Positions 1 to 64,000 of a DNA stretch of 64,000 nt are shown piece after piece. Positions within the stretch are counted from its first letter, which is position 1; each line of letters begins with the position of its first letter. Position numbers and translations under genes: made by a program. The DNA is from Sciurus carolinensis (lineage: Eukaryota > Chordata > Mammalia > Rodentia > Sciuridae): NCBI RefSeq assembly GCF_902686445.1, contig NC_062221.1, forward strand, positions 39,820,575 through 39,884,574. Direction: 5' to 3'. The notes beneath the pieces were generated by a model. The model ran no database searches. It worked only from the letters and a program-made list of their open reading frames with translations, and was not told the DNA's origin.

Positions 1-1146
1 TCATGACATTTTCATGTAATGAGAAATAGCTTATTTTGACTAATTATAAAAATACAGAAATGTTTCCTGACTTATGGAACTGATAAACATTTTAAGAAAT
101 TGAAAATAATTAGACAAAAAAATCAGTGTTAAGTTTGTTTTATTCCTTTAAGCCAAAACTAAGATAAAATATTTTTATGGATTCTCTTGGCCTACTATGC
201 TAAGGAGAACATATTTTGCTTTAGGCCTCTCTTTCCACCTATCTGCACTTGGAACAGAATAAGGTCTTATTAAATAGTTGAAAATTGACAAATATGAATA
301 GGCAGACAGATGAATTCATATAAATACACATTCATACATACATACATACATATGTAAGGTATGTAGGATATGTATATGTAGGATACATCTATCCCTACTA
401 TCTTTTTCAAACTTTTAAAATCTGATACATTGATTTCATAAAATCTATCCCTAAAACTACTGCCTGTTGAGAGTTTTATAAACCTATTAGAAGAATGAGT
501 ATTTCTCTTCTGAGCCCTGGCTTGAGACACGCATGACAGTAGAAAGAGGAAATCCTAGTCAAAAAAATTATGATGAGACTTGACATTTTAAAAGGAAGGA
601 GCAAAGATTATCTGGGCCTCAAAACTGAAGTCACATGAACAGAATTGATGGTCAACACCAGGAGAGAGAGAGGGGACCAGTTTTCACCTGTCCTGCCTTG
701 TAACATTCCCTTGACAACACACACTATGAATTGCTACATATAAAGGCCCCAAACCTGCCTTTCCAGTGGCTACACATATTGTCTAATTTAAATCAGAGTG
801 GTGCTGTTTTTGATTAACAGTGTGATATATATTCCTGAAGACAAATTTTGATAACTTTTATTTGTATTGTGATCTGTTTTTTTTTTTTTTTTCTGTTTTT
901 CCAATTAATAGTTAACTGTAGGTTCTAATACATAGATGTGCTTATGAGCATAACACCAACAGTAGGAGTAATGTCAGGAGCAGTTGGTTTATTTACAAAT
1001 GCCCTCTTCACACTAAGAATAGGGAGCCCATGTGGCATTTGTCCCTTCATTGAATGCCAGGGGATAAATGGCAATTCATTTTTATAGTTTACAAAGAGGT
1101 CTTAATTAGAACTGCTAAGACATGGCTGGTGTGTCTCTCTCTACAG
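1..1146 (+). other. Upstream intron (partial) of the EGF gene
   Basis: No exon is visible. The stretch has a short CATA repeat near 330-352 and a T-run at 878-892. It ends in a good pyrimidine tract and acceptor (ctctctctacag) just before the first exon. The acceptor phase requires one base of a split codon from an exon outside the window, most simply G, giving Asp. Confidence 0.6.
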
Positions 1147-1269
1147 ATATAAATGAGTGCACCAAAGGGCTTGCTCACTGTGGTCATCGCTGTGTGAACT
1201 CAGTGGGGTCTTTCACCTGCGCCTGCCATCCTGGCTTTGAGCTGGGAGCTGATGGACAGCAATGTTACA
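1147..1269 (+). CDS. EGFEM1: Exon: calcium-binding EGF domain
   Basis: 123 bp, phase 1-1, 41 codons. The split first codon plus the exon reads D-I-N-E-C, the calcium-binding EGF signature. Six cysteines follow in EGF spacing, with the aromatic/Gly segment GSFTCACHPGFEL before the final Cys. Acceptor is ctacag at 1141-1146 and donor is gtaagt at 1270. The consensus N-x-D/N, F/Y hydroxylation region (VNSVGSFTC) is present. No break or frameshift is seen. Confidence 0.9.
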
Positions 1270-1429
1270 GTAAGTGGCCACCATTGCTGCAGAGGAAATG
1301 GGTATGTTTGACTGGTATTAAATAAATGCAATAAACAGAAGAACAACACTGCATATCTTGCCAAAGAAAAATCTTCAGAAAATTTCCTCCTGGGGTGGGA
1401 TGGGGGTGAGGGATGAGAAGTCCAACCCC

Positions 1430-1605
1430 CTTCATTTTACAGGTAAAGAAATAGGGGCTTATGGGGCTGGGGATGTAGCTCAGTTGGTAGAGTGCTTGCC
1501 TTGCAAGCACAAGGCCCTGGATTTAATCCCCAGCACCGCAAAAACAAAACAAAAGAAAAAGGAACAGGGGCTCAGAGTCAGAAGAAAATGGTTGGCAAAA
1601 TGATC
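1430..1605 (+). repeat. ID SINE inserted into an older MIR fragment
   Basis: Positions about 1464-1557 read as a tRNA-derived rodent ID element: ggggctggggatgtagctca, then a box-B-like gatttaatcccc, then an A-rich tail. The flanks (cattttacaggtaaagaaatagggg and aaaggaacaggggctcagag) resemble a minus-strand MIR split by the insertion. The repeated aaag-aa-agggg words look like a degraded target-site duplication. It is not a tRNA gene: it lacks a cloverleaf 3' half and has a poly-A tail. Confidence 0.75.
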
Positions 1606-2517
1606 TGCCATGGGACTGGCAAGGACTAAGCCTCAGGCATCCTGATGCAGGACTCTTGGGCTCATGGATCTTCTTTGTGAAGCATCTGCCTTCCTTTATC
1701 AGTGCTGCCATGTGGCATTTATCAATCACTACAAAACTGAAAGAAAAGGAACTAGAAGAAGTGAAATAACACTCTGTTGAAGGAGAAATTCTAGGTTGCA
1801 ATATCATGCCCAACTCAGTGGGTGCCCAGATGCCTCACTTGTGCCCTGGCCCTTCTGCTTCTTCCCCCATTGTCACTCAGCTTGCCTCTTTAAGAAGCTC
1901 ATCCTATCTTTCCCTTCTCTGTCTCATGCATCCCTCTACTTCTTCTCTTCAAATAGTTCTGATCCATGTCCTTTGACCTTAGCTTATTCCTTATCTAAGT
2001 CCAGTTACACAGTTTAATATGCCCCTTATTAGGGCTATGTTACAATATTATTGTGCTGAGCTCTCCATGGTAGCTGTATCTTCCCAACTGTGGATGAACA
2101 CATTTCATCTGTGGATGAATACATTTCCTATTTTACTTAGCTTAGAGCTATCTGATATAAATTCCTCAAGTTTTTTTTTCTCTCAATATTTCCCATCCTT
2201 ACTCATCTCTACTTCTCCCCATCCTCTTTTTCAAATTACAGAAGTTTTTCTCTTGTTTATGGCAGATTTCTTCATCTCTACTTCTTATGTGGTCTTGGTA
2301 TATCAACAATAAAATTTTTCATCTTCAGATCCTACCTTCTCCCAATGGCTTCTTCCCTTCTTTCGTTAGTTCATATCTGTATGCTAGCAGGAGAGTTTTG
2401 CTGTGTTGAAAGCACAGTCGTGCTAACCGGTTTCACTTTAAATTCCGTGTCATAACTCTCAAATGATTAAGCATATGACTGAATCTATATATAGTGATAT
2501 AACCTATATTAATCTAT

Positions 2518-2542
2518 AGTGATATAACCAGGTTATATCACT
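2518..2542. repeat. Perfect 25-bp palindrome
   Basis: The 12-bp arm agtgatataacc is followed by one base and then its exact reverse complement ggttatatcact. A partial direct copy of the arm (agtgatataacc) also lies about 30 bp upstream. No parent element is recognised. Confidence 0.8.
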
Positions 2543-3535
2543 TTTACCTTCCTTTCTCTTCCAAATAGTTTTTACCATCTCTCCATACTTTTGCCTTTAT
2601 CCCATCTTTTCTCTGACCTCATCCAAAAATGTAGGCAATCTATCATGCCAACAATCTCCCAAAGTCTCTCATAGAATCACATGGAAAGCCTTCACTTCTA
2701 TTAGTATGAAAGAGTTGGCCCTATTACTCTCAAAGGCCATCTTCTCCATTGTGTTTTGGATTCCACTATCTTTAACATCTCCATATCTTTGCTTTTGCAA
2801 TTATCCCCCCCTTTTCTGGATAGTCATTTCTGCCTTCTGGAATGTTCTCATCAACATAGAAACATGGTCAAGTATTTTCTATCTTTAAGGTATGTTCACA
2901 GGGACCCATATCCCACTAGAACTTTGAAAGCAAAATTTATGATGACTATAATCAGTGTCTCCTTTTTCTCATCTTGTAGCCCATACTAATCAGGATTCCA
3001 TCTCCACCCATCCATGGTCAGCCAGGACCTCCACATTGCCAGATTAAATGGCAGTTTCTCTGGTTTTATTCTCCTTTGCCTCTCAGTATCTTTCAACACT
3101 GTGGACTACTTTCAGTCTTCTTAAATTTCTCATTTCCCTTCTGTGGTAATATACTTTCTTAGCTTTCCTCTCTGTCTATGTTCTAGTTCAATGTTAAATT
3201 TGTATTTCTTGTTTTAACTACATGTGAATATAATTAACTATAGATTCAATATCTTCATTTGTAAGACTTGTAAAGTCAAAACTGATAGAGTCAAAACCAA
3301 ATGCTGATTACAAGTCTAAGTCCCAAAGATGCTCTTCTCAGTTTTTCCATATTATTAAACTGTCCATTCAACACTAAAACCAAAAACCCATGACACAAAA
3401 TCAGCAAGTGACAGAACTTGGAATGGAACTAGAGTCTTTCAGTTCTATATAGACTGCCCTTTCAACCTCATCATCTGTTTATATGCATTATATTAACCAA
3501 GAAGAGGCGTAGATACAGTAGTGATAAATAGAAAA

Positions 3536-3695
3536 AGTATTTTAGCATTTAATTTTTAAATTTTTAAATGTTGATAGACCTTTATTTTATTCATTTATTT
3601 ATATGTGGTGCTTAGAATCAAACCTACTGCCTCACACATGGTAGGCAAGCACTCTACCACTGAGCCACAACCCCAGCCCCAGTATTTTAGCATTT
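3536..3695 (-). repeat. ID SINE with exact 15-bp target-site duplication
   Basis: Element at about 3551-3680 on the minus strand. The plus strand reads a T-rich tail, then aatcaaacctactgcctcac, then ggcaagcactctaccactga and gccacaaccccagcc, the complement of an ID element. The 15-bp word agtattttagcattt occurs at both 3536-3550 and 3681-3695, the mark of L1-machinery insertion. Confidence 0.85.
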
Positions 3696-4827
3696 TAAAA
3701 CTGAACTTCCTCATGAAGAGACATTATTAAGGTCACTGAATTCATTAGTCTCTTCTGTATAAAGTTCTATGTATCTTGGTTTGCCAGTGTGGCCTTCAAG
3801 TCTACTGATATATTTCTAGTGTTAGTAGACTGAAGTTTTTGCTACGGTGATATTTGCCTTTCAAAGAGCAAACTAAATAAAATGGCAGGAAAAAATTGAC
3901 TACTAATTAAGATACAACTTCTAAAGTCAGTCTTTTCCTGAATGCCCTAAGGAATCCTTTCAGGAAGAGAGAAAATGTTGGTGGATTTTTCCTTTATTAT
4001 TAATATTTGGTTTTTAAATATGGACACAGTTTTAGGGGATGAATACGTTTGCAAATGAATGAAATAAGCCTTTTGCAATCTGAGTGGCGCATTTTCAGTT
4101 ATCATGACAGAGGGGGTCATTATTGGCAATGATTTATGAGCTATAGGCTTTCTGTAGAATTTACTTGGGAAAGGAATTTGCCACACAGTTGAATATATTT
4201 AGTGGAAATATATTTTTATTTTTATTTCCATTATGTGACTATTTGGCTAAGTTCTTTCTGCAGTCATCACCAGACCTCAGTATTTACTGACATGTAAGCC
4301 CTTCTTGGTGGAAATTTGTATTATGAAGTATTTCAAAACCTATAGGTAGAATAAATCTTTTCCAAGCATAGTAATATTTAACAATGAATTATTGCCCATC
4401 ATCTAACAAGTGTATTTTAGGGAACTTGCTTTACCTTTTGCCTAGAAAACAGTGTTTTATATTGATGTAATTTCTTCAGAGAAGGTCTCAAAACATTTTA
4501 TACTATAACCATTAAATCTTCACACTGTGCTATGAAGTAGCTCTCACTAATTTCCAATTATTAGAAGTTAGAAACTTCTAGACATAGCATGTTAGATAAA
4601 ACTTCCTTCAAAAGAGTGCATAATACAGTTAAACTTAAGTTCCATGCATACTTATTGAAAATAATGTATTCAATACCAATGGGAATCTGTGAGCATCATT
4701 TTTTAAGTATGATTTTTTTCAAAAGAAATATATTAAGTCATTATTTGTCATCTGGACTAAGAATTCAAAATGTCAATTACTTCTTGTAGGCAGCTGGAGA
4801 TATGAGTTTGAACTTGTTTTAGTCATA

Positions 4828-5000
4828 TAGATATATGTGTACACACATATACACATATATGTAGGCACATGTATACACATGTATAGATATAAAGCATACA
4901 TATACACACATATGCAGATATGCATACACATGCATAATCATATGTATACATATATACACATATATATGTGTGTGTGTGTGTGTGTGTGTACACATATATA
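4828..5000. repeat. Compound (TATACA)n / (TG)n microsatellite
   Basis: Alternating purine-pyrimidine sequence rich in tatacaca and catatg words ends in a pure TG run at about 4967-4988. It is a length-variable tract and lies directly beside a degraded SINE. Confidence 0.85.
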
Positions 5001-5004
5001 TTCT

Positions 5005-5168
5005 TTTCAGAACTAAGGATTGAATCTAGAGGTGGTCTACCACAAAGTCCATCTCTAGACCTTTATATTTTTTTATCTGAGAGAGACTCTCACTAAGTTA
5101 CCTAGACTGCAATCCTCCTGCCTCAACCTCCCAAGTAGCTGGAATCACTGATGTGCATCACCTGGCTT
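5005..5168 (-). repeat. Degraded B1-dID SINE
   Basis: The plus strand reads gaactaaggattgaatctag, then cctcctgcctcaacctccca, agtagctggaatcactgatg and cacctggctta. This is the complement of an ID-type arm joined to a B1/Alu-type arm. It is more diverged than the other copies in the window. Confidence 0.65.
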
Positions 5169-5795
5169 AGTCCCATGTGTTTTTTAAAGAGGTTACTATA
5201 CTATGGTTAATTTTTCATTTAAATTACTACCAGCAGACATAGAACTGTACTGATGAACTATCACAGGAAACCAGCCAGAATGAAAGGAGTTCACATGCAG
5301 TTCTTCAGATGAATACTTCTATTGATTTCCCCCCTGAAATTCTGATACATATTGGAGAATGTATTGCAGGTTCTGGTATTTTAAATATAATATATCTACT
5401 CCAGGGATCAAAACTCTTAACACCAACACAAGACAGGCACTAAACAGTAATGTATAAAGAAGGCTGAGTAAAAGGAAATAAGGAGCTGTGAGCACTATGT
5501 TGACTGGAGAGGGAATTCTGGTACTGAAGAGGACACTTACTGTTTACTTCCTACTAAGTGTTGTCCAGAAGGAGGAGACAGACACTCCTGCCAATGTGTC
5601 TGGATTTACTGACTCACTAACCAAGTGCTTAGTGAACACCCACCATGTGCAGACACCGTTCTCAGCCTAGGGACACAATGATCAACAAGTCAGACAAGAT
5701 TCTTGCCTTTGTGGAACATAAACTCATATAGAAGAGATAGAAAATGGAAGAGCTATCAAATAAATATGTACTGTGACATCCCCTATTGATAATAC

Positions 5796-6132
5796 AGGTT
5801 GACTCTTTCTAATTCAAAAATATCAACTCCCAAGTCTCCAAAATATGAACTTTTTGAGCCCTGACTTGATGGCACATTGGAAAATTCCACACTTGACCTC
5901 ATGTGGTGGGATGTAATCAAAACGCAGGTGCACTGAAAATATTGCACAAACATTACCTTCAGGACACATGTATAAAGTGGCTAGGAAACAAATGATTTTC
6001 ATGTTGAAACTTGCATCTCATCTGCAAAATATCTCATTATGTATAAGCATATGTTCTGCAAACTGAAAAAAATTAAAAATGGAAGGCATTTTGGTCCCAC
6101 ACATTTCAGATAAGGGATATTCAGTCTGTTTG
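5796..6132. mobile_element. Tigger-type (TcMar) non-autonomous DNA transposon fossil
   Basis: The left end (tacaggttgactctttctaa) and right end (ttcagataagggatattcag) are imperfect inverted repeats of each other. Internal text (aaaatatgaactttttgag, cattatgtataagcatatg) matches the widespread mammalian MITE that ends in a caggttgagtatcccttatc-type terminus. It has no coding capacity. Confidence 0.6.
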
Positions 6133-6419
6133 TAATGAAAAGAAGAACCAAGAAAAGACAACAGTAAGAACTAAGACCCTAAGGTAGGGGTGAGCTTGAT
6201 GTGTTTGGGAAACTGGTCAGAAGCCGAGCTGGGCTGAAACAGTGAGTAGGGGGATAAACAAGCAATGAGATCAGAGTGGAAGGAAGGGAGAGGGAAGAGG
6301 CACATCATACAAGGCCATGAAGCCAGGGCAAAATCTAGCAAGAGTTAGGACTTTATTCTAAATGGGATGAAAAGGCATTGGGTGGTTTCGAATAAGCAGT
6401 GAGATGCTATGATATTCAT

Positions 6420-6765
6420 TTTTTTACAAAAAGGTCATAGACATAAAGAAAAAAGAAATTATGTTGTATGAAGGAAAATGGATGGAGTTGAAAAACTTCA
6501 CATTAAGCAAAACCAGCCAGTCTCAGAAAGTCAACAGTCATATGTTTTCTCTGATCTGTAGAAGCTAGAGATAAAAGGGAACTCTTGAAAATAAATAAAA
6601 GGGATAATAGTAGAGCAGAGGAAGATTATCAGGAGAGAAAGGAGGAAAAGGAAAGGAAATGTAGTAGGGAATGAAATTGACCACATGATGTTATATGCAT
6701 CTACAAACATATCACAATGAATCACACTATTGTGTACAATTACAATGTACCAACAGTGTGACTGT
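6420..6765 (+). mobile_element. L1 3' end (untranslated region), plus strand
   Basis: Reads ggatggagttgaaaaacttc, then attaagcaaaaccagccagt, ctctgatctgtagaagctag and finally a terminal block cacaatgaatcacactattg and ttacaatgtaccaac. This is typical of rodent/sciurid L1 3' UTRs. It is 5' truncated with no ORF2 left. Confidence 0.65.
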
Positions 6766-7449
6766 ACTTCAGGGAGTTGACCATGGGGTGTGTGTGTGTA
6801 AAAGTTCTATTGAGGAAGTAGCAGCAGAGGTGTCAGGGACAGATTTGAGATTTATTTTTTAAGTAAAGTTGAGTATTGCTGATGTAAATGTAAAGAAAAG
6901 AAGAGTCTCTGAAGATCCTTGCTTTGGGAATTCAGGAAAGAGATACATGGGAATTACTGCTTCCAAAATGTGGAGTTCAGTGGAAGAACAGTTTGGGACA
7001 GTGGGATGGGTATATTTGGAAATCATGAGTTCTGTCTTCACTGTGTAAATTTTGAGAGGCCAAATGAATCTGATAAGTTGTAAGATTCTGCCTATGTTCT
7101 AACTAGATAGAATAATCTGGAGGTTTATAAAGGAGAAGGCTGGATGGTAGTGCTTAGGCCATGAGCAAGAATAGGATCACCTACAAAGGGAGGGCATCTG
7201 GAAGAAAGGACAGAGAACTGAGGCTGGGACCTCAGCACCTAGCAACTAGAATATGACAGAAGGTCAGGAAATGCTGAAATGTACAGGAAAGTATGAAGAA
7301 AACCTGGAGAATGTGATTTCCTGTGAGAAAATCTAAGAAAAGATGGAAGAACTTGGTCAATGATGCCAAGTACTGCTAGAAATCAGGCAGTGTGACATTA
7401 ACTGGAGAAGGTTTTGGGATATGAACAGGATTATCTTCTCTCCTGATTG

Positions 7450-8040
7450 GATGTTTTCAATTAGCAGATTGTAAAATCTCCTTTTGTAACACACAGTTCC
7501 ATCCATGCTACCACGGGCATAGATTTATAACCACTATTGCAATTGGAATTAAGCACATTTTCATAATCCCAGAAAACTCCCTGTGCTATTTGTGGCTTGC
7601 TACCTGTTCCCTACCCCTAACCTTTGGCAACCACTCATCTGACCTCCATCACTGGAATTCTGGTTTTTTTTTTTCAATAATGTCAGATAAGTGGAGTCCC
7701 ATGGTATAGAACCTTTCATCCAGCATAAGCCTTTAAATAAGCCTTTAAGTCAGCTAAGTTGTTGCTCACCAGAGTTCCATTCTGGGATGAGTAGTATTCT
7801 ATTATATAAATATGTCATAGCTAGGTTATTACTTAACCCTTCAAGGACATTTGAAGGTTTTTTTCAGGATTTTTTTGGTAATTTATGATGAAAACTACTA
7901 TAAATATTTTATATAGTTTCTTGCATGAACATACCCAGGACTAGAATTGCAAGGTAACAGGATAAGAGTATATTTAAGTTTATACGAAAATGCCACATTA
8001 TTTTTTGGAACGACTATAACATAGGTTATTGGCTTTTAAT
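7450..8040 (-). mobile_element. Old L1 (L1M-type) 3' fragment, minus strand
   Basis: The plus strand reads as the complement of a diverged L1 3' region: ccatccatgctaccacgggc, ccctacccctaacctttggc, gagtagtattctattatata, then ggactagaattgcaaggtaa. Much diverged, no open frame. Confidence 0.6.
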
Positions 8041-8082
8041 TCATTTTTAAAAATAGGAAACTTTTCATTTTTTAAGAAAAGG

Positions 8083-8277
8083 TAAACCAGGTGCAGTAGT
8101 GTATGCCTGTAATCCCAACAGCCAGGAAGCTGAGCAGGAGGATCACAAGTTCAAAACCACTCTCCAAAACTTAGGGAGACCCTGTCCCAAAATTCAAAAT
8201 CAAAAGGGTTGGGAATATGGCTAATGGGTTAGGTGCCCTGGGTTCAGTTCCTGGTTTAAAAAAAAAAAAAAAATGAA
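8083..8277 (+). repeat. B1-dID composite SINE
   Basis: Reads aaccaggtgcagtagtgtat, gcctgtaatcccaacagcca, caggaggatcacaagttcaa, gaccctgtcccaaaattcaa, then an ID-like arm ggttgggaatatggctaatg and an A15 tail. The two-arm structure is characteristic of squirrel-related rodents. Confidence 0.8.
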
Positions 8278-8629
8278 GGAAGAAGAAGGGAGGAAAGAGA
8301 AGGTAAAAATCCAGAACTTTATCAAAAATTTTTCAATTTTTAAAACATCTTAGTGGTCAAATTCTCTATCTCTACAGGCCACTAGTTTTCAAACCTTAAC
8401 ATAACTCAGTCTCTACGTTAATAATGGGTAAAAACTGAGGAGAGAAGAAATAATGTGCTATTATCCAAAAACCCTCAAGTGCTAGTTCTTCTGACTTTAA
8501 ACATTGTGTTATTTCCATTGTTCATGCTACCTCCCTTAGAACTGTTTTTACCCTTCAGTGGAATAGGTTGACCTGCTGCTCAAATCATTTTCTGTTTACA
8601 CATAATATTATATAGGAAAATCGTTTGGA

Positions 8630-8730
8630 AGTGTGAGACTCTCCCTCTGATTAACTCTATTATCTTGGGTAAGTTTTCTTCATCCTTCCTGAACCTCATA
8701 TTTCTAATCTGTAAGCAAAAGTTTTAATAT
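8630..8730 (+). repeat. MIR fragment
   Basis: Reads attaactctattatcttggg, taagttttcttcatccttcc and tgaacctcatatttctaatc, a diverged match to the MIR core (tgtgaccttgggcaagt and the following cctcagttt). Confidence 0.5.
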
Positions 8731-10463
8731 TATTTTAAGTCTTCATTTGCATAGTATATTGTCCAAATAAATACAATTAATTCATTTAATAGTATCATTC
8801 AAAAAGAAAATTTTGAACAAATATTTATCTAAACTCTACATGAAAGCAATCTGAGAAAGTTAACATTACATGGTAGTAAAACTGGCCTGGGAGACCTGAC
8901 TTTTAATACCAGCAATGCTCTAAATGTTCTTAGCAATCAACATTGCATTTATCTTTCTAAAAAATAATGGAGATTGATGTGATGAACCCTAAGATATCAA
9001 ATATGATTTTATGTACTTCAAAGTAAGACTGACAGTGGGAGTCATATGTAAGAAGGAGGAAAAAAATCTCAATTCTGTTTCATAGAGATGTGTGTACCTA
9101 CCTCCACTACCAGACTCTTAAGTAAAAATATGTCACCCTAAAGTGTGTGTTTCAAAGTGTTCGAAAAAAATCAGTTCCCTGCACAATTTTAATCTTTCTT
9201 TCTGCTTTCCGATTTTGCTCGGTCCTAAACTAGTTGTTTCTAAACTCAAAAGGGTTCTTGCTTTCAACAATAATTGATTAGCATAATCCGTCTTTAGTTT
9301 ATTCAATCATTCAAAACCCATTTTAAACATCTGTTATGAGCTGGGTAATGCAAGACGATGATGGCACAGTGGACTAAGCCCAATGACAGGGATGTGCACA
9401 GGATGCTTGGGAGTGTGCAGGGCTGCATCTGCCCAGAACTGGAAGCGAGGATCAGGGATCATGAAGGATGATCTCTAGAATTGTAGCCAATATCTATGCA
9501 GTTTCAATGATGATTTATGCTTTTGAGAAATACCACAATCCCAATACTCTTGTCCTGTTCTTTTCCCACTTTCTTTTTCTGAAGGATTCAGGAATGAAGA
9601 CTGGAAGAGAATGAATCAGTGTAGGTACTCTCAGTAGACAGGGTGTGTCCACCCAACACAAGTGAAGAAACATGGACTCCAGTGGTAAAAACAGTAGTCA
9701 GACTATCTAAATTCCATATTGGTAACAATGATTCAAAATCTCTTCTTATTTCTCATTTCCTCACTTGGAAATTCAGTGACTGTAATGCCTGCCTGCTCAG
9801 GACAGTTGAAATTCATATGCTGAAGCCAGAGCTCACCAGTATGTCCCCAATTGGTAGCATGTAGCAGGATTTGCAAATTAGTTTTCAAAGTAATGGTATG
9901 TTAATATAACAAATGAATCGTATACATCAAAACTGATTAACATACCCACATGACACTAATTACGTGTGATCAGCTAATTCATTGGTTTTACTTACACATT
10001 TTTGTCCCAAGGCTATTTTTAACAGTAGTTTCATGTGCTTGTCGACCCTAAAAGGGACAGATAATAACATGCCATTAGCTGAGAAAGAAACGTCAGCTGG
10101 AAAACAACCTATTTGCTTTTTGGTCGTTGATTCAATACATGTACTTTTTATATCCTGAAGATATTGAGAATTCCCTAAGTTACCTTAAGGTAAGTGTTTA
10201 ATACTCACAGATGGACTTGTCCTGGTCTTTCTGCATCACTTGGTCAACTTAACATTACTTATAGCTTTATTAGTATTCCAATATGGTATAGATATTTACA
10301 ATGCTAAATAGTTCTCAGACTTTTACTTTTATATGTACAGAGTGTTGATAAATTTCCAATAAAGTTTGTCATCCTCTCAACAGAGAAAGTGTGCCTATTG
10401 TTGACATATATTCAGGTTTCTCTTTTGTTATGTTAATAACCATCTTTTGCTTGTTTTGGAAAG

Positions 10464-10601
10464 GGATTGAATTGGAAATTGTCAATAGCTGTGAAAAGAA
10501 CAATGGTGGTTGTTCCCATCACTGTGAACATGCAGTTGGTGGGCCCCTTTGTTCCTGTAACCATGGACACTAGCTTGATTCGGATGAGAAAACGTGCATA
10601 G
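10464..10601 (+). pseudogene. EGFEM1: Exon: EGF domain with in-frame TAG stop
   Basis: 138 bp, phase 1-1, 46 codons including the stop. Sequence opens R-I-E-L-E-I-V-N-S-C-E and continues NNGGCSHHCEHAVGGPLCSC, matching MEGF6 text of the form NSCE-x-NNGGCSH. After CNHGH the codon is TAG at 10571-10573, then LDSDEKTCI resumes in the same frame. MEGF6 has a polar residue (Glu) here, so the ancestral codon was plausibly CAG or GAG. All six cysteines are present. Acceptor is aaag at 10460-10463 with a poor pyrimidine tract; donor is gtaatg at 10602. Exon skipping would keep frame. Confidence 0.85.
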
Positions 10602-11630
10602 GTAATGTTTGGTAAATGCCATCTTCATTCAAAAGTTGCCCTGTATTCATTTAGTCCTTTCATCTTAATGCTCATTGCTGTAAAGTGAGCCATATCTCTC
10701 AAACTTCAAGGAGAACTGGATTGGACAGTGTCTCTGGCTAGCGGATAAATGTAAAGGAAAGATCACTTGGCAGAAGATATCATTACATTTAGATATTTGC
10801 CCTGAAATTAAGGTGATTTACAGCTTTTAAGGAAATACATGGGCTTAATAGTTTAATTCAGGAAAATATTCCATGGTCTACCTAACTATCTAATGTGATT
10901 CATATTCCAACAACAGTTGCTACCATGTGTCCCACTTCTCCCTGCCTCAAGCAGAAACTAAATCAAATGTACTGGTTTTCAAGTTAGTAAACACTTGGAT
11001 AAATATTCAACTTTAAAATACCAGGTCACTGTATTATGAAAGAAAACTTTGGAAGATAATCATTGTTTGGACATCCCAGTCCAAGCCCATTCCTAATTGC
11101 TAGCTCTCCTGACATACTATTAGAATTAATATCATTTGGGACAATGAGAAGAATAAATTTCACCCTGACCTTCCCTCATAATTAAATGTTTAATCAAGAT
11201 CTTCTGGGGTTAAAAAAAAAAAAAAAGAAAAAGAAAAAGAAAAAGGAATATCTACTGTAAGGATAGAACATCAAACCACATTATTATGAGCTCTGGTTCT
11301 GAGGACACTTTCAAGACTTTAAACAGTGATTTGTCATCATTCAGGAATTATGATACTATATTTGCTTGTCTTCTTTTGTGATGCTGTCTTCAAAATTATA
11401 ATGTAAATGCTAAGAAAAAAAAATTCTTTGGTCCACTCCATGCTCTTCACTATGGTGAGAGACAATCTATAAATACCCAAGTAAAATTAATGGTTTAAGA
11501 ACTGGAGGTGTTTTTGTTTGTTTGTTTGTTTTATTTTTTGATCTTGTCTCTATGATGGGAGAGGATGAATCTCAAGAAATTTTGCAGTATTCTGGTTTCA
11601 TAAATTACTTAAGCAAAAACACTGCCATTG

Positions 11631-11903
11631 CTTACATTTTTTTTCTATTGTTTGTTCTAATTAGTTATACATGATAGCAAAATGTATTTTGATTTATTGT
11701 TCACAAATGGGGTAAAATTTTCCATTTCTCTGGATGTACAGGATGTGGAGCCACACCATTCATGTAGTCTTACATGTACATAGGGTAATGATGTTTGTCA
11801 CATTCACCATCTTTCCTTCACCCTGCCCCTCCCTCATTTCCCTCTACATAATCCAGTATTCCTCTATTCTTCACTAATGCCCTCCCCCCACCCACTTACA
11901 TTT
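11631..11903 (-). mobile_element. Short L1 3'-UTR insertion with 9-bp target-site duplication
   Basis: Element about 11640-11894, starting (plus strand) with an oligo-T run, then ctaattagttatacatgata, ttgatttattgttcacaaat, cttacatgtacatagggtaa and a C/T-rich segment. The word cttacattt occurs at 11631-11639 and 11895-11903. The same sequence occurs in the larger L1 at 48.5 kb. Confidence 0.75.
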
Positions 11904-12067
11904 CTTGATCCAACATTGTTTACTGCATTGCTGCCTGAGTCTGTAATGGTTAACTTATTGAAATCAACTGTTTTCCTTTTGTCTTTTGGTACAATGAAAA
12001 AAAAAATGCTTGCTATTTTCCCCTACCATGATAATGTTTATATTTATGGAAAATTAAAGACTATCTG

Positions 12068-12141
12068 ACTTCCTTTCTTCCTTCCTTTCTTCCTTCCTTT
12101 CTTCCTGCCTTCCTTCCTTCCTTTCCTCCTTCCTTCCTTTC
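12068..12141. repeat. (TTCC)n microsatellite
   Basis: An interrupted run of ttcc and tttcttcc units. The strand is purely pyrimidine over most of its length. Confidence 0.9.
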
Positions 12142-13514
12142 ATCTGTGTTCCTCATCTGAGTATTGAGTAAGGGAAACTGATATTTTATTAAATCTTGTC
12201 TTTGCAAATTATAATTGATGTATTTCTTTACTTTTTGAAAAGTACAATTTAGTAAAGTTCTTATTTACAGTTAGAAAAAAAATAGCATCTGCCAGGGTCA
12301 AAATGCAGAAAATTGCATATTTATGAGATTATAGCAGTCAATATGACAATGTTACATTCTTTATGGTTCAAATTTATTTCATTTTCCAATGAAAAAAGAG
12401 TCATTTCTAAAGACAAATATTCACTTAATGTAAAAGGCAGTGATTCGTGCGGAGTGCATTTATATATACATTGCTTATTTGCCTGGGAACAGATTAAAGT
12501 CATGGATGCTTTGTAAAAACATTTATGCATGAAGGAAATGAAATATTTTTTAGCTTATTTTGGTATCAACTATTTTTTTTAAAAGGTGAACATACAAAGA
12601 AATGTGAAAATAATTGAACCAAAATGCAAATGGTCAGTCAGTCTTACCAGAATATGAAAACTTATTAGTGCTACAACCTAGATAGAGTTGTACCACAGTT
12701 TGAAAGACTGCTATTAATAACTAATGCAAGTATCTGACCAGCAACAAATTTAATAAATTTAAGTAATCCAGTTATTAGAAAATATTTTTTAAAATTCTAA
12801 CTTATACACAGTAACTCTGTATATCAGACAGATAAAGACTATGATGCATTTCAGATCTGAAATGTTTAATTATTTTGCCTGGCTACAACTGGTGTTCTAC
12901 TTTTAGTTAGGGCTCAATTTTTATGTACATGTAAATGGTGCAGTATGTCTCCATAGTGAGACAATATTTGATATATTGTCCAATTTAGATAAAATATGAT
13001 CATCATAAGGGAGAAAAATTAAAAGGGAAAAATTATTCAGTGAAGATTTCAGCAAATGAGATCTGAAAAGAAATCAAGAAATGTAGAAAATAGTTGATGT
13101 AAGGCTGAAGTGCCAGGACATTCTAAGAAAGGGTTGTTGTAGAGGAAGAATGGGGTTGCAGATGAATTTAGAATTAAAAATGATATATGTGAAAGAATCT
13201 AGAAATATCCCCAGAGAAATGACAGTGGAATAATAATCCAAAATGCATCATAAAATAACGGTCAGACCAAGGGACTTATTACCTAATTATGAGAGGCATT
13301 TAGGCTTCTTGCTATTTGAGACCTGTATTACTATTTGGAGCCTCTGGTGGTAGCTAAGAAGACTTTTTTAAAATCTGGAAATTTGAAAAATAACATAAAG
13401 GGCAATGTTTTAGATGAAATAAAACAATTATATTTTTTAACTTTTTTTATCCTCTAAGCCATGCCATTTTGTCTAAAAGGCAGAAGTTTTAATAAGTGAA
13501 ATTGAGCAAATTAT

Positions 13515-13592
13515 ACTGTTCTGTTTTGTGCATTTACAAATATATAACAATGAATTCCACTGTTATGTATAATTACAATGCACCAATAAAAA
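13515..13592 (+). mobile_element. L1 3' terminal fragment, plus strand
   Basis: Reads acaatgaattccactgttat, gtataattacaatgcaccaa and an A-rich tail. The same terminal block is seen at about 6710-6755 and 20.2 kb. Confidence 0.55.
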
Positions 13593-14833
13593 AATCATCT
13601 GAATTTTTGTGAGAGGAAGTGCTTGTAATATTTTACAGGAGAAAGAATGTTTTGTCTCCAAATGACCTTCATTCAGATATTTTATGGCGACCCCTCACCT
13701 TGATTGACTGATTGCATTTTCTTTCATTTCTGTCTCTTGTCTTCATTTCCTTGAGTTGGTTGGTACCTTTTCCCAGGTTAATTGAGACAATGACCCTTTT
13801 TTATCTGTGGCTGCTCCTGTAGTTATGGAGCAATAGGATTTTTGTAAACTCAGCAGTGACAGGCCACCCAACTTAACAGAGAGCTGAACTGAACCAAGGG
13901 CGGAGAGCCAAAAACCCTGACCACACAATTCCCAGGTGCCCAGCTTAAGGAAAGCAGAAGCAGGTGTCTGTTGCTACTCTTTGGCCATTATATTAGAAAA
14001 GACCACTACAAAATTCAGGCAAAATAGATTACTCTTCAGCTGAGGTGTTTCAGTTTGACATCTTCTGGGGCATTTCTATTTTCCCCAGGGCACTTATGTT
14101 TTAAGAAGAAACATTCAGGCTGGTAGAATTCTAGAATAATAGTACTGCAGGAGACTTAAAGATCATGGGTAGAAAGCTGCTCATTGGGCAGGACATTAAA
14201 GGCAACAATGTCACAATTGTAACAAAAACCCCCCAGATCTCACTCATCCCCACAAGCATCATCTAAATGTTCAAACAAATGCTCTGAGTTAAAACACAAT
14301 ATTTAAAGTAAACCTTCTGTCCTTTCTCAGAAGTATATTACCACTTCTCTTCCCAGTTGTATGAGAAAGGAACTTTTGCTGGAGAGCACTCTTTGATCTG
14401 AAGTTCTAGAAGAATAAGCGCATTATGGAGTTTAAGATGGTCTCCTTTTTTGCAGCTGTCAAATGCTACTAAATGGAATTCTTTGGCTCCTCTCTCTCCA
14501 GCTGTTTTTTAGTTCTTCAGGTTTATTCATTCCAATGGTGTTTGAATTAGAAAAATAGCAGAGATCTCTTCTCCTGTTCTTATAAATGCATTTGGAGATT
14601 ATTTACATTCTTTTAAAATAAATAACAGGCAAAGAAGAAGCATGTTGGAAACATAAGTCAGAATAGGTCTTGTTATCTTTGAGTTATAGTTTCCTCAATG
14701 TTTGTACTATAGGACCTGAGAAAGAGGAAAACAGCAGGAACACTGTTTTAATTTGGAAAGGAGGCTTCTCAGAGATTCCTTAGGTTTGCTCAACCCCTGT
14801 CTCTGCAGTAACAGGTGTGTCTCTTCCCTACAG

Positions 14834-14956
14834 ACCTTGATGAGTGCGAGAATGGAGAGGCCTGCTGTTCCCAGCTCTGCATCAACTATCTAGGAGGCTA
14901 TGAGTGCAGTTGTCAGGAAGGCTTTCAGATCAGTTCCGATGGTTGTGGATGTGATG
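14834..14956 (+). CDS. EGFEM1: Exon: EGF domain with extra cysteine pair
   Basis: 123 bp, phase 1-1. Split codon plus exon opens D-L-D-E-C, then [24 protein letters not shown] and ends SSDGCGCD. Eight cysteines, with CC and CGC groups, the same unusual pattern recalled for the corresponding MEGF6 module. Acceptor is ccctacag, donor gtaaat at 14957. Intact. Confidence 0.9.
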
Positions 14957-15039
14957 GTAAATTCCAGAGATCTAATATGCAGTAGTGGATGTGATGGGGC
15001 AATCAGAGGAGGAGGACTCTGAGGTGCAGCACTGTGACA

Positions 15040-15245
15040 CTAAAGAGATTGGATTTCTATGTGGTTCTACCAGTTCCTATTGTGTGACCTTGGCAGTTCC
15101 AACTTCTATGAACCTCAGATTTTCATCAGTAAAATGAAGGCAGTATTAGGATGAGCAAATAAATTAAGGAAAGTAATAGATGCAAGTATAGTGGTTGACA
15201 CAGAGAAGTCCCTCAACTAAAATAAGTGATTATTATCATCATATT
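15040..15245 (+). repeat. MIR SINE
   Basis: Reads cctattgtgtgaccttggca, ctatgaacctcagattttca, tcagtaaaatgaaggcagta and ends near gattattatcatcat. Clear MIR core and 3' portion. Confidence 0.7.
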
Positions 15246-16415
15246 CATTAGTGCTTACCTCATCTCCCACACGTGCATATACACACATACACATGAACAT
15301 GCACACCTAAGCAGTTACAATGTTCTAATTTAACTTTCAGGTAATTTCTAGCTTGTGAGGTTTTTTTGTTTGTTTTTTGATATAGGGGGGTTGGACTATA
15401 GTGAGTAGAGTCAGTTAACTTTCTTTATGCTATTAAAAATAGGTCATGTAAGTCATTGCTTGATTTTCTTTAAAAAGTTACCTTTGATGTACAATCTTTA
15501 AATTTTCATTTTTTAATCATTATTATTCAAAACTACATTTTTTCTTGAAATCAAAGCAAAGATCAAAATGTTGATCTCTACTCAAATAACAGGTCAAATG
15601 TATGACTTCAGTGTCTCAGAGAAAATAATGTTTCTTTGCTTAAAGAAACAAGTGCCTTAATTCTGTTGAGATTTTTTTTTCTTATAGATAGCAAGGCCCC
15701 CCAGCCTTTCAGTATAGATAACAGCAAAAATCACACAACTATGTCTATATATACTACACATAGTAGAGTATATTACCATTTACCACATTGTATCCAATTA
15801 GCAGAGCCAACAAAAAATTTTGAATTTTATGTACCATCTGCTCTTTGGCAGAGTGAGCCAAGAAATGATTGTATGGCATGAATGTACATACTTGCGTACA
15901 CATATCCAAATGGAAAATTTATCTGTAATCTGAGGCAAAGCCTAGAAATACAGCTTCATTTGTGAATTTTTAGTATCTCGTACACATTGACCGAAGTCTG
16001 GACTCAGATCGGTCATAAATCAGTAAGTCATATGAGGTCAGAGACTAGAGTTCTTCCATCTCTAAAGTTCTCCAAAATCTTTGTACCAACTTATTCAGAG
16101 AGTAAGGGTTCCATCAAATATTAGAATTCATGAATGAATGAACATTGTCCAAAATGGTGCATAGCCTAAAACCATGGTTTTTAAAGTTTTGTGTTCTTTA
16201 TCTGACACTCATAATCAAGGTCTCAGAAAGACCTTACTTATGTAGATAAACTACAATACATTTGGAAATAAGCAAAGAAAAAAGAATTGGCAGGGTACCT
16301 GGAGAAAGCATGGGTGGGGTGGGGCTGTGCCTGCTCTCTGCATGGCAATGCACTGTTATTGGCTAATAAAGGTCACAGAGGAACACAAACAGCAGATACT
16401 TTTCCATCTTGCTAG
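15246..16415 (+). other. Remainder of intron before the next EGF exon
   Basis: No repeat or exon recognised. An 81-codon open frame at 15636-15881 has no splice context and no family resemblance. A G-rich patch (gggtggggtggggc, 16310-16325) lies about 90 bp before the exon, possibly a splicing-modulating G-run. The acceptor ttgctag is usable but has a weak tract. Confidence 0.45.
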
Positions 16416-16538
16416 ATGTGGATGAGTGTTTGGATGTCAGCACAGTCTGTGACCAGCTCTGTATCAATTCTGTGGGAACCTATGACTGCATCTGTGCAGG
16501 AGGCTACAGAATTGGAAGTGACAGGAGAACTTGCATCT
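16416..16538 (+). CDS. EGFEM1: Exon: calcium-binding EGF domain
   Basis: 123 bp, phase 1-1. Opens D-V-D-E-C and continues VCDQLCINSVGTYDCICAGG, ending RRTCI. Six cysteines in EGF spacing. Donor gtaagt at 16539 is strong. The exon ends with T of a split codon. Confidence 0.9.
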
Positions 16539-16605
16539 GTAAGTAACTCGAGAATTTTCTTGGGTCTTTTCTAAACTGCTTCCACCCTCATTTTGTTTTC
16601 AAGAG

Positions 16606-16709
16606 CAACAGAGATCACATATTCCTCAATGCCACCTGTCTTCCCCATTTCATCTTCAACAGAGATCACATATTCCTCAATGCCACCTGTCTTCCCCATT
16701 CCATCTTCA
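16606..16709. repeat. Two-copy 51-bp tandem duplication
   Basis: A unit starting caacagagatcacatattcc and ending ccatcttca is repeated with a period of 51 bp (16606-16656 and 16657-16709), with one visible mismatch (attt versus attc). It lies about 70 bp past the donor of the preceding exon. Confidence 0.9.
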
Positions 16710-16734
16710 TAGTCCGAGACCTCTCTCTGTCCCC

Positions 16735-16880
16735 TCTTCCCTACACCTTCCTTCCTTCCTGCTTGCTTTTCTTTCCCTCTTTCTTTTTCTTTCTTTCCTT
16801 CCTTCCCTCCTTTCTTTTTTCTTGTCTCTCTCTCTCTCTCCCCTCTCTCTCTTTCTTTCCCTTTTGCTCTCTCTCCCTCA
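16735..16880. repeat. C/T-rich (polypyrimidine) low-complexity tract
   Basis: Almost pure pyrimidine on the plus strand: ttccttcctgcttgctt, then runs of tcttt, tccc and (TC)n. It lies in the 475-bp intron between two coding exons. The Lys/Glu/Arg-rich 112-codon frame on the opposite strand is a by-product of this composition, not a gene. Confidence 0.85.
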
Positions 16881-17013
16881 CTTTCAACTCCCAGTAGTTT
16901 TCCCTTCATTTTTGATAGACTTTTGAATGGGCCATCTCAAAAGTGCTTTGCCTGTCAGTGGCTTCCCCTGGGCTGCTTGGTTCCAGCCCTCACTGCTCTG
17001 TCCACTTGATCAG

Positions 17014-17259
17014 TGTTTCCTTTTCCAACCAACATGCTGAAACCCAGCATGTCCTCTATGGTCTTAGCTTTAGATGATGATGAACTGGAGGGTGAAGAAG
17101 AGGAATTAGAAGTTGTGAGGTTTCCAGGACTTCTACTCCAGAGCCTGCCTCAGCTGGGTCATTATGTTGCTACCTCCCCGGCTGCTTCTAATGAAGATGA
17201 AGAAGATGAGGGAGAAGAGGAAAAGGATTTCCAGGAAATAACTGCTGTGCACAAAGACG
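17014..17259 (+). CDS. EGFEM1: Exon: acidic linker between the two EGF groups
   Basis: 246 bp if it starts after the AG at 17012-17013; phase 1-1 either way. The AGs before 17068 and 17074 are in the same phase and would give a shorter exon. An upstream AG before 16987 is excluded because it leads to TGA. Encodes a non-EGF segment with two acidic runs (DDDELEGEEEELE and NEDEEDEGEEEKD) flanking a hydrophobic part (RFPGLLLQSLPQLGHYVATS). MEGF6 has a comparable linker with an acidic run and an LPQL-type motif at this place. Donor ggtgagta at 17260 is strong. No cysteine. Likely an extended, charged spacer. The start is the least certain exon border in the gene. Confidence 0.75.
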
Positions 17260-18429
17260 GTGAGTAAAATAATTGACCTCATTACACAGGCCTCTCCTTA
17301 TTTTTAGGTAACTCACATATATTCTGTTGAGGCAGTTTCATTATCATTATTTAACACCATCAAATGTTTTAACATGAAGTTTGCAAAAAAAGTCTGACTA
17401 AGATCACTTCTTTACTGCTTCTATCAAATTTCCCATCTTTTGCCTTTCTTCTTCTTGCACAATAAAGAGGTGCTGGGTAGGTATTTGCAAAAATCAAGGT
17501 GTAGGGTGAAGAGGTGCCCTTGCTATATTACACAGGGAAACAGAGCGGGAAAATCTTTAAATTCACATAAAGGGGGAACAAACCAGGATTTTAAATTCTT
17601 CTAATTATTAAAATTTCATTAGAAGTCACCTTATATAATTAAAATCTACCTTAAATAGCCTTATAGTTTCCTTTCTAGATTTTAAAACACAGAACCAATT
17701 GTTTAATATGCTCAGATGAAGAAAATATCATCAAAATGTGAACAGTTTTTCTTCCATATCCAAGCAACAGAGCTCAAGCATTAAATCATTTCCGATCAAA
17801 ATAAATTAGCACAACCTCTATCAAAACTAACTGTGCACAGCCAGTCAAAAACTGCTTTTTTCTTTTCTTTGTTAAACAGAGCTACACATTTTGTTCTACT
17901 TCAGTTTGTTGTGTTTTAGCAATATAAAAGCTTGATGACTGCTATAGAAGGCATTTATAAAAGAGCAGAAATATTTTTATGTTATGAGAAAATCATAATA
18001 ATAATATCAATAAATGCTTCTACATGAAAGGAGGAATATTTTTATGTTTCTTAACTAAGCTTCTGATTCTTTGGCTACTAAAATCAGAATAGAAGTAGTT
18101 CAGGGCAACAGACAGTCAGAACTTGATTAACCTGAGTAAGTTTTGGAACGAAGGGAAACAGACACACCTCTGCTGTGTCCCACGCCCCGCTGCCCCACAA
18201 CTGTTTGCCAATATATGGACTGTGCTGGGAAATCCAAAAGACAGCTGCTAAGAGCTAGGCAGAGCTAGGCACAGTTCTCAGCAGTACAATGGTGACAAGG
18301 AAGCAAAAATTATATCTCAGGGTCCGTCAAAGTAGAGACCTTGCTAGAAATGGCAACTTTTAAAACCATTATATCTGAAAGAACTCACTCTAAAAATAGC
18401 AACAAAATTTGAAAAAGAATGAACCTTAA

Positions 18430-18837
18430 GTGAACGCAAGTCTTATTCAAATTAAAGTGATCTTCCTCAAAAACAGAATGGAGAAATAAATTACATTGGT
18501 ATAGTTCTGTAATGGGATACTCTACAGCCAGAAAAAACAAAATCACATACATATAATGTGGATGACTCTTACAAACATTACATTAATGAAAGAAGCTTCA
18601 CACCAAAGAGCACATATAATTCCATTTATATAAATTTCAAAAATGAAAGCAATCTAAGGTGTTAGAAATCAGGATAGTACTTAATTTGTGAGGTTAATGA
18701 CATACCCATCAAGTCACCTTTGAGATTTTAGGTAGCTGGTAATATCTTGACCTCAGTGGCATTCATATAAATTGTTTATATCATGAAAAAATTTTAAAGT
18801 GTACACTTGAGGTTTGTCTACTTTTTGCATGTGTACT
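18430..18837 (+). mobile_element. Old L1 (L1M-type) 3' end
   Basis: Reads gtggatgactcttacaaaca, attaatgaaagaagcttcac, attccatttatataaatttc, ggtgttagaaatcaggatag. These are hallmark phrases of old L1 3' regions. Interrupted by the SINE that follows. Confidence 0.7.
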
Positions 18838-19050
18838 CATTTTGGGGGGCAGGGATACCGGGATTGAACTCAGGGGCACTTGGCCACTGAGCCACATTCC
18901 CAGTCCTGTTTTGTATTTTATTTAGAGACAAGAGTCCCACTGAGTTGCTTAGTGCCTCGCTTTTACTGAGGCTGGCTTTGAACTCTCGATCCTCCTGCCT
19001 CAGCCTCCCCAGTCTCTAGGATTATAGGTGAGCGCCACCATGCCTGGTTT
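18838..19050 (-). repeat. B1-dID composite SINE, minus strand
   Basis: The plus strand reads gggattgaactcaggggcac, ttggccactgagccacattc, tttgaactctcgatcctcct, gcctcagcctccccagtctc, gccaccatgcctggttt. Flanking words ttgcatgtgtact and ttgcatatgtatt look like a slightly decayed target-site duplication inside the old L1. Confidence 0.85.
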
Positions 19051-20134
19051 GCATATGTATTAATTTTTGTTAAAAAAATTATTTGTAAAAGAAAACCATG
19101 CACATAAAACCTGGAAAGAAAACCACTAAACTACCTGGGATATTTGTTATTAGTGTGTTCTGGAATTAAGAGTGAATTCTTTTTTATTTTTTCTTAAGAC
19201 TCTGGATATTCTCTAGGGAACATATTCTAATATAATTGGGAAAAAATAAAGTGAGCTCTATTTTAAAGGTATCTCTTTGTTGTGGTCTCTCTGGAACTCT
19301 CTAGGATATATGCTTTCAAGAATCCTGGTTTTCTTTGGGCAATAAAGGATTTCCTTTCCATTTTCTGATATGTAGACAGTTAGGAACTGACTAAGACAGC
19401 ATCACGTTGCAGTTATTTAGGTCACACTTTGGGACAACCTTGCAGCCGGAGCCATGAGGACAGCATCAACAGAGACAAATGCCTGAGGGAAAGACCCAGT
19501 GCTCCTGCCCTTCTTTGCAATGAAATTAAGTGATGGCCTGAGAAATGGTACAGGTCACCAAGCTACTGGGGACAAGTTCTCTTTAAGTCGTGCTCCCTAA
19601 AATGTCGAAAGAAGATAAAGAATTGATGTGGGTGAGAAACCAAGTCATTTACTGTGCATAAAGAATCCCTGTGAATGCTGAGGTTAAACTGAACTTGGAG
19701 CACAGAGGAGACTTTGTGTTCCCTGGGAAACCCGTGCTCTGTCTCTTGTTTCTCCACAAAATGTAAAAGTTAATAAAGGATCTTAATATTTTAGGCTTCT
19801 AAAACTCCCTCCATTTAAATAAGTCATCAGACCCTGGCAAACTATTCCCAGTGAAGGAATAAAAAAAAAGGAAAGGAAAGAATTTCTGGTACAAAGTGCA
19901 ACTAAATGAAATTGCTTGACTTATTCCTGCCCATTTTTCATTTTTGTGAGATATTTTTCTTTTCTTTTTCTCTTTTTTGATATATGCTAACAGAGTCATT
20001 TACATAGGTTTAATTTTTTATATGTCTCTTCTGAGAAAATAACAAAGATTTAGGCATGGTATCACCCGAAAATCTTTTTCTTCATATTTTAAATGAAGAT
20101 ATGTTTTCTGGAGTTACAACTGATCCTACAATAT

Positions 20135-20256
20135 GTACAATCAGAAAAATGAGAAAGTATACTCCATTTATGTATGATTTGTCAAAATGCATAAATGCAT
20201 TCTACTGTCATGTATAACTAATTAGAACAAATTAAAAAATTAAATTAAAAAAACTG
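20135..20256 (+). mobile_element. L1 3' terminal fragment with A-rich tail
   Basis: Reads tgcattctactgtcatgtat, aactaattagaacaaatt and an A-rich tail. This is the complement of the terminus seen in the 11.64 kb copy. Confidence 0.65.
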
Positions 20257-23046
20257 TCCTGTGATAAAATAAAGTATATTGTTTGTCTTTGTTTTCTTTT
20301 TAAAAATCCAGCATACACCTTGTTTCATAGAAGGGTTTGTCCTAGTCTTTATGGTTGCCTTGGAAAATGGTATAAACAGATTTTCTTCTAAACCTCCTGT
20401 ACAAAAAAGGGCACAGATTTTCTTTCTGTTATATGATATAGATGTAAAGCATGAGTCGTGGCACAGAGAAGTGGGTTAGCCAAGATGACTTGTTAGGATT
20501 TTCTGCATCTTCCTTAGCATCCCTAGATCATGCTTCTCTGCTGTTTTAAAGCTTTAATTAAGAGTGTGCATTCCCTGTACAAATGTGTGTACTTCTTGTT
20601 CAGTCACTGGTAACCATCTAAAATCGAGCTCCCATAAATCCCTTTTGTTTTTATCCCAGGCACACCTCCTTGCCCAGCCCATTATTTCCAGCAATCTAAA
20701 CCACCTGCCACTCGATCCCCTGTACTTTTTAAGTTGGTGCTTTCTGTTAAACTACCGTCTTTGATGGTCCATGCTACCTATGGCATGAAGACCTAGATGG
20801 TGACCCTAGTCTAACACAGCTATTTATCTTTCCAGTGGATTAAACTCTCTCTACATTGGCTGAAACTCCCTTACTAAGCTGTTTATTCATTGGCCAGGTC
20901 CCGTTCATATTTATTCGTTGTTAAATTATTCCACATCACAAGCACCCACTACTTCAGGGAAAAAAATGATAAAAACAAATTTAAAAAAAAAATTTGGAAT
21001 TGCGACACCCAGCTATACAGTTATATTGAACTATAACTTGACATGCTCAATTATATAAAATTGGAATTAAGAAAATGTTCTCGTATGATTTTTTTGGAAG
21101 TAAACATTTACCTTACATTGTAAGTTGTGTTCATAAATATGCATCTTCTCAACTCTTGATCCCTAACATGGTAGCATGAGAAATAAAACTAAAAATTCCT
21201 ATGCCAAATACATCAGAATAAAACATTTCCAGAACAAATGAATATAGGAGTATTAGAATTAAGCTGCTGATAAAATAAAGGCAGGATGGCCCCTTTGGCT
21301 TTAGAAACCTTGAACATCTACATAATCATGAGGTCCTATAAAGTGGGGTCTACTTGGGAAAGAACACTGACTTATTAGCATTTCTTTTCCATCCTCTTTC
21401 ATCATTTCTACAAAAATGAAAACATAACAATCCCAATCCATCTATCAGTAATGAAAAAAAAAGCTTGTACTAATTCATTAATAATAGGAGGTATTGGGGG
21501 TATTTCCTTAAAAATTCCTATAAATTATAATAAATGGATGTGATCAATCATTCATTACCCATATTTTTAAGATTCTCAGCTTTGAAAATGCACCAAGGGA
21601 AACAGAAAGGAACATTCATCAGGGATCTAGAAAGTAGGCTTTCCTACAGAGTAACTCTTCTGACCTAATATCTTTTATGAAAATATCTACTGTGATTTTT
21701 CAGGAATTTCTCTAAGTAATTACAATGAAACAGTTTAAAAACTATAATATATCATTTAATTTTAATAGCAGATTTTTAGGACCCCGTTCCTTCTGAAGAA
21801 ATTTCATATTGAAATCATTTATTTTTTGAGATTACCTTGTGCTAGGGAAGAAAAGATCATTTCACACAGCAGATGAATGGACTAGAACATGGAAGGGAAG
21901 GTTGATGATGTCTTCCAAATCATCCACTTGTGGTTAGGAACATGTCTTAAAATTCTCTTCTCTGGATCTTTGCTCTATTGGGTGCTAATGAAATATTTGG
22001 CAAATCCTTGTATTTTATGATATAATATTCTTCTTCATGCAGTAGTGCTAGATAATAGTGTAGGTTTGCCTGTATTGATGACTTGCGATAATCCAGACGC
22101 TGTGGAACCTACTGAGAATTCTTCAGCTTCATTTCACAGGTGTATTTTTTAAACTGTCCCTTCTATAGTTGCTGTGAGAATTCAGACACTTATTACATAC
22201 AGATTAATAATGTAGAACTAACAAATGTTCATTTCTTGTCGCTGTGTCTTCTCTTTTGTTTTCCTCTCATCTTTTTTCTCACCCTCTTGTAGTAGCCTGT
22301 GGCTTGAAAGCAAATAAAAAGGTGAATGAAAAGCTGAGTTCCACATTGGCATCTGGAATGGTGTGGGAGAGTGTAGAGAGGAAACAATATAAATGTAGTT
22401 TTGTAATATTTAGCCTATTATGGTAAAATGTCAATTAAAATGATTGGTAAAATTGCCTCAACAACTATATTTACTCAAGTTCAAATAAAATCAGACATTT
22501 TTCTCAATGTATTTTTTTTATTCAAATACTAAACACTTTCCCCCAAACCAAAAAAAAAAAAAAAAACAGACAAAACTATTGTAAGCTTAACTTTATCCAT
22601 CTTTGACAATGCAAAGTACCTCAGGACCCCCAAGAGAACCTTAGCTGCATTCATTTCTGGTTAAATAAATGACACTTTTTAATGCGTTTTTCAAAATAGA
22701 GGGTACAGTTTGTTTCTCATTAAGGTTAGTTTGAGTGGTGCTGCAAAGGTGTCTGGGCAGCTTTGGAAACGGGAGAGTTGGAGTTTAAGGAAAGAGGGAG
22801 ATTTCACATCTGAACCTTGTTAACATTTCCTTCACCCATCATTATTTTAACTAGCTGCATCAGTAATTCCCCCAGGAATGATTATGTCATATGAACTAGG
22901 AATATGCCAGAGATTTTTTTCCTGGGTCTGCAAACTAGTAAGATTTTAATTACTTGTTATCCATCGTAATGGACAAGCTTTTCTTTCCCTCCATTTCTAA
23001 TGCAAGAAGTATGTGACACTACTTGTTTTTTCTATTTTCTTCACAG

Positions 23047-23175
23047 CTTGTGCCCCAGAGATGGATGGGAAAGAATGTGACAGCATCTGCAAGTGTCAGA
23101 ATGGAGGCACCTGTGACCTTCTGACTGGACAGTGCCGGTGCCCACCTGGGGTTCATGGGAAGATTTGCGAAGATG
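23047..23175 (+). CDS. EGFEM1: Exon: laminin-type EGF domain 1
   Basis: 129 bp, phase 1-1. Split codon G|CT gives Ala, then [35 protein letters not shown] and ICED. Eight cysteines and the [16 protein letters not shown] motif place it in the MEGF/laminin-type EGF class. Acceptor ttcttcacag and donor gtagga at 23176. Intact. Confidence 0.9.
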
Positions 23176-23972
23176 GTAGGAACATCTGTGCGGGTCACAT
23201 GAGAATCTTTTCATTTGTTGAGGTTTCTACTAGAAATAAACTGAGTCAAAGTTTCATCTGCATTTTTCAGATGAAAAAGTAAAAGGCTGTGTCTGTACAT
23301 ACAAGAATGCAATGGCTTTGACCAATGCCATGTGTAATTGAACAACATAATTGATAATTACATCACCAACTGTGATCTAAGCAGGATGAATCTTAAGACA
23401 AAGAAAGCCTTATTTTTACCTGCTGAGCAAAAGGTTGAGCTGTGTATAAACATGTTTATACACACATATATAGAATATATATATAGTATAATATATCTAC
23501 ACGCATATAACATACATATGTTTTGGATGTAGAACTTGGGAAGACTTTATTTGTTTTGCATAATAAAAGAAAGAAAAATGTGATTCCCAAGACAAACAGA
23601 GAGGGAGAGAGATTACAATCAGGGAAAGAAGGAAAGGAGGGAAAGAGGAAAAAAGAAATGATGGATAAAAATCTCACAAAATACCAAGGAATGGTGTGTA
23701 TGGATTTTTCATGGAAACCAGTGAAAAGACCCCATTTCCTACATGAGTTGACAAAGCACAAATATAAAGACTGCTTATACAGACACAAGAGCTGAAGGCA
23801 GAGAGTCAATGAGGATGTACATCTCTAGGGATTGCCAGAAATCATGGCGAGTTTATTAGATTCTCTCAGACCACAGAACTGGGAAGATGGAAACCAAATT
23901 TACTTCACTTTCTGAGGCACAGGAAGGGTCCTGCTGGCATTTCACTTACCTCTGAGCAATGTTTGTTTATTT

Positions 23973-24120
23973 ATTTAAAAAATATAGGGGCTAGAGTTGT
24001 AGCTCAGTGGTGGAGCGCTTGCCTAGCATGTGTGAGGCACTGGGTTCAATTCTCAGTACCACATATAAATAAATAAATAAAATAAAGGTCCAAGAACAAC
24101 TAAAAAATATTTTTAAAAAT
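23973..24120 (+). repeat. ID SINE
   Basis: Reads ggggctagagttgtagctca, gtggtggagcgcttgcctag, catgtgtgaggcactgggtt, caattctcagtaccac, then (AAAT)n and aaataaaggtcc. Flanked by tttaaaaaatata and ttttaaaaatata, a probable degraded target-site duplication. This is the typical ground-squirrel ID form. Confidence 0.85.
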
Positions 24121-24134
24121 ATAATAAGCGGGGC

Positions 24135-24470
24135 AAAGAACTGTGCCTGGTACTAAGACATGTTAACATAAAGGAAGTAGGAAAGTTCCTGGTCCTTCCA
24201 TATGGAGCTTGTAGTCTCGTCCAAGACAAGCATAGGTATTACAAATGGAATATTAATGCGTGACTGGAAGTGAGACCATGAGGACAAGCAGACTGTGTGA
24301 GAGGGGAGAGACTTCTGGAGAAGGAACACTTAAGTGGAAGTCTGCAGACTGAGGAGAGGAGACAAGAGAAGAACCAGGGGGCAGCTTTCTAGACCAAGCA
24401 AGAAGGTGTGCAATGCACTGCAGAACCCCAAGGAGGCAGAGCAAAGGCATTAGGAGATAGTAGTGCAACT
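24135..24470 (+). repeat. Ancient interspersed repeat (same class as at 5.6 kb)
   Basis: Shares the phrase types of the other copies: ctgtgcctggtactaagaca, ttccatatggagcttgtagt and tctggagaaggaacacttaa. Diverged; family not named. Confidence 0.4.
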
Positions 24471-24711
24471 CAACTCATCCAGCACAGGGACTTGCAGTGC
24501 TCAGTCTGGTTTTTAACCTGCCGCAATGGCAAGTCACTGCAGGGTTTGAAGCACAGAACTTGGCATTATATATGTGGTTTTCAAAATATCTCTCCAGCCT
24601 CAGTCCAGCCAGCTTGGAAATGTCTTGAATTTCTCAATTTCATACAGTAACAGCTCTAGCAAGGTTTGCATATGGGTTAATATTTTCTTTGTTTGTCCTT
24701 CCACCCTCCAG

Positions 24712-24840
24712 GATGCCCAAAAGGGTTCTTTGGTAAAAACTGCAAGAGGAAATGTAACTGTGCCAACAATGGACATTGCCACAGGATGTATGGTGCCTGT
24801 ATGTGTGAACCAGGGCGCTATGGGAGATTCTGTCATCTGA
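24712..24840 (+). CDS. EGFEM1: Exon: laminin-type EGF domain 2
   Basis: 129 bp, phase 1-1. Opens G-C-P-K-G-F-F-G-K-N-C, then CNCANNGHCHRMYGACMC, GRYGRFCHL. This module is nearly the same as the recalled MEGF6 module (GCPKGYYGKHC, CNCANRGRCHRLYGAC), the strongest single homology in the window. Acceptor ccaccctccag and donor gtaagt at 24841 are both strong. Intact. Confidence 0.93.
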   Translation, partial: DAQKGSLVKTARGNVTVPTMDIATGCMVPVCVNQGAMGDSVI

Positions 24841-24923
24841 GTAAGTCACAAATGCCAGTTGCTTTCTGTGTGGAGCATGGTAACTTAATATATATGGACA
24901 AAGAGGAATAAGAACATAGTTTG

Positions 24924-24927
<4 letters not shown>

Positions 24928-24982
<55 letters not shown>

Positions 24983-24983
24983 T
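24928..24983. repeat. (TG)n(AG)n microsatellite
   Basis: About 19 TG units followed by about 7 GA units, starting 88 bp past a coding-exon donor. Confidence 0.95.
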
Positions 24984-25509
24984 CTAGCTTTTATTTAGTT
25001 TTTTTAAATTATAGACTCTAGATTTTAACAAATGAAAAAATATTTCTAATTTTTAACTTTTTTTCTAGTTAGTATTTCTCTTAAGTATTGAGAAAAGATA
25101 GTTAATAGTTTGGTTAAGTGGACATTTGACACTTTAGAGGAATTTAATATCAAGGGCCAAGGACAAGTCTCTTTCTGGGTTCTAGCACAAAACAGTTATT
25201 CCCTCAAGTTTCTAAAACAGGTTCTTCATTTTGCATCTTGCCTATTAATCACAGTTTTCAAAAGGTGCAAGAAAACAGTTCTAAAATATATATCTAGATA
25301 GGGACCCTCGTCAGGGTCTTTTAGAGTTTCTCCCAACAAGATAACTCTGTATGTTCACCATCCTGCCCTAAAGCTATGCGCAGGATCTGTGGGCCAGAGT
25401 GATCTCAGCTCCATTCCTCCACCTCTTTCATTTCCCTCTTCCTTTAGTTGAAGGACTCACTTCTCTGGAAATCTCTCCTGACTGAGTTTCAGTGTCTCTG
25501 TCTGTTTGG

Positions 25510-25810
25510 GCTGTTATACAGAATGTTGTGAACTGGACAGCTTGCAGATAATAGAAATGCATGTAGTTCTGGAGGTTGGGCAGTTCCACCTCAAAGCACT
25601 GTGGATTCTAGATCTCCTGAAGCCTGCTTTTTGGTCATAGATAATACTTTTTGTGTAGACAAGGAAATGGGCTTGTGGGCCTCTTCTATAAGAGCAAGAA
25701 TCCCACTCATGACAGCCCCCACTCATGACCCACCTTCAAGGTCTCACCCCAACCTACAATCCCCCGGGGTTAGGGTATCAACATATGAATTTTGGGATGA
25801 ACAGACCATT
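25510..25810 (-). mobile_element. MaLR-type LTR fragment, minus strand
   Basis: The plus strand ends cccggggttagggtatcaac, atatgaattttgggatgaac, the complement of the conserved MLT/MST LTR start (aaaattcatatgttgaagtcc). The left part (ggctgttatacagaatgttg, agttctggaggttgggcagt) fits the LTR 3' end. Confidence 0.55.
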
Positions 25811-26214
25811 GCACCGAAAAGTATCATGACCATCTCTTCATAAAAAATACCTTTTAGAGTTTTATAGTCTATGTAAAGTTGAATATCCATGAGTCTTATC
25901 TATTTTATAAAAAGTATGTCCCTGGAAAATGTAGTGGTGAATACTACAATAAGAAACCCAAAGAAGGGATAATAGAAAACTGAACCTAGATCACAGGGAA
26001 AGGTTAGGCTTAAATAAGCAAAATAGAAGAGAAGGGGGTAAGGCATGGGTAAATGTGAGCAGTGGAGGTGTAGATGGTGTGTTCTAGAATATCATATATC
26101 TCCTAGAACATGCCCAGTGAAGACCAGCCTAGAAACAGATAGTCTGTTTCTATTATTGTTTCTGAAATATAGCAAGATATATCCCATATTTAGTAATACC
26201 CTTTTTCTTTTCCA

Positions 26215-26425
26215 TACTGGAGGGTTGAACCCAAGGGTGCTTAACCACTGAGCCACAGCCTGCCTCAGCCCTTTTTAATATTTTTATTTTTATTTTGAGT
26301 TACAGTCTTGTTAAGTTGCTTAGTGTCCCATTAAGTTTCTGAGTCTGGCTTTGAACTTGAGATCCTCCTGCTTCAGCCTCCTGAGCTGCTGGGATTACAG
26401 GCCTGTGCCACCATGCCTGGCTAGT
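26215..26425 (-). repeat. B1-dID composite SINE, minus strand
   Basis: The plus strand reads ggttgaacccaagggtgctt, aaccactgagccacagcc, gatcctcctgcttcagcctc, ctgggattacaggcctgtgc, caccatgcctggct. Both arms are present. Confidence 0.85.
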
Positions 26426-26814
26426 AATAGCTTTTGAATATTTGACAAGGCAATATCAGATGTTTAGGCACAAAAGCTAAATCATAATAAAACATCTGAA
26501 TTAAAACTTAAAGAGCTAATTTATCAGATATATCTAAAATCGAAGTGTTAGGTTTAAATATAAACCTAGCATATTTTTATTCATTTTCAGGCTGTCAGGT
26601 GAAAATCAAGAGAACATCCAACAGATGGGTTTGTTGTTGCTGGAAATGGTGGTTAGCATTTTGAATGTGATCATCTTCAAGTAAAACACATATCCTATTC
26701 TTTGGGATTCTATTATTTTTGGAATTGAGGCTTCATTTATCAATGTTACTTGACTGGCCCTGAGAGAGATTGAGTTTACAATCATATATATTATATATAT
26801 ATATATATATATTT

Positions 26815-27215
26815 TTTAGTGCTGCTACAACCCAGTACCACAAACTAAGTGTCTTAAACAGAAATATGTTGTCTCACAGTTCTGGAGGCTAGAAGTCCAA
26901 TTTCAAGGTATCAGAAGGGCTGTGCTCCCTCTGAAGAGGCTAGGGAAGCATCTGTGATAGGCCTCCCAGCCTCTGGTAGATCCTTGTCCTGTAGCAGCAT
27001 AACCCAATCTTCATATGGGTATGCTCCCCATATGCATGTCTCTGTGTACAAATTTCCCCAGATTATAAACATACTAGTCACATTGAATTAAAGGCCCATC
27101 TTATTCTAGTATGACCTCATCATACCTCAACCAATTGTATCTGCAGTGGCTTAATATCCAAATAAGCTCACATTCTGAGGTACAGAGAATTATGACTTCA
27201 ACATATGAATTTTTG
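26815..27215 (-). mobile_element. MaLR (MLT/MST-type) solo LTR, minus strand
   Basis: The plus strand reads gctgctacaacccagtacca, gtctcacagttctggaggct, agaagtccaatttcaaggta, aataagctcacattctgagg and gacttcaacatatgaatttt. Almost the whole LTR can be followed. It sits just after a (TA)n run at 26790-26812. No internal retroviral sequence is seen. Confidence 0.75.
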
Positions 27216-27939
27216 AAAAATACATTTTAATACATAACAAACCCTGAACAGGCACTTGGTTGGCAATAGAGCTAACTAACTTCTACTTTTCCTTTTTCTC
27301 CAAACATATTGCCACAATTACATGCTCTCAATATACCCAAATGTCAGATTTAAGCATTCCATTTTGCTTAAATTGTCTCCAGAGCCACAATTCTATATGC
27401 TGAAACAGGTAGAGTAATTCATGAAAGTCAATCCAGGGTGAGTATTCTGAGATGACCAAAAAGAGACTTACATCAAGACAGACAGAAGTCTGAGAAACCC
27501 TGAGGCTTGGAGGGTCTGAAAAAGAATTCAAAACTTGAAAGTCACAGAAAAGGTAATAGGGGAATCATGGAATTTTGAGAACAAAAAGGGCCCTGATGAT
27601 ACTTCTGTTTTGCTTCGGTAGTCACTCTGGACTTTGTCCCTATCAAGTGGCACTAGGATCATCTGAGGCGGTGCCATTGTAACTACTTCTTTGAATGATC
27701 TCTACTTGTCCCTCTACATTAACCAGAAAGTTGAGGAGTGTTCTTTGTTTTCTGCAAGCACCTTTCAGTACTTAAGCTCATAAAGACACACAGAACAATT
27801 ACCTTGAGCCTGGAGGGCACTTGAAAGGATCTCTCATTTGATAAGTCCCTTGAACATCTGAAATAGGAGAGAAAAAGTGTCAGAGATACAATTTGGAAAG
27901 GGAAATGAATTATTCTAGTAACTCCTCAGAGAGGGAATT

Positions 27940-28400
27940 ACAGGTATGTTTTCCTAAATGCAAAAGTGGGACTTTTTCCAATTGGGATTCCAATGCTGAC
28001 TACCATCCCTAAAGCTCAGTGGCAGGGGGGAAATAATGACATGGGGCAAGCATCATTTGCCAAAGACGCGGTTAAGATAATGCTGCTGTCGCTGTGCTAT
28101 CTGCGTGATGTAAAATTTTTTTCTGATTACCATATAACGAAGGGGAGTGAAAACAATGGCAAGCCTTCACACAAATGCTTGTCCATCATCTCCATGCGGC
28201 AGCAGGATGGCTATGGGTCCTGGCAGCCGCAGCAGTCCTTGGAGAATATTAACTGTAGGCACCAGTGGAGCACACTGAGAAGCAATTTCTCCCCCAGAAG
28301 CACCAAAGCCTTTTAAGTAGTTCAGGCTTCACTGTTCACGTCCAGTTGCCAAAAAGCAAATGAATTGTCTGATTTGAAAGACATTTGTTTCCTTATTTTA
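27940..28400. other. Repeat-free, CpG-bearing block; candidate conserved noncoding element
   Basis: Lies 130-600 bp before a coding exon. Unlike the surrounding intron it keeps CpGs (agacgcggttaag, gctgtcgctgtgc, ctgcgtgatgta, catgcggcag, cagccgcagc, ttcacgtccag), and the base composition is balanced. A 116-codon open frame runs through 27966-28316 but it has no splice context and no recognised domain. Function not known; enhancer or splicing element are possibilities. Confidence 0.4.
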
Positions 28401-28532
28401 TTTTGGCAGTCAGGATGATCCCCTTGTTCTCCTTATAATCAGGCCTCACAGAACGACATGCCTGTGCACTAACAATTTAAAATAAACAAAGCGTGGTTTT
28501 CAGGTGACCAGTTTGCCTCAATCTGCTTGCAG

Positions 28533-28667
28533 ACTGTCCCAAGGGGGCCTTTGGAGCTGGCTGCTCTCTGGAATGTCAGTGTGTGGAGGAGAACACCCTG
28601 GAATGCAGTGCCAAAAATGGTACTTGCACCTGCAAATCTGGTTACCAAGGCAACAGATGCCAGAAAG
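28533..28667 (+). CDS. EGFEM1: Exon: laminin-type EGF domain 3
   Basis: 135 bp, phase 1-1. Opens N-C-P-K-G-A-F-G-A-G-C-S, then LECQCVEENTLECSAKNGTC, TCKSGYQGNRCQK. Eight cysteines. Corresponds to the recalled MEGF6 module with AFGPGCSEECQCV. Acceptor ctgcttgcag, donor gtacaa at 28668. Intact. Contains N-x-T sites (ENT, KNGT), the second being a possible N-glycosylation site. Confidence 0.9.
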
Positions 28668-28764
28668 GTACAATCTGATGATAGATTTTCTTTCTTCTCT
28701 AATAATAATGCTCAGTCTTTGTTCAGCATCATATGATCATTAATTAGTAAATTCACCAGTGTCC

Positions 28765-28855
28765 TCAGGTGGTGGTATGCTTTATTAATCCCCTGTTTGC
28801 AGGTGAGGAAACTGAGACACAGGGCAATAAAGTTATTTAACCTTGTCTTCTCACA
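28765..28855 (-). repeat. MIR fragment, minus strand
   Basis: The plus strand reads ttaatcccctgtttgcaggt, gaggaaactgagacacaggg, caataaagttatttaacc, the complement of the MIR core. Confidence 0.7.
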
Positions 28856-29107
28856 CTCTGCTGTTAGACTCTTGCTGACTTGAGAAGGGAAGAAAGATCA
28901 TTATATAGTATCTTATCCAAAAAAAGATGAAAACTACTTGGGTCCACTTCTTTGAGCTGACCGAATCAACCAAGAACACTGGTGGCTTCCAGAATTAAAG
29001 AGTTGTTCTCTTTATATCTAAAAATGGGTCATTCAAACAAATAAACTTAATGGTGGAAAATTTAAAATGGTTATCAGTTTGTCCTGTCTCAAATTTCTAG
29101 ATATTGC

Positions 29108-29179
29108 ATAATTTTTATATTTAAACTATGAGTAGAAAGGTTTATAATTTTTATATTTAAACTATGAGTAGAAAGGTCT
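29108..29179. repeat. Two-copy 36-bp tandem duplication
   Basis: A unit beginning ataatttttatatttaaact and ending gagtagaaaggt occurs twice in succession with a period of 36 bp and is nearly identical in both copies, so it is a recent slippage or duplication event. Confidence 0.9.
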
Positions 29180-31244
29180 ACATACATAATTTCAATGTTA
29201 AGTAATATATTCATATATATGTGTGTCTGTGTGTATGTGCATGTGTGTGTGTGTGTTTGCATATAAAATTTGGAAGAAAGTGTCCCAAGATGTCAGCTAT
29301 TCTGTTTCTGACTTGTGGACTCATGGAATGCTCCTCCTCAGTTTTTTACAGGGGCTTTTTTGTGTTTTTAAAAATCTCACATCACCTTTGCACTGAATTT
29401 TATCAGTCCTGTGCTAGCTAACTTTGCAACTTGCAAGTTTCCCTGAACTTTTTTCTTTCTCTGTCGTGTTTATCATATTCTAACAGACCACATATTCTAA
29501 TTATTGTCTAATATATATATTGCCTCTCCTTCTCTGCTAAAATCTGAACCTCACATGGGAGAGTATCTGCAATTTTATTCTGATATCCCTAATCCTCCTA
29601 GAACAGTCCTGACAAAGATATTTCTCAGTAAATGATTTCTTAAATTAATACATAAGTTTGCAGTTAATTTTTATCATTTATTTATTTTCTCATAGTGTGG
29701 ATAAGGCACTAGTTACTATTGAATTCAGAGGAAATTATCACAGCATTTTTTCTCTTTAATATAAAATAGTGAGCATACAACAAATACAATGATCATAACT
29801 AATGATAAGTTCTACTTTTTGCCCTTGCAGTGATCAAAAGGGCAATGTTGCTTAAAATCGGGAGAAGATAAGGGGTTTGAAAGGAAGTCATCATCACTGA
29901 GTTCACTTACAGAGGGAAGCCCTGAGATGGACAGTTGTCCTTAAACCTCTTGTTTCCTCATCTGCTCATTGCACTGCAGTCTACAGAGTCTAAAAGGCTT
30001 TTCTGGAGCTGAATGAGAAAGAGAGTGACTGTTCTGGGTTATATTCTGTGCCTGTGGAACTGAAGCAATTGAACAGTAATGTCCATCTGGATTTCGTGGA
30101 GAGTGGGTTCTTTAGATAGCTGAATTGTGATGGTAATGGGGAAAAGAACCTGGGGGAATAGAAGCCTGGTATCACATGACTGTGTTTTAAATGGTATAAG
30201 TGGGTCTCATGTCACTTTCTAAATCTCCTGCCTCAACGGATTTTTAAACCTAGAGCTGGCCCCTTCTTCCTTTCCCTACTGGAGAAGTCATGCCCTGGAA
30301 GCCAATGCACAAGGAGATAATACCATATCCACACACCTGGGTAAATTTAATTTATTCTGATAACATTTTCTTAAAGCAACTGCTGAATATACTTTATTGG
30401 AAAATGCTTCTGAGATTCCTACTGTGAAAGAAAATGAGTTGAAAGTATATGTAAATCAGCAAAATAGAGAGGTCACCATAATCTCTGGAAAACATATTAT
30501 TTTTCAATCAGATAACTTTGTCCAATTCTGATATTTTTGTCTAACCACAAAATGAAATTATGAATCAGACTGGAGTGGGTGAATGGGCTTGCCATGATTG
30601 GCAGCTGAAATCAAGGCAAAAAGAGCTCTTTAAGAGTTGTGCATGATGAAAATCAGAACTGTTGTTTTTCTTTTTCCTTTTAAAAAAAGTGAAGTAGCCC
30701 AAGTGCTCCTAGAGCCAGACAGATCCTTAAAAATCTTAACTCCAGACCTGTGTCTAGATTGCAGATGAATAGTTAATTAAAGACTTCAAATTGTTTCAAT
30801 GGCACTAATGAACAGTATTCCTCCACAATCAGCACCGGTCCTTATTTAGCTTATCAGCGCTGACTTCTAAGAACAGAGGAGCTGGTTTCTTCAACTAACC
30901 TGTGAAATAGCAAAAAAAAAAAAAAAAAAAAAAGAAGAAGAAGAAGAAGAAAGAAAAAAAGATTCTTTTTTAAAAGCAGCCAATGTCTTTGGCTTCTATT
31001 TATGTTGATTAGTTTATAGCCTGGGGTATTTTGGAGCTCATCTACCTGTAGAGGACCCTGTGGTCCAGCAATTCCCTTAAGTTCATTTAAGGAGGTCCAT
31101 AACAACCCTCATGTCATAATAATAAAGACAGGTTATTGTTAAACTAATTTTACATTAGATGAACTTTGAATTTTGAACTCTCATGGGTCTCTAAGGGCAA
31201 GTTAATTGACTCTGAAGGTACTGAGTACATAGGCCAGCAAGGAA

Positions 31245-31445
31245 AGCTGGCTGTAGTGACTGACAGCCAGAGTTTCAGAAGCCAGATGATCTGGGTTCAA
31301 ATCCTGACTGCTACTTCCTAGCTCGGTGAAGGAATAGGTCACTTAACCTCTCACGTAAAAGGAAAATAAAGTGATCATGGGGAAATTTTATGGAAATACG
31401 AGCTAATTTACATAAAGTGCTTAGTGCAGAGCAAGTGATCAACAG
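31245..31445 (+). repeat. MIR SINE
   Basis: Reads gatgatctgggttcaaatcc, tgactgctacttcctagctc, ggtcacttaacctctcacgt, and cataaagtgcttagtgcaga. Nearly full MIR with its core. Confidence 0.8.
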
Positions 31446-32102
31446 ATCAGGTACAGAAATCCCAGAAAATAACTCACTCTGCCCAGTACAGAAGATACTT
31501 CATGGCTCGACTTCAATTGCTATAACTTTCTATAATTACCATATGTTTTGGAAATTTTCACTGTGTTAAAAGAATGCTTCCCACTAGGTTTCTAATTCCA
31601 GTGATTTTGATGGTAGAGCATATGCTGAGACCTCTGAGTCTCAGTGTTGACTACAGCTTCAACTGTCCTTTTCTAGTTCAAAGGACATTCAACAAAGCAG
31701 GACACAATTTCTCTTTAGTGCATTGTATACTTTCATAAAATGCACAATTTAAAAACCTCCAATGTCATTATTCTGGCTTAGAAAAAAAAAGCAAAGACTA
31801 GGAGCAAAGGATTTAGGCAAGCATTTGGGGGCAACTTCCTGAGCACCATGCCTCCTGAGCTTCCTTTACAAATTACATCTCATTTTCATGTTTTGTTCTG
31901 TGCAACTGCCTCCAAAGATATATATCAAAATTGCTTCCATTGTTACTGTCTGAAAAACTACATTTTCAGCAAAAAGCCAACCACTGTATCTGTGTTTCCA
32001 AAGTGACAAGATAGAGCATCATGTTGATTTCTTCGGGGAATATTTTTGGAAGTGCTATAAATCCTCAGAGGCTACTAGAATGTTTCTTTCTTTGCAGCTC
32101 AG

Positions 32103-32158
32103 ACACACGCATGCATGTGCGTGCGCGCGCACGCACACACACACACACACACACACGT
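32103..32158. repeat. Alternating purine-pyrimidine (CG/CA) tract with 22-bp palindrome
   Basis: acacgcatgcatgtgcgtgc runs into a (CG)n core and then (CA)n. Positions 32116-32137 are a perfect palindrome centred on gcgcgc. This is classical Z-DNA-prone sequence, 94 bp before a coding exon. Confidence 0.9.
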
Positions 32159-32251
32159 TTGCCAAGTCACTTAAGCAACAGTAGAAACCTGGGACCATCT
32201 TGAGCTTTATTACAAGTCTGAGCTCCTTTCTTTCTCTCTGTATTTTACAAG

Positions 32252-32383
32252 ACTGCCCCGATGGCCTCTGGGGAACAGAATGCAGGTTCTCCTGTGGACC
32301 CTGTGAGAATGGAGGTCAGTGCGACAAAGAAACTGGAAACTGTGCCTGTGCTCCTGGTTACACGGGAAAATCCTGCGCAATGC
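32252..32383 (+). CDS. EGFEM1: Exon: laminin-type EGF domain 4
   Basis: 132 bp, phase 1-1. Opens [11 protein letters not shown], then [33 protein letters not shown]. Eight cysteines. Acceptor tctgtattttacaag and donor gtaagt at 32384. Intact. This is the last EGF module of the gene. Confidence 0.9.
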
Positions 32384-33197
32384 GTAAGTAATAAACCTAG
32401 ACAGGATACCCAACAGAGTCAATAAAGTTGTTGGCTTTATAAATGCTTTTCTTTCTGACTGCTATACAAGATGCTGCTGTTAGAGTACATGTTCCAGCCA
32501 TCATTGTGCAGCAACCCACCCCAATACTTTGTAGCTGAAAACAATGATTTATCATTTCTCTTGATTCCGTGGGTTGATGAGATGGCTCTAATGGCTGGTC
32601 ACTCATGCATCACTTGTGTGGCTATTTCAGGTTAATCCGCTGGGCTTCTAAACCATGCAAACTGGCCTTTCCTCTGCATAGCATTTCTACAAGGTTCACT
32701 TGAACTTCCTCCTTGTGCCACAGTGTCAGGACAACATTCCAAGAAGGAGCATATAGAAAGCATGAGAGTAGAGCTACAGATGTCTTAAAGTGTAGCCACA
32801 GAAGCCACATACTATTTCCACCACATTCCACCATTTAAAACAAGACATGAGGCAAGCCAGAGTCAGGGGGAGGAGAAAGAGGTTCTACCTCCTGATTCAA
32901 AGGAGTAGCAAAATTTCATTGCCAAAGTCTTGAGAACTGGGAGAGATGGTTGTAGCCATTTGGGGAACCAGTCGACCATAGCACAGTAGTTAAAGTTATA
33001 CTGAAAGGCGTTTTAAGAAATTCTAGACTAGAATTATCATTCTTGACAGAATGGGAGCAGATTATAAACTGCTAAAAAGTGATTAGCTAAATTGAACCTG
33101 TTTCAAAAGAGTCAGTAGAGCTACTTTCCTGCCATACCCTCTTCTGATTGTGATTCTTACCTAACCCACCACATCATCTTTTCTGCTCCATCCACAG
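32384..33197 (+). other. Last intron, largely filled by an old LTR
   Basis: 814 bp. The MLT1-like LTR entry covers about 32485-32995. The acceptor at the end (ttttctgctccatccacag) is strong. Confidence 0.6.
32485..32995 (-). mobile_element. MLT1-like (ERVL-MaLR) solo LTR, minus strand
   Basis: The plus strand reads tgcagcaacccaccccaata, ctttgtagctgaaaacaatg, atttatcatttctcttgatt, ccgtgggttgatgagatg, and later acagaagccacatactattt and gggagagatggttgtagcca. These match the complement of an MLT1-type LTR. Tentative subfamily. Confidence 0.55.
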
Positions 33198-33223
33198 TGA
33201 AACAGAGTAGCTGGAGAGTGTGA
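33198..33223 (+). CDS. EGFEM1: Terminal coding exon with stop codon
   Basis: The split codon C|TG gives Leu, followed by K-Q-S-S-W-R-V and TGA at 33221-33223. Phase agrees with the preceding exon, the acceptor is strong, and a poly(A) signal follows 61 bp after the stop. The product thus ends with a seven-residue basic tail (KQSSWRV) after the last EGF, with no membrane anchor. MEGF6 continues with many more EGF modules at this point, so the early end supports EGFEM1. The exon could instead be one of several alternative ends. Confidence 0.7.
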
Positions 33224-33284
33224 GAAAAGTTGCGGGTTGGATGCTAATGATGGCAATTTCCACATTACTATTTCAACTTTGTCT

Positions 33285-33290
33285 AATAAA
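33285..33290 (+). terminator. Poly(A) signal AATAAA
   Basis: Canonical hexamer in gtctaataaagattag, 61 bp past the stop codon. A GT-rich stretch (attgtttgtgatt, about 33304-33316) follows 15-25 bp downstream, as expected for cleavage and polyadenylation. The 3' UTR would be about 80 bp, unusually short. Confidence 0.7.
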
Positions 33291-34679
33291 GATTAGCAAA
33301 TCTCTATTGTTTGTGATTATCTATCATTTTGTAAAGTGTGGACTGTGAGCTGAATGAGTTCTCAGTGCTTAGGACTTTCTATAAACAAACAAAACAGAAA
33401 CAGAAGCTGTAAATATAAGATATAGCACAGGAGAGTATTTAACACATAGCTGATCATCTGATCATTTGGGAAAATACATTACTGCCCCTAAGGATAACCC
33501 GCAAGCAAAAGTGACAGGGCAGGTCTTTGCCTGACAGGTTTTCTGTATATAACTAGACAGTTTTTATTTCGGGGCTGTCATTCTGGCACTGTTGACAATC
33601 ATCTCAAATAGTATAGAAGTTTGTCAGAGCAGCAGTTGACTATCCCTAATCTACTTGTTTGCTTTAAAAAAAAAAAAAATTTAAAGGTAAGAATTTACAT
33701 ATTCAAAAGGTAGTTTCTTGCTCTTTCCACAGCAAAGTGACATTTTCTCTTGCCTAACTCAACTTTAATGGAGTTATTATTAAGCAGATAGTAATAAAAT
33801 TTACATCATTTAAATTGGCAGGTGATATCAATAGATTATTTAAAAACAAGTGAGGAGAAAGATAAACTGCTCATTCTCTAAAATATTAATTTTAATAGTC
33901 ATGCTGTGTTATAATGCTTCCCTCCTAGTACTGCAAACCCCAGGAGAATATTTTATGATTGTCCTGAGAAATTTGGGATGAAAATCAATGGTTATTTAAA
34001 TTGTATTGGCAATTATGATACACGTATCGAATTGACTAGACAAAAACTTCCCTGACTCCTGGTCCAGTTTGGTTTTAGCGAGACTTGCTATTATCTGATT
34101 TTAAACACAGAAACACAAACATATATTATATAATCACTGGAATAAGATATTTAGGAAAATGAGTGGAACTGAATGATAGGACTCATAAAAAATGCTTCAC
34201 ACACACTTCCCAAAGACTGTGTGTGGCATTTTTAAAAAGGCCTGTATTTGAAGAAAAACATACAACATATCTCTAAATACCCTGGTATGGTGCTCACAGA
34301 ATTTTAAAACCTACTTACTCTGCATAATGAACTGTAAAAACACAGACGATACAAGGTAATATGTTTTACAGACAGGAGAGACCAAAAAGCTATTTCTAAA
34401 GATATTGGCTTTGTATAAATCCCATTGTTTCTAAGTCACAAACACACATACTTGGAGAAATTTTCTTTTTAAAAAGATTTTATTTCACTGGTAGAAAACC
34501 CTCTAGATTATGACTTATTCTGGTTAATGTTTTATGTGAATATGTGGGTTTTGTGGGGTTTTTGCTTCTTTCTGAGCAGTGTGTGTGGCACGGGGCGGGG
34601 GGCAGGGTGTGGCTTCACAGGCCCTCACACCCTTGGGAAAAGTGCCACCTCTGTGAAGGACATTGTAGCTTTCTATCAG

Positions 34680-35075
34680 GCCTTTTACCAAATAATCATA
34701 AAAGTGGTCCCAGATTTTTCTTTATCCTGACATTATTTCTAGTAGCAAAAGTACAAAATAGAAATAGCTTAAATATCCACCAAGGGGAGACTGATTAAAT
34801 CATTATATAACACATCTGTGGACTATTTTTAGACTGTTAGGATTCGTGTTTTTTGATGAATGTATACTGTCAGGAGAATTGACATTAAATGCTGTATATA
34901 GAGAATGATCCAAATTTGTAAGAACACATACCTGTGGAAAATTGTAGGAGAAAGGACAGCTGTTGTTAACAGTGGCTGTGGATGAGTATTTTTCTCCTGT
35001 ATACATGTCTGTCTTTTCCATATTTACTACATTATTACTTTTCCTTGGAAAAGTTGTTAATTTAAAAAGTAATAC
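34680..35075 (+). mobile_element. Old L1 (L1M-type) 3' fragment
   Basis: Reads agtagcaaaagtacaaaata, gaaatagcttaaatatccac, ggagactgattaaatcatta, a diverged version of the L1 text with "aaatgtccatcaatagg". No open frame. Confidence 0.6.
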
Positions 35076-35546
35076 GAGTGCACAATTTTTGTCATTATTG
35101 TCTGGTAACCTTCACTGTTCACATGACAGTGAATACCAGTCTCGTTGAACTTCCTTTTTTTTTTTTTTTTTTTTTTGACAAGAATTTGAATTTATTTATA
35201 TCTAATGAAGAAGAGACCAGAGTAAGGAAAATTAGTCAACATTTTTTTAAATTGATTGCTTTGTTCGAAATGGCAAACCATTGTTAATTAATCTTCCTGT
35301 TGATCTCATTACTAATGTCTCCCATTTCTTTATGCACCATATCCTGGTCATCTTTCTGAGTTCCAGAATCCTTTCTTTCCTGGCAACTTTCGCATTTGTA
35401 CATTTCCTTGAGCTCTGATCCTTTCACCTCACCTCTGAATATTACCAGCAGTACATTGAACATAACAAATGAACAACAAATGCTTGTTTCTTTGGATGAA
35501 AGTGCCATGAAAATGTCTCAAATTCTTATTTAAATTTGTTGTTTCT

Positions 35547-35548
<2 letters not shown>

Positions 35549-35578
<30 letters not shown>

Positions 35579-35612
35579 CAGTGCTGGGGATTGAACCCAG
35601 GGTCTTGTTAAG
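35549..35612 (-). repeat. Truncated ID-type SINE with long T-run
   Basis: A run of about 30 T is followed by cagtgctggggattgaaccc and agggtcttgtta, the complement of an ID 3' half with its poly-A tail. The 5' half is missing. Confidence 0.75.
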
Positions 35613-36739
35613 TATTCTTAAATAGATGCCTTGAACTTGCTTTTTTAATTGAAGTCCATTTTTATCATTTTGTTGCAAATATTGAGCACAGTCCATCAAT
35701 ACTACCAAAACTTAAAAAAAAAAAAACTAAAAAACCTTAGTAATATTTCCTCTAAACATTTGTTTCCTTTCCCTTTCTTCTGAAATTCAATTTTCTATCT
35801 TTTAGTCATTTCGTCCATATATTTCTGATTTTTGCCATGTTTTTCATGAACCCTAATAAAATAGGCCTCTGTACTACTAAAGTGGAGTAAGTGACAGAGA
35901 ATGGGGGAAGGATATGAGAAGGGAGATTCTAACAAATACCATGCTTTAAACATCACTAGATAAAACTTCATGGAAATCAGATTGACCACAGGTCTAAGTT
36001 CCCAGTGAAAAGCTGGTAAATATTTAACAACTGGCTCTCTGAAATATAAAAAAACCTGGATTGTACATTCGCCTATTTCCATGGTGTAATACTCCCTCCG
36101 TAGTCATTTTAAGCAACCAATGTGATGTCAGATGACTTGCAAAATCCCTGAAAATTTAGCAGTTGGTGTCCCAAGCTGGTAGTAATGGCTTCAGCAAACC
36201 ACTGGCTGAACGAACACTGTGTTTTGAGTACACAGAATGATTTGTCGACTTTTACTTTCTCCTTCAATATTAAGAAATGATTACTTTTCAGGTAGTGATT
36301 TTACATTTCTCTTTCTAAACAGCTAACTAGTTTGACCTTTCTGGTCAAATTAACCAGCAAATAGTTCCAACCAACAAAAATTTGGCTATTGGGCTAGTCT
36401 CTTTTATTTTTAAGAGAAAAATTCAATTGTTTGAACTCATGAGATTCAAAAAAAACAGACCAAAAAATGTTGAGTTGGAAACAGAGCCTCCTTTATCTTT
36501 TTCTCTGGAATTTGTGTAAAATTCTGATCTAAAGGGATCATTTGTTTTCCTTTAACAACCTATAAGCTACTTTCAACTTCTATCACTCCACAAACCATGG
36601 CTGGCATTTTCTTTATGACACATTGTTGTTGGAAAAAAAAAAAAAAAAAAGACAGTTACCTAAAGTAAAAGAAAAAGAGATTATATGTAAAATTAAACAA
36701 AAGAAGCAGATGAATAAAAAGAAAAACTTCAAGAAGAAC

Positions 36740-37150
36740 AATTAAAAGTCCTCAGTATCTCCAAAAACAAAGAAGTGAGATGCAACAAAAAGCTTCTCTC
36801 TCGCTGAAGCAATTGCAAATCTGATTTTTAAAGTTGCTGTAAAATAAATTGTATTTAAATAATACATCGCCCATCCTTTCCCGCAGTGAGATGCATTTCC
36901 CTTACCAATCTGGTTCTCAGCAGGCGGGCCAGCCTGATGAAGTATCAGCAAAATGTCAGCTCCCACAGAGAAGTGCGACAGAGGCGACACTGAAGCAGTG
37001 ACAGGCCTTTCAAGAAGCTATTGTGCAAATTCGGTTTTGAAATAGGGATGTGGTTGAGGACGGATGGATATGTCATTACCAAGGCGTTCATCTCCCCATC
37101 GTCAGGAGGCAGGGAAGGGAAGCCTGGAGCAGCTGATGTACAGACATTAA
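36740..37150. other. Candidate conserved noncoding element
   Basis: No repeat recognised. Balanced composition, with CpGs kept in an AT-rich setting (ctctcgctgaag, acatcgcccatc, tcccgcagtg, caggcgggcc, gtgcgacagaggcgacac, attcggttttg, gaggacggatgg, aaggcgttcat, catcgtcagg). Contains AT-rich homeodomain-like words (aaattgtatttaaataatac). Inferred regulatory element; conservation cannot be seen from one sequence. Confidence 0.4.
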
Positions 37151-37730
37151 GTTGAGGGGTGGTAGAGCTGGTCTGGGAGACTCATCTTTATATCTGTGTT
37201 TTCAAAAAGTTAATATTCAAATTAGCTTTCATTTTTAACACATAGCCATTGAATGCAGCCCATGAGCAGTCTCGCCCCTACTGGATGAGTGTCCATTAGA
37301 TCATTAAGAACAAAGTAAATCTTGTCATTGCTCTGTAACCCTTGTTGACTTAGGCTATCCACAAGAAAGTGACAACTCCATAGTACTAAGGGCGCATCAT
37401 CAACCTGCCCCTAGCCTCATGTTGACCACCGTCACATAGAACCTACCTCTGTGGTCATATGAGACACCACTGTGCTTCCAGAGATGACCCACATACTTCA
37501 CTCCAAGCACCACATACATTTAAAATGTGGTACCATTGTTCATTGTTCTCTCCTCTACTAAATATCTTTTCCTCCATTATAACTGCTGGTGAAATTTCTT
37601 CAAGGATTTTTATTTTTCAGTCATATGCAAACAAATCACATCATGAAATTCCTTTCTTCCATAACACCACTGATCATAGTGCCTGATAATTAGTTGTCTA
37701 TTTGTACATGATGAAGTCGGCCTATTATTC

Positions 37731-37749
37731 TTTTTTTTTTTTTTTTTTT
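37731..37749. repeat. T-run
   Basis: Homopolymer of 19 T, possibly the tail of a lost minus-strand retroelement. Confidence 0.8.
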
Positions 37750-38104
37750 GGTATTCTTCAGTTCTTTCTGTATATGGAATGCTCAATAAGATGAGCTGGA
37801 TCCAATTAAGAACATTCCTGACAACTTAGTAAAGAAGGTTGGGGTTTAAGTTTCATAGAAATAACCCACCAAATCCAAAGGAGACATGAGAAACATGGAG
37901 ATTATTGTACTTCTGAATATCATGTGTCCTACATTGAACTATTAGGCTTGTTAGAATGGTAAAAGGAGAAGGGAAGCTATAGCTTATGGCAGCACCACAG
38001 CTCCATTGGCCTCAACTTCCTTTCTTTAATTTCAGAAACTTTTTCAACATTTTAGAAAACTAACAAGAACAGACAATGGTGAAGTGTTTTTCTGTTTTGC
38101 TTTA

Positions 38105-38315
38105 TTCTGTTTTGTTTTGTACTAGGGATTTAACCTAAGGACACTTTACCACAGAGCTACATCTCCAGCCCCTTTTATTTATTTATTTATTTATTTTCAT
38201 TTTTGAGATGGGGGGTCTCACTAAGTTGCTGAGGCTGACTTTGAACTTGTGATCCTCATATCCCAGCCTCCTGAACTGCTGGGATTATAGGTGTGCACCA
38301 CTACACCCAGCTTGA
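38105..38315 (-). repeat. B1-dID composite SINE, minus strand
   Basis: The plus strand reads actagggatttaacctaagg, acagagctacatctccagcc, (TTTA)n, gatggggggtctcactaagt, tgaacttgtgatcctcatat, ctgggattataggtgtgcac. Both arms present, with the A-rich linker expanded to (ATTT)n. Confidence 0.85.
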
Positions 38316-38589
38316 GTTTTTATGTTTGCTTAGTTTTTCTCTCAAGATTCTTGACTTATTTCCTTCTATACACATTTTTAATGTATGCATTCTTTTCTTT
38401 AAAATAGTATAACCATCTTAGATAAATGAATAAATGTCTCTGGCTCTTAGTGTCTGTATATAAAAAGGAAAGTTTCAATTAGGTAATGATATATAATATA
38501 TAGTTCAATGTATAGTAAATAACAATATATGGTAAATATAAACATGTACAGCATAGTGATAATATATTACTCAAAGCTCTTGTTAAATG

Positions 38590-38770
38590 ATTTCCGACTC
38601 TGTTATTTATGGCTCTAAGGGTTTTCCATCAGATTTGTTGCTTAACCCTCAAAACAGGCACCTGAATTTGGTACCTCATTTTATGACTGAGGAATTCAAA
38701 TCAAGAAAACATTAAGTGACTTCCATGAAATAATATAATTAGTGATTCTGGACTAGAAAATCAGTAAAAC
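38590..38770 (-). repeat. MIR fragment, minus strand
   Basis: The plus strand reads aaccctcaaaacaggcacct, tggtacctcattttatgact, gaggaattcaaatcaagaaa, attaagtgacttccatgaaa, the complement of a MIR. Confidence 0.65.
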
Positions 38771-38820
38771 ACATACGGACATGACACATTTTTGCAATGA
38801 AATAATACTTGATATTGTAG

Positions 38821-39332
38821 CTACCTGCTTGGAAAATTTAGAGGAAGAGAAACATTTCCAAGAAAGTATCCCATAGAAAAACCAGAGTAGTCAAGAAGTT
38901 CAATGAATGTTGTTCTCTTTTGAACCCCACATTTGTAGGCTGCCAGAAGTTGACACAGTTCAGAGTATTGTTGGAATGTCAAGAGCCAAGATAGTGTGCT
39001 CAGCTTACTGACAGAGAGAGATCTGTTGTTTGTCTGTATGCAGCAAGCCCAACCTATTTCCAGAGCATAAATTGCTACTGTACCACACTGGTAATGGTAG
39101 TTCTCAGAGGGACTGTGATGCCAGCCAGTGTACCTGCCTGTCCAACCGCACCCAGACTGATGACAGATGCTGTAAATCAAGGGCTGATTATAAATTCTGT
39201 TCTTCATCTAACATAAATAACGACCTGAGTAATTTTCTCTACATTCTGCAGATGCTGAGTGGTCCCAATCCTCTTTGTTTTTATAGGACTTCCCAATCTT
39301 TACTGGGTTTAAAATTCTCTGTGTGTTGGTAA
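38821..39332. other. Stop-poor block with overlapping open frames on both strands; no gene assigned
   Basis: A 128-codon frame (38821-39207, minus) and a 100-codon frame (39030-39332, plus) overlap. Neither resembles a family I know, and neither has splice sites, a start context or coding-like composition. The block has no recognised repeat. Simplest reading: unique noncoding sequence that happens to lack stops. Confidence 0.3.
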
Positions 39333-39799
39333 ATATCATTGGCTAGCTGCCTCCAGTAATCCATGATTACTCTTGCTGCTGGCTTCCAGAATTCTGAGTT
39401 GAATATCTGGCAGAGTACAAAATAAGTTCTGAGTCATCCAGAAGTTTTACCCTCTAATACACACAACTTTCAGAGAAATATAGGCACAAACCCTTTGTGT
39501 GTTCTTAGTTGGTCTCATGGTCTACTGTGTCTTGCAATTTTTATCACTTGGGACTGAATATTTATTTTTAATTGTTTGGCTTGTATTCATTCTTGTGCTA
39601 CAATTCCTAAGTATGCAAATATATAAAGACCAGTCCGACATTAGAGGAAACTACTTTCTCTCTAATTTGATTTTTCTTTCACCGTTGTTGCTGCTGTGTC
39701 TAAATATCATTGTTTCTTTTGCAAGCAGAGATTTTTAAAAGGTCCATATGGTGGTGAATTTTGCAGAATGTGTTGGAGATGAATAGGTCTCAGGTCATA

Positions 39800-40150
39800 G
39801 TACTCATTAAGGTTCAATTTTGTTATTGTCTCTTGAGACTTCTATATACAAGTAGTTTTCTCAGTGCTATATGGAATAGTAAAACAGATAAGACATCTTC
39901 TTACCCTCAAATAATTTATGCACTATTTAGTGAATAAGAAAGGTATATAAATCACTAATTTTAATTGTACTGTAAAAGAGGATAAGATAATAGATGTGTA
40001 ATAGAAGGCTATGATTAATCCCACTAGGAGGATATCTGAAGTCTTTCTTGGAAAGGTAGGATATCAGCTAAATTATAAAGGGTGGGTAAAAAACCTTGAA
40101 GGGTGAGCAAGTATGAAATCCATCTCAGGTAGGGCTATTCGTATTAGCAC
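39800..40150 (+). repeat. Ancient interspersed repeat (same class as at 5.6 kb)
   Basis: Reads ttttctcagtgctatatgga, catcttcttaccctcaaata, ggtaggatatcagctaaatt. Same phrase order as the other copies. Diverged, family not named. Confidence 0.35.
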
Positions 40151-40420
40151 AGACCAATTGGTGTGAAATAATACATATTAGAGTAAGATAGGATTTAGGT
40201 TTCAGTGTGTTGATAATTTAAGGAAATATGAAGGAAAATATAAAGTTTTTGAGAAATAAATGAATATTACTTCAAGTTGTATTGTGCAGGCTGTTCTTGT
40301 GTATCTGTTCTACCCAGCTTCCATGTGGGTTCATTTTTCTCTACTTCTGAATGAATATCCAGAAAGATACCAAGACTTTTCTAATAATTCTCAATCATGA
40401 TTGTGTAATTAAAAAGCATA

Positions 40421-40625
40421 GTTCTAGCCAGGTGCAGTGGTGCATGCCTGTAATCCTAGTGGCTCTGGAGGGGGCCAAGGCAGGAGGATTAAGAGTTCAA
40501 AGTCAGCCTCAGCAAAAGAGAGGTGCCAAGCAACTCAGTGAGACCCTGTCACTAAGTAAAATACAAAATTGGGCTGGGGATGTGGTTCAGTGGTCGAGTG
40601 CACCTGAGTTTAATCCCTGGTACAA
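40421..40625 (+). repeat. B1-dID composite SINE, near full length
   Basis: Reads agccaggtgcagtggtgcat, gcctgtaatcctagtggctc, gaggattaagagttcaaagt, cagcctcagcaaaagagagg, ctcagtgagaccctgtcact, gggctggggatgtggttcag. Best-preserved B1-dID here; its tail opens into the AT tract that follows. The 98-codon frame over it is not a gene. Confidence 0.92.
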
Positions 40626-40887
40626 AAATATATATATATTTTTTTAAATATATATATTTTATAAAAATATATAAATATATAAATATATTTAAATATACAT
40701 AAAATATATTTTATATATTTTTGTATTTTATATATTTATATTTTTAATTTATATTTATTTTTAAAATATATAAATAAATATATATTTATATATAAAAATA
40801 TATTTTTTAATATATTTTTAAAATATATAACACATATATTTTAAAAATATATTAAAAAATATATATATTTATAAATAAAATATATAT
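40626..40887. repeat. Long A/T-only low-complexity tract
   Basis: About 260 bp almost without G or C, made of tata, atttt and aaaata words with many inverted complementary pieces. It appears to have grown from the 3' tail of the adjacent B1-dID. Strongly fold-back prone. Confidence 0.9.
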
Positions 40888-41495
40888 TGTTCTATTGCTG
40901 CAGAAGGAGCCTGCTGTGTTAGCCTGAGACAACTCTGGAGGTCACTGCTCTGGATCCTTGCGGTCTTGCTTGACAGGATTCCAGGCAAGACAGGAGACTT
41001 AGTAAAAGAATGGCAGTTTATTACAAGGAAGAAGAAAATGGGTAAAGGGGACATTCACAAGGGAGAGAGTGGGTCCTTTCAGAGAGGAGGACAAGTCAGG
41101 GATTTTTAAGGATTTCTGGGTCTCATTTTTCTTGAGTCAATTTCTCATACTCCTTAAACTGTTTATTGCCCTTTGAATAGCTCCCAGCAAACTTTTTTTG
41201 TGAGGGTCTGAGATGTCGTGGTCTCAAGGAGTGTTTGGGGTGGTTTTGACATAATTTCAGTGATAAGGGAGCATCCTGATCACCTGGAAGGGTGGGACAC
41301 AATCTTGAAACTATTTTTTTTTTTCTTAAGGGGATTTAATTAATTATGGCTGGGGGAGATTTTGACATACCAGGTCCTGGTCTTTACCAGTCCATGGCTG
41401 ACTACCTACCTAACACTCTGTGATCAAAACTTCAATTTCTAATCTAACTTAAAGCTTATTCCTTGGCTAGTGCATGCCCAACACCAGCTCAGAGA
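40888..41495 (-). mobile_element. ERV1-like solo LTR, minus strand (left border good, right border approximate)
   Basis: Read on the minus strand it has a retroviral LTR layout: a U3-like part, a pyrimidine-rich segment ending in ctctctcccttgtgaatg, then cttgtaataaactgccattc with the AATAAA signal (plus-strand tttatt at 41017-41022), then a U5-like part with tctcctgtcttgcctggaat and a terminal ca-type end near 40888. No gag, pol or env is seen beside it, so it is taken as a solo LTR fossil. Confidence 0.6.
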
Positions 41496-41889
41496 GGGAA
41501 GATAAAGGGTGGGCTTCTTTGCTCTCTCCTTCCCCTGCATTGTTCTTCTACCCCTTGTAAGAGGGCTGGCCTCTGGCCAACAGGAAAGGTGCTCCTTTAT
41601 TCTCCGGTTGGCAGGATCGTTACTCTGTAGTCTCTCCTCTCAAATGAAGGTTATGTACCAGCTCATGGGTCTCCCAGTTTCCAGAAGGCATATACCAAGT
41701 TCTCAAAGTGGTTTTCTCAAAACCCTCTGCACCTGGCTTAAGGCAAGAGGAACGTACTCTGTGGAGAGCAGAGAAGGAAGGTAGCAATCCTTTGATAACT
41801 GAAGGATGCTATCTGGCCTGATAATGAACATCTGCACCTAGGGGCCAGACTGCCTCACCTCTTACCCTGGCTTCTCTACTTCAGCTATC

Positions 41890-42030
41890 TGTTTCATTAG
41901 GTGAATACTTAATTTGTCTTAGTTTCCTTACCCATAAAATAGGACTATTAAAGGACTTACCAGATTCTCATAAAGATCAAATAGGCTAATATACGTTGTA
42001 CCCTTGGAAGGGCATTGAGTGCATAGTCTA
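41890..42030 (+). repeat. MIR fragment
   Basis: Reads tcttagtttccttacccata, aaataggactattaaaggac, tctcataaagatcaaatagg. Core and 3' part of a MIR. Confidence 0.65.
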
Positions 42031-44120
42031 CACACAAAAAATAAAAAGAAAGTAGCTGAAAAGCCAAGAATCACAATACTAGATTAGCACTTCTTAGCAA
42101 GACCCAAATAAACTGTCACACATTAAGTCTTTTCTGCAAATCTGGGTCCAAAAATAATTCATTTTGTATCCTGCCTTCTAGTCATTACTTTTAAAATCCT
42201 TATAGTAATCTCTTGAAGTAGTACTATAGGGACATCATTTCCAGATAAGGGAAATGTGGCACAGGGAGGCTACTTGGGATGTAAGTAAGAAAGTTGTGAT
42301 TGAAACACAACAGTTTAATTCCAATGACTAATCTTAACTATTACAAAATATTACCTCTCAAAAAAAAATCCTATACATTCAGAGAGAGAGAAAAAACAAA
42401 GTTTAATGAATACATCCAGAAGATGAAAAATGACAAAAGCGTTAAACCATACAACAGAGAAGGCAATGCTATGGACCAAAAATGAAAAAGAGTTGGCAAA
42501 TTTAGTTTGAGTTATGCTTAACAGGACATACATACTTTCTTGGAAAATCAGAACCTAAGAATCCAAAAGAAAAAGCAAAAGTAGAAGTATGAGTTTGAGA
42601 ACTATCCACATGGAGATGGGCTTGATGAGATGACTAAGTGGAAAATCTAAAGGGAAGTCAAGAGGACTCAGTAAGTTCCTAAATTTGAAATGATGCTCAG
42701 AAAGGGAGACCAGTGAATGAAACTAAGATTGATTTAGAGTAGAAGAAACTAAAAGCTAAATTTGGCTTGCAGGTATGTTATAAATGGCAAGCAAATTCCT
42801 TTTAAATAGGTGATTCACTATTTTAAGATCAGAAGATGTATGAACACTGGGCTACATTCCTGGTTGGGCGAGAATAACTCCTTTCAACCAGCTGTTCAGA
42901 TGTGGTGGACACACTCCAGGTGGGGTAGTCTTGGGCACTCTGGCAGATTCACAGGCAGAGACTCCCCTGCTGCCTCCTATGTGTTACCTGGTCCCTGGGA
43001 CCGTGCTTGTGGCTTCTGCTTTAGGAAAAGGGAAGAGGAAATAGAAAACTCAGAAATGTAATTCCAGAGAAGAAAGCTTTTCCAGAAAAATCTACAATCA
43101 CAGTCTCACATACTGCTTTAAAAAAAAAAAAGAGAGAGAAGAAAAAAATGAAGGACAAGTGAAGAATTTTAGATTTAGTACATAGTAATTTTTGAAAAAC
43201 ACAACAAAAAACAATACTCAGTGAAAAGAACATGAAATGCAGGTTGAGATTAAAGAATTAATGGAAAGTGGAGAGATAAAAATAGCATCAATTGACTACC
43301 CTTCCAGAAAGTTTGATAGTGAAGGATAAAAATGGTGGATTCCTTTTTCCTCCACCAACAGAATGCTTAAAATCTTTTCTCTCCAATTTAGAATATCTGT
43401 CCTGGTCATCAACATACATCACTTATCTACTGATGAATCTTACTCAGTCTAAATCTCTCTTGTTATAGAAGGTCATCATAGAAGGAAGATTTCAGAAGCC
43501 ATGAAAATTATTAGTGCTGAAATAAAATCAAATATTCAGAAATTTGTTTCCACATGAACCTTGTCAAGAAAATATTAAAATAATTCTACTGATGAATATT
43601 TCTAGAAATAATTTTCAACCCATTGAACTTTTCTCCTCTTGTCAAATTTAATATATCCATCCACCGTCTCATCCCCCCCAATATACACACTTATCATATT
43701 TACATTAGGTATTCTAAATAACAACTTTTGGTAATTTTAATATCACTAAAATTAAGGAATACCTTACAACTGATAGCACTATATCTCTATATTTATAATT
43801 TTTCTAATATAGTCCGTTTTCATAATACCTTGAAGGAAAGTGTTTATGACTACATTACAAATAATTTCAATCTCCTGGGCCCAGAGGGAGATAGAATGTG
43901 AGGGAAAAATCAGTTGAAATATATGTATTTAATCAATTTTCAAACAGTTTGAAGTGGCTCAATTTTAAATGCCTGATTGATCATAGTAGTTATTTTCAAG
44001 TTGAAATAAATAACTGCTTGTTGGCTTCAGAGACAATAGTGATCCTCAGTCTGAGATATCTGTATTTGCTATTTTTTCTATAATAAAAATGACAGGTCCA
44101 AGAAACTGGAAAAAAAAAAA
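42031..44120. other. Noncoding stretch, little to assign
   Basis: A MIR-like minus-strand scrap may lie at about 42190-42290 (cagataagggaaatgtggca). A-runs occur at 43119-43130 and 44109-44125. No exon is seen. Confidence 0.4.
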
Positions 44121-44420
44121 AAAAAGAGGCTTCTGCTATTTTAAGATGCTGTCGATCTTACTAACTGTGTTTTTGTGCCATCATTAATCAATTGTCTGAA
44201 TACGGAGAAGGAAGGGAAGGAAGCCTGCAGACCACTTAATGTGCCTTCCTTTAGCACAGTGGAAAAGAGCTAGGCTTCCTGCTTGTCTACCTTTGTGAGA
44301 GTAGCCACATAATTAATGTGTTTTGGAAGCTCACCCTGCAACTTTTCAAATCTTGAAGAAGGAGCTCTGCAATGTCGTTGAAATTGCTGATGTATTCCCT
44401 CAGGGATAATGTGTGTTAGC
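44120..44420. other. Candidate conserved noncoding element
   Basis: No repeat recognised. Holds two homeodomain-like TAAT clusters (cattaatcaattg at about 44183-44195 and cataattaatgtg at about 44308-44320), about 125 bp apart, within a balanced-composition block. Inferred only. Confidence 0.3.
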
Positions 44421-47400
44421 TATCACCAGAAAATTACATTTTATTATATGATAAAATCTGAAATATACCCATTATCTATTTCAACTGTTGGTTGCTCATT
44501 TTTAATGTAAATTTAAGAGAATGCAAATTGAGAATGCTACCCAGTTCATATGTAGTATCCATACAAGTGTTCATGGTATTAAAGGATGTGTACAATTTAA
44601 ACCAAGATTTAGCAGTCTGACATACATCTCTATACTCATACCAGGGTAAAGAATTGTGTGATACTTCAGACTTACAAAACACTTTCACATCTATTATTTT
44701 GTGCGAACATGGACATTTTTCAAGGAAAACAACAAAGCCCACTTCAGTGTTACTCTACTATTGAAATCCTTATTATTTTCATCAAACTTGAATTATGTGT
44801 TCTCTCTAGTGACTAATGTGCATTCTTAAGATTTCATATCTTGGATTCCATACGTTTTTCTTATTCTAGATGTTGGGAAATTTAAAATAAGACTATCAGT
44901 TGAAAACATGAAAAGACTATATATTAGATCATGAATAGCTTGAAGAGTGCCATGCAAACATTCAAAAAGCTATTCTTTGCAAAAAAGTTGCACATTCTCA
45001 CATACTTGATATTCAAGCACATTACCCTCCTGACAAGATAGTAAAATAGGCCACTCATCAGTTCAGGGCTAATTTTTCAAATTTTAATAATTTTATTAGT
45101 CCCTGGCAAGCCCTTTAAAGCTTTGCAAAGAATATTAATATTAATTAATATTAATTCATGGTTAATTACATGTCAGATTTGAGGTCAAAGAGTTTGAGTG
45201 GATTTTGGTTTTCAGAATTAGCATACATCTGTTCTGAAAAGAATACATTGTACAAGACTCTCTGCCTTCCTCACTAACTCTAAATTCATTTGAACACACA
45301 CACACAGGGAAACATTAACTCAATTATCTTTCACAATTAAATGAAAAAAAATGATGGCAAGATGCACCCGGGTAAAGAATTTTGGTAAGGAGGAATGCAT
45401 TCAAGAGAAAACAGGTTACTCCTTAACCTTGTGTAACTTAGTTGGATAACTCGAGGGCCAATCAGAAGTCATGTCAATTGAGAAATCTTTAGTCTAAATC
45501 TGTGCAAGACTTTCGTGAAGTGTGACCATGAAAATAAGTTGAGCAAGAGTTTGGGAATAAGAAGATAAATTTAAAAATAGATATCTAAATAAAGGATAGA
45601 GGAATTTTGAGAATCATGAGGAATCAGGCAAGAGAAATGGGGATGAGAAGAAAGTCCAGAGAAGTTTTGTGATTTTTAGATAATTCTGACTTGGATGTGT
45701 TCATACAGCCAGCAAAAAAATAATGATAAATGTAGAAGTGAAACAGACAAAATTTGATCCACCCCTCAAGTGGGGACCACATTTCTCCTCCTGAGAGAGG
45801 GAAGCTAATGGGCTGGGACCCCCACATTGACAAGCACCCAAGAAGATGGGAAAGGAGATCACAAACTCACCTGTCTGACATAGAGTACCTAAATCTGCAT
45901 ATGTGTGTTTCCTGCCTTCTCTCATTTCACCCCTCTTCAGGTCAACAAAATTGACACAAATCTATCACCTGGCATTGTGTTTCTATAAATTGTTAACTAC
46001 TTCAGAATTGACACATGTCTATCACCTGGCTTTTGTTTCTATAAATTGTTACTATTTCTGTGGGACCAGTTTGATCAAACTGCCTGGAGTCCACTCTTCA
46101 TTTTTCCGTCTTTTGTCTAGTTCCTGTGTAGGCAGGCAGCCGCATTCCAACAACCCCAATCCACGCAGGGTCCCTGGGTAGGCTGTGAGTAACAGAAGAA
46201 AGTAGAAAAGTTGTATTTCAATCATTTTCTTGCAAACTATTTACTTAAATCATTAATGTATTTCAAATGTGACTTCTAGTGAATTATGTAACATTTTCCT
46301 CATCCTTCAAATCAAGATAACCATACTACCGATCTGTGTTGATGAATTATTGTGAGGACCAGGGTTGCTATCTAAAAAGAAGTTTTGCACAGTAAAGCCT
46401 CAAAACTTAGTAACTATTACGATGGCATTTAATTTTCTAAATATCTACATATCATTTTCCAAGAACTTTAAGTTTTAAAAAGGATAATCTAGTGAACTAT
46501 ACTCTCTTATTTAGCATGATTATGCAAATTCCTGGAGTTGTCTTCACTTCCAATTGGGGGGAAATTATAGTTTTTTTTCAAAGGGTAAATTTCTTTTTTC
46601 GTAGGTGCTTATGTATCTGTCCCTAAAGGTTTACTGGTTTCTTTTCGTCATTAAAAAAAAAAAAAAAAAATGCTTTGGGGGAAATTACACTTCCTTCTTG
46701 GAATCCTGGAACTTGAATTAAGGAGCCTGCCAGTCAGCATCGCCTGTTTTCCCTTGGTCCTGGCATACAGCACATAAATTGGTTTCCAAGGCAAAGCATT
46801 CAATAATCTGTATGCAAAGTAGTATTTTTACATAGCTCTGAATGTCATATCCAAATGTAAAGCTGCCTGTTGCCTCAAGTGTGAAATTCATTCTCATTTA
46901 AATTTTATGTTTCTTTGCAACTAGTGATGCTGGTATTTGGGGACTGGGCTATGGAAACACATGTGACAGTGCTTAAAAGCAGTAATAGCTGTGACCCTTC
47001 CCACTGTTGCTTGTCTCCATGAAGAGGATTTCATGCGGAAGCTACCCTTGAGCCAAAGCAGTAAATCTGCAGGAGTCAAGGGAATAGAAATGTTTATTTT
47101 TTGTCTTGATGATATTTTACAATCTCTTCCAAGTTGTAGATTTTCCAATATGTTGTGAGCACCAGTGTTTTTAGAGAGCCCATGTTTAACATTATATCAT
47201 TTGAATTCAAATATGTAATAGATTGGATACCAGGTTATTTTCAGATTTCTTTGCTTGTGAAAGGTCTGTCTGCATAGCAATTAGAGTTTGGTTTTTCAGG
47301 GAGAAAGACTATTAGGATGTTTGTCTTTGTTCACTTAACTCATGAGACCAGTGATCACAGTTGGTACCTGACCATGATGATTGAAAGATACTAGTCATTT

Positions 47401-47920
47401 TTCTGAACACATTTCATTTTGAGCTTTTGAGGTTGATTTCAGTTCAAAGTACCAATTGAGGATGAAAAGGTTAGTAGAGGTTTGCCTATTCATGATGCAA
47501 CCCACTTTTCATCTGGATCCCATGCCCAGATCACTTTTAATCTTCCCACTGCTTTTCTGTACTGGCTGCTGCTCCTTTGAACTCCTTTTTCTAATGCAGA
47601 GGGTCAATGGCAAGAAACTAGTGTCTCTGGTTAGAAGCAGACCTCCCATTTAGGCAAAGTGCTACACCAGAAACCTGGATTTCTAAAGCCATTAATTACA
47701 GTAATTATTCAGGGCACTAAGAACTGCATATCATATGAGATAGCAAAGATGATAATGATGGTACTAATATAGAATTTTAAAAGGAATGTGAAAAATATCC
47801 TTTTCTTAGGTGACTCACCGTAAAGGAGAACCTGTAGCTATTGCTGTGTCTCATGCTGCACCAATATGTAATGTAATGAAACACTAATTTCTCAAGAGAA
47901 CAGAAATAGACTAGGTAGTT
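44421..47920. other. Noncoding stretch, little to assign
   Basis: Contains a (AC) stub at 45295-45307, a MIR-like scrap at about 46270-46400 (acattttcctcatccttcaa) and an A-run at 46652-46670. A roughly 50-bp phrase (ttgacacaaatctatcacct ... tttctataaattgtta) is repeated at 45951-45991 and 46009-46047, a local imperfect duplication. No exon is seen. Confidence 0.4.
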
Positions 47921-48290
47921 GTGCTGGTGTAGGCCAGGATCATTTCAACTCTCTCATGTCTCAGTTGGCTGGTGGGTCGCCTGTAGTTGCCTGATACAAG
48001 GTGGCCTTCTAAGGCCTGTCTCAGAACTGGCACATCATCACTTCAGTTGTGGTCTACTGGCCAAAGCAAGTCAGTCAGCACAGGATCGAGGGGTAGGGAA
48101 ATCAATTCCAGCACTTCAAGGGAAGAACTAATAAGTTAGATTTCAAAGAGAAGGGATATAAGGTTAGATGGAGGATTGGGGCCAGTTTTATTGTCAGTTT
48201 TCCCATGGCTTCCCAGATTATGAAAAGCAGTATTGTTGGCCCCTCAAATACTGAAACTTGCCAACACACTCTTGGAAAGCGCCATGGGTC
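47920..48290 (-). mobile_element. MLT1-like LTR fragment, minus strand (tentative)
   Basis: Phrases tctcatgtctcagttggctg, gaactggcacatcatcactt, ggccaaagcaagtcagtcag resemble the complement of a MaLR LTR interior. Low certainty. Confidence 0.35.
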
Positions 48291-48392
48291 AATAGTGAGA
48301 TGTGAGGTTTGGAATGACCTCTACCCTTCAGTGAATTATTCTGTTTGCATTTGAGAAAAATTAATAGACAAAATTATTTTATTGTTTTGCAC

Positions 48393-49422
48393 AAATTAAA
48401 ACACTTTTTTTTCACAAAATCAAAAAGTTGCATTTTTATTAATTCAGTGCCTGATGATTTTTTAAATTTTGTGACTGTATTTTCTAACCACCTCTCCATA
48501 CAACCTAATTTTTAAAAAAATTTTAACAAACTGCATTTTGATTTATTGTACACAAATGGGGCATAACTTTTCATTTCTATGGCTGTACACAATGTAGATT
48601 CACACAATTTGTGTAATCTTACATGTACGTAGGGTAATAATGTCTGTCTTAGTCCACTATCTTTCCTTCCCCCACCTGCTCTCACCCCATTTCCCTCTAC
48701 ACAATCCAAAGTTCCTCCATTCTTCTCTTGCCCTCCCACCATCCTCCCTTATGTATCATCATACACTTATCAGAGAAAACATTCAGCTTTTGGATTTTGG
48801 GGCTTGGCTTATTTGACTTAGCATGATATTCTCCAACTCCACTTACCAGCAAATGCCATAATTTAATTCTTCTTTATGGTTGAGTAATATTCCCTTGTGT
48901 ATATATACCACAGTTTCTTTATCCATTCATCAATTGAAGGGCATCCAGGTTGGTTCCACAATCTAGCTATTGTGAATTGAGCTGCTATGAACATAGATGT
49001 GACTGCATCACTGTAGTATGCTGATTTTAAGTCCTTTGGGTATAAACTGAGGAGTGGGATAGCTGGGTCAAATGGTGGGTTCATTCCAAGTTTTCTGAGA
49101 AATCTCCATACAGCTTTCCAGGGTGGCTTCACCAATTTGCAATTCCACCAGCAATGTATGAGTGTGCCTTTTTCCCCACATTCATGCCAACACTTATTAT
49201 TGCTTGTGTTCTTGATAATAGCCATTCTAATTGGAGTTCAGTGAAATCTTAGGGTGGTTTTAATTTGCATTTCTCTAATTACTAGAGATGATGAGCACTT
49301 TTTCATGTATTTGTTGATCACCTGTGTATCTTCTGTGAAGTGTCTGCCCAGTTCCTAGGCCCATTTATTGATTGGGTTCTTTGTATTTTGGGTGTAAAGT
49401 TTTTTAAAATTAAAACACTTTT
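48393..49422 (-). mobile_element. 5'-truncated L1 with exact 16-bp target-site duplication
   Basis: The word aaattaaaacactttt occurs at 48393-48408 and 49407-49422 and brackets about 1 kb of minus-strand L1. The frame at 48863-49225 reads as the C-terminal end of L1 ORF2 (motifs [34 protein letters not shown]). Then comes the L1 3' UTR with the same text as the 11.64 kb copy. The insertion looks fairly young because the frame is long and the duplication exact. 5' truncated, so inactive. About 100 bp at 48413-48512 lie between the UTR and the duplication. Confidence 0.88.
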
Positions 49423-50200
49423 GCAACATTTGGTTTAAAGTGGATATAGTTTTCCTATTTAATGTAATCTTGATTTTTAAAATAGCATATTCTGAAAGTG
49501 GTTTGTTCCTTTCTATTTTTTTTTCTATACATGTATTTTTATTTGCATATGAATTGGATATGTATGTGTATAAACAGATATAGATATTACAGATGCACTT
49601 GTGTTTTAAGCATACATGTGTACTTGTATATATAATATACATTTTCTAATTCATTTCTACCAGCACTCCAGTGTCTTTGTCATTCTTTGATCCTCTAAAC
49701 TGCCAAACTATAGTTATAGTCTGAGGTAGCTGATTACTCTAAAGGTCTCTGTCCAGGACATGCTACCTGCATCGCAGGCCGAGCTAGTTATTTTACAAAG
49801 GAGAAATCTAGGTGGCGATGTGGCTAAGTATGTTCACACATCTGTTCCTGTGGCAGTTCTAGGGAACATTCAGACTCAGCAATGCGGGACTCGAAATCTG
49901 GCCCATAATTTTGCACCTGGGGTAGCTGCATTTATAATCCTTCTTCGGGTGTAGTGTTGTCATCTCCATTAAGAATTTAATGAGCACCCACAGGCCTACC
50001 TAATGCACAGAACACAGGTAGCCAACATCCTCTGCCCAGCAAGCTGCTGTGTGATTACAGGGCTGCTGGTGTGTGCAAGAGCTGGGACCTCCCCGTGTTT
50101 ACTTACTTCATAAATCCAGACACAGACTTCACTTTGGGGCTCATATTATTAAGAGGAGACTACAGAGGAAAAATAAACCCCATTTGGTAAAGTAAATGGT
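49423..50200. other. Noncoding stretch
   Basis: AT-rich tatgtata sequence at 49.53-49.65 kb, then unique sequence. No exon or named repeat seen. Confidence 0.4.
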
Positions 50201-50600
50201 ATGCCTGCTTCTGTAGCTACCCGTGGTTTATTACTGCTGTATGTTATTTCCGGCAGTACTTATAACAGTGATCATAAGGGACCTTTAAAGACTTGCTGAT
50301 GCCTCTTGGGCAGTTTCGGAATAATACAGTTTATAAATAATTCTGCCTACACGTCTGTGTCTTCAGGAATCCTTTTGCCTTGTTCTGTTTGTTATGGGTA
50401 TATTTGCATGGAAACAGGTTATTTGGAGATCTGTCCTTTGAGAGCTCTTGCTTATTCTTCCCTCCAACTCAGAATCATGTTTTCCAGGCTGTAGTCATTT
50501 CTGCACCAAGGGAAGATTTGCGAACCAACTGTACCCAGGGACGAAACAGAAGCAGATAAAGTTCTAAGAAACCAATGTGATCTTACTGAGATTTGTTTTG
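50200..50600. other. Candidate conserved noncoding element with an octamer motif
   Basis: No repeat recognised. Includes the POU octamer atttgcat at 50402-50409 followed by ggaaacagg, the words gtttataaataattctg and gtttcggaataatac, and scattered CpGs (tttccggcag, acacgtctgtg, gatttgcgaacc, gggacgaaac). Inferred regulatory only. Confidence 0.3.
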
Positions 50601-51029
50601 TTGCCTTCTTTTTAAAACTTGTTTACTGTTGTTTGAGGATTCAAAATTGCTTATTTGGACTGAGTTTTAACTACATGGGTGTGGAGGGGAGATGTTTTCA
50701 TTAGAGTGACATTTAATTGTGCAATAGGTGCATATTTTCTATAGATGTGACTCTTATTGCCTGTATGTTGTATGCTGAAGTTATATGCTGAAGGCAGTAA
50801 ACTATATGTGATTCTGCTTATTTTTATTTTCCAAAGATATTTGAAATAAGAATTTCTATATTCAAGCTTTATTTGTTGTTTAGCCCATTTTAAGAGAAGT
50901 TAAGAAAAGCACCAAATATCCTATGTGTATGCAATTGAACTGTGATTTCCATTTGGAATTCAAAAGACAAAGTATTTACCCAGCTTGCAGAAAATATCTG
51001 CAGTTTTATTTCTATGTTTTACAAAGTAT

Positions 51030-51160
51030 TATCACTGAGGTACCTTGGCCTTTCATCAGTCCTACTGAATCAGAGTCCCCGGGAGTAAAGGCAGAGTATA
51101 CCCATTTCAATCCCCTAGGTATTTCATATACATATTAAAATTCAAGAAACACTGCTAACC
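51030..51160 (+). mobile_element. MER5A-like hAT transposon fossil
   Basis: Reads gtcctactgaatcagagtcc, ccgggagtaaaggcagagta, and ends aattcaagaaacactg, matching the MER5A text with ctactgaatcagaaact. Confidence 0.65.
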
Positions 51161-51479
51161 TTATAGCAAAATTAATTTATTATTGAGAAACTATATAGTG
51201 GGCCCTCATTAATTTAATTCCCTAAAGAATTATCTTCATGACACAATGATTCACCATTTTGTACTTGATTTTTTAAAAATCAAGAATCATTATAAATGGC
51301 AACATGTAAAGTGAATCTGTACTTTTAAGAAACTAACATCAAATAGTAGTTCACTGTACTATTCAAAGACCATCAAAAATTCATGATATATTTCCTTCCA
51401 ACCTAACTAAACTGCCTAATGAATCATAACATACGTATAGAAAATGAATGAATCAGAAGCATATAGCCTGATAATTTTT

Positions 51480-52710
51480 TCAAAATGAAAACATCTCTGT
51501 CACCAGCACTCATGTCAACAAATGGAACATGATTAATGCTCCTAGAAACCCCGTGGGTCTCATGCAAGGATCACCACCATCCTCACTTTGATCCCTGTAA
51601 ATTAGTGCATAATGATATTCTATGTAGTGTTCAGTTTTTTTTCACTAAACATCCTTGTCAGATTTATCTATACTGTTACATGTGGTGGTAGTTCATTCAT
51701 TGCTATTGCTATTTAGCATTTTATCTTATTATCTCACAATGCTCCATTCTATTGATCATGAGAATATTAGATATCTATTGCTGCATAACAAATTATCCCA
51801 AGTGTGCAACAACATTTGTACCTTCAGAGAATGAACATTATTTTCTCTAAGGGCCAGGAATGGATGAATGACTTGGTCTATAGGGGTTCTGGTTCACAGT
51901 CCCCCATGAGATCATGTTTAAGTTGCTAACCAGGCTCAGTCTCTGAAGACTTGCCTGAGGCAATGCGCTTCACTCTTGGGGTGTTGGCAGGAGACTCCAG
52001 CTCCACTTGAGCTTCTTCATGGGACTTCTTATGATGTGACTCACCACGAGGCTATTAGAGAAGATTTTGACTTTTGACTGATATGAATAATGCTGCATTG
52101 AACATTCCTTTAGATACATTTCATGAATACATTATGCATTTCTGTTAGATCTGTACCTAGTAGTGAAATTCCTGCATCATATGTTGTACAGAATCTACCT
52201 TTAGTAAGATGCTACCAAATAGATTTATAAAAGTGCTTTCATAAATTTATAATTTTACAAACAACTTGTTCCATCCTTGAAAACATTTGATATTGTGTGT
52301 ATTTTTCATTTTAGCTCTTCTTGCTCTGGGTATTATATAATGGTATCACATTGTGATTTCAATTTGTACTCCTTTGATAATTAATGCTGTTTATTTCTTT
52401 TTTGTGTGTGTACTGTCATTTGTATTTTCTGTTTTGTAAAATTCCTATTCTAGTTGCATGCCCATGTTTACAGTAGGCTGGTTGCTTTTTATTATTGATC
52501 TACAGAGGTTCTTCCTATGTTCTGATTATGGTCCTTTGTAGGATGTATGTATTACAGATATTTTCTTTCATACACACATTGCACTTTGTTAATAATATCT
52601 TTTGATGAACAAAAATTCTTAGTTTTAATATGACTCAATATATCATTGTTTTTTTCTTTTCTCTTTGTGTTTAAATTTTGAGCTTTGTTGAGAATCTCTT
52701 GCTTATTTAA
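51480..52710 (-). mobile_element. Old L1 3' region, minus strand, split by an LTR
   Basis: The two halves (51480-51760 and 52075-52710) join logically: catccttgtcagatttatct, tggtggtagttcattcattg, then gaataatgctgcattgaaca, gtacctagtagtgaaattcc. These are complements of successive pieces of an old L1 3' end. The middle is the next entry. Confidence 0.7.
51765..52072 (-). mobile_element. MLT1-like LTR nested in the old L1
   Basis: The plus strand reads tctattgctgcataacaaat, tatcccaagtgtgcaacaac, gttctggttcacagtccccc, atgagatcatgtttaagttg, ggcaggagactccagctcca, ending near actcaccacgagg. Matches the complement of the MLT1-type LTR 3' end. Confidence 0.6.
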
Positions 52711-52839
52711 GAGCACATTTGCTTATGCTTTCTTCTAAAGTTATATTGTTTTACCTTTCACATTTACGTGTACAATCCATCTAACCACATATATAAAGGA
52801 TAGTATGCCTTGCCTAAGAGGGTTTATAATAGGAATTGA

Positions 52840-54050
52840 AATTAAAAACCAATCAGTGCAGTGCACCACATTATTAGGGGAAAAAAAAAACAGGACAAAA
52901 TTATATGATCATATTAATAGATGCAGGAAAGTATGTGATAAAATTCAATACTCATTATAATAAAACTCAGCCATACATGCATGCACATGTGTATTCTCTT
53001 AGCAGATTAGGAAAACAGATTTATAAATCTCATTTTTATGGATAAATTTCATAAAATTCAAGTTGAATTAGAAAAACACTTTGAAGGACAAAATTCTGAT
53101 TTTGCAAAACCTATGAACATACATACAGCAAACATTGGTAAGAAAATGAGGAAAGCATCCCTTGAGACAATGGAAACAGGACAAGGACACGGCACCCACC
53201 ACTTCTTTTCACCATTGTATGATCGTCAATGCTGTGTCTAGTGGAGCAAGTCACAAAGAGACCTACAGGAAAGAAGATGTAAAACTGCCATTATTCTTAG
53301 ATGACATGGTTATTTGTCTAATAAATCTAAAAGAAACTACTTATTATTAGAACCAATTGGTAACTTTAGCAAGGTCATGGGATACTATATCAATAAACAG
53401 TCTAATATTTCTACATCAGAAAGAGAAAGGGTTTTTTTTTAGAGAGAAAGGGTTTTTAAGATACCATTTATAATCACATTAGAGAATAACAAATGTCAAA
53501 AAAATTAGATACAAGATAGATAATGCCTCTAACTTAAAAGTACACAATATTAGTGAGACATAAAAGAAACCCTAAGAATATGGAAGCAAACATACACCAT
53601 AGTTATAGGTTGGAAGATTCAATCCAAAGTGATTTATAGCTCCAACTCAAACATAATCAAGATCCCTGAAGTATTTTGGAATCAACAAGCTCGCTCTAAA
53701 ATGTATTTGGAAAGGAAAAGATTCAAAAAGAGCCAAGACAATTTTGAAGAATAAGAATAGAGTTGCCAAACTTTCACTAATGTAAGATTCTTTAGTAATT
53801 AAGATAATTTGTTTTTGGATCAAATATAGGTAAATGTACCACTCAAAGATAATAAAAACTAGAGAAAATGACCCACTAATACCATCAGTTGATTTAGGAC
53901 AGGGATCACCCTTCAGTGCAGTAAATATGTGAAGGTGTTTTCAATTAATGGTGCTGGGTCCATTGAATATTCATACAGAGGAAGAAATTTCTCTTAACCC
54001 TTAACTAACACCACACACAAGTCAAAACAGTTTAATTGTACAAGGATATG
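52840..54050 (+). mobile_element. Diverged L1 ORF2 fragment, plus strand
   Basis: Reads atcatattaatagatgcagg, gtgataaaattcaatactca, ctgccattattcttagatga, catggttatttgtctaataa, gtgctgggtccattgaatat, the order found in L1 ORF2 reverse-transcriptase and downstream coding sequence. Translations are broken by many stops and frameshifts, and an A/G-rich duplication (agagaaagggttttt at about 53420-53456) sits inside. Confidence 0.7.
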
Positions 54051-56850
54051 TGTCCTTTCTTAAAAATTAGCATTCTCTTAATCATTTGGGGAATTGTAGT
54101 TTTATTCGTTCATTTGTTTTCTTTTGCTATCTAGAAATACAACTTAAAGCACATCTGGTTTCAGCAGTTTTCTGTAATGTAAGGCTTTGGACACTATTGT
54201 CTTTTTCCTTTTATTGCATGGCCATTGTTCTTTCCATGCTTTAAAGATTCTATTTTATGGGTCTCTCCTTCTTGTATAAATTATTTTCATCCTTTTTTTG
54301 AAATAGAACTAAATAATGAATAAATCAATCAATGAGGCAAGTTAAAATTCTCTTGAATTTTGAAGCCTGATTGAATTGTCAAAAAGAATTATAGTTCATA
54401 TAGTAATCCTAGTAATTATGCTTTGATAAAATTATAAATGTCCAACATCATATTGCTAATACATATTATGCATATAAATATTACATGGAATATTCTTTAA
54501 ATGTTAACATATGCATCTATAAATAAGTAGCATTTACATAGAGAAAGAACCAACTTTTTATAAACTGCATGTAATATATATTTGGATTAAAGAAAAGATA
54601 GCTTGTTCCTTTTTAGGAAACATTGTCTGAATGTGAAAATATCTTTCTCCTATGGAAGGACTATGTAGAAGGGAAGGAATAATCATCTCAAAGGTGGGGA
54701 GTGTAATGAGAGCAGTTTTTAATGCTGTTAGTAACTAAGAACACAGGCTTTCTAGTTATTAGACCTACCTGCATAGGAATACCAGTTCTGCTACTGTGTG
54801 ATCTTCTTATGACTCAGTTGCTTTCTATCTGAAATGGGGATAATAATACCTATCTCATATAGGCTTGATGCTATATAAATAGCTGAATGTATACATGAGA
54901 CAGACATTTTTGCAGAATGTAATTTAAAAAACTTTAATACCCATCCTTTAAAGGCTTGATTTTAAGTTTTGGAAGGAAGTAAAATTGGATACCTCTATGC
55001 AATAAGCAGACTGAATATGTAATAGCTCAACCAGGAGGACAGGTGACAAACCTAGATGATATGGGGTAAATAAGAAATTCTGAGTACTGTGTGCAGCCCA
55101 TCAATTGCAATGAGGACCTGGGGAGTTGTAACCTCTGTGACTGTAGCCCAGGCTGCTGTACTGTGGAGCACCACAGTGCACACGGGCTCTCTGAGCGCCC
55201 ATTCCACCTAACTCACGTGGCAGTAAAGTACAGCGCATAGTATCCACGCCAGAGCAATAGCCACATCCTCAAAATAACAGTGTAATGATGTCTCTAATCT
55301 ACATCAGAGGTGATGATTTCAGACCTCAAGTTTTCTCTTTTTCTAGGTTAATACACTTGCACCCTCAGATCTCTGCATTTGGAGAAATATGTCACCATGT
55401 ATTCCCAGAGTACTTTGTCTGATTCAGAATGCCCAGAGGGAACCTTGATGCTGTAAGTTCAGCATCAAGAACCAGAATTCATGTCAGTGGTGATGTGAGA
55501 AGTCTGCACATGTTCAGGAGGATGGGGAGGGACACTCTTACGTCCCTCTTTTTTCCTTTTTCCTTTTTTTAATTTCTTAAAGACTGTTTGTTTGCTGTTA
55601 ACCTGGGTGCTGGTGTTTCTACGTCCTCTTGTCTTTGGCAAAGGTAGATTTTGAATTCCAGATTGTAAGGCAAATTTCTAAGTTCATTGTTCTCTTCTAT
55701 CGACATGCAAATCTGTTGGCACTTGCAGTAGTATTATTTGTTTTTTTCTGTTGCTTGGGTGACCAGAAGCACTATATCAAGATACAAATATTGGGGAGGT
55801 GACATTTTAAGCCAGCCCACCAACTCAGAAAACTACCATTTTTGGTAATAGTACTGAATATTCTGTTGTAGGACAGGGATTGGAATTACTAAATATATTC
55901 TTCATTTCGACAGTACCCTGATCTAAGAATTCCGTGATTATCTTATAGTTACATGGAATAGAGTGTCTACCTTAATAGCCATTCAGTAAATCAGAATACC
56001 CTAAAGACTCAATGCCATCTTAAAATCTCACTTATAGATAGGAAGGACCCAAGCATGAAATTTAGTAAAAAAATCAAAAGCTTAATTTTACTTGGTTGCA
56101 AGAAACACAGAGGCATGTAAATATCTAAAATTAAAAATGCTAGAGAAAAAAATTCACTTTTCAAAAATGATTTAAGTGTAGAAGTGAATTTGCTATCACA
56201 CAGTAATCTGCTAAACTGAAGCAGGAGTTATTTTGGATTTCTAGCTCATGCAAGAAATGATCTGTTGCTTGCTCTTGTGAAGTTGTTTTCACACTATGAA
56301 ACGGCAGAGGAGAAGAATGCATTCTGTCTGAGGCATTGTAAAAATATTGAAAGCTCTGACTGAAGTTTTTGTAAAGGTATCTGACTACAACTTGTCATTT
56401 ATACTTTACGGGCCAATAATTGTTACGCCAAAATAGCAGATGCTTAGCTTTCAGAATTATCTCTTAATTTAAAATGGGTTCAGAGACCCAATTCTGACAT
56501 CCCGAGATTGCCACTCATGTGATCACACTGCCACCGTGTGGTTTTAAAGATCCTTTTCAATGAAAAGAAAATCAGAAATGATCTCACAAAAAAGAAAGTA
56601 ATAATCCAAATATTTTAGCTATTTTTGTTGTTTATCCTGTGCTACAATGGCACATATAGTGTATGGATTATTTCAGGTGATAGGACAGAGGACGCCATTA
56701 AAGAGGTGGAAATATAGGCTTCATGGATTCAGTTTCTGCCCAGTGAAGGCTATCAGGACCTTTGCTAAAAGACACTGCCTTTTCTGTATAAATGTAGCAT
56801 TTCCAGCATCCAGAAAAATCTGAAAAATACTTTACAGGTATTATTAGGCA
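54051..56850. other. Noncoding stretch with a MIR
   Basis: Apart from the MIR at 54735-54895, no element is firmly recognised. A cysteine-rich chance frame at about 55.08-55.25 kb is discussed under rejected items. Confidence 0.4.
54735..54895 (+). repeat. MIR SINE
   Basis: Reads aagaacacaggctttctagt, ctgctactgtgtgatcttct, ctatctgaaatggggataat, aatacctatctcatataggc. Good MIR match through the core. Confidence 0.8.
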
Positions 56851-56854
56851 TTTT

Positions 56855-57030
56855 CTAGTTCACAGACCAACAGATCAGCATCCTATGTGAATTTGTTAGA
56901 AATGTAAATTTTTCAGCTCCATCTGACCAATGTAACCAAAAACTCCAGAGGTAAGGCCCTGAAATATGTATTTTGAAAGACTTCCCAGTGATGCTGGTGC
57001 TGGTCAAAGCTGGAGAATGATGGTTATGGA
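56855..57030 (+). mobile_element. MER5A-like hAT transposon fossil
   Basis: Reads cagcatcctatgtgaatttg, ttagaaatgtaaatttttca, gctccatctgaccaatgtaa, actccagaggtaaggccctg, cccagtgatgctggtgctgg. Matches the MER5A order. Confidence 0.7.
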
Positions 57031-58504
57031 CTCTCACACCTCCCTTGGGGTAGATAAGCACATACTTCTCCAGGTAGTGCTAAACCCAGCCACCTGCTCC
57101 TGGCCACTGAAGAGTCCGCAGGGAATAGAAAGACAAAGGTCCCAATTGCTCTCAACAGGGTCATCCAGCACCCTGAAGTCCTCCCTGGGAAGGGAGAAGC
57201 AGACTGCCTGCGAAGGTTCCCATTCCCATCAAAGGCTGTGCCAACTTTTCCCTCTTTAACCTCACCTCAGAGAGTTACTGCAATCTGGAATAAATCTTTC
57301 AGACTTTTGGTATTATTGGAGCAGGAGTCAATTATGACCAGATATTACACATCAAACATTAAATATATAGTTTTGAGAAAGAAAGCTAAAAATATCAAAG
57401 ACCTCTAAACTTTAGAAAAATATTGGGAATAATGGGTGGAATGATTTGGCAAATCCCATCCCTGTCGTAGCGGCCATTCATTAAACTACTTCCCATCTGC
57501 AGTCTACCTATACAGGAAGAATGACCCGGTAATCAAGACTTCTAATGTTACTAAGATGAAAAACTTAAACTCATAGGTTTCATGTGACATATTCCATTTT
57601 TAAGTGTGAATTCAATTTTAAGTGAAGGTTTCATTTAAAAAATAAATTTGATTCTATCCATTGTCCTCTGTGCTTTCTGGAATGGACAGCTGCTGAAAAT
57701 TGTAGATCAACTTCAACACACATTTATGAGCAGGTCTTGTATTGAAACAATTTGTATCCATGTGTTTTCATCTCTGTATGTGTAAATTTATGTGTAAATT
57801 TACACAGGATCCCAGCATCTCAACACATGAAGGAAGTTATTGTGTTCAGCAATGAACTAGCTTTAAACTGAACAGAATTCAAGAATCTGAAAGGTACCTG
57901 AGTTCGAAAAAGCACATCCCCAAAGTACCATGTTTAAGGAAAAAAAATTAAAAGCATGATATTTCTACTAATGTGAAGTGTGCTTTCATGACATTTTCAC
58001 ATCTTAAAAATTTCACAGCATATGTAGAATAAAAATACAGATGACAGAGAAATTACTTGTAGTGTAGCTTGTTCTTAAAGATATATAAAATACCTTAAAA
58101 TTATTAAGCTCAAAATAAAATTTAAGGTGCTCATTTGGAGGGAAAATCATGTTTTAATCATTTTTTTTTATCCTTGGCTATGAATGGAGTACATAATAAA
58201 TGACTGCTGAGCTAATAGCACAAACACTAGTCAGGTGTTACCAAGTAAGTTTTCTTCTCAAGGCATGCGCTCTGTGATTTGACCCTCTCTGTCCTCAGTG
58301 CATCCAAGATTCAGAAAATGCTGTCTTATTTTACTGCAACTTGTAAGTTTTCTGGAAGGACTTCAAAGGTAAAGCCAACTCTATATGGACTCTTGGTTTG
58401 CTCTGTGGTTTCTTTCCTACTCTGGTCAAATTCCAGGTTTTGCACTGACTGCACTGACTGACTCCTTTTGGGATCATCTAACGAGAGAATTAACTCTGGG
58501 GTAG

Positions 58505-58895
58505 TGTAATAGTTTAGATGTGAGGTGTCCCCCAAAAGCTTATGTGTGAGACAACGCAAGAAAACTTAGAGGTGAAATTAAGTGTGTTACTCTACTCATA
58601 GGGATTAACTGGTTGGTAACTGTAGGCAGGAAGGATGTGGCTGGAGGAGGTGGGTCCCTGGGGTGTCACTTTGGGGTTTATATTTTGTGCTTGTTGAGCA
58701 GAACTCTCTCTGTTTTGGGGTGTGATGTCTTGAGCTGCTTTCCTCCATCACACTCTTCCACCATGATGTTCTTTCTCACCTAAAGCCCTGAGGAATGGAG
58801 CTGGCCATCTATGAACTGAGACCTCTGAAACTGTGAGTCCCCCAAATAAATGTTTTCTCCTCTAAAATTGTTCTTGTCAGGTCTTGTGGTCTCAG

Positions 58896-58936
<41 letters not shown>
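58505..58936 (+). mobile_element. MaLR-type solo LTR followed by long A-run
   Basis: Starts tgtaatagtttagatgtgag, gtgtcccccaaaagcttatg, and ends ctgaaactgtgagtccccca, aataaatgttttctcctcta, gtcaggtcttgtggtctcag. The AATAAA at about 58847-58852 is the LTR signal. It is followed by about 40 A (58897-58935), which fits retrotransposition of an LTR-terminated transcript or a microsatellite at the LTR end. Confidence 0.65.
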
Positions 58937-59527
58937 AGGTAGACTTCAGGGCTCACACTGAGCTGAAAGTCATCCTGGTCACTGAGGGTCACAGCCTGGA
59001 TGTGTTCCCAACCATCTGTGCAACCATTTTTTTTTTTCCTGAAACTCATTCTTCAGACACATTGCCAGAATAAAGACACCCTAACCAAATTACTTTGTCC
59101 CAGAATTCATCATTGTACTTAGGATCCTGACTGTGGGGATCCTCCTCCGGGATGTCTGAATTTCAGAAGTATCTCATTGGTAGAGATTAACATGTAGTGA
59201 TTTCCTCATCTGTTCAGCAAATATTAGGAATCCAGCATTAGAACTGGAGGCAGCCTAATTAAGACTTTTACATGGTTCCTGGCCAGGAAGAGTCCAGAAA
59301 CCAGAAACCAAAACATACAAATGTATGGCAGTGCAATTAAAATGGGAAAAACAAAACAAAAAACATCTGGGGTCCACTGGGCAAAAGAAACAATTGTAAA
59401 TCTGTCCCAAGGGATCTAGACTGGCTACACAGAGTGGTTAATACTGAGACTGAGCATCTTGGGATTAATGGTCATTTACCCGGTGAAGGGGAACAGATAA
59501 GAGTGGAGCCCTAAAAACAGCTGATAC

Positions 59528-59593
59528 AACAGTACCCTTTATCCATGGGGATACAATCCAAGATCCCCAGTGGATAACTGAAATTGCAAATAC

Positions 59594-59634
<41 letters not shown>

Positions 59635-59765
59635 GTTTTTTCTTCTATGTACAGATCTATGATAAAGTTTAATTCATACTTAGGTATAGTAAGAGATTAA
59701 CAATAACAGATAATAACAAAGTGGAACAATTGTAACATATACTGCAATAAACATTATTAAAAACT
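59528..59765. mobile_element. Tigger-like DNA transposon fossil interrupted by (AC)n
   Basis: Reads acagtaccctttatccatgg, ggatacaatccaagatcccc, agtggataactgaaattgca, then an (AC) run at 59596-59632, then atgataaagtttaattcata, taagagattaacaataacag, ataacaaagtggaacaattg. I recall this as a common mammalian DNA-transposon relic; the subfamily is unsure. Confidence 0.5.
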
Positions 59766-60054
59766 TATTAATTGTTTATTTATGAAATTCTTCATTATAT
59801 AGTTTCAGATTGAGGTTGATTCTAGTTAACTAAAACCATTTTGTCTTTAAAGCTGAGTACAGGTTCCTGTAATGAATTCCATAACAATTCTTTGAATTCG
59901 GGAATGAACGAACAGATGAACCATTTGTCTGTATGTAGGACAGTGTTAGTAATAGAAGAATTAAGACTAGAAAGAGTGGTTAGGGACAAAGACCTTGAAG
60001 TCAACATTTAAGTGTGATTTTATTCCTTAGACTGGTGTGATGTCTTGTATCAGT

Positions 60055-60190
60055 ATGCTCTTGCTTTTGGATCTGCTGAGGTACTTGATAAAAACAGCAG
60101 ATCTTTACCACAGATCAACTAAATCAGACTCTCTTGGAGATTGGACAAGGAGATCAGCAGCTTTTGCACTCTGTGAAAGAACACTGCTGG
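60055..60190 (+). mobile_element. MER5A-like fossil
   Basis: Reads tcaactaaatcagactctct, tggagattggacaaggagat, cagcagcttttgcactctgt, a diverged MER5A-like order. Confidence 0.45.
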
Positions 60191-60829
60191 CAGCCATGCC
60201 CAGTCCTTAAGACATAATTTTTTTTAAACATTTTTTTTGGGGGGGTGGGCAGGTGTTCTCAGCATGTTAAGGGAACTGCTCAAAATTATGGTGATTCTTC
60301 CTAGGAAAATATAGGTACACATTCAATTTTGTTAACAGTTCTAGAGAGGTCACAAAACTCCTGTTAATAACTTGTAGTCTCAGGCTAGTAACCCCTGAAA
60401 CCAAGTTGACTAGCAACCAACTTAGAGAAAGTCAGATTAGAATCATTGTTAGCAAGAGTTATTGCAAGGAAGGCTTTTAGGTGAAGTTGAAGAATATAGT
60501 ATCCTCTGATGAGTTTTGTTCAGGACCAGCCTAATCTTATCCTGTCAATGTTTACTATAAAAAAAGACATGTTCATATTTAAAAAGAAGAATTTATGCTG
60601 TGAGCCAGGAATCTTCTAGGTCATTTCCATCTTAAGTAAAGCATTTAATGAAAAATTGGAATGTTTCAAAAGGCGGGTGGGGGGAAAGTCTTTCTTGAGC
60701 ATTTAGAAAATGATACGTTGTTTTGCCCTGTTTCAAATAATAAATGACGTTGCTGGCATCCTAGAAAATGCATGCATTAACTGTTTAACTGTTTATATAC
60801 TTAACGTTTCACCAATTTAGATTGTATCT

Positions 60830-61280
60830 AAAAAACGTGGTATCTTTCTGATAATCTTCCATTTGGAAACCACGGAATAGTTCTGTTTCCCTCAAAATCG
60901 AGAGCTGCATCTGCAAATAGCAACTCAAATGGTCTATTGCTGGAGATATGTCACATGGAACAAGATAAAGCCTATGAAAACAGCCCTTGAGAAAAGTCAT
61001 GGCTGACCTCTCAGGACCTAGATCATTTAATGCAAACATTGTGCGTAACTTTTGAGATTGGGGACAGCCCTCCCTGCAGTCAACTAAAACAAGCCTGTTT
61101 ATGTGAAATCAACGTGGAAACAGTTCAAGGGCACAACTTGCTATTCTTTGTACCTGGGGCAGAATCACTGAACTTCATCCAAAATTGGAGCAGAATCAGA
61201 AACAGGGTGAGAGGGAGTACTTGGTGCAGAGCGAGAGTGTGCACAGCATGTGGCAGAGCTGAATGAACCTGAGAGCAGGA
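60830..61280. other. Repeat-free block; weak candidate noncoding element
   Basis: No repeat or exon recognised. Keeps several CpGs (aaaaacgtgg, ccacggaatag, aaatcgagagc, gtgcgtaac, atcaacgtgg, gagcgagag) in otherwise CpG-poor DNA. Function unknown. Confidence 0.25.
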
Positions 61281-61854
61281 CACTCATGGCATGTTCAGCT
61301 TACAACGTGTAGTGTCGTTATGTAAGCTTGAAATCATTGATGAACCAATAGTATCATATTGTGATTCTCAACCTGAAAACGTGTTGTTTTACTTCATAAT
61401 GCTTTGGGAGTTCCTTTGTAATGATCAGTGTTGACTGTGTCCATTTCTTTTATGGGTGTGAAAACTCATGGTCGTGTGAAGGGGCCACAACTATTTTCCA
61501 TTCTCCTAAAGGGAAGACAAAGGCCATTTTCAGGTGCTTAGTGTGACCAACATTTTCTCAACAAACATCTCTCTACATATATGCTTGTCCATGTCTCAAG
61601 ATTTCTTTTGGGTTTGTAATCAGAGGGGATTTGCTGAGCAGATAGAAAACTGTATCCTTTCATCAACTTTACTAACTAATGTTAAATTGCTTTTCAAACT
61701 AGTTTATTTACTGTGTGTCTACCTTGCATCAGATTTTAAAAGATGCTTTATTTTTATTTTTCTGATTACTGGTGTGGTTTTGCACCTTCTTGTGCATTGT
61801 CTATTCAAGTGTATTCTTCTAGGAATTGCCAGTTAACATCCTAAACCCATATGT

Positions 61855-62345
61855 TATATGCAAACTAATCTTGGGATTAGCTAAATTATACCTGTGAGCA
61901 AAGCAAAGAGCACTGCCCTCCTAGAGCTTATAGTCTAGCAAAAGAAAACCCACAATAAGCAATCGACATAAGTGCATTTTATAGCACAATAGAAGGCAAG
62001 CACTGTTGGAAAAATACAAGCAGAATAAAGCACAAGGGATCAGGAGTGCAGAGTAGGCAGCACAGTTCATAGGGGTCAACAGAGTGGTCAAGGTGGCCTC
62101 CTTGAGAAGGCCAGACAGGAGTCAAGGTGGGGAAGTTAAGAACAACACAGGCCCATGGGTCAGAAGTGAAGAGACAGAAAGAGCTATAGAGATGAAGTCG
62201 GAAAAGCAGGAGGGAGGGACTGTTTTACAGCACTGTGGAGGCCATGGCGATACTTCTGCTTTTAGCAGGCTGAGATGGGGAACTACTGAAAGGTTTGGAG
62301 CAGAGCGACATGATCTGGCTTATGTTATAAAAGGACCACTCACAT
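61855..62345 (+). repeat. Ancient interspersed repeat (same class as at 5.6 kb)
   Basis: Reads gccctcctagagcttatagt, ccttgagaaggccagacagg, gagcagagcgacatgatctg, gcttatgttataaaaggacc. The best-preserved copy of this class here. The 121-codon frame at 62084-62449 lies on it and is not a gene. Confidence 0.5.
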
Positions 62346-62629
62346 TAAGTGTTTGCCTGCTTAGTTTCTACAGAATGAACAACTTGACTAAGTTTTTCCT
62401 TCCTTTTGGGAAATATGATTATCCAGCAATAGAACATCAAGGAAGATAGGGATACTTTGCACCTGAATGAACAGTTAAAGTTAAGGGCTTGGATAAGAAA
62501 AGTAAGGTCTAGTTGTAAGTTTTATGCTTTTTCTCTGGCAGCTGTGGCCTCTTATCTTTGACCTTTGCCCCTTAGCTTATCCACTTGTCATTCAGGAATA
62601 AAGTTACCCCTTGCATTGTTGCCAACTGT

Positions 62630-62755
62630 ATGCCAGTCCCTGGCTCAGCTTTTATTTATGCTTCATCTCTAATACCTGATGGTGCAAAGGATAAATAGTG
62701 TCATCTTCATTTTGCAGAGCTAAAACAGAGCTGTATCTCTTCAATACTTCATTTT
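62630..62755 (-). repeat. MIR fragment, minus strand
   Basis: The plus strand reads atttatgcttcatctctaat, tagtgtcatcttcattttgc, agagctaaaacagagctg, the complement of a MIR. Confidence 0.55.
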
Positions 62756-62759
62756 TTTT

Positions 62760-63960
62760 CATTATACTATGGTGCCCATTGAGTGTGGTAGGGCTGTTAC
62801 AGAATTTTTAGAATGAGCTGTCAATGAAGATTAAAATAATATGCTTTAATGAATGGCACTGAGCATTACATAAGGCTATGTTAAGATTTTTTAAAAAATC
62901 ATTATTATTTTAATTTATATGATTCTCTAAGTATGCAGGTTTTTCCTTCTTTGATAAGAACTATATTACTCCTTTCTTGTTGAGTTGATACATGAAATGA
63001 CACAAAATTTATGGGATGAATTTTGAGTCTCCAAAAAGATTTATCCTGCTGCTTTAAGAAAGTGTAAGTTCAGTCTAATATGGTAAGGTGGTATGGTAAC
63101 TTATCATCAAAACCCAGTATAAGTAACTGATTCCAAGTGTTTTAACAAATTCAAAATTTTGAAAGAAAAACAAATATGGATTTTGAATAATAAACTATGT
63201 CTTATTTTCTTGAGTAAATGCCATATGCTTACAGGTCTTTCTCTGTGTGCCTTTATGTATTCTTCTCCTTCATGTGATGGTAGCACAAATAATCCAAGTC
63301 CCAAATGGGTTCTATCAGTTTTAAAATTAAGGTGGGCAATTTAAGTCTTCCAAGTCTGGACTGTTTAGAGTCAGTCTTAGCCAAGAGATGACTGTTATTT
63401 TCCTGTAACCATTTAGAAGTCAAATAATGTGTCTCTTTCTTAAGTCTAGAAGTCTATACTAATCACATATTGCCTTTAGGTACAGTTTATTTTAAACAAA
63501 CTTCAAACAGACAGGTCAGAATAAATTATTTCAGTGTTGGATTGTAATAAATTGGTAGACATATCATCATTTACTGCAAACAAATGTACATGTCTGAAAT
63601 GGGGAATCTTGGACTGAAGTGAACTCAGCCACCTAGTCATTACATAGTGACATGAAGCAGTGCTGCTCAGTGCCATGGTTACCGTCCTGCTGTGTCTGGA
63701 CAAGCTCTTTCAAGTTCACCTCAGTTGCATGAACCAAAGAATCTAGAAATTAAGATGCTATGCATGTGTGTAACTGTGTCCAGTTGAAATAACATTTTCT
63801 TCTTACAGAGCATTTATTATAAGAATATCAAAAAAAGGCAAAGCAAAGCACAGAAAACAAAGTTTTCTAAAATTGATATCAGTTTATTCACTTTTCAAAA
63901 TCTACTCTAGAAATCCACCTACTAGGGAAAAAAAAAATCAGAAGATAAAAATGATGTCCA
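62760..63960. other. Noncoding stretch, nothing recognised
   Basis: AT-rich unique sequence. No exon, repeat or RNA gene that I can name. Confidence 0.4.
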
Positions 63961-64000
63961 GGTCTAGGGTTGTAGCTCAGTGGTACAGCACTTGCCTAGC
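63961..64000 (+). repeat. ID SINE cut by the window edge
   Basis: Reads ggtctagggttgtagctcag, tggtacagcacttgcctagc, the 5' half of an ID element. It continues past the end of the window. Confidence 0.85.

Follow-up and report, generated by a model that had tools for sequence, protein, structure and literature searches.

The EGFEM1 gene of Sciurus carolinensis carries an in-frame TAG in an EGF exon at positions 10571 to 10573 of the window, i.e., the whole stretch of 64,000 nucleotides that was analyzed. The TAG is real in the given sequence. The case is most likely one of a known kind, recent unitary gene loss, and a recent, perhaps still polymorphic, unitary pseudogenization of EGFEM1 in this lineage is regarded as the probable explanation, though with clear reservations. 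A second EGF module, at 19.4 kb, proved to be a fossil.

Judged by protein comparison, the + strand of the window is part of EGFEM1, an EMI/EGF-repeat gene. The best protein matches were EGFEM1, exon by exon and in collinear order, which bears out the gene assignment of the sequence-only reading. The top-ranked named matches, among those listed, were mostly EGFEM1, including the proteins of sperm whale, Apodemus and mouse. Like EGFEM1, MEGF6 and related EGF-repeat genes combine EMI with EGF arrays, but models named MEGF6, e.g., P0027 (Condylura), reached about 43–45% identity, whereas EGFEM1 models reached up to 79–84% over part of the query. Source names were not always reliable, and some EGFEM1 orthologues stood under other names: the Myotis model P0131, labeled MEGF6, was 73% identical. 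A search of solved structures returned general EGF proteins, e.g., LRP2 and the LDL receptor. Scanning all six frames for patterns and searching with a custom HMM revealed eight EGF exons; the acidic linker and the terminal coding exon were added by translated searches with fetched proteins. Introns are present between the exons, and the features were as follows.

1147 to 1269, + strand: exon A, calcium-binding type EGF, phase 1-1
10464 to 10601, + strand: exon B, EGF module interrupted by the in-frame TAG, 138 nt, phase 1-1
10571 to 10573, + strand: TAG stop codon in exon B; all 20 mammalian models with the exon have Gln or Arg
14834 to 14956, + strand: exon C, EGF module, phase 1-1
16416 to 16538, + strand: exon D, EGF module, phase 1-1; present in 7 of 21 chosen taxa, missing from many models
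17068 to 17259, + strand: exon E, acidic linker, phase 1-1
23047 to 23175, + strand: exon F, laminin-type EGF, phase 1-1
24712 to 24840, + strand: exon G, laminin-type EGF, phase 1-1
28533 to 28667, + strand: exon H, laminin-type EGF, phase 1-1; identified by orthologues, no Pfam match at 0.001
32252 to 32383, + strand: exon I, laminin-type EGF, phase 1-1
36887 to 36993, + strand: coding part of the terminal exon, up to and including the TGA; the end follows a single orthologue model, P0028

An AG acceptor precedes each of the ten exons and a GT donor follows nine of them (the terminal one needs none); all these junctions are in phase 1. The TAG was the only in-frame stop across these ten recognizable exons. 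The earlier statement that the other nine exons show no stop or frameshift thus held, as they were open with AG acceptors and GT donors kept; since that reading gave no list of its ten exons, they were taken to be exons A to I and the terminal exon. An upstream EGF exon query against positions 1 to 1144 scored 27 at best, a value obtained without shuffles. No gene adjoining EGFEM1 was recognized in the window. Dual coding of the 32.3-kb exon, whose second frame is open, was considered and dropped because a second open frame occurs in other EGF exons as well.

Exon B is bounded by the acceptor ttttggaaag/GG and the donor CATAG/gtaatg, and its 138 nt are entered and left in phase 1. Its translation, IELEIVNSCEKNNGGCSHHCEHAVGGPLCSCNHGH*LDSDEKTCI, contains six cysteines. 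With X put for the stop, it matched the Pfam family FXa_inhibition (EGF type) with 41.9 bits against a cut-off of 33.4. In 22 of 23 chosen mammals (those with a match there), the exon was 70–96% identical, with similarity on both flanks of the TAG; this homology to orthologues on both sides of the stop excludes chance. The 23 taxa were chosen out of 210 database proteins (P0002–P0211); in the same identity table, paralogous matches of about 56% identity entered exon D, and some exon I matches went unchecked. Around exon B, at 10200 to 10900, no repeats of at least 12 bases were found. Pfam and orthologue matches thus agreed with the initial description of a TAG inside an otherwise intact EGF exon with six cysteines and a workable splice frame.

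The residue at the TAG codon was compared among orthologues. Of 21 taxa chosen, 20 mammalian models covered the position, with Gln in 11, Arg in nine and a stop in none; these are protein models, in which stops rarely appear, so that the TAG could also occur in other lineages. Gln was found in the rodents Mus, Rattus, Phodopus, Nannospalax, Heterocephalus, Fukomys and Castor and Arg in Microtus, while Leu or His also occur in more distant vertebrates. Since the orthologue models carry Gln or Arg, a change from CAG to TAG fits, and this single transition, proposed from the outset, would be the simplest origin, with the ancestral codon deduced from proteins. Human EGFEM1P, which has been called a pseudogene (PMC10097643), is the same gene as EGFEM1 of the window. 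That a squirrel loss would be independent of the human one is argued from the Gln of seven further rodents and the Arg of Microtus, again in protein models that would rarely show a stop. The mouse orthologue Egfem1 (EGFEM_MOUSE, P0006, 590 aa) has a like module order around the position of the stop; unlike the window, it has Gln at the TAG codon and, in this model, lacks counterparts of exons D, F and I and of the terminal tail.

Exon B appears to be constitutive as far as gene models show. Both flanking exons were recognized in 22 models, two of them from one vole species; 21 of these include exon B, the only exception being the fish model P0157, with unrelated sequence in its place. The TAG is thus a disabling lesion in a coding exon present in 21 of 22 models. 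Gene models are no proof of splicing either way, because the model of Ovis (sheep), P0132, takes only part of exon B. The main biological rival to gene loss is that exon B is skipped and the gene still yields a shortened but useful protein, minus one EGF module. With 138 nt and phase 1-1, the exon could be left out in frame, and a neighboring module died earlier while the other exons stayed constrained (see below). Its inclusion in nearly all models with both flanks speaks against this, and so does the undecayed state of exon B apart from the TAG, by which skipping would have to be recent; on balance, skipping is considered distinctly unlikely.

The TAG may also be peculiar to the sequenced animal or an artifact of assembly, the gene of the species being intact save for the fossil exon. 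The ten exons otherwise look constrained and only one base is involved, both as this explanation would have it. No named sciurid EGFEM1 protein was present among the matches listed (120 of 193, 9 of 9 and 120 of 525), which counts weakly against it, as the protein rows are clusters at 90% identity and many are unnamed. A private variant or error is seen as rather unlikely.

The sequence-only reading had supposed that the gene was caught with a single lesion. This did not hold: the gene has more than one lesion because the EGF exon at 19.4 kb is a fossil. In orthologues, the linker and the 23.0-kb exon are separated by an EGF module, VVCLDxTFGHDCSLSCEDCMNGG...LLCNE, the remains of which were placed in the window as follows.

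About 19413 to 19525, + strand: fossil of the EGF exon VVCLDxTFGHDC...LLCNE; alignment 19417 to 19514, outer limits putative

At the settings of the first translated searches, no match to the module was obtained in this interval of 5.8 kb; a sensitive search there recovered 19417 to 19524 with an E-value of 6e-6. Frameshift-aware alignment scored 89 with the Myotis, 83 with the naked mole-rat and 73 with the mouse exon. The maxima of 60 shuffles each were 43 (Myotis) and 39 (naked mole-rat), the mouse score standing without shuffles. The alignment contained one frameshift, and His and Ser replaced two cysteines. By eye, one base appears to be lacking between the probable acceptor and the codon at which the alignment starts, bases seem to be missing before TGCAATGAA, and the putative donor reads TTAAGT, with no GT, where GTAAGT would be expected. 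Pfam assigned no family to the fossil exon; the intact Myotis exon likewise remained below every cut-off shown. In the mouse, the module that is fossil in the window is intact. The alignments thus indicate that the gene had at least one further exon in the window, now a fossil. They also suggest that this module died long before the TAG arose and that the ten other exons were constrained until recently. Loss of the module would not have broken the frame because the flanking exons are both in phase 1.

The age of the TAG was assessed from the remaining exons. The tree was a protein supermatrix of eight exons on a constraint tree, with 18 taxa (leaving out Microtus ochrogaster, Apodemus, Lontra, Oryx and Camelus) and uneven exon coverage of 126 to 360 residues; distances were summed by hand from printed trees. 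For the tree and the residue table, matches covering 75% of an exon or less were dropped and an identity floor of 55% was applied (linker 40%, exon D 65%, exon I 70%). From the ancestor of Mus and the window, the distance in replacements per site was 0.099 for the window, 0.159 for Castor and 0.211–0.294 for five muroids. To the rodent root it was 0.115 for the window, 0.128 for naked mole-rat, 0.176 for Castor and 0.203 for Fukomys. Of nine rodent tips, that of the window was the shortest, and the order stayed the same when exon B was removed and when the linker was removed; such a short protein branch is expected under a very young loss and equally under no loss. In the window, private residues occupied 18 of 358 columns (5.0% with the stop counted), as against 1.7–14.6% in the 21 other taxa, where taxa without a close relative in the set, the window included, show more of them. 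In otherwise invariant columns, the window had five private changes (1.4%, ninth highest of 22; elsewhere 0–4.0%), two of them adjacent in exon D. These five changes count against the reading of a recent loss. Nothing in the ten exons pointed to a long period of relaxed constraint.

Lesion counts were modeled for 1,323 coding nucleotides and 38 splice bases, with assumed weights of 4:1 for transitions, 8-fold for CpG, and indels at 10% of substitutions, 75% of them disabling; the estimate omits the fossil exon and the 5' half of the gene, which lies outside the window. Under these weights, the nonsense share of substitutions was 3.6%, and the probability of at most one lesion fell to 0.05 at a neutral divergence of 0.0257. 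At a divergence of 0.05, about nine lesions would be expected in the ten exons, with a probability of 0.001 for at most one; one was seen. The mammalian neutral rate is 2–3 per site per billion years. On this general rate and the assumed weights, the TAG would be at most roughly 9–13 million years old. The loss had been proposed to be very recent, and the lesion does look young: the protein branch is short, there is one lesion in ten exons, and the rest of exon B and the nine other exons resemble a constrained gene. The same figures bear on the alternative that the gene died long ago and the window holds a pseudogene preserved by chance. The fossil exon at 19.4 kb and the absence of a sciurid EGFEM1 among the matches listed above would suit an old death; the short branch and the one lesion in place of about nine do not, making it very improbable.

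In the proposed history, which rests on recent unitary pseudogenization, the neighboring EGF module (about 19413 to 19525) would have been lost much earlier, and a C-to-T transition would then have turned a Gln codon of exon B into the TAG. The stop is predicted to cut the protein inside the EGF array, before eight further recognizable exons. A stop with splice junctions downstream triggers nonsense-mediated decay as an established rule, and since eight splice junctions follow the TAG, the EGFEM1 message is expected to become a target of this decay. Loss of EGFEM1 function would follow. Alternatively, ribosomes might read through the TAG and make the full protein, in keeping with the coding-like sequence 3' of it. 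That conservation is explained by a young lesion, and TAG with CTT after it is not known to promote strong readthrough in mammals; readthrough is scarcely credible here.

The 3' end of the gene was placed with the help of orthologue models. The TGA at 36991 to 36993 is probably the normal end, because the Fukomys model P0028 ends in ...HREVRQRRH there; the Lutra model P0117 (labeled low quality) has Gly at the TGA, and P0067 diverges before it. The terminal exon, over 36887 to 37080, was strongly conserved in the models of Lutra, Diceros and Fukomys. In its place, long vole and bat models have further EGF modules, an apparent alternative 3' end. Four downstream EGF queries against 32.4–64 kb scored 41, 49, 47 and 49, with maxima of 42, 39, 38 and 42 in only six shuffles per query, which three of the four exceeded; exon I, as positive control, scored 212. 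At 55088 to 55735, three weak cysteine-rich similarities in one frame, each slightly above six shuffles, lay amid many stops, and no EGF module was recognized by eye near 55.1–55.7 kb. Between exons H and I, the stretch 30373 to 30447 contained a conserved KATAEYTLLENASEIPTVKENELK, which the otter, rhinoceros and two bat models match at 84–92% identity. Used as an exon, it would have phase 1 at its start and phase 0 at its end, the next exon then standing in another frame in several models; it may be either a cassette exon or a conserved non-coding element.

Six SINE-like copies, at 1463, 3660, 18887, 23987, 38152 and 40570, start with a GGGGCTGGGG-type sequence, for which 100 shuffles gave none. 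The sole Rfam match at the gathering threshold was tRNA-like, at 1469 to 1541, where the copy at 1463 starts. By this match, the copies appear to be tRNA-derived, and we take them to be of the tRNA-derived family typical of, or common in, squirrels.

Damage to EGFEM1 may not be confined to the window. Among the matches listed, the models of Neophocaena, Kogia, Lutra and Trichechus were labeled low quality. By eye, those of Physeter, Equus, Aotus, Plecturocebus and Castor lack cysteines or contain segments that seem shifted, and two exon B copies without a name, P0129 and P0130, end in what looks to be a wrong frame. These protein models suggest that damage or loss of EGFEM1 is likely recurrent across several mammals. 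As described for primate unitary pseudogenes (PMC2864566), the proposed loss here would concern a gene at its own locus and is dated from neutral change; the names EGFEM1 and C3orf50 are absent from the main text of that paper. The literature searched on EGFEM1 with squirrel contained no report of its loss in squirrels, EGFEM1 together with gene loss occurred in an ovarian cancer context only, and none of the gene-loss papers among the matches listed concerned EGFEM1.

A further possibility is that EGFEM1 shrinks module by module: phase 1-1 EGF exons would die singly, in-frame skipping keeping the rest under selection, the 19.4-kb exon having been lost long ago and the 10.46-kb exon being lost now. 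This is thought improbable, and the exon phases offer a clear test of gradual module loss versus outright death of the gene. If recent pseudogenization is true, the window would be a snapshot of a gene whose models appear damaged in several mammals: one module would have died long ago, constraint on the others would have lasted until recently, and one nonsense codon would be fresh. A comparison of related species that have the TAG with others that lack it could then help in asking about the role of EGFEM1.
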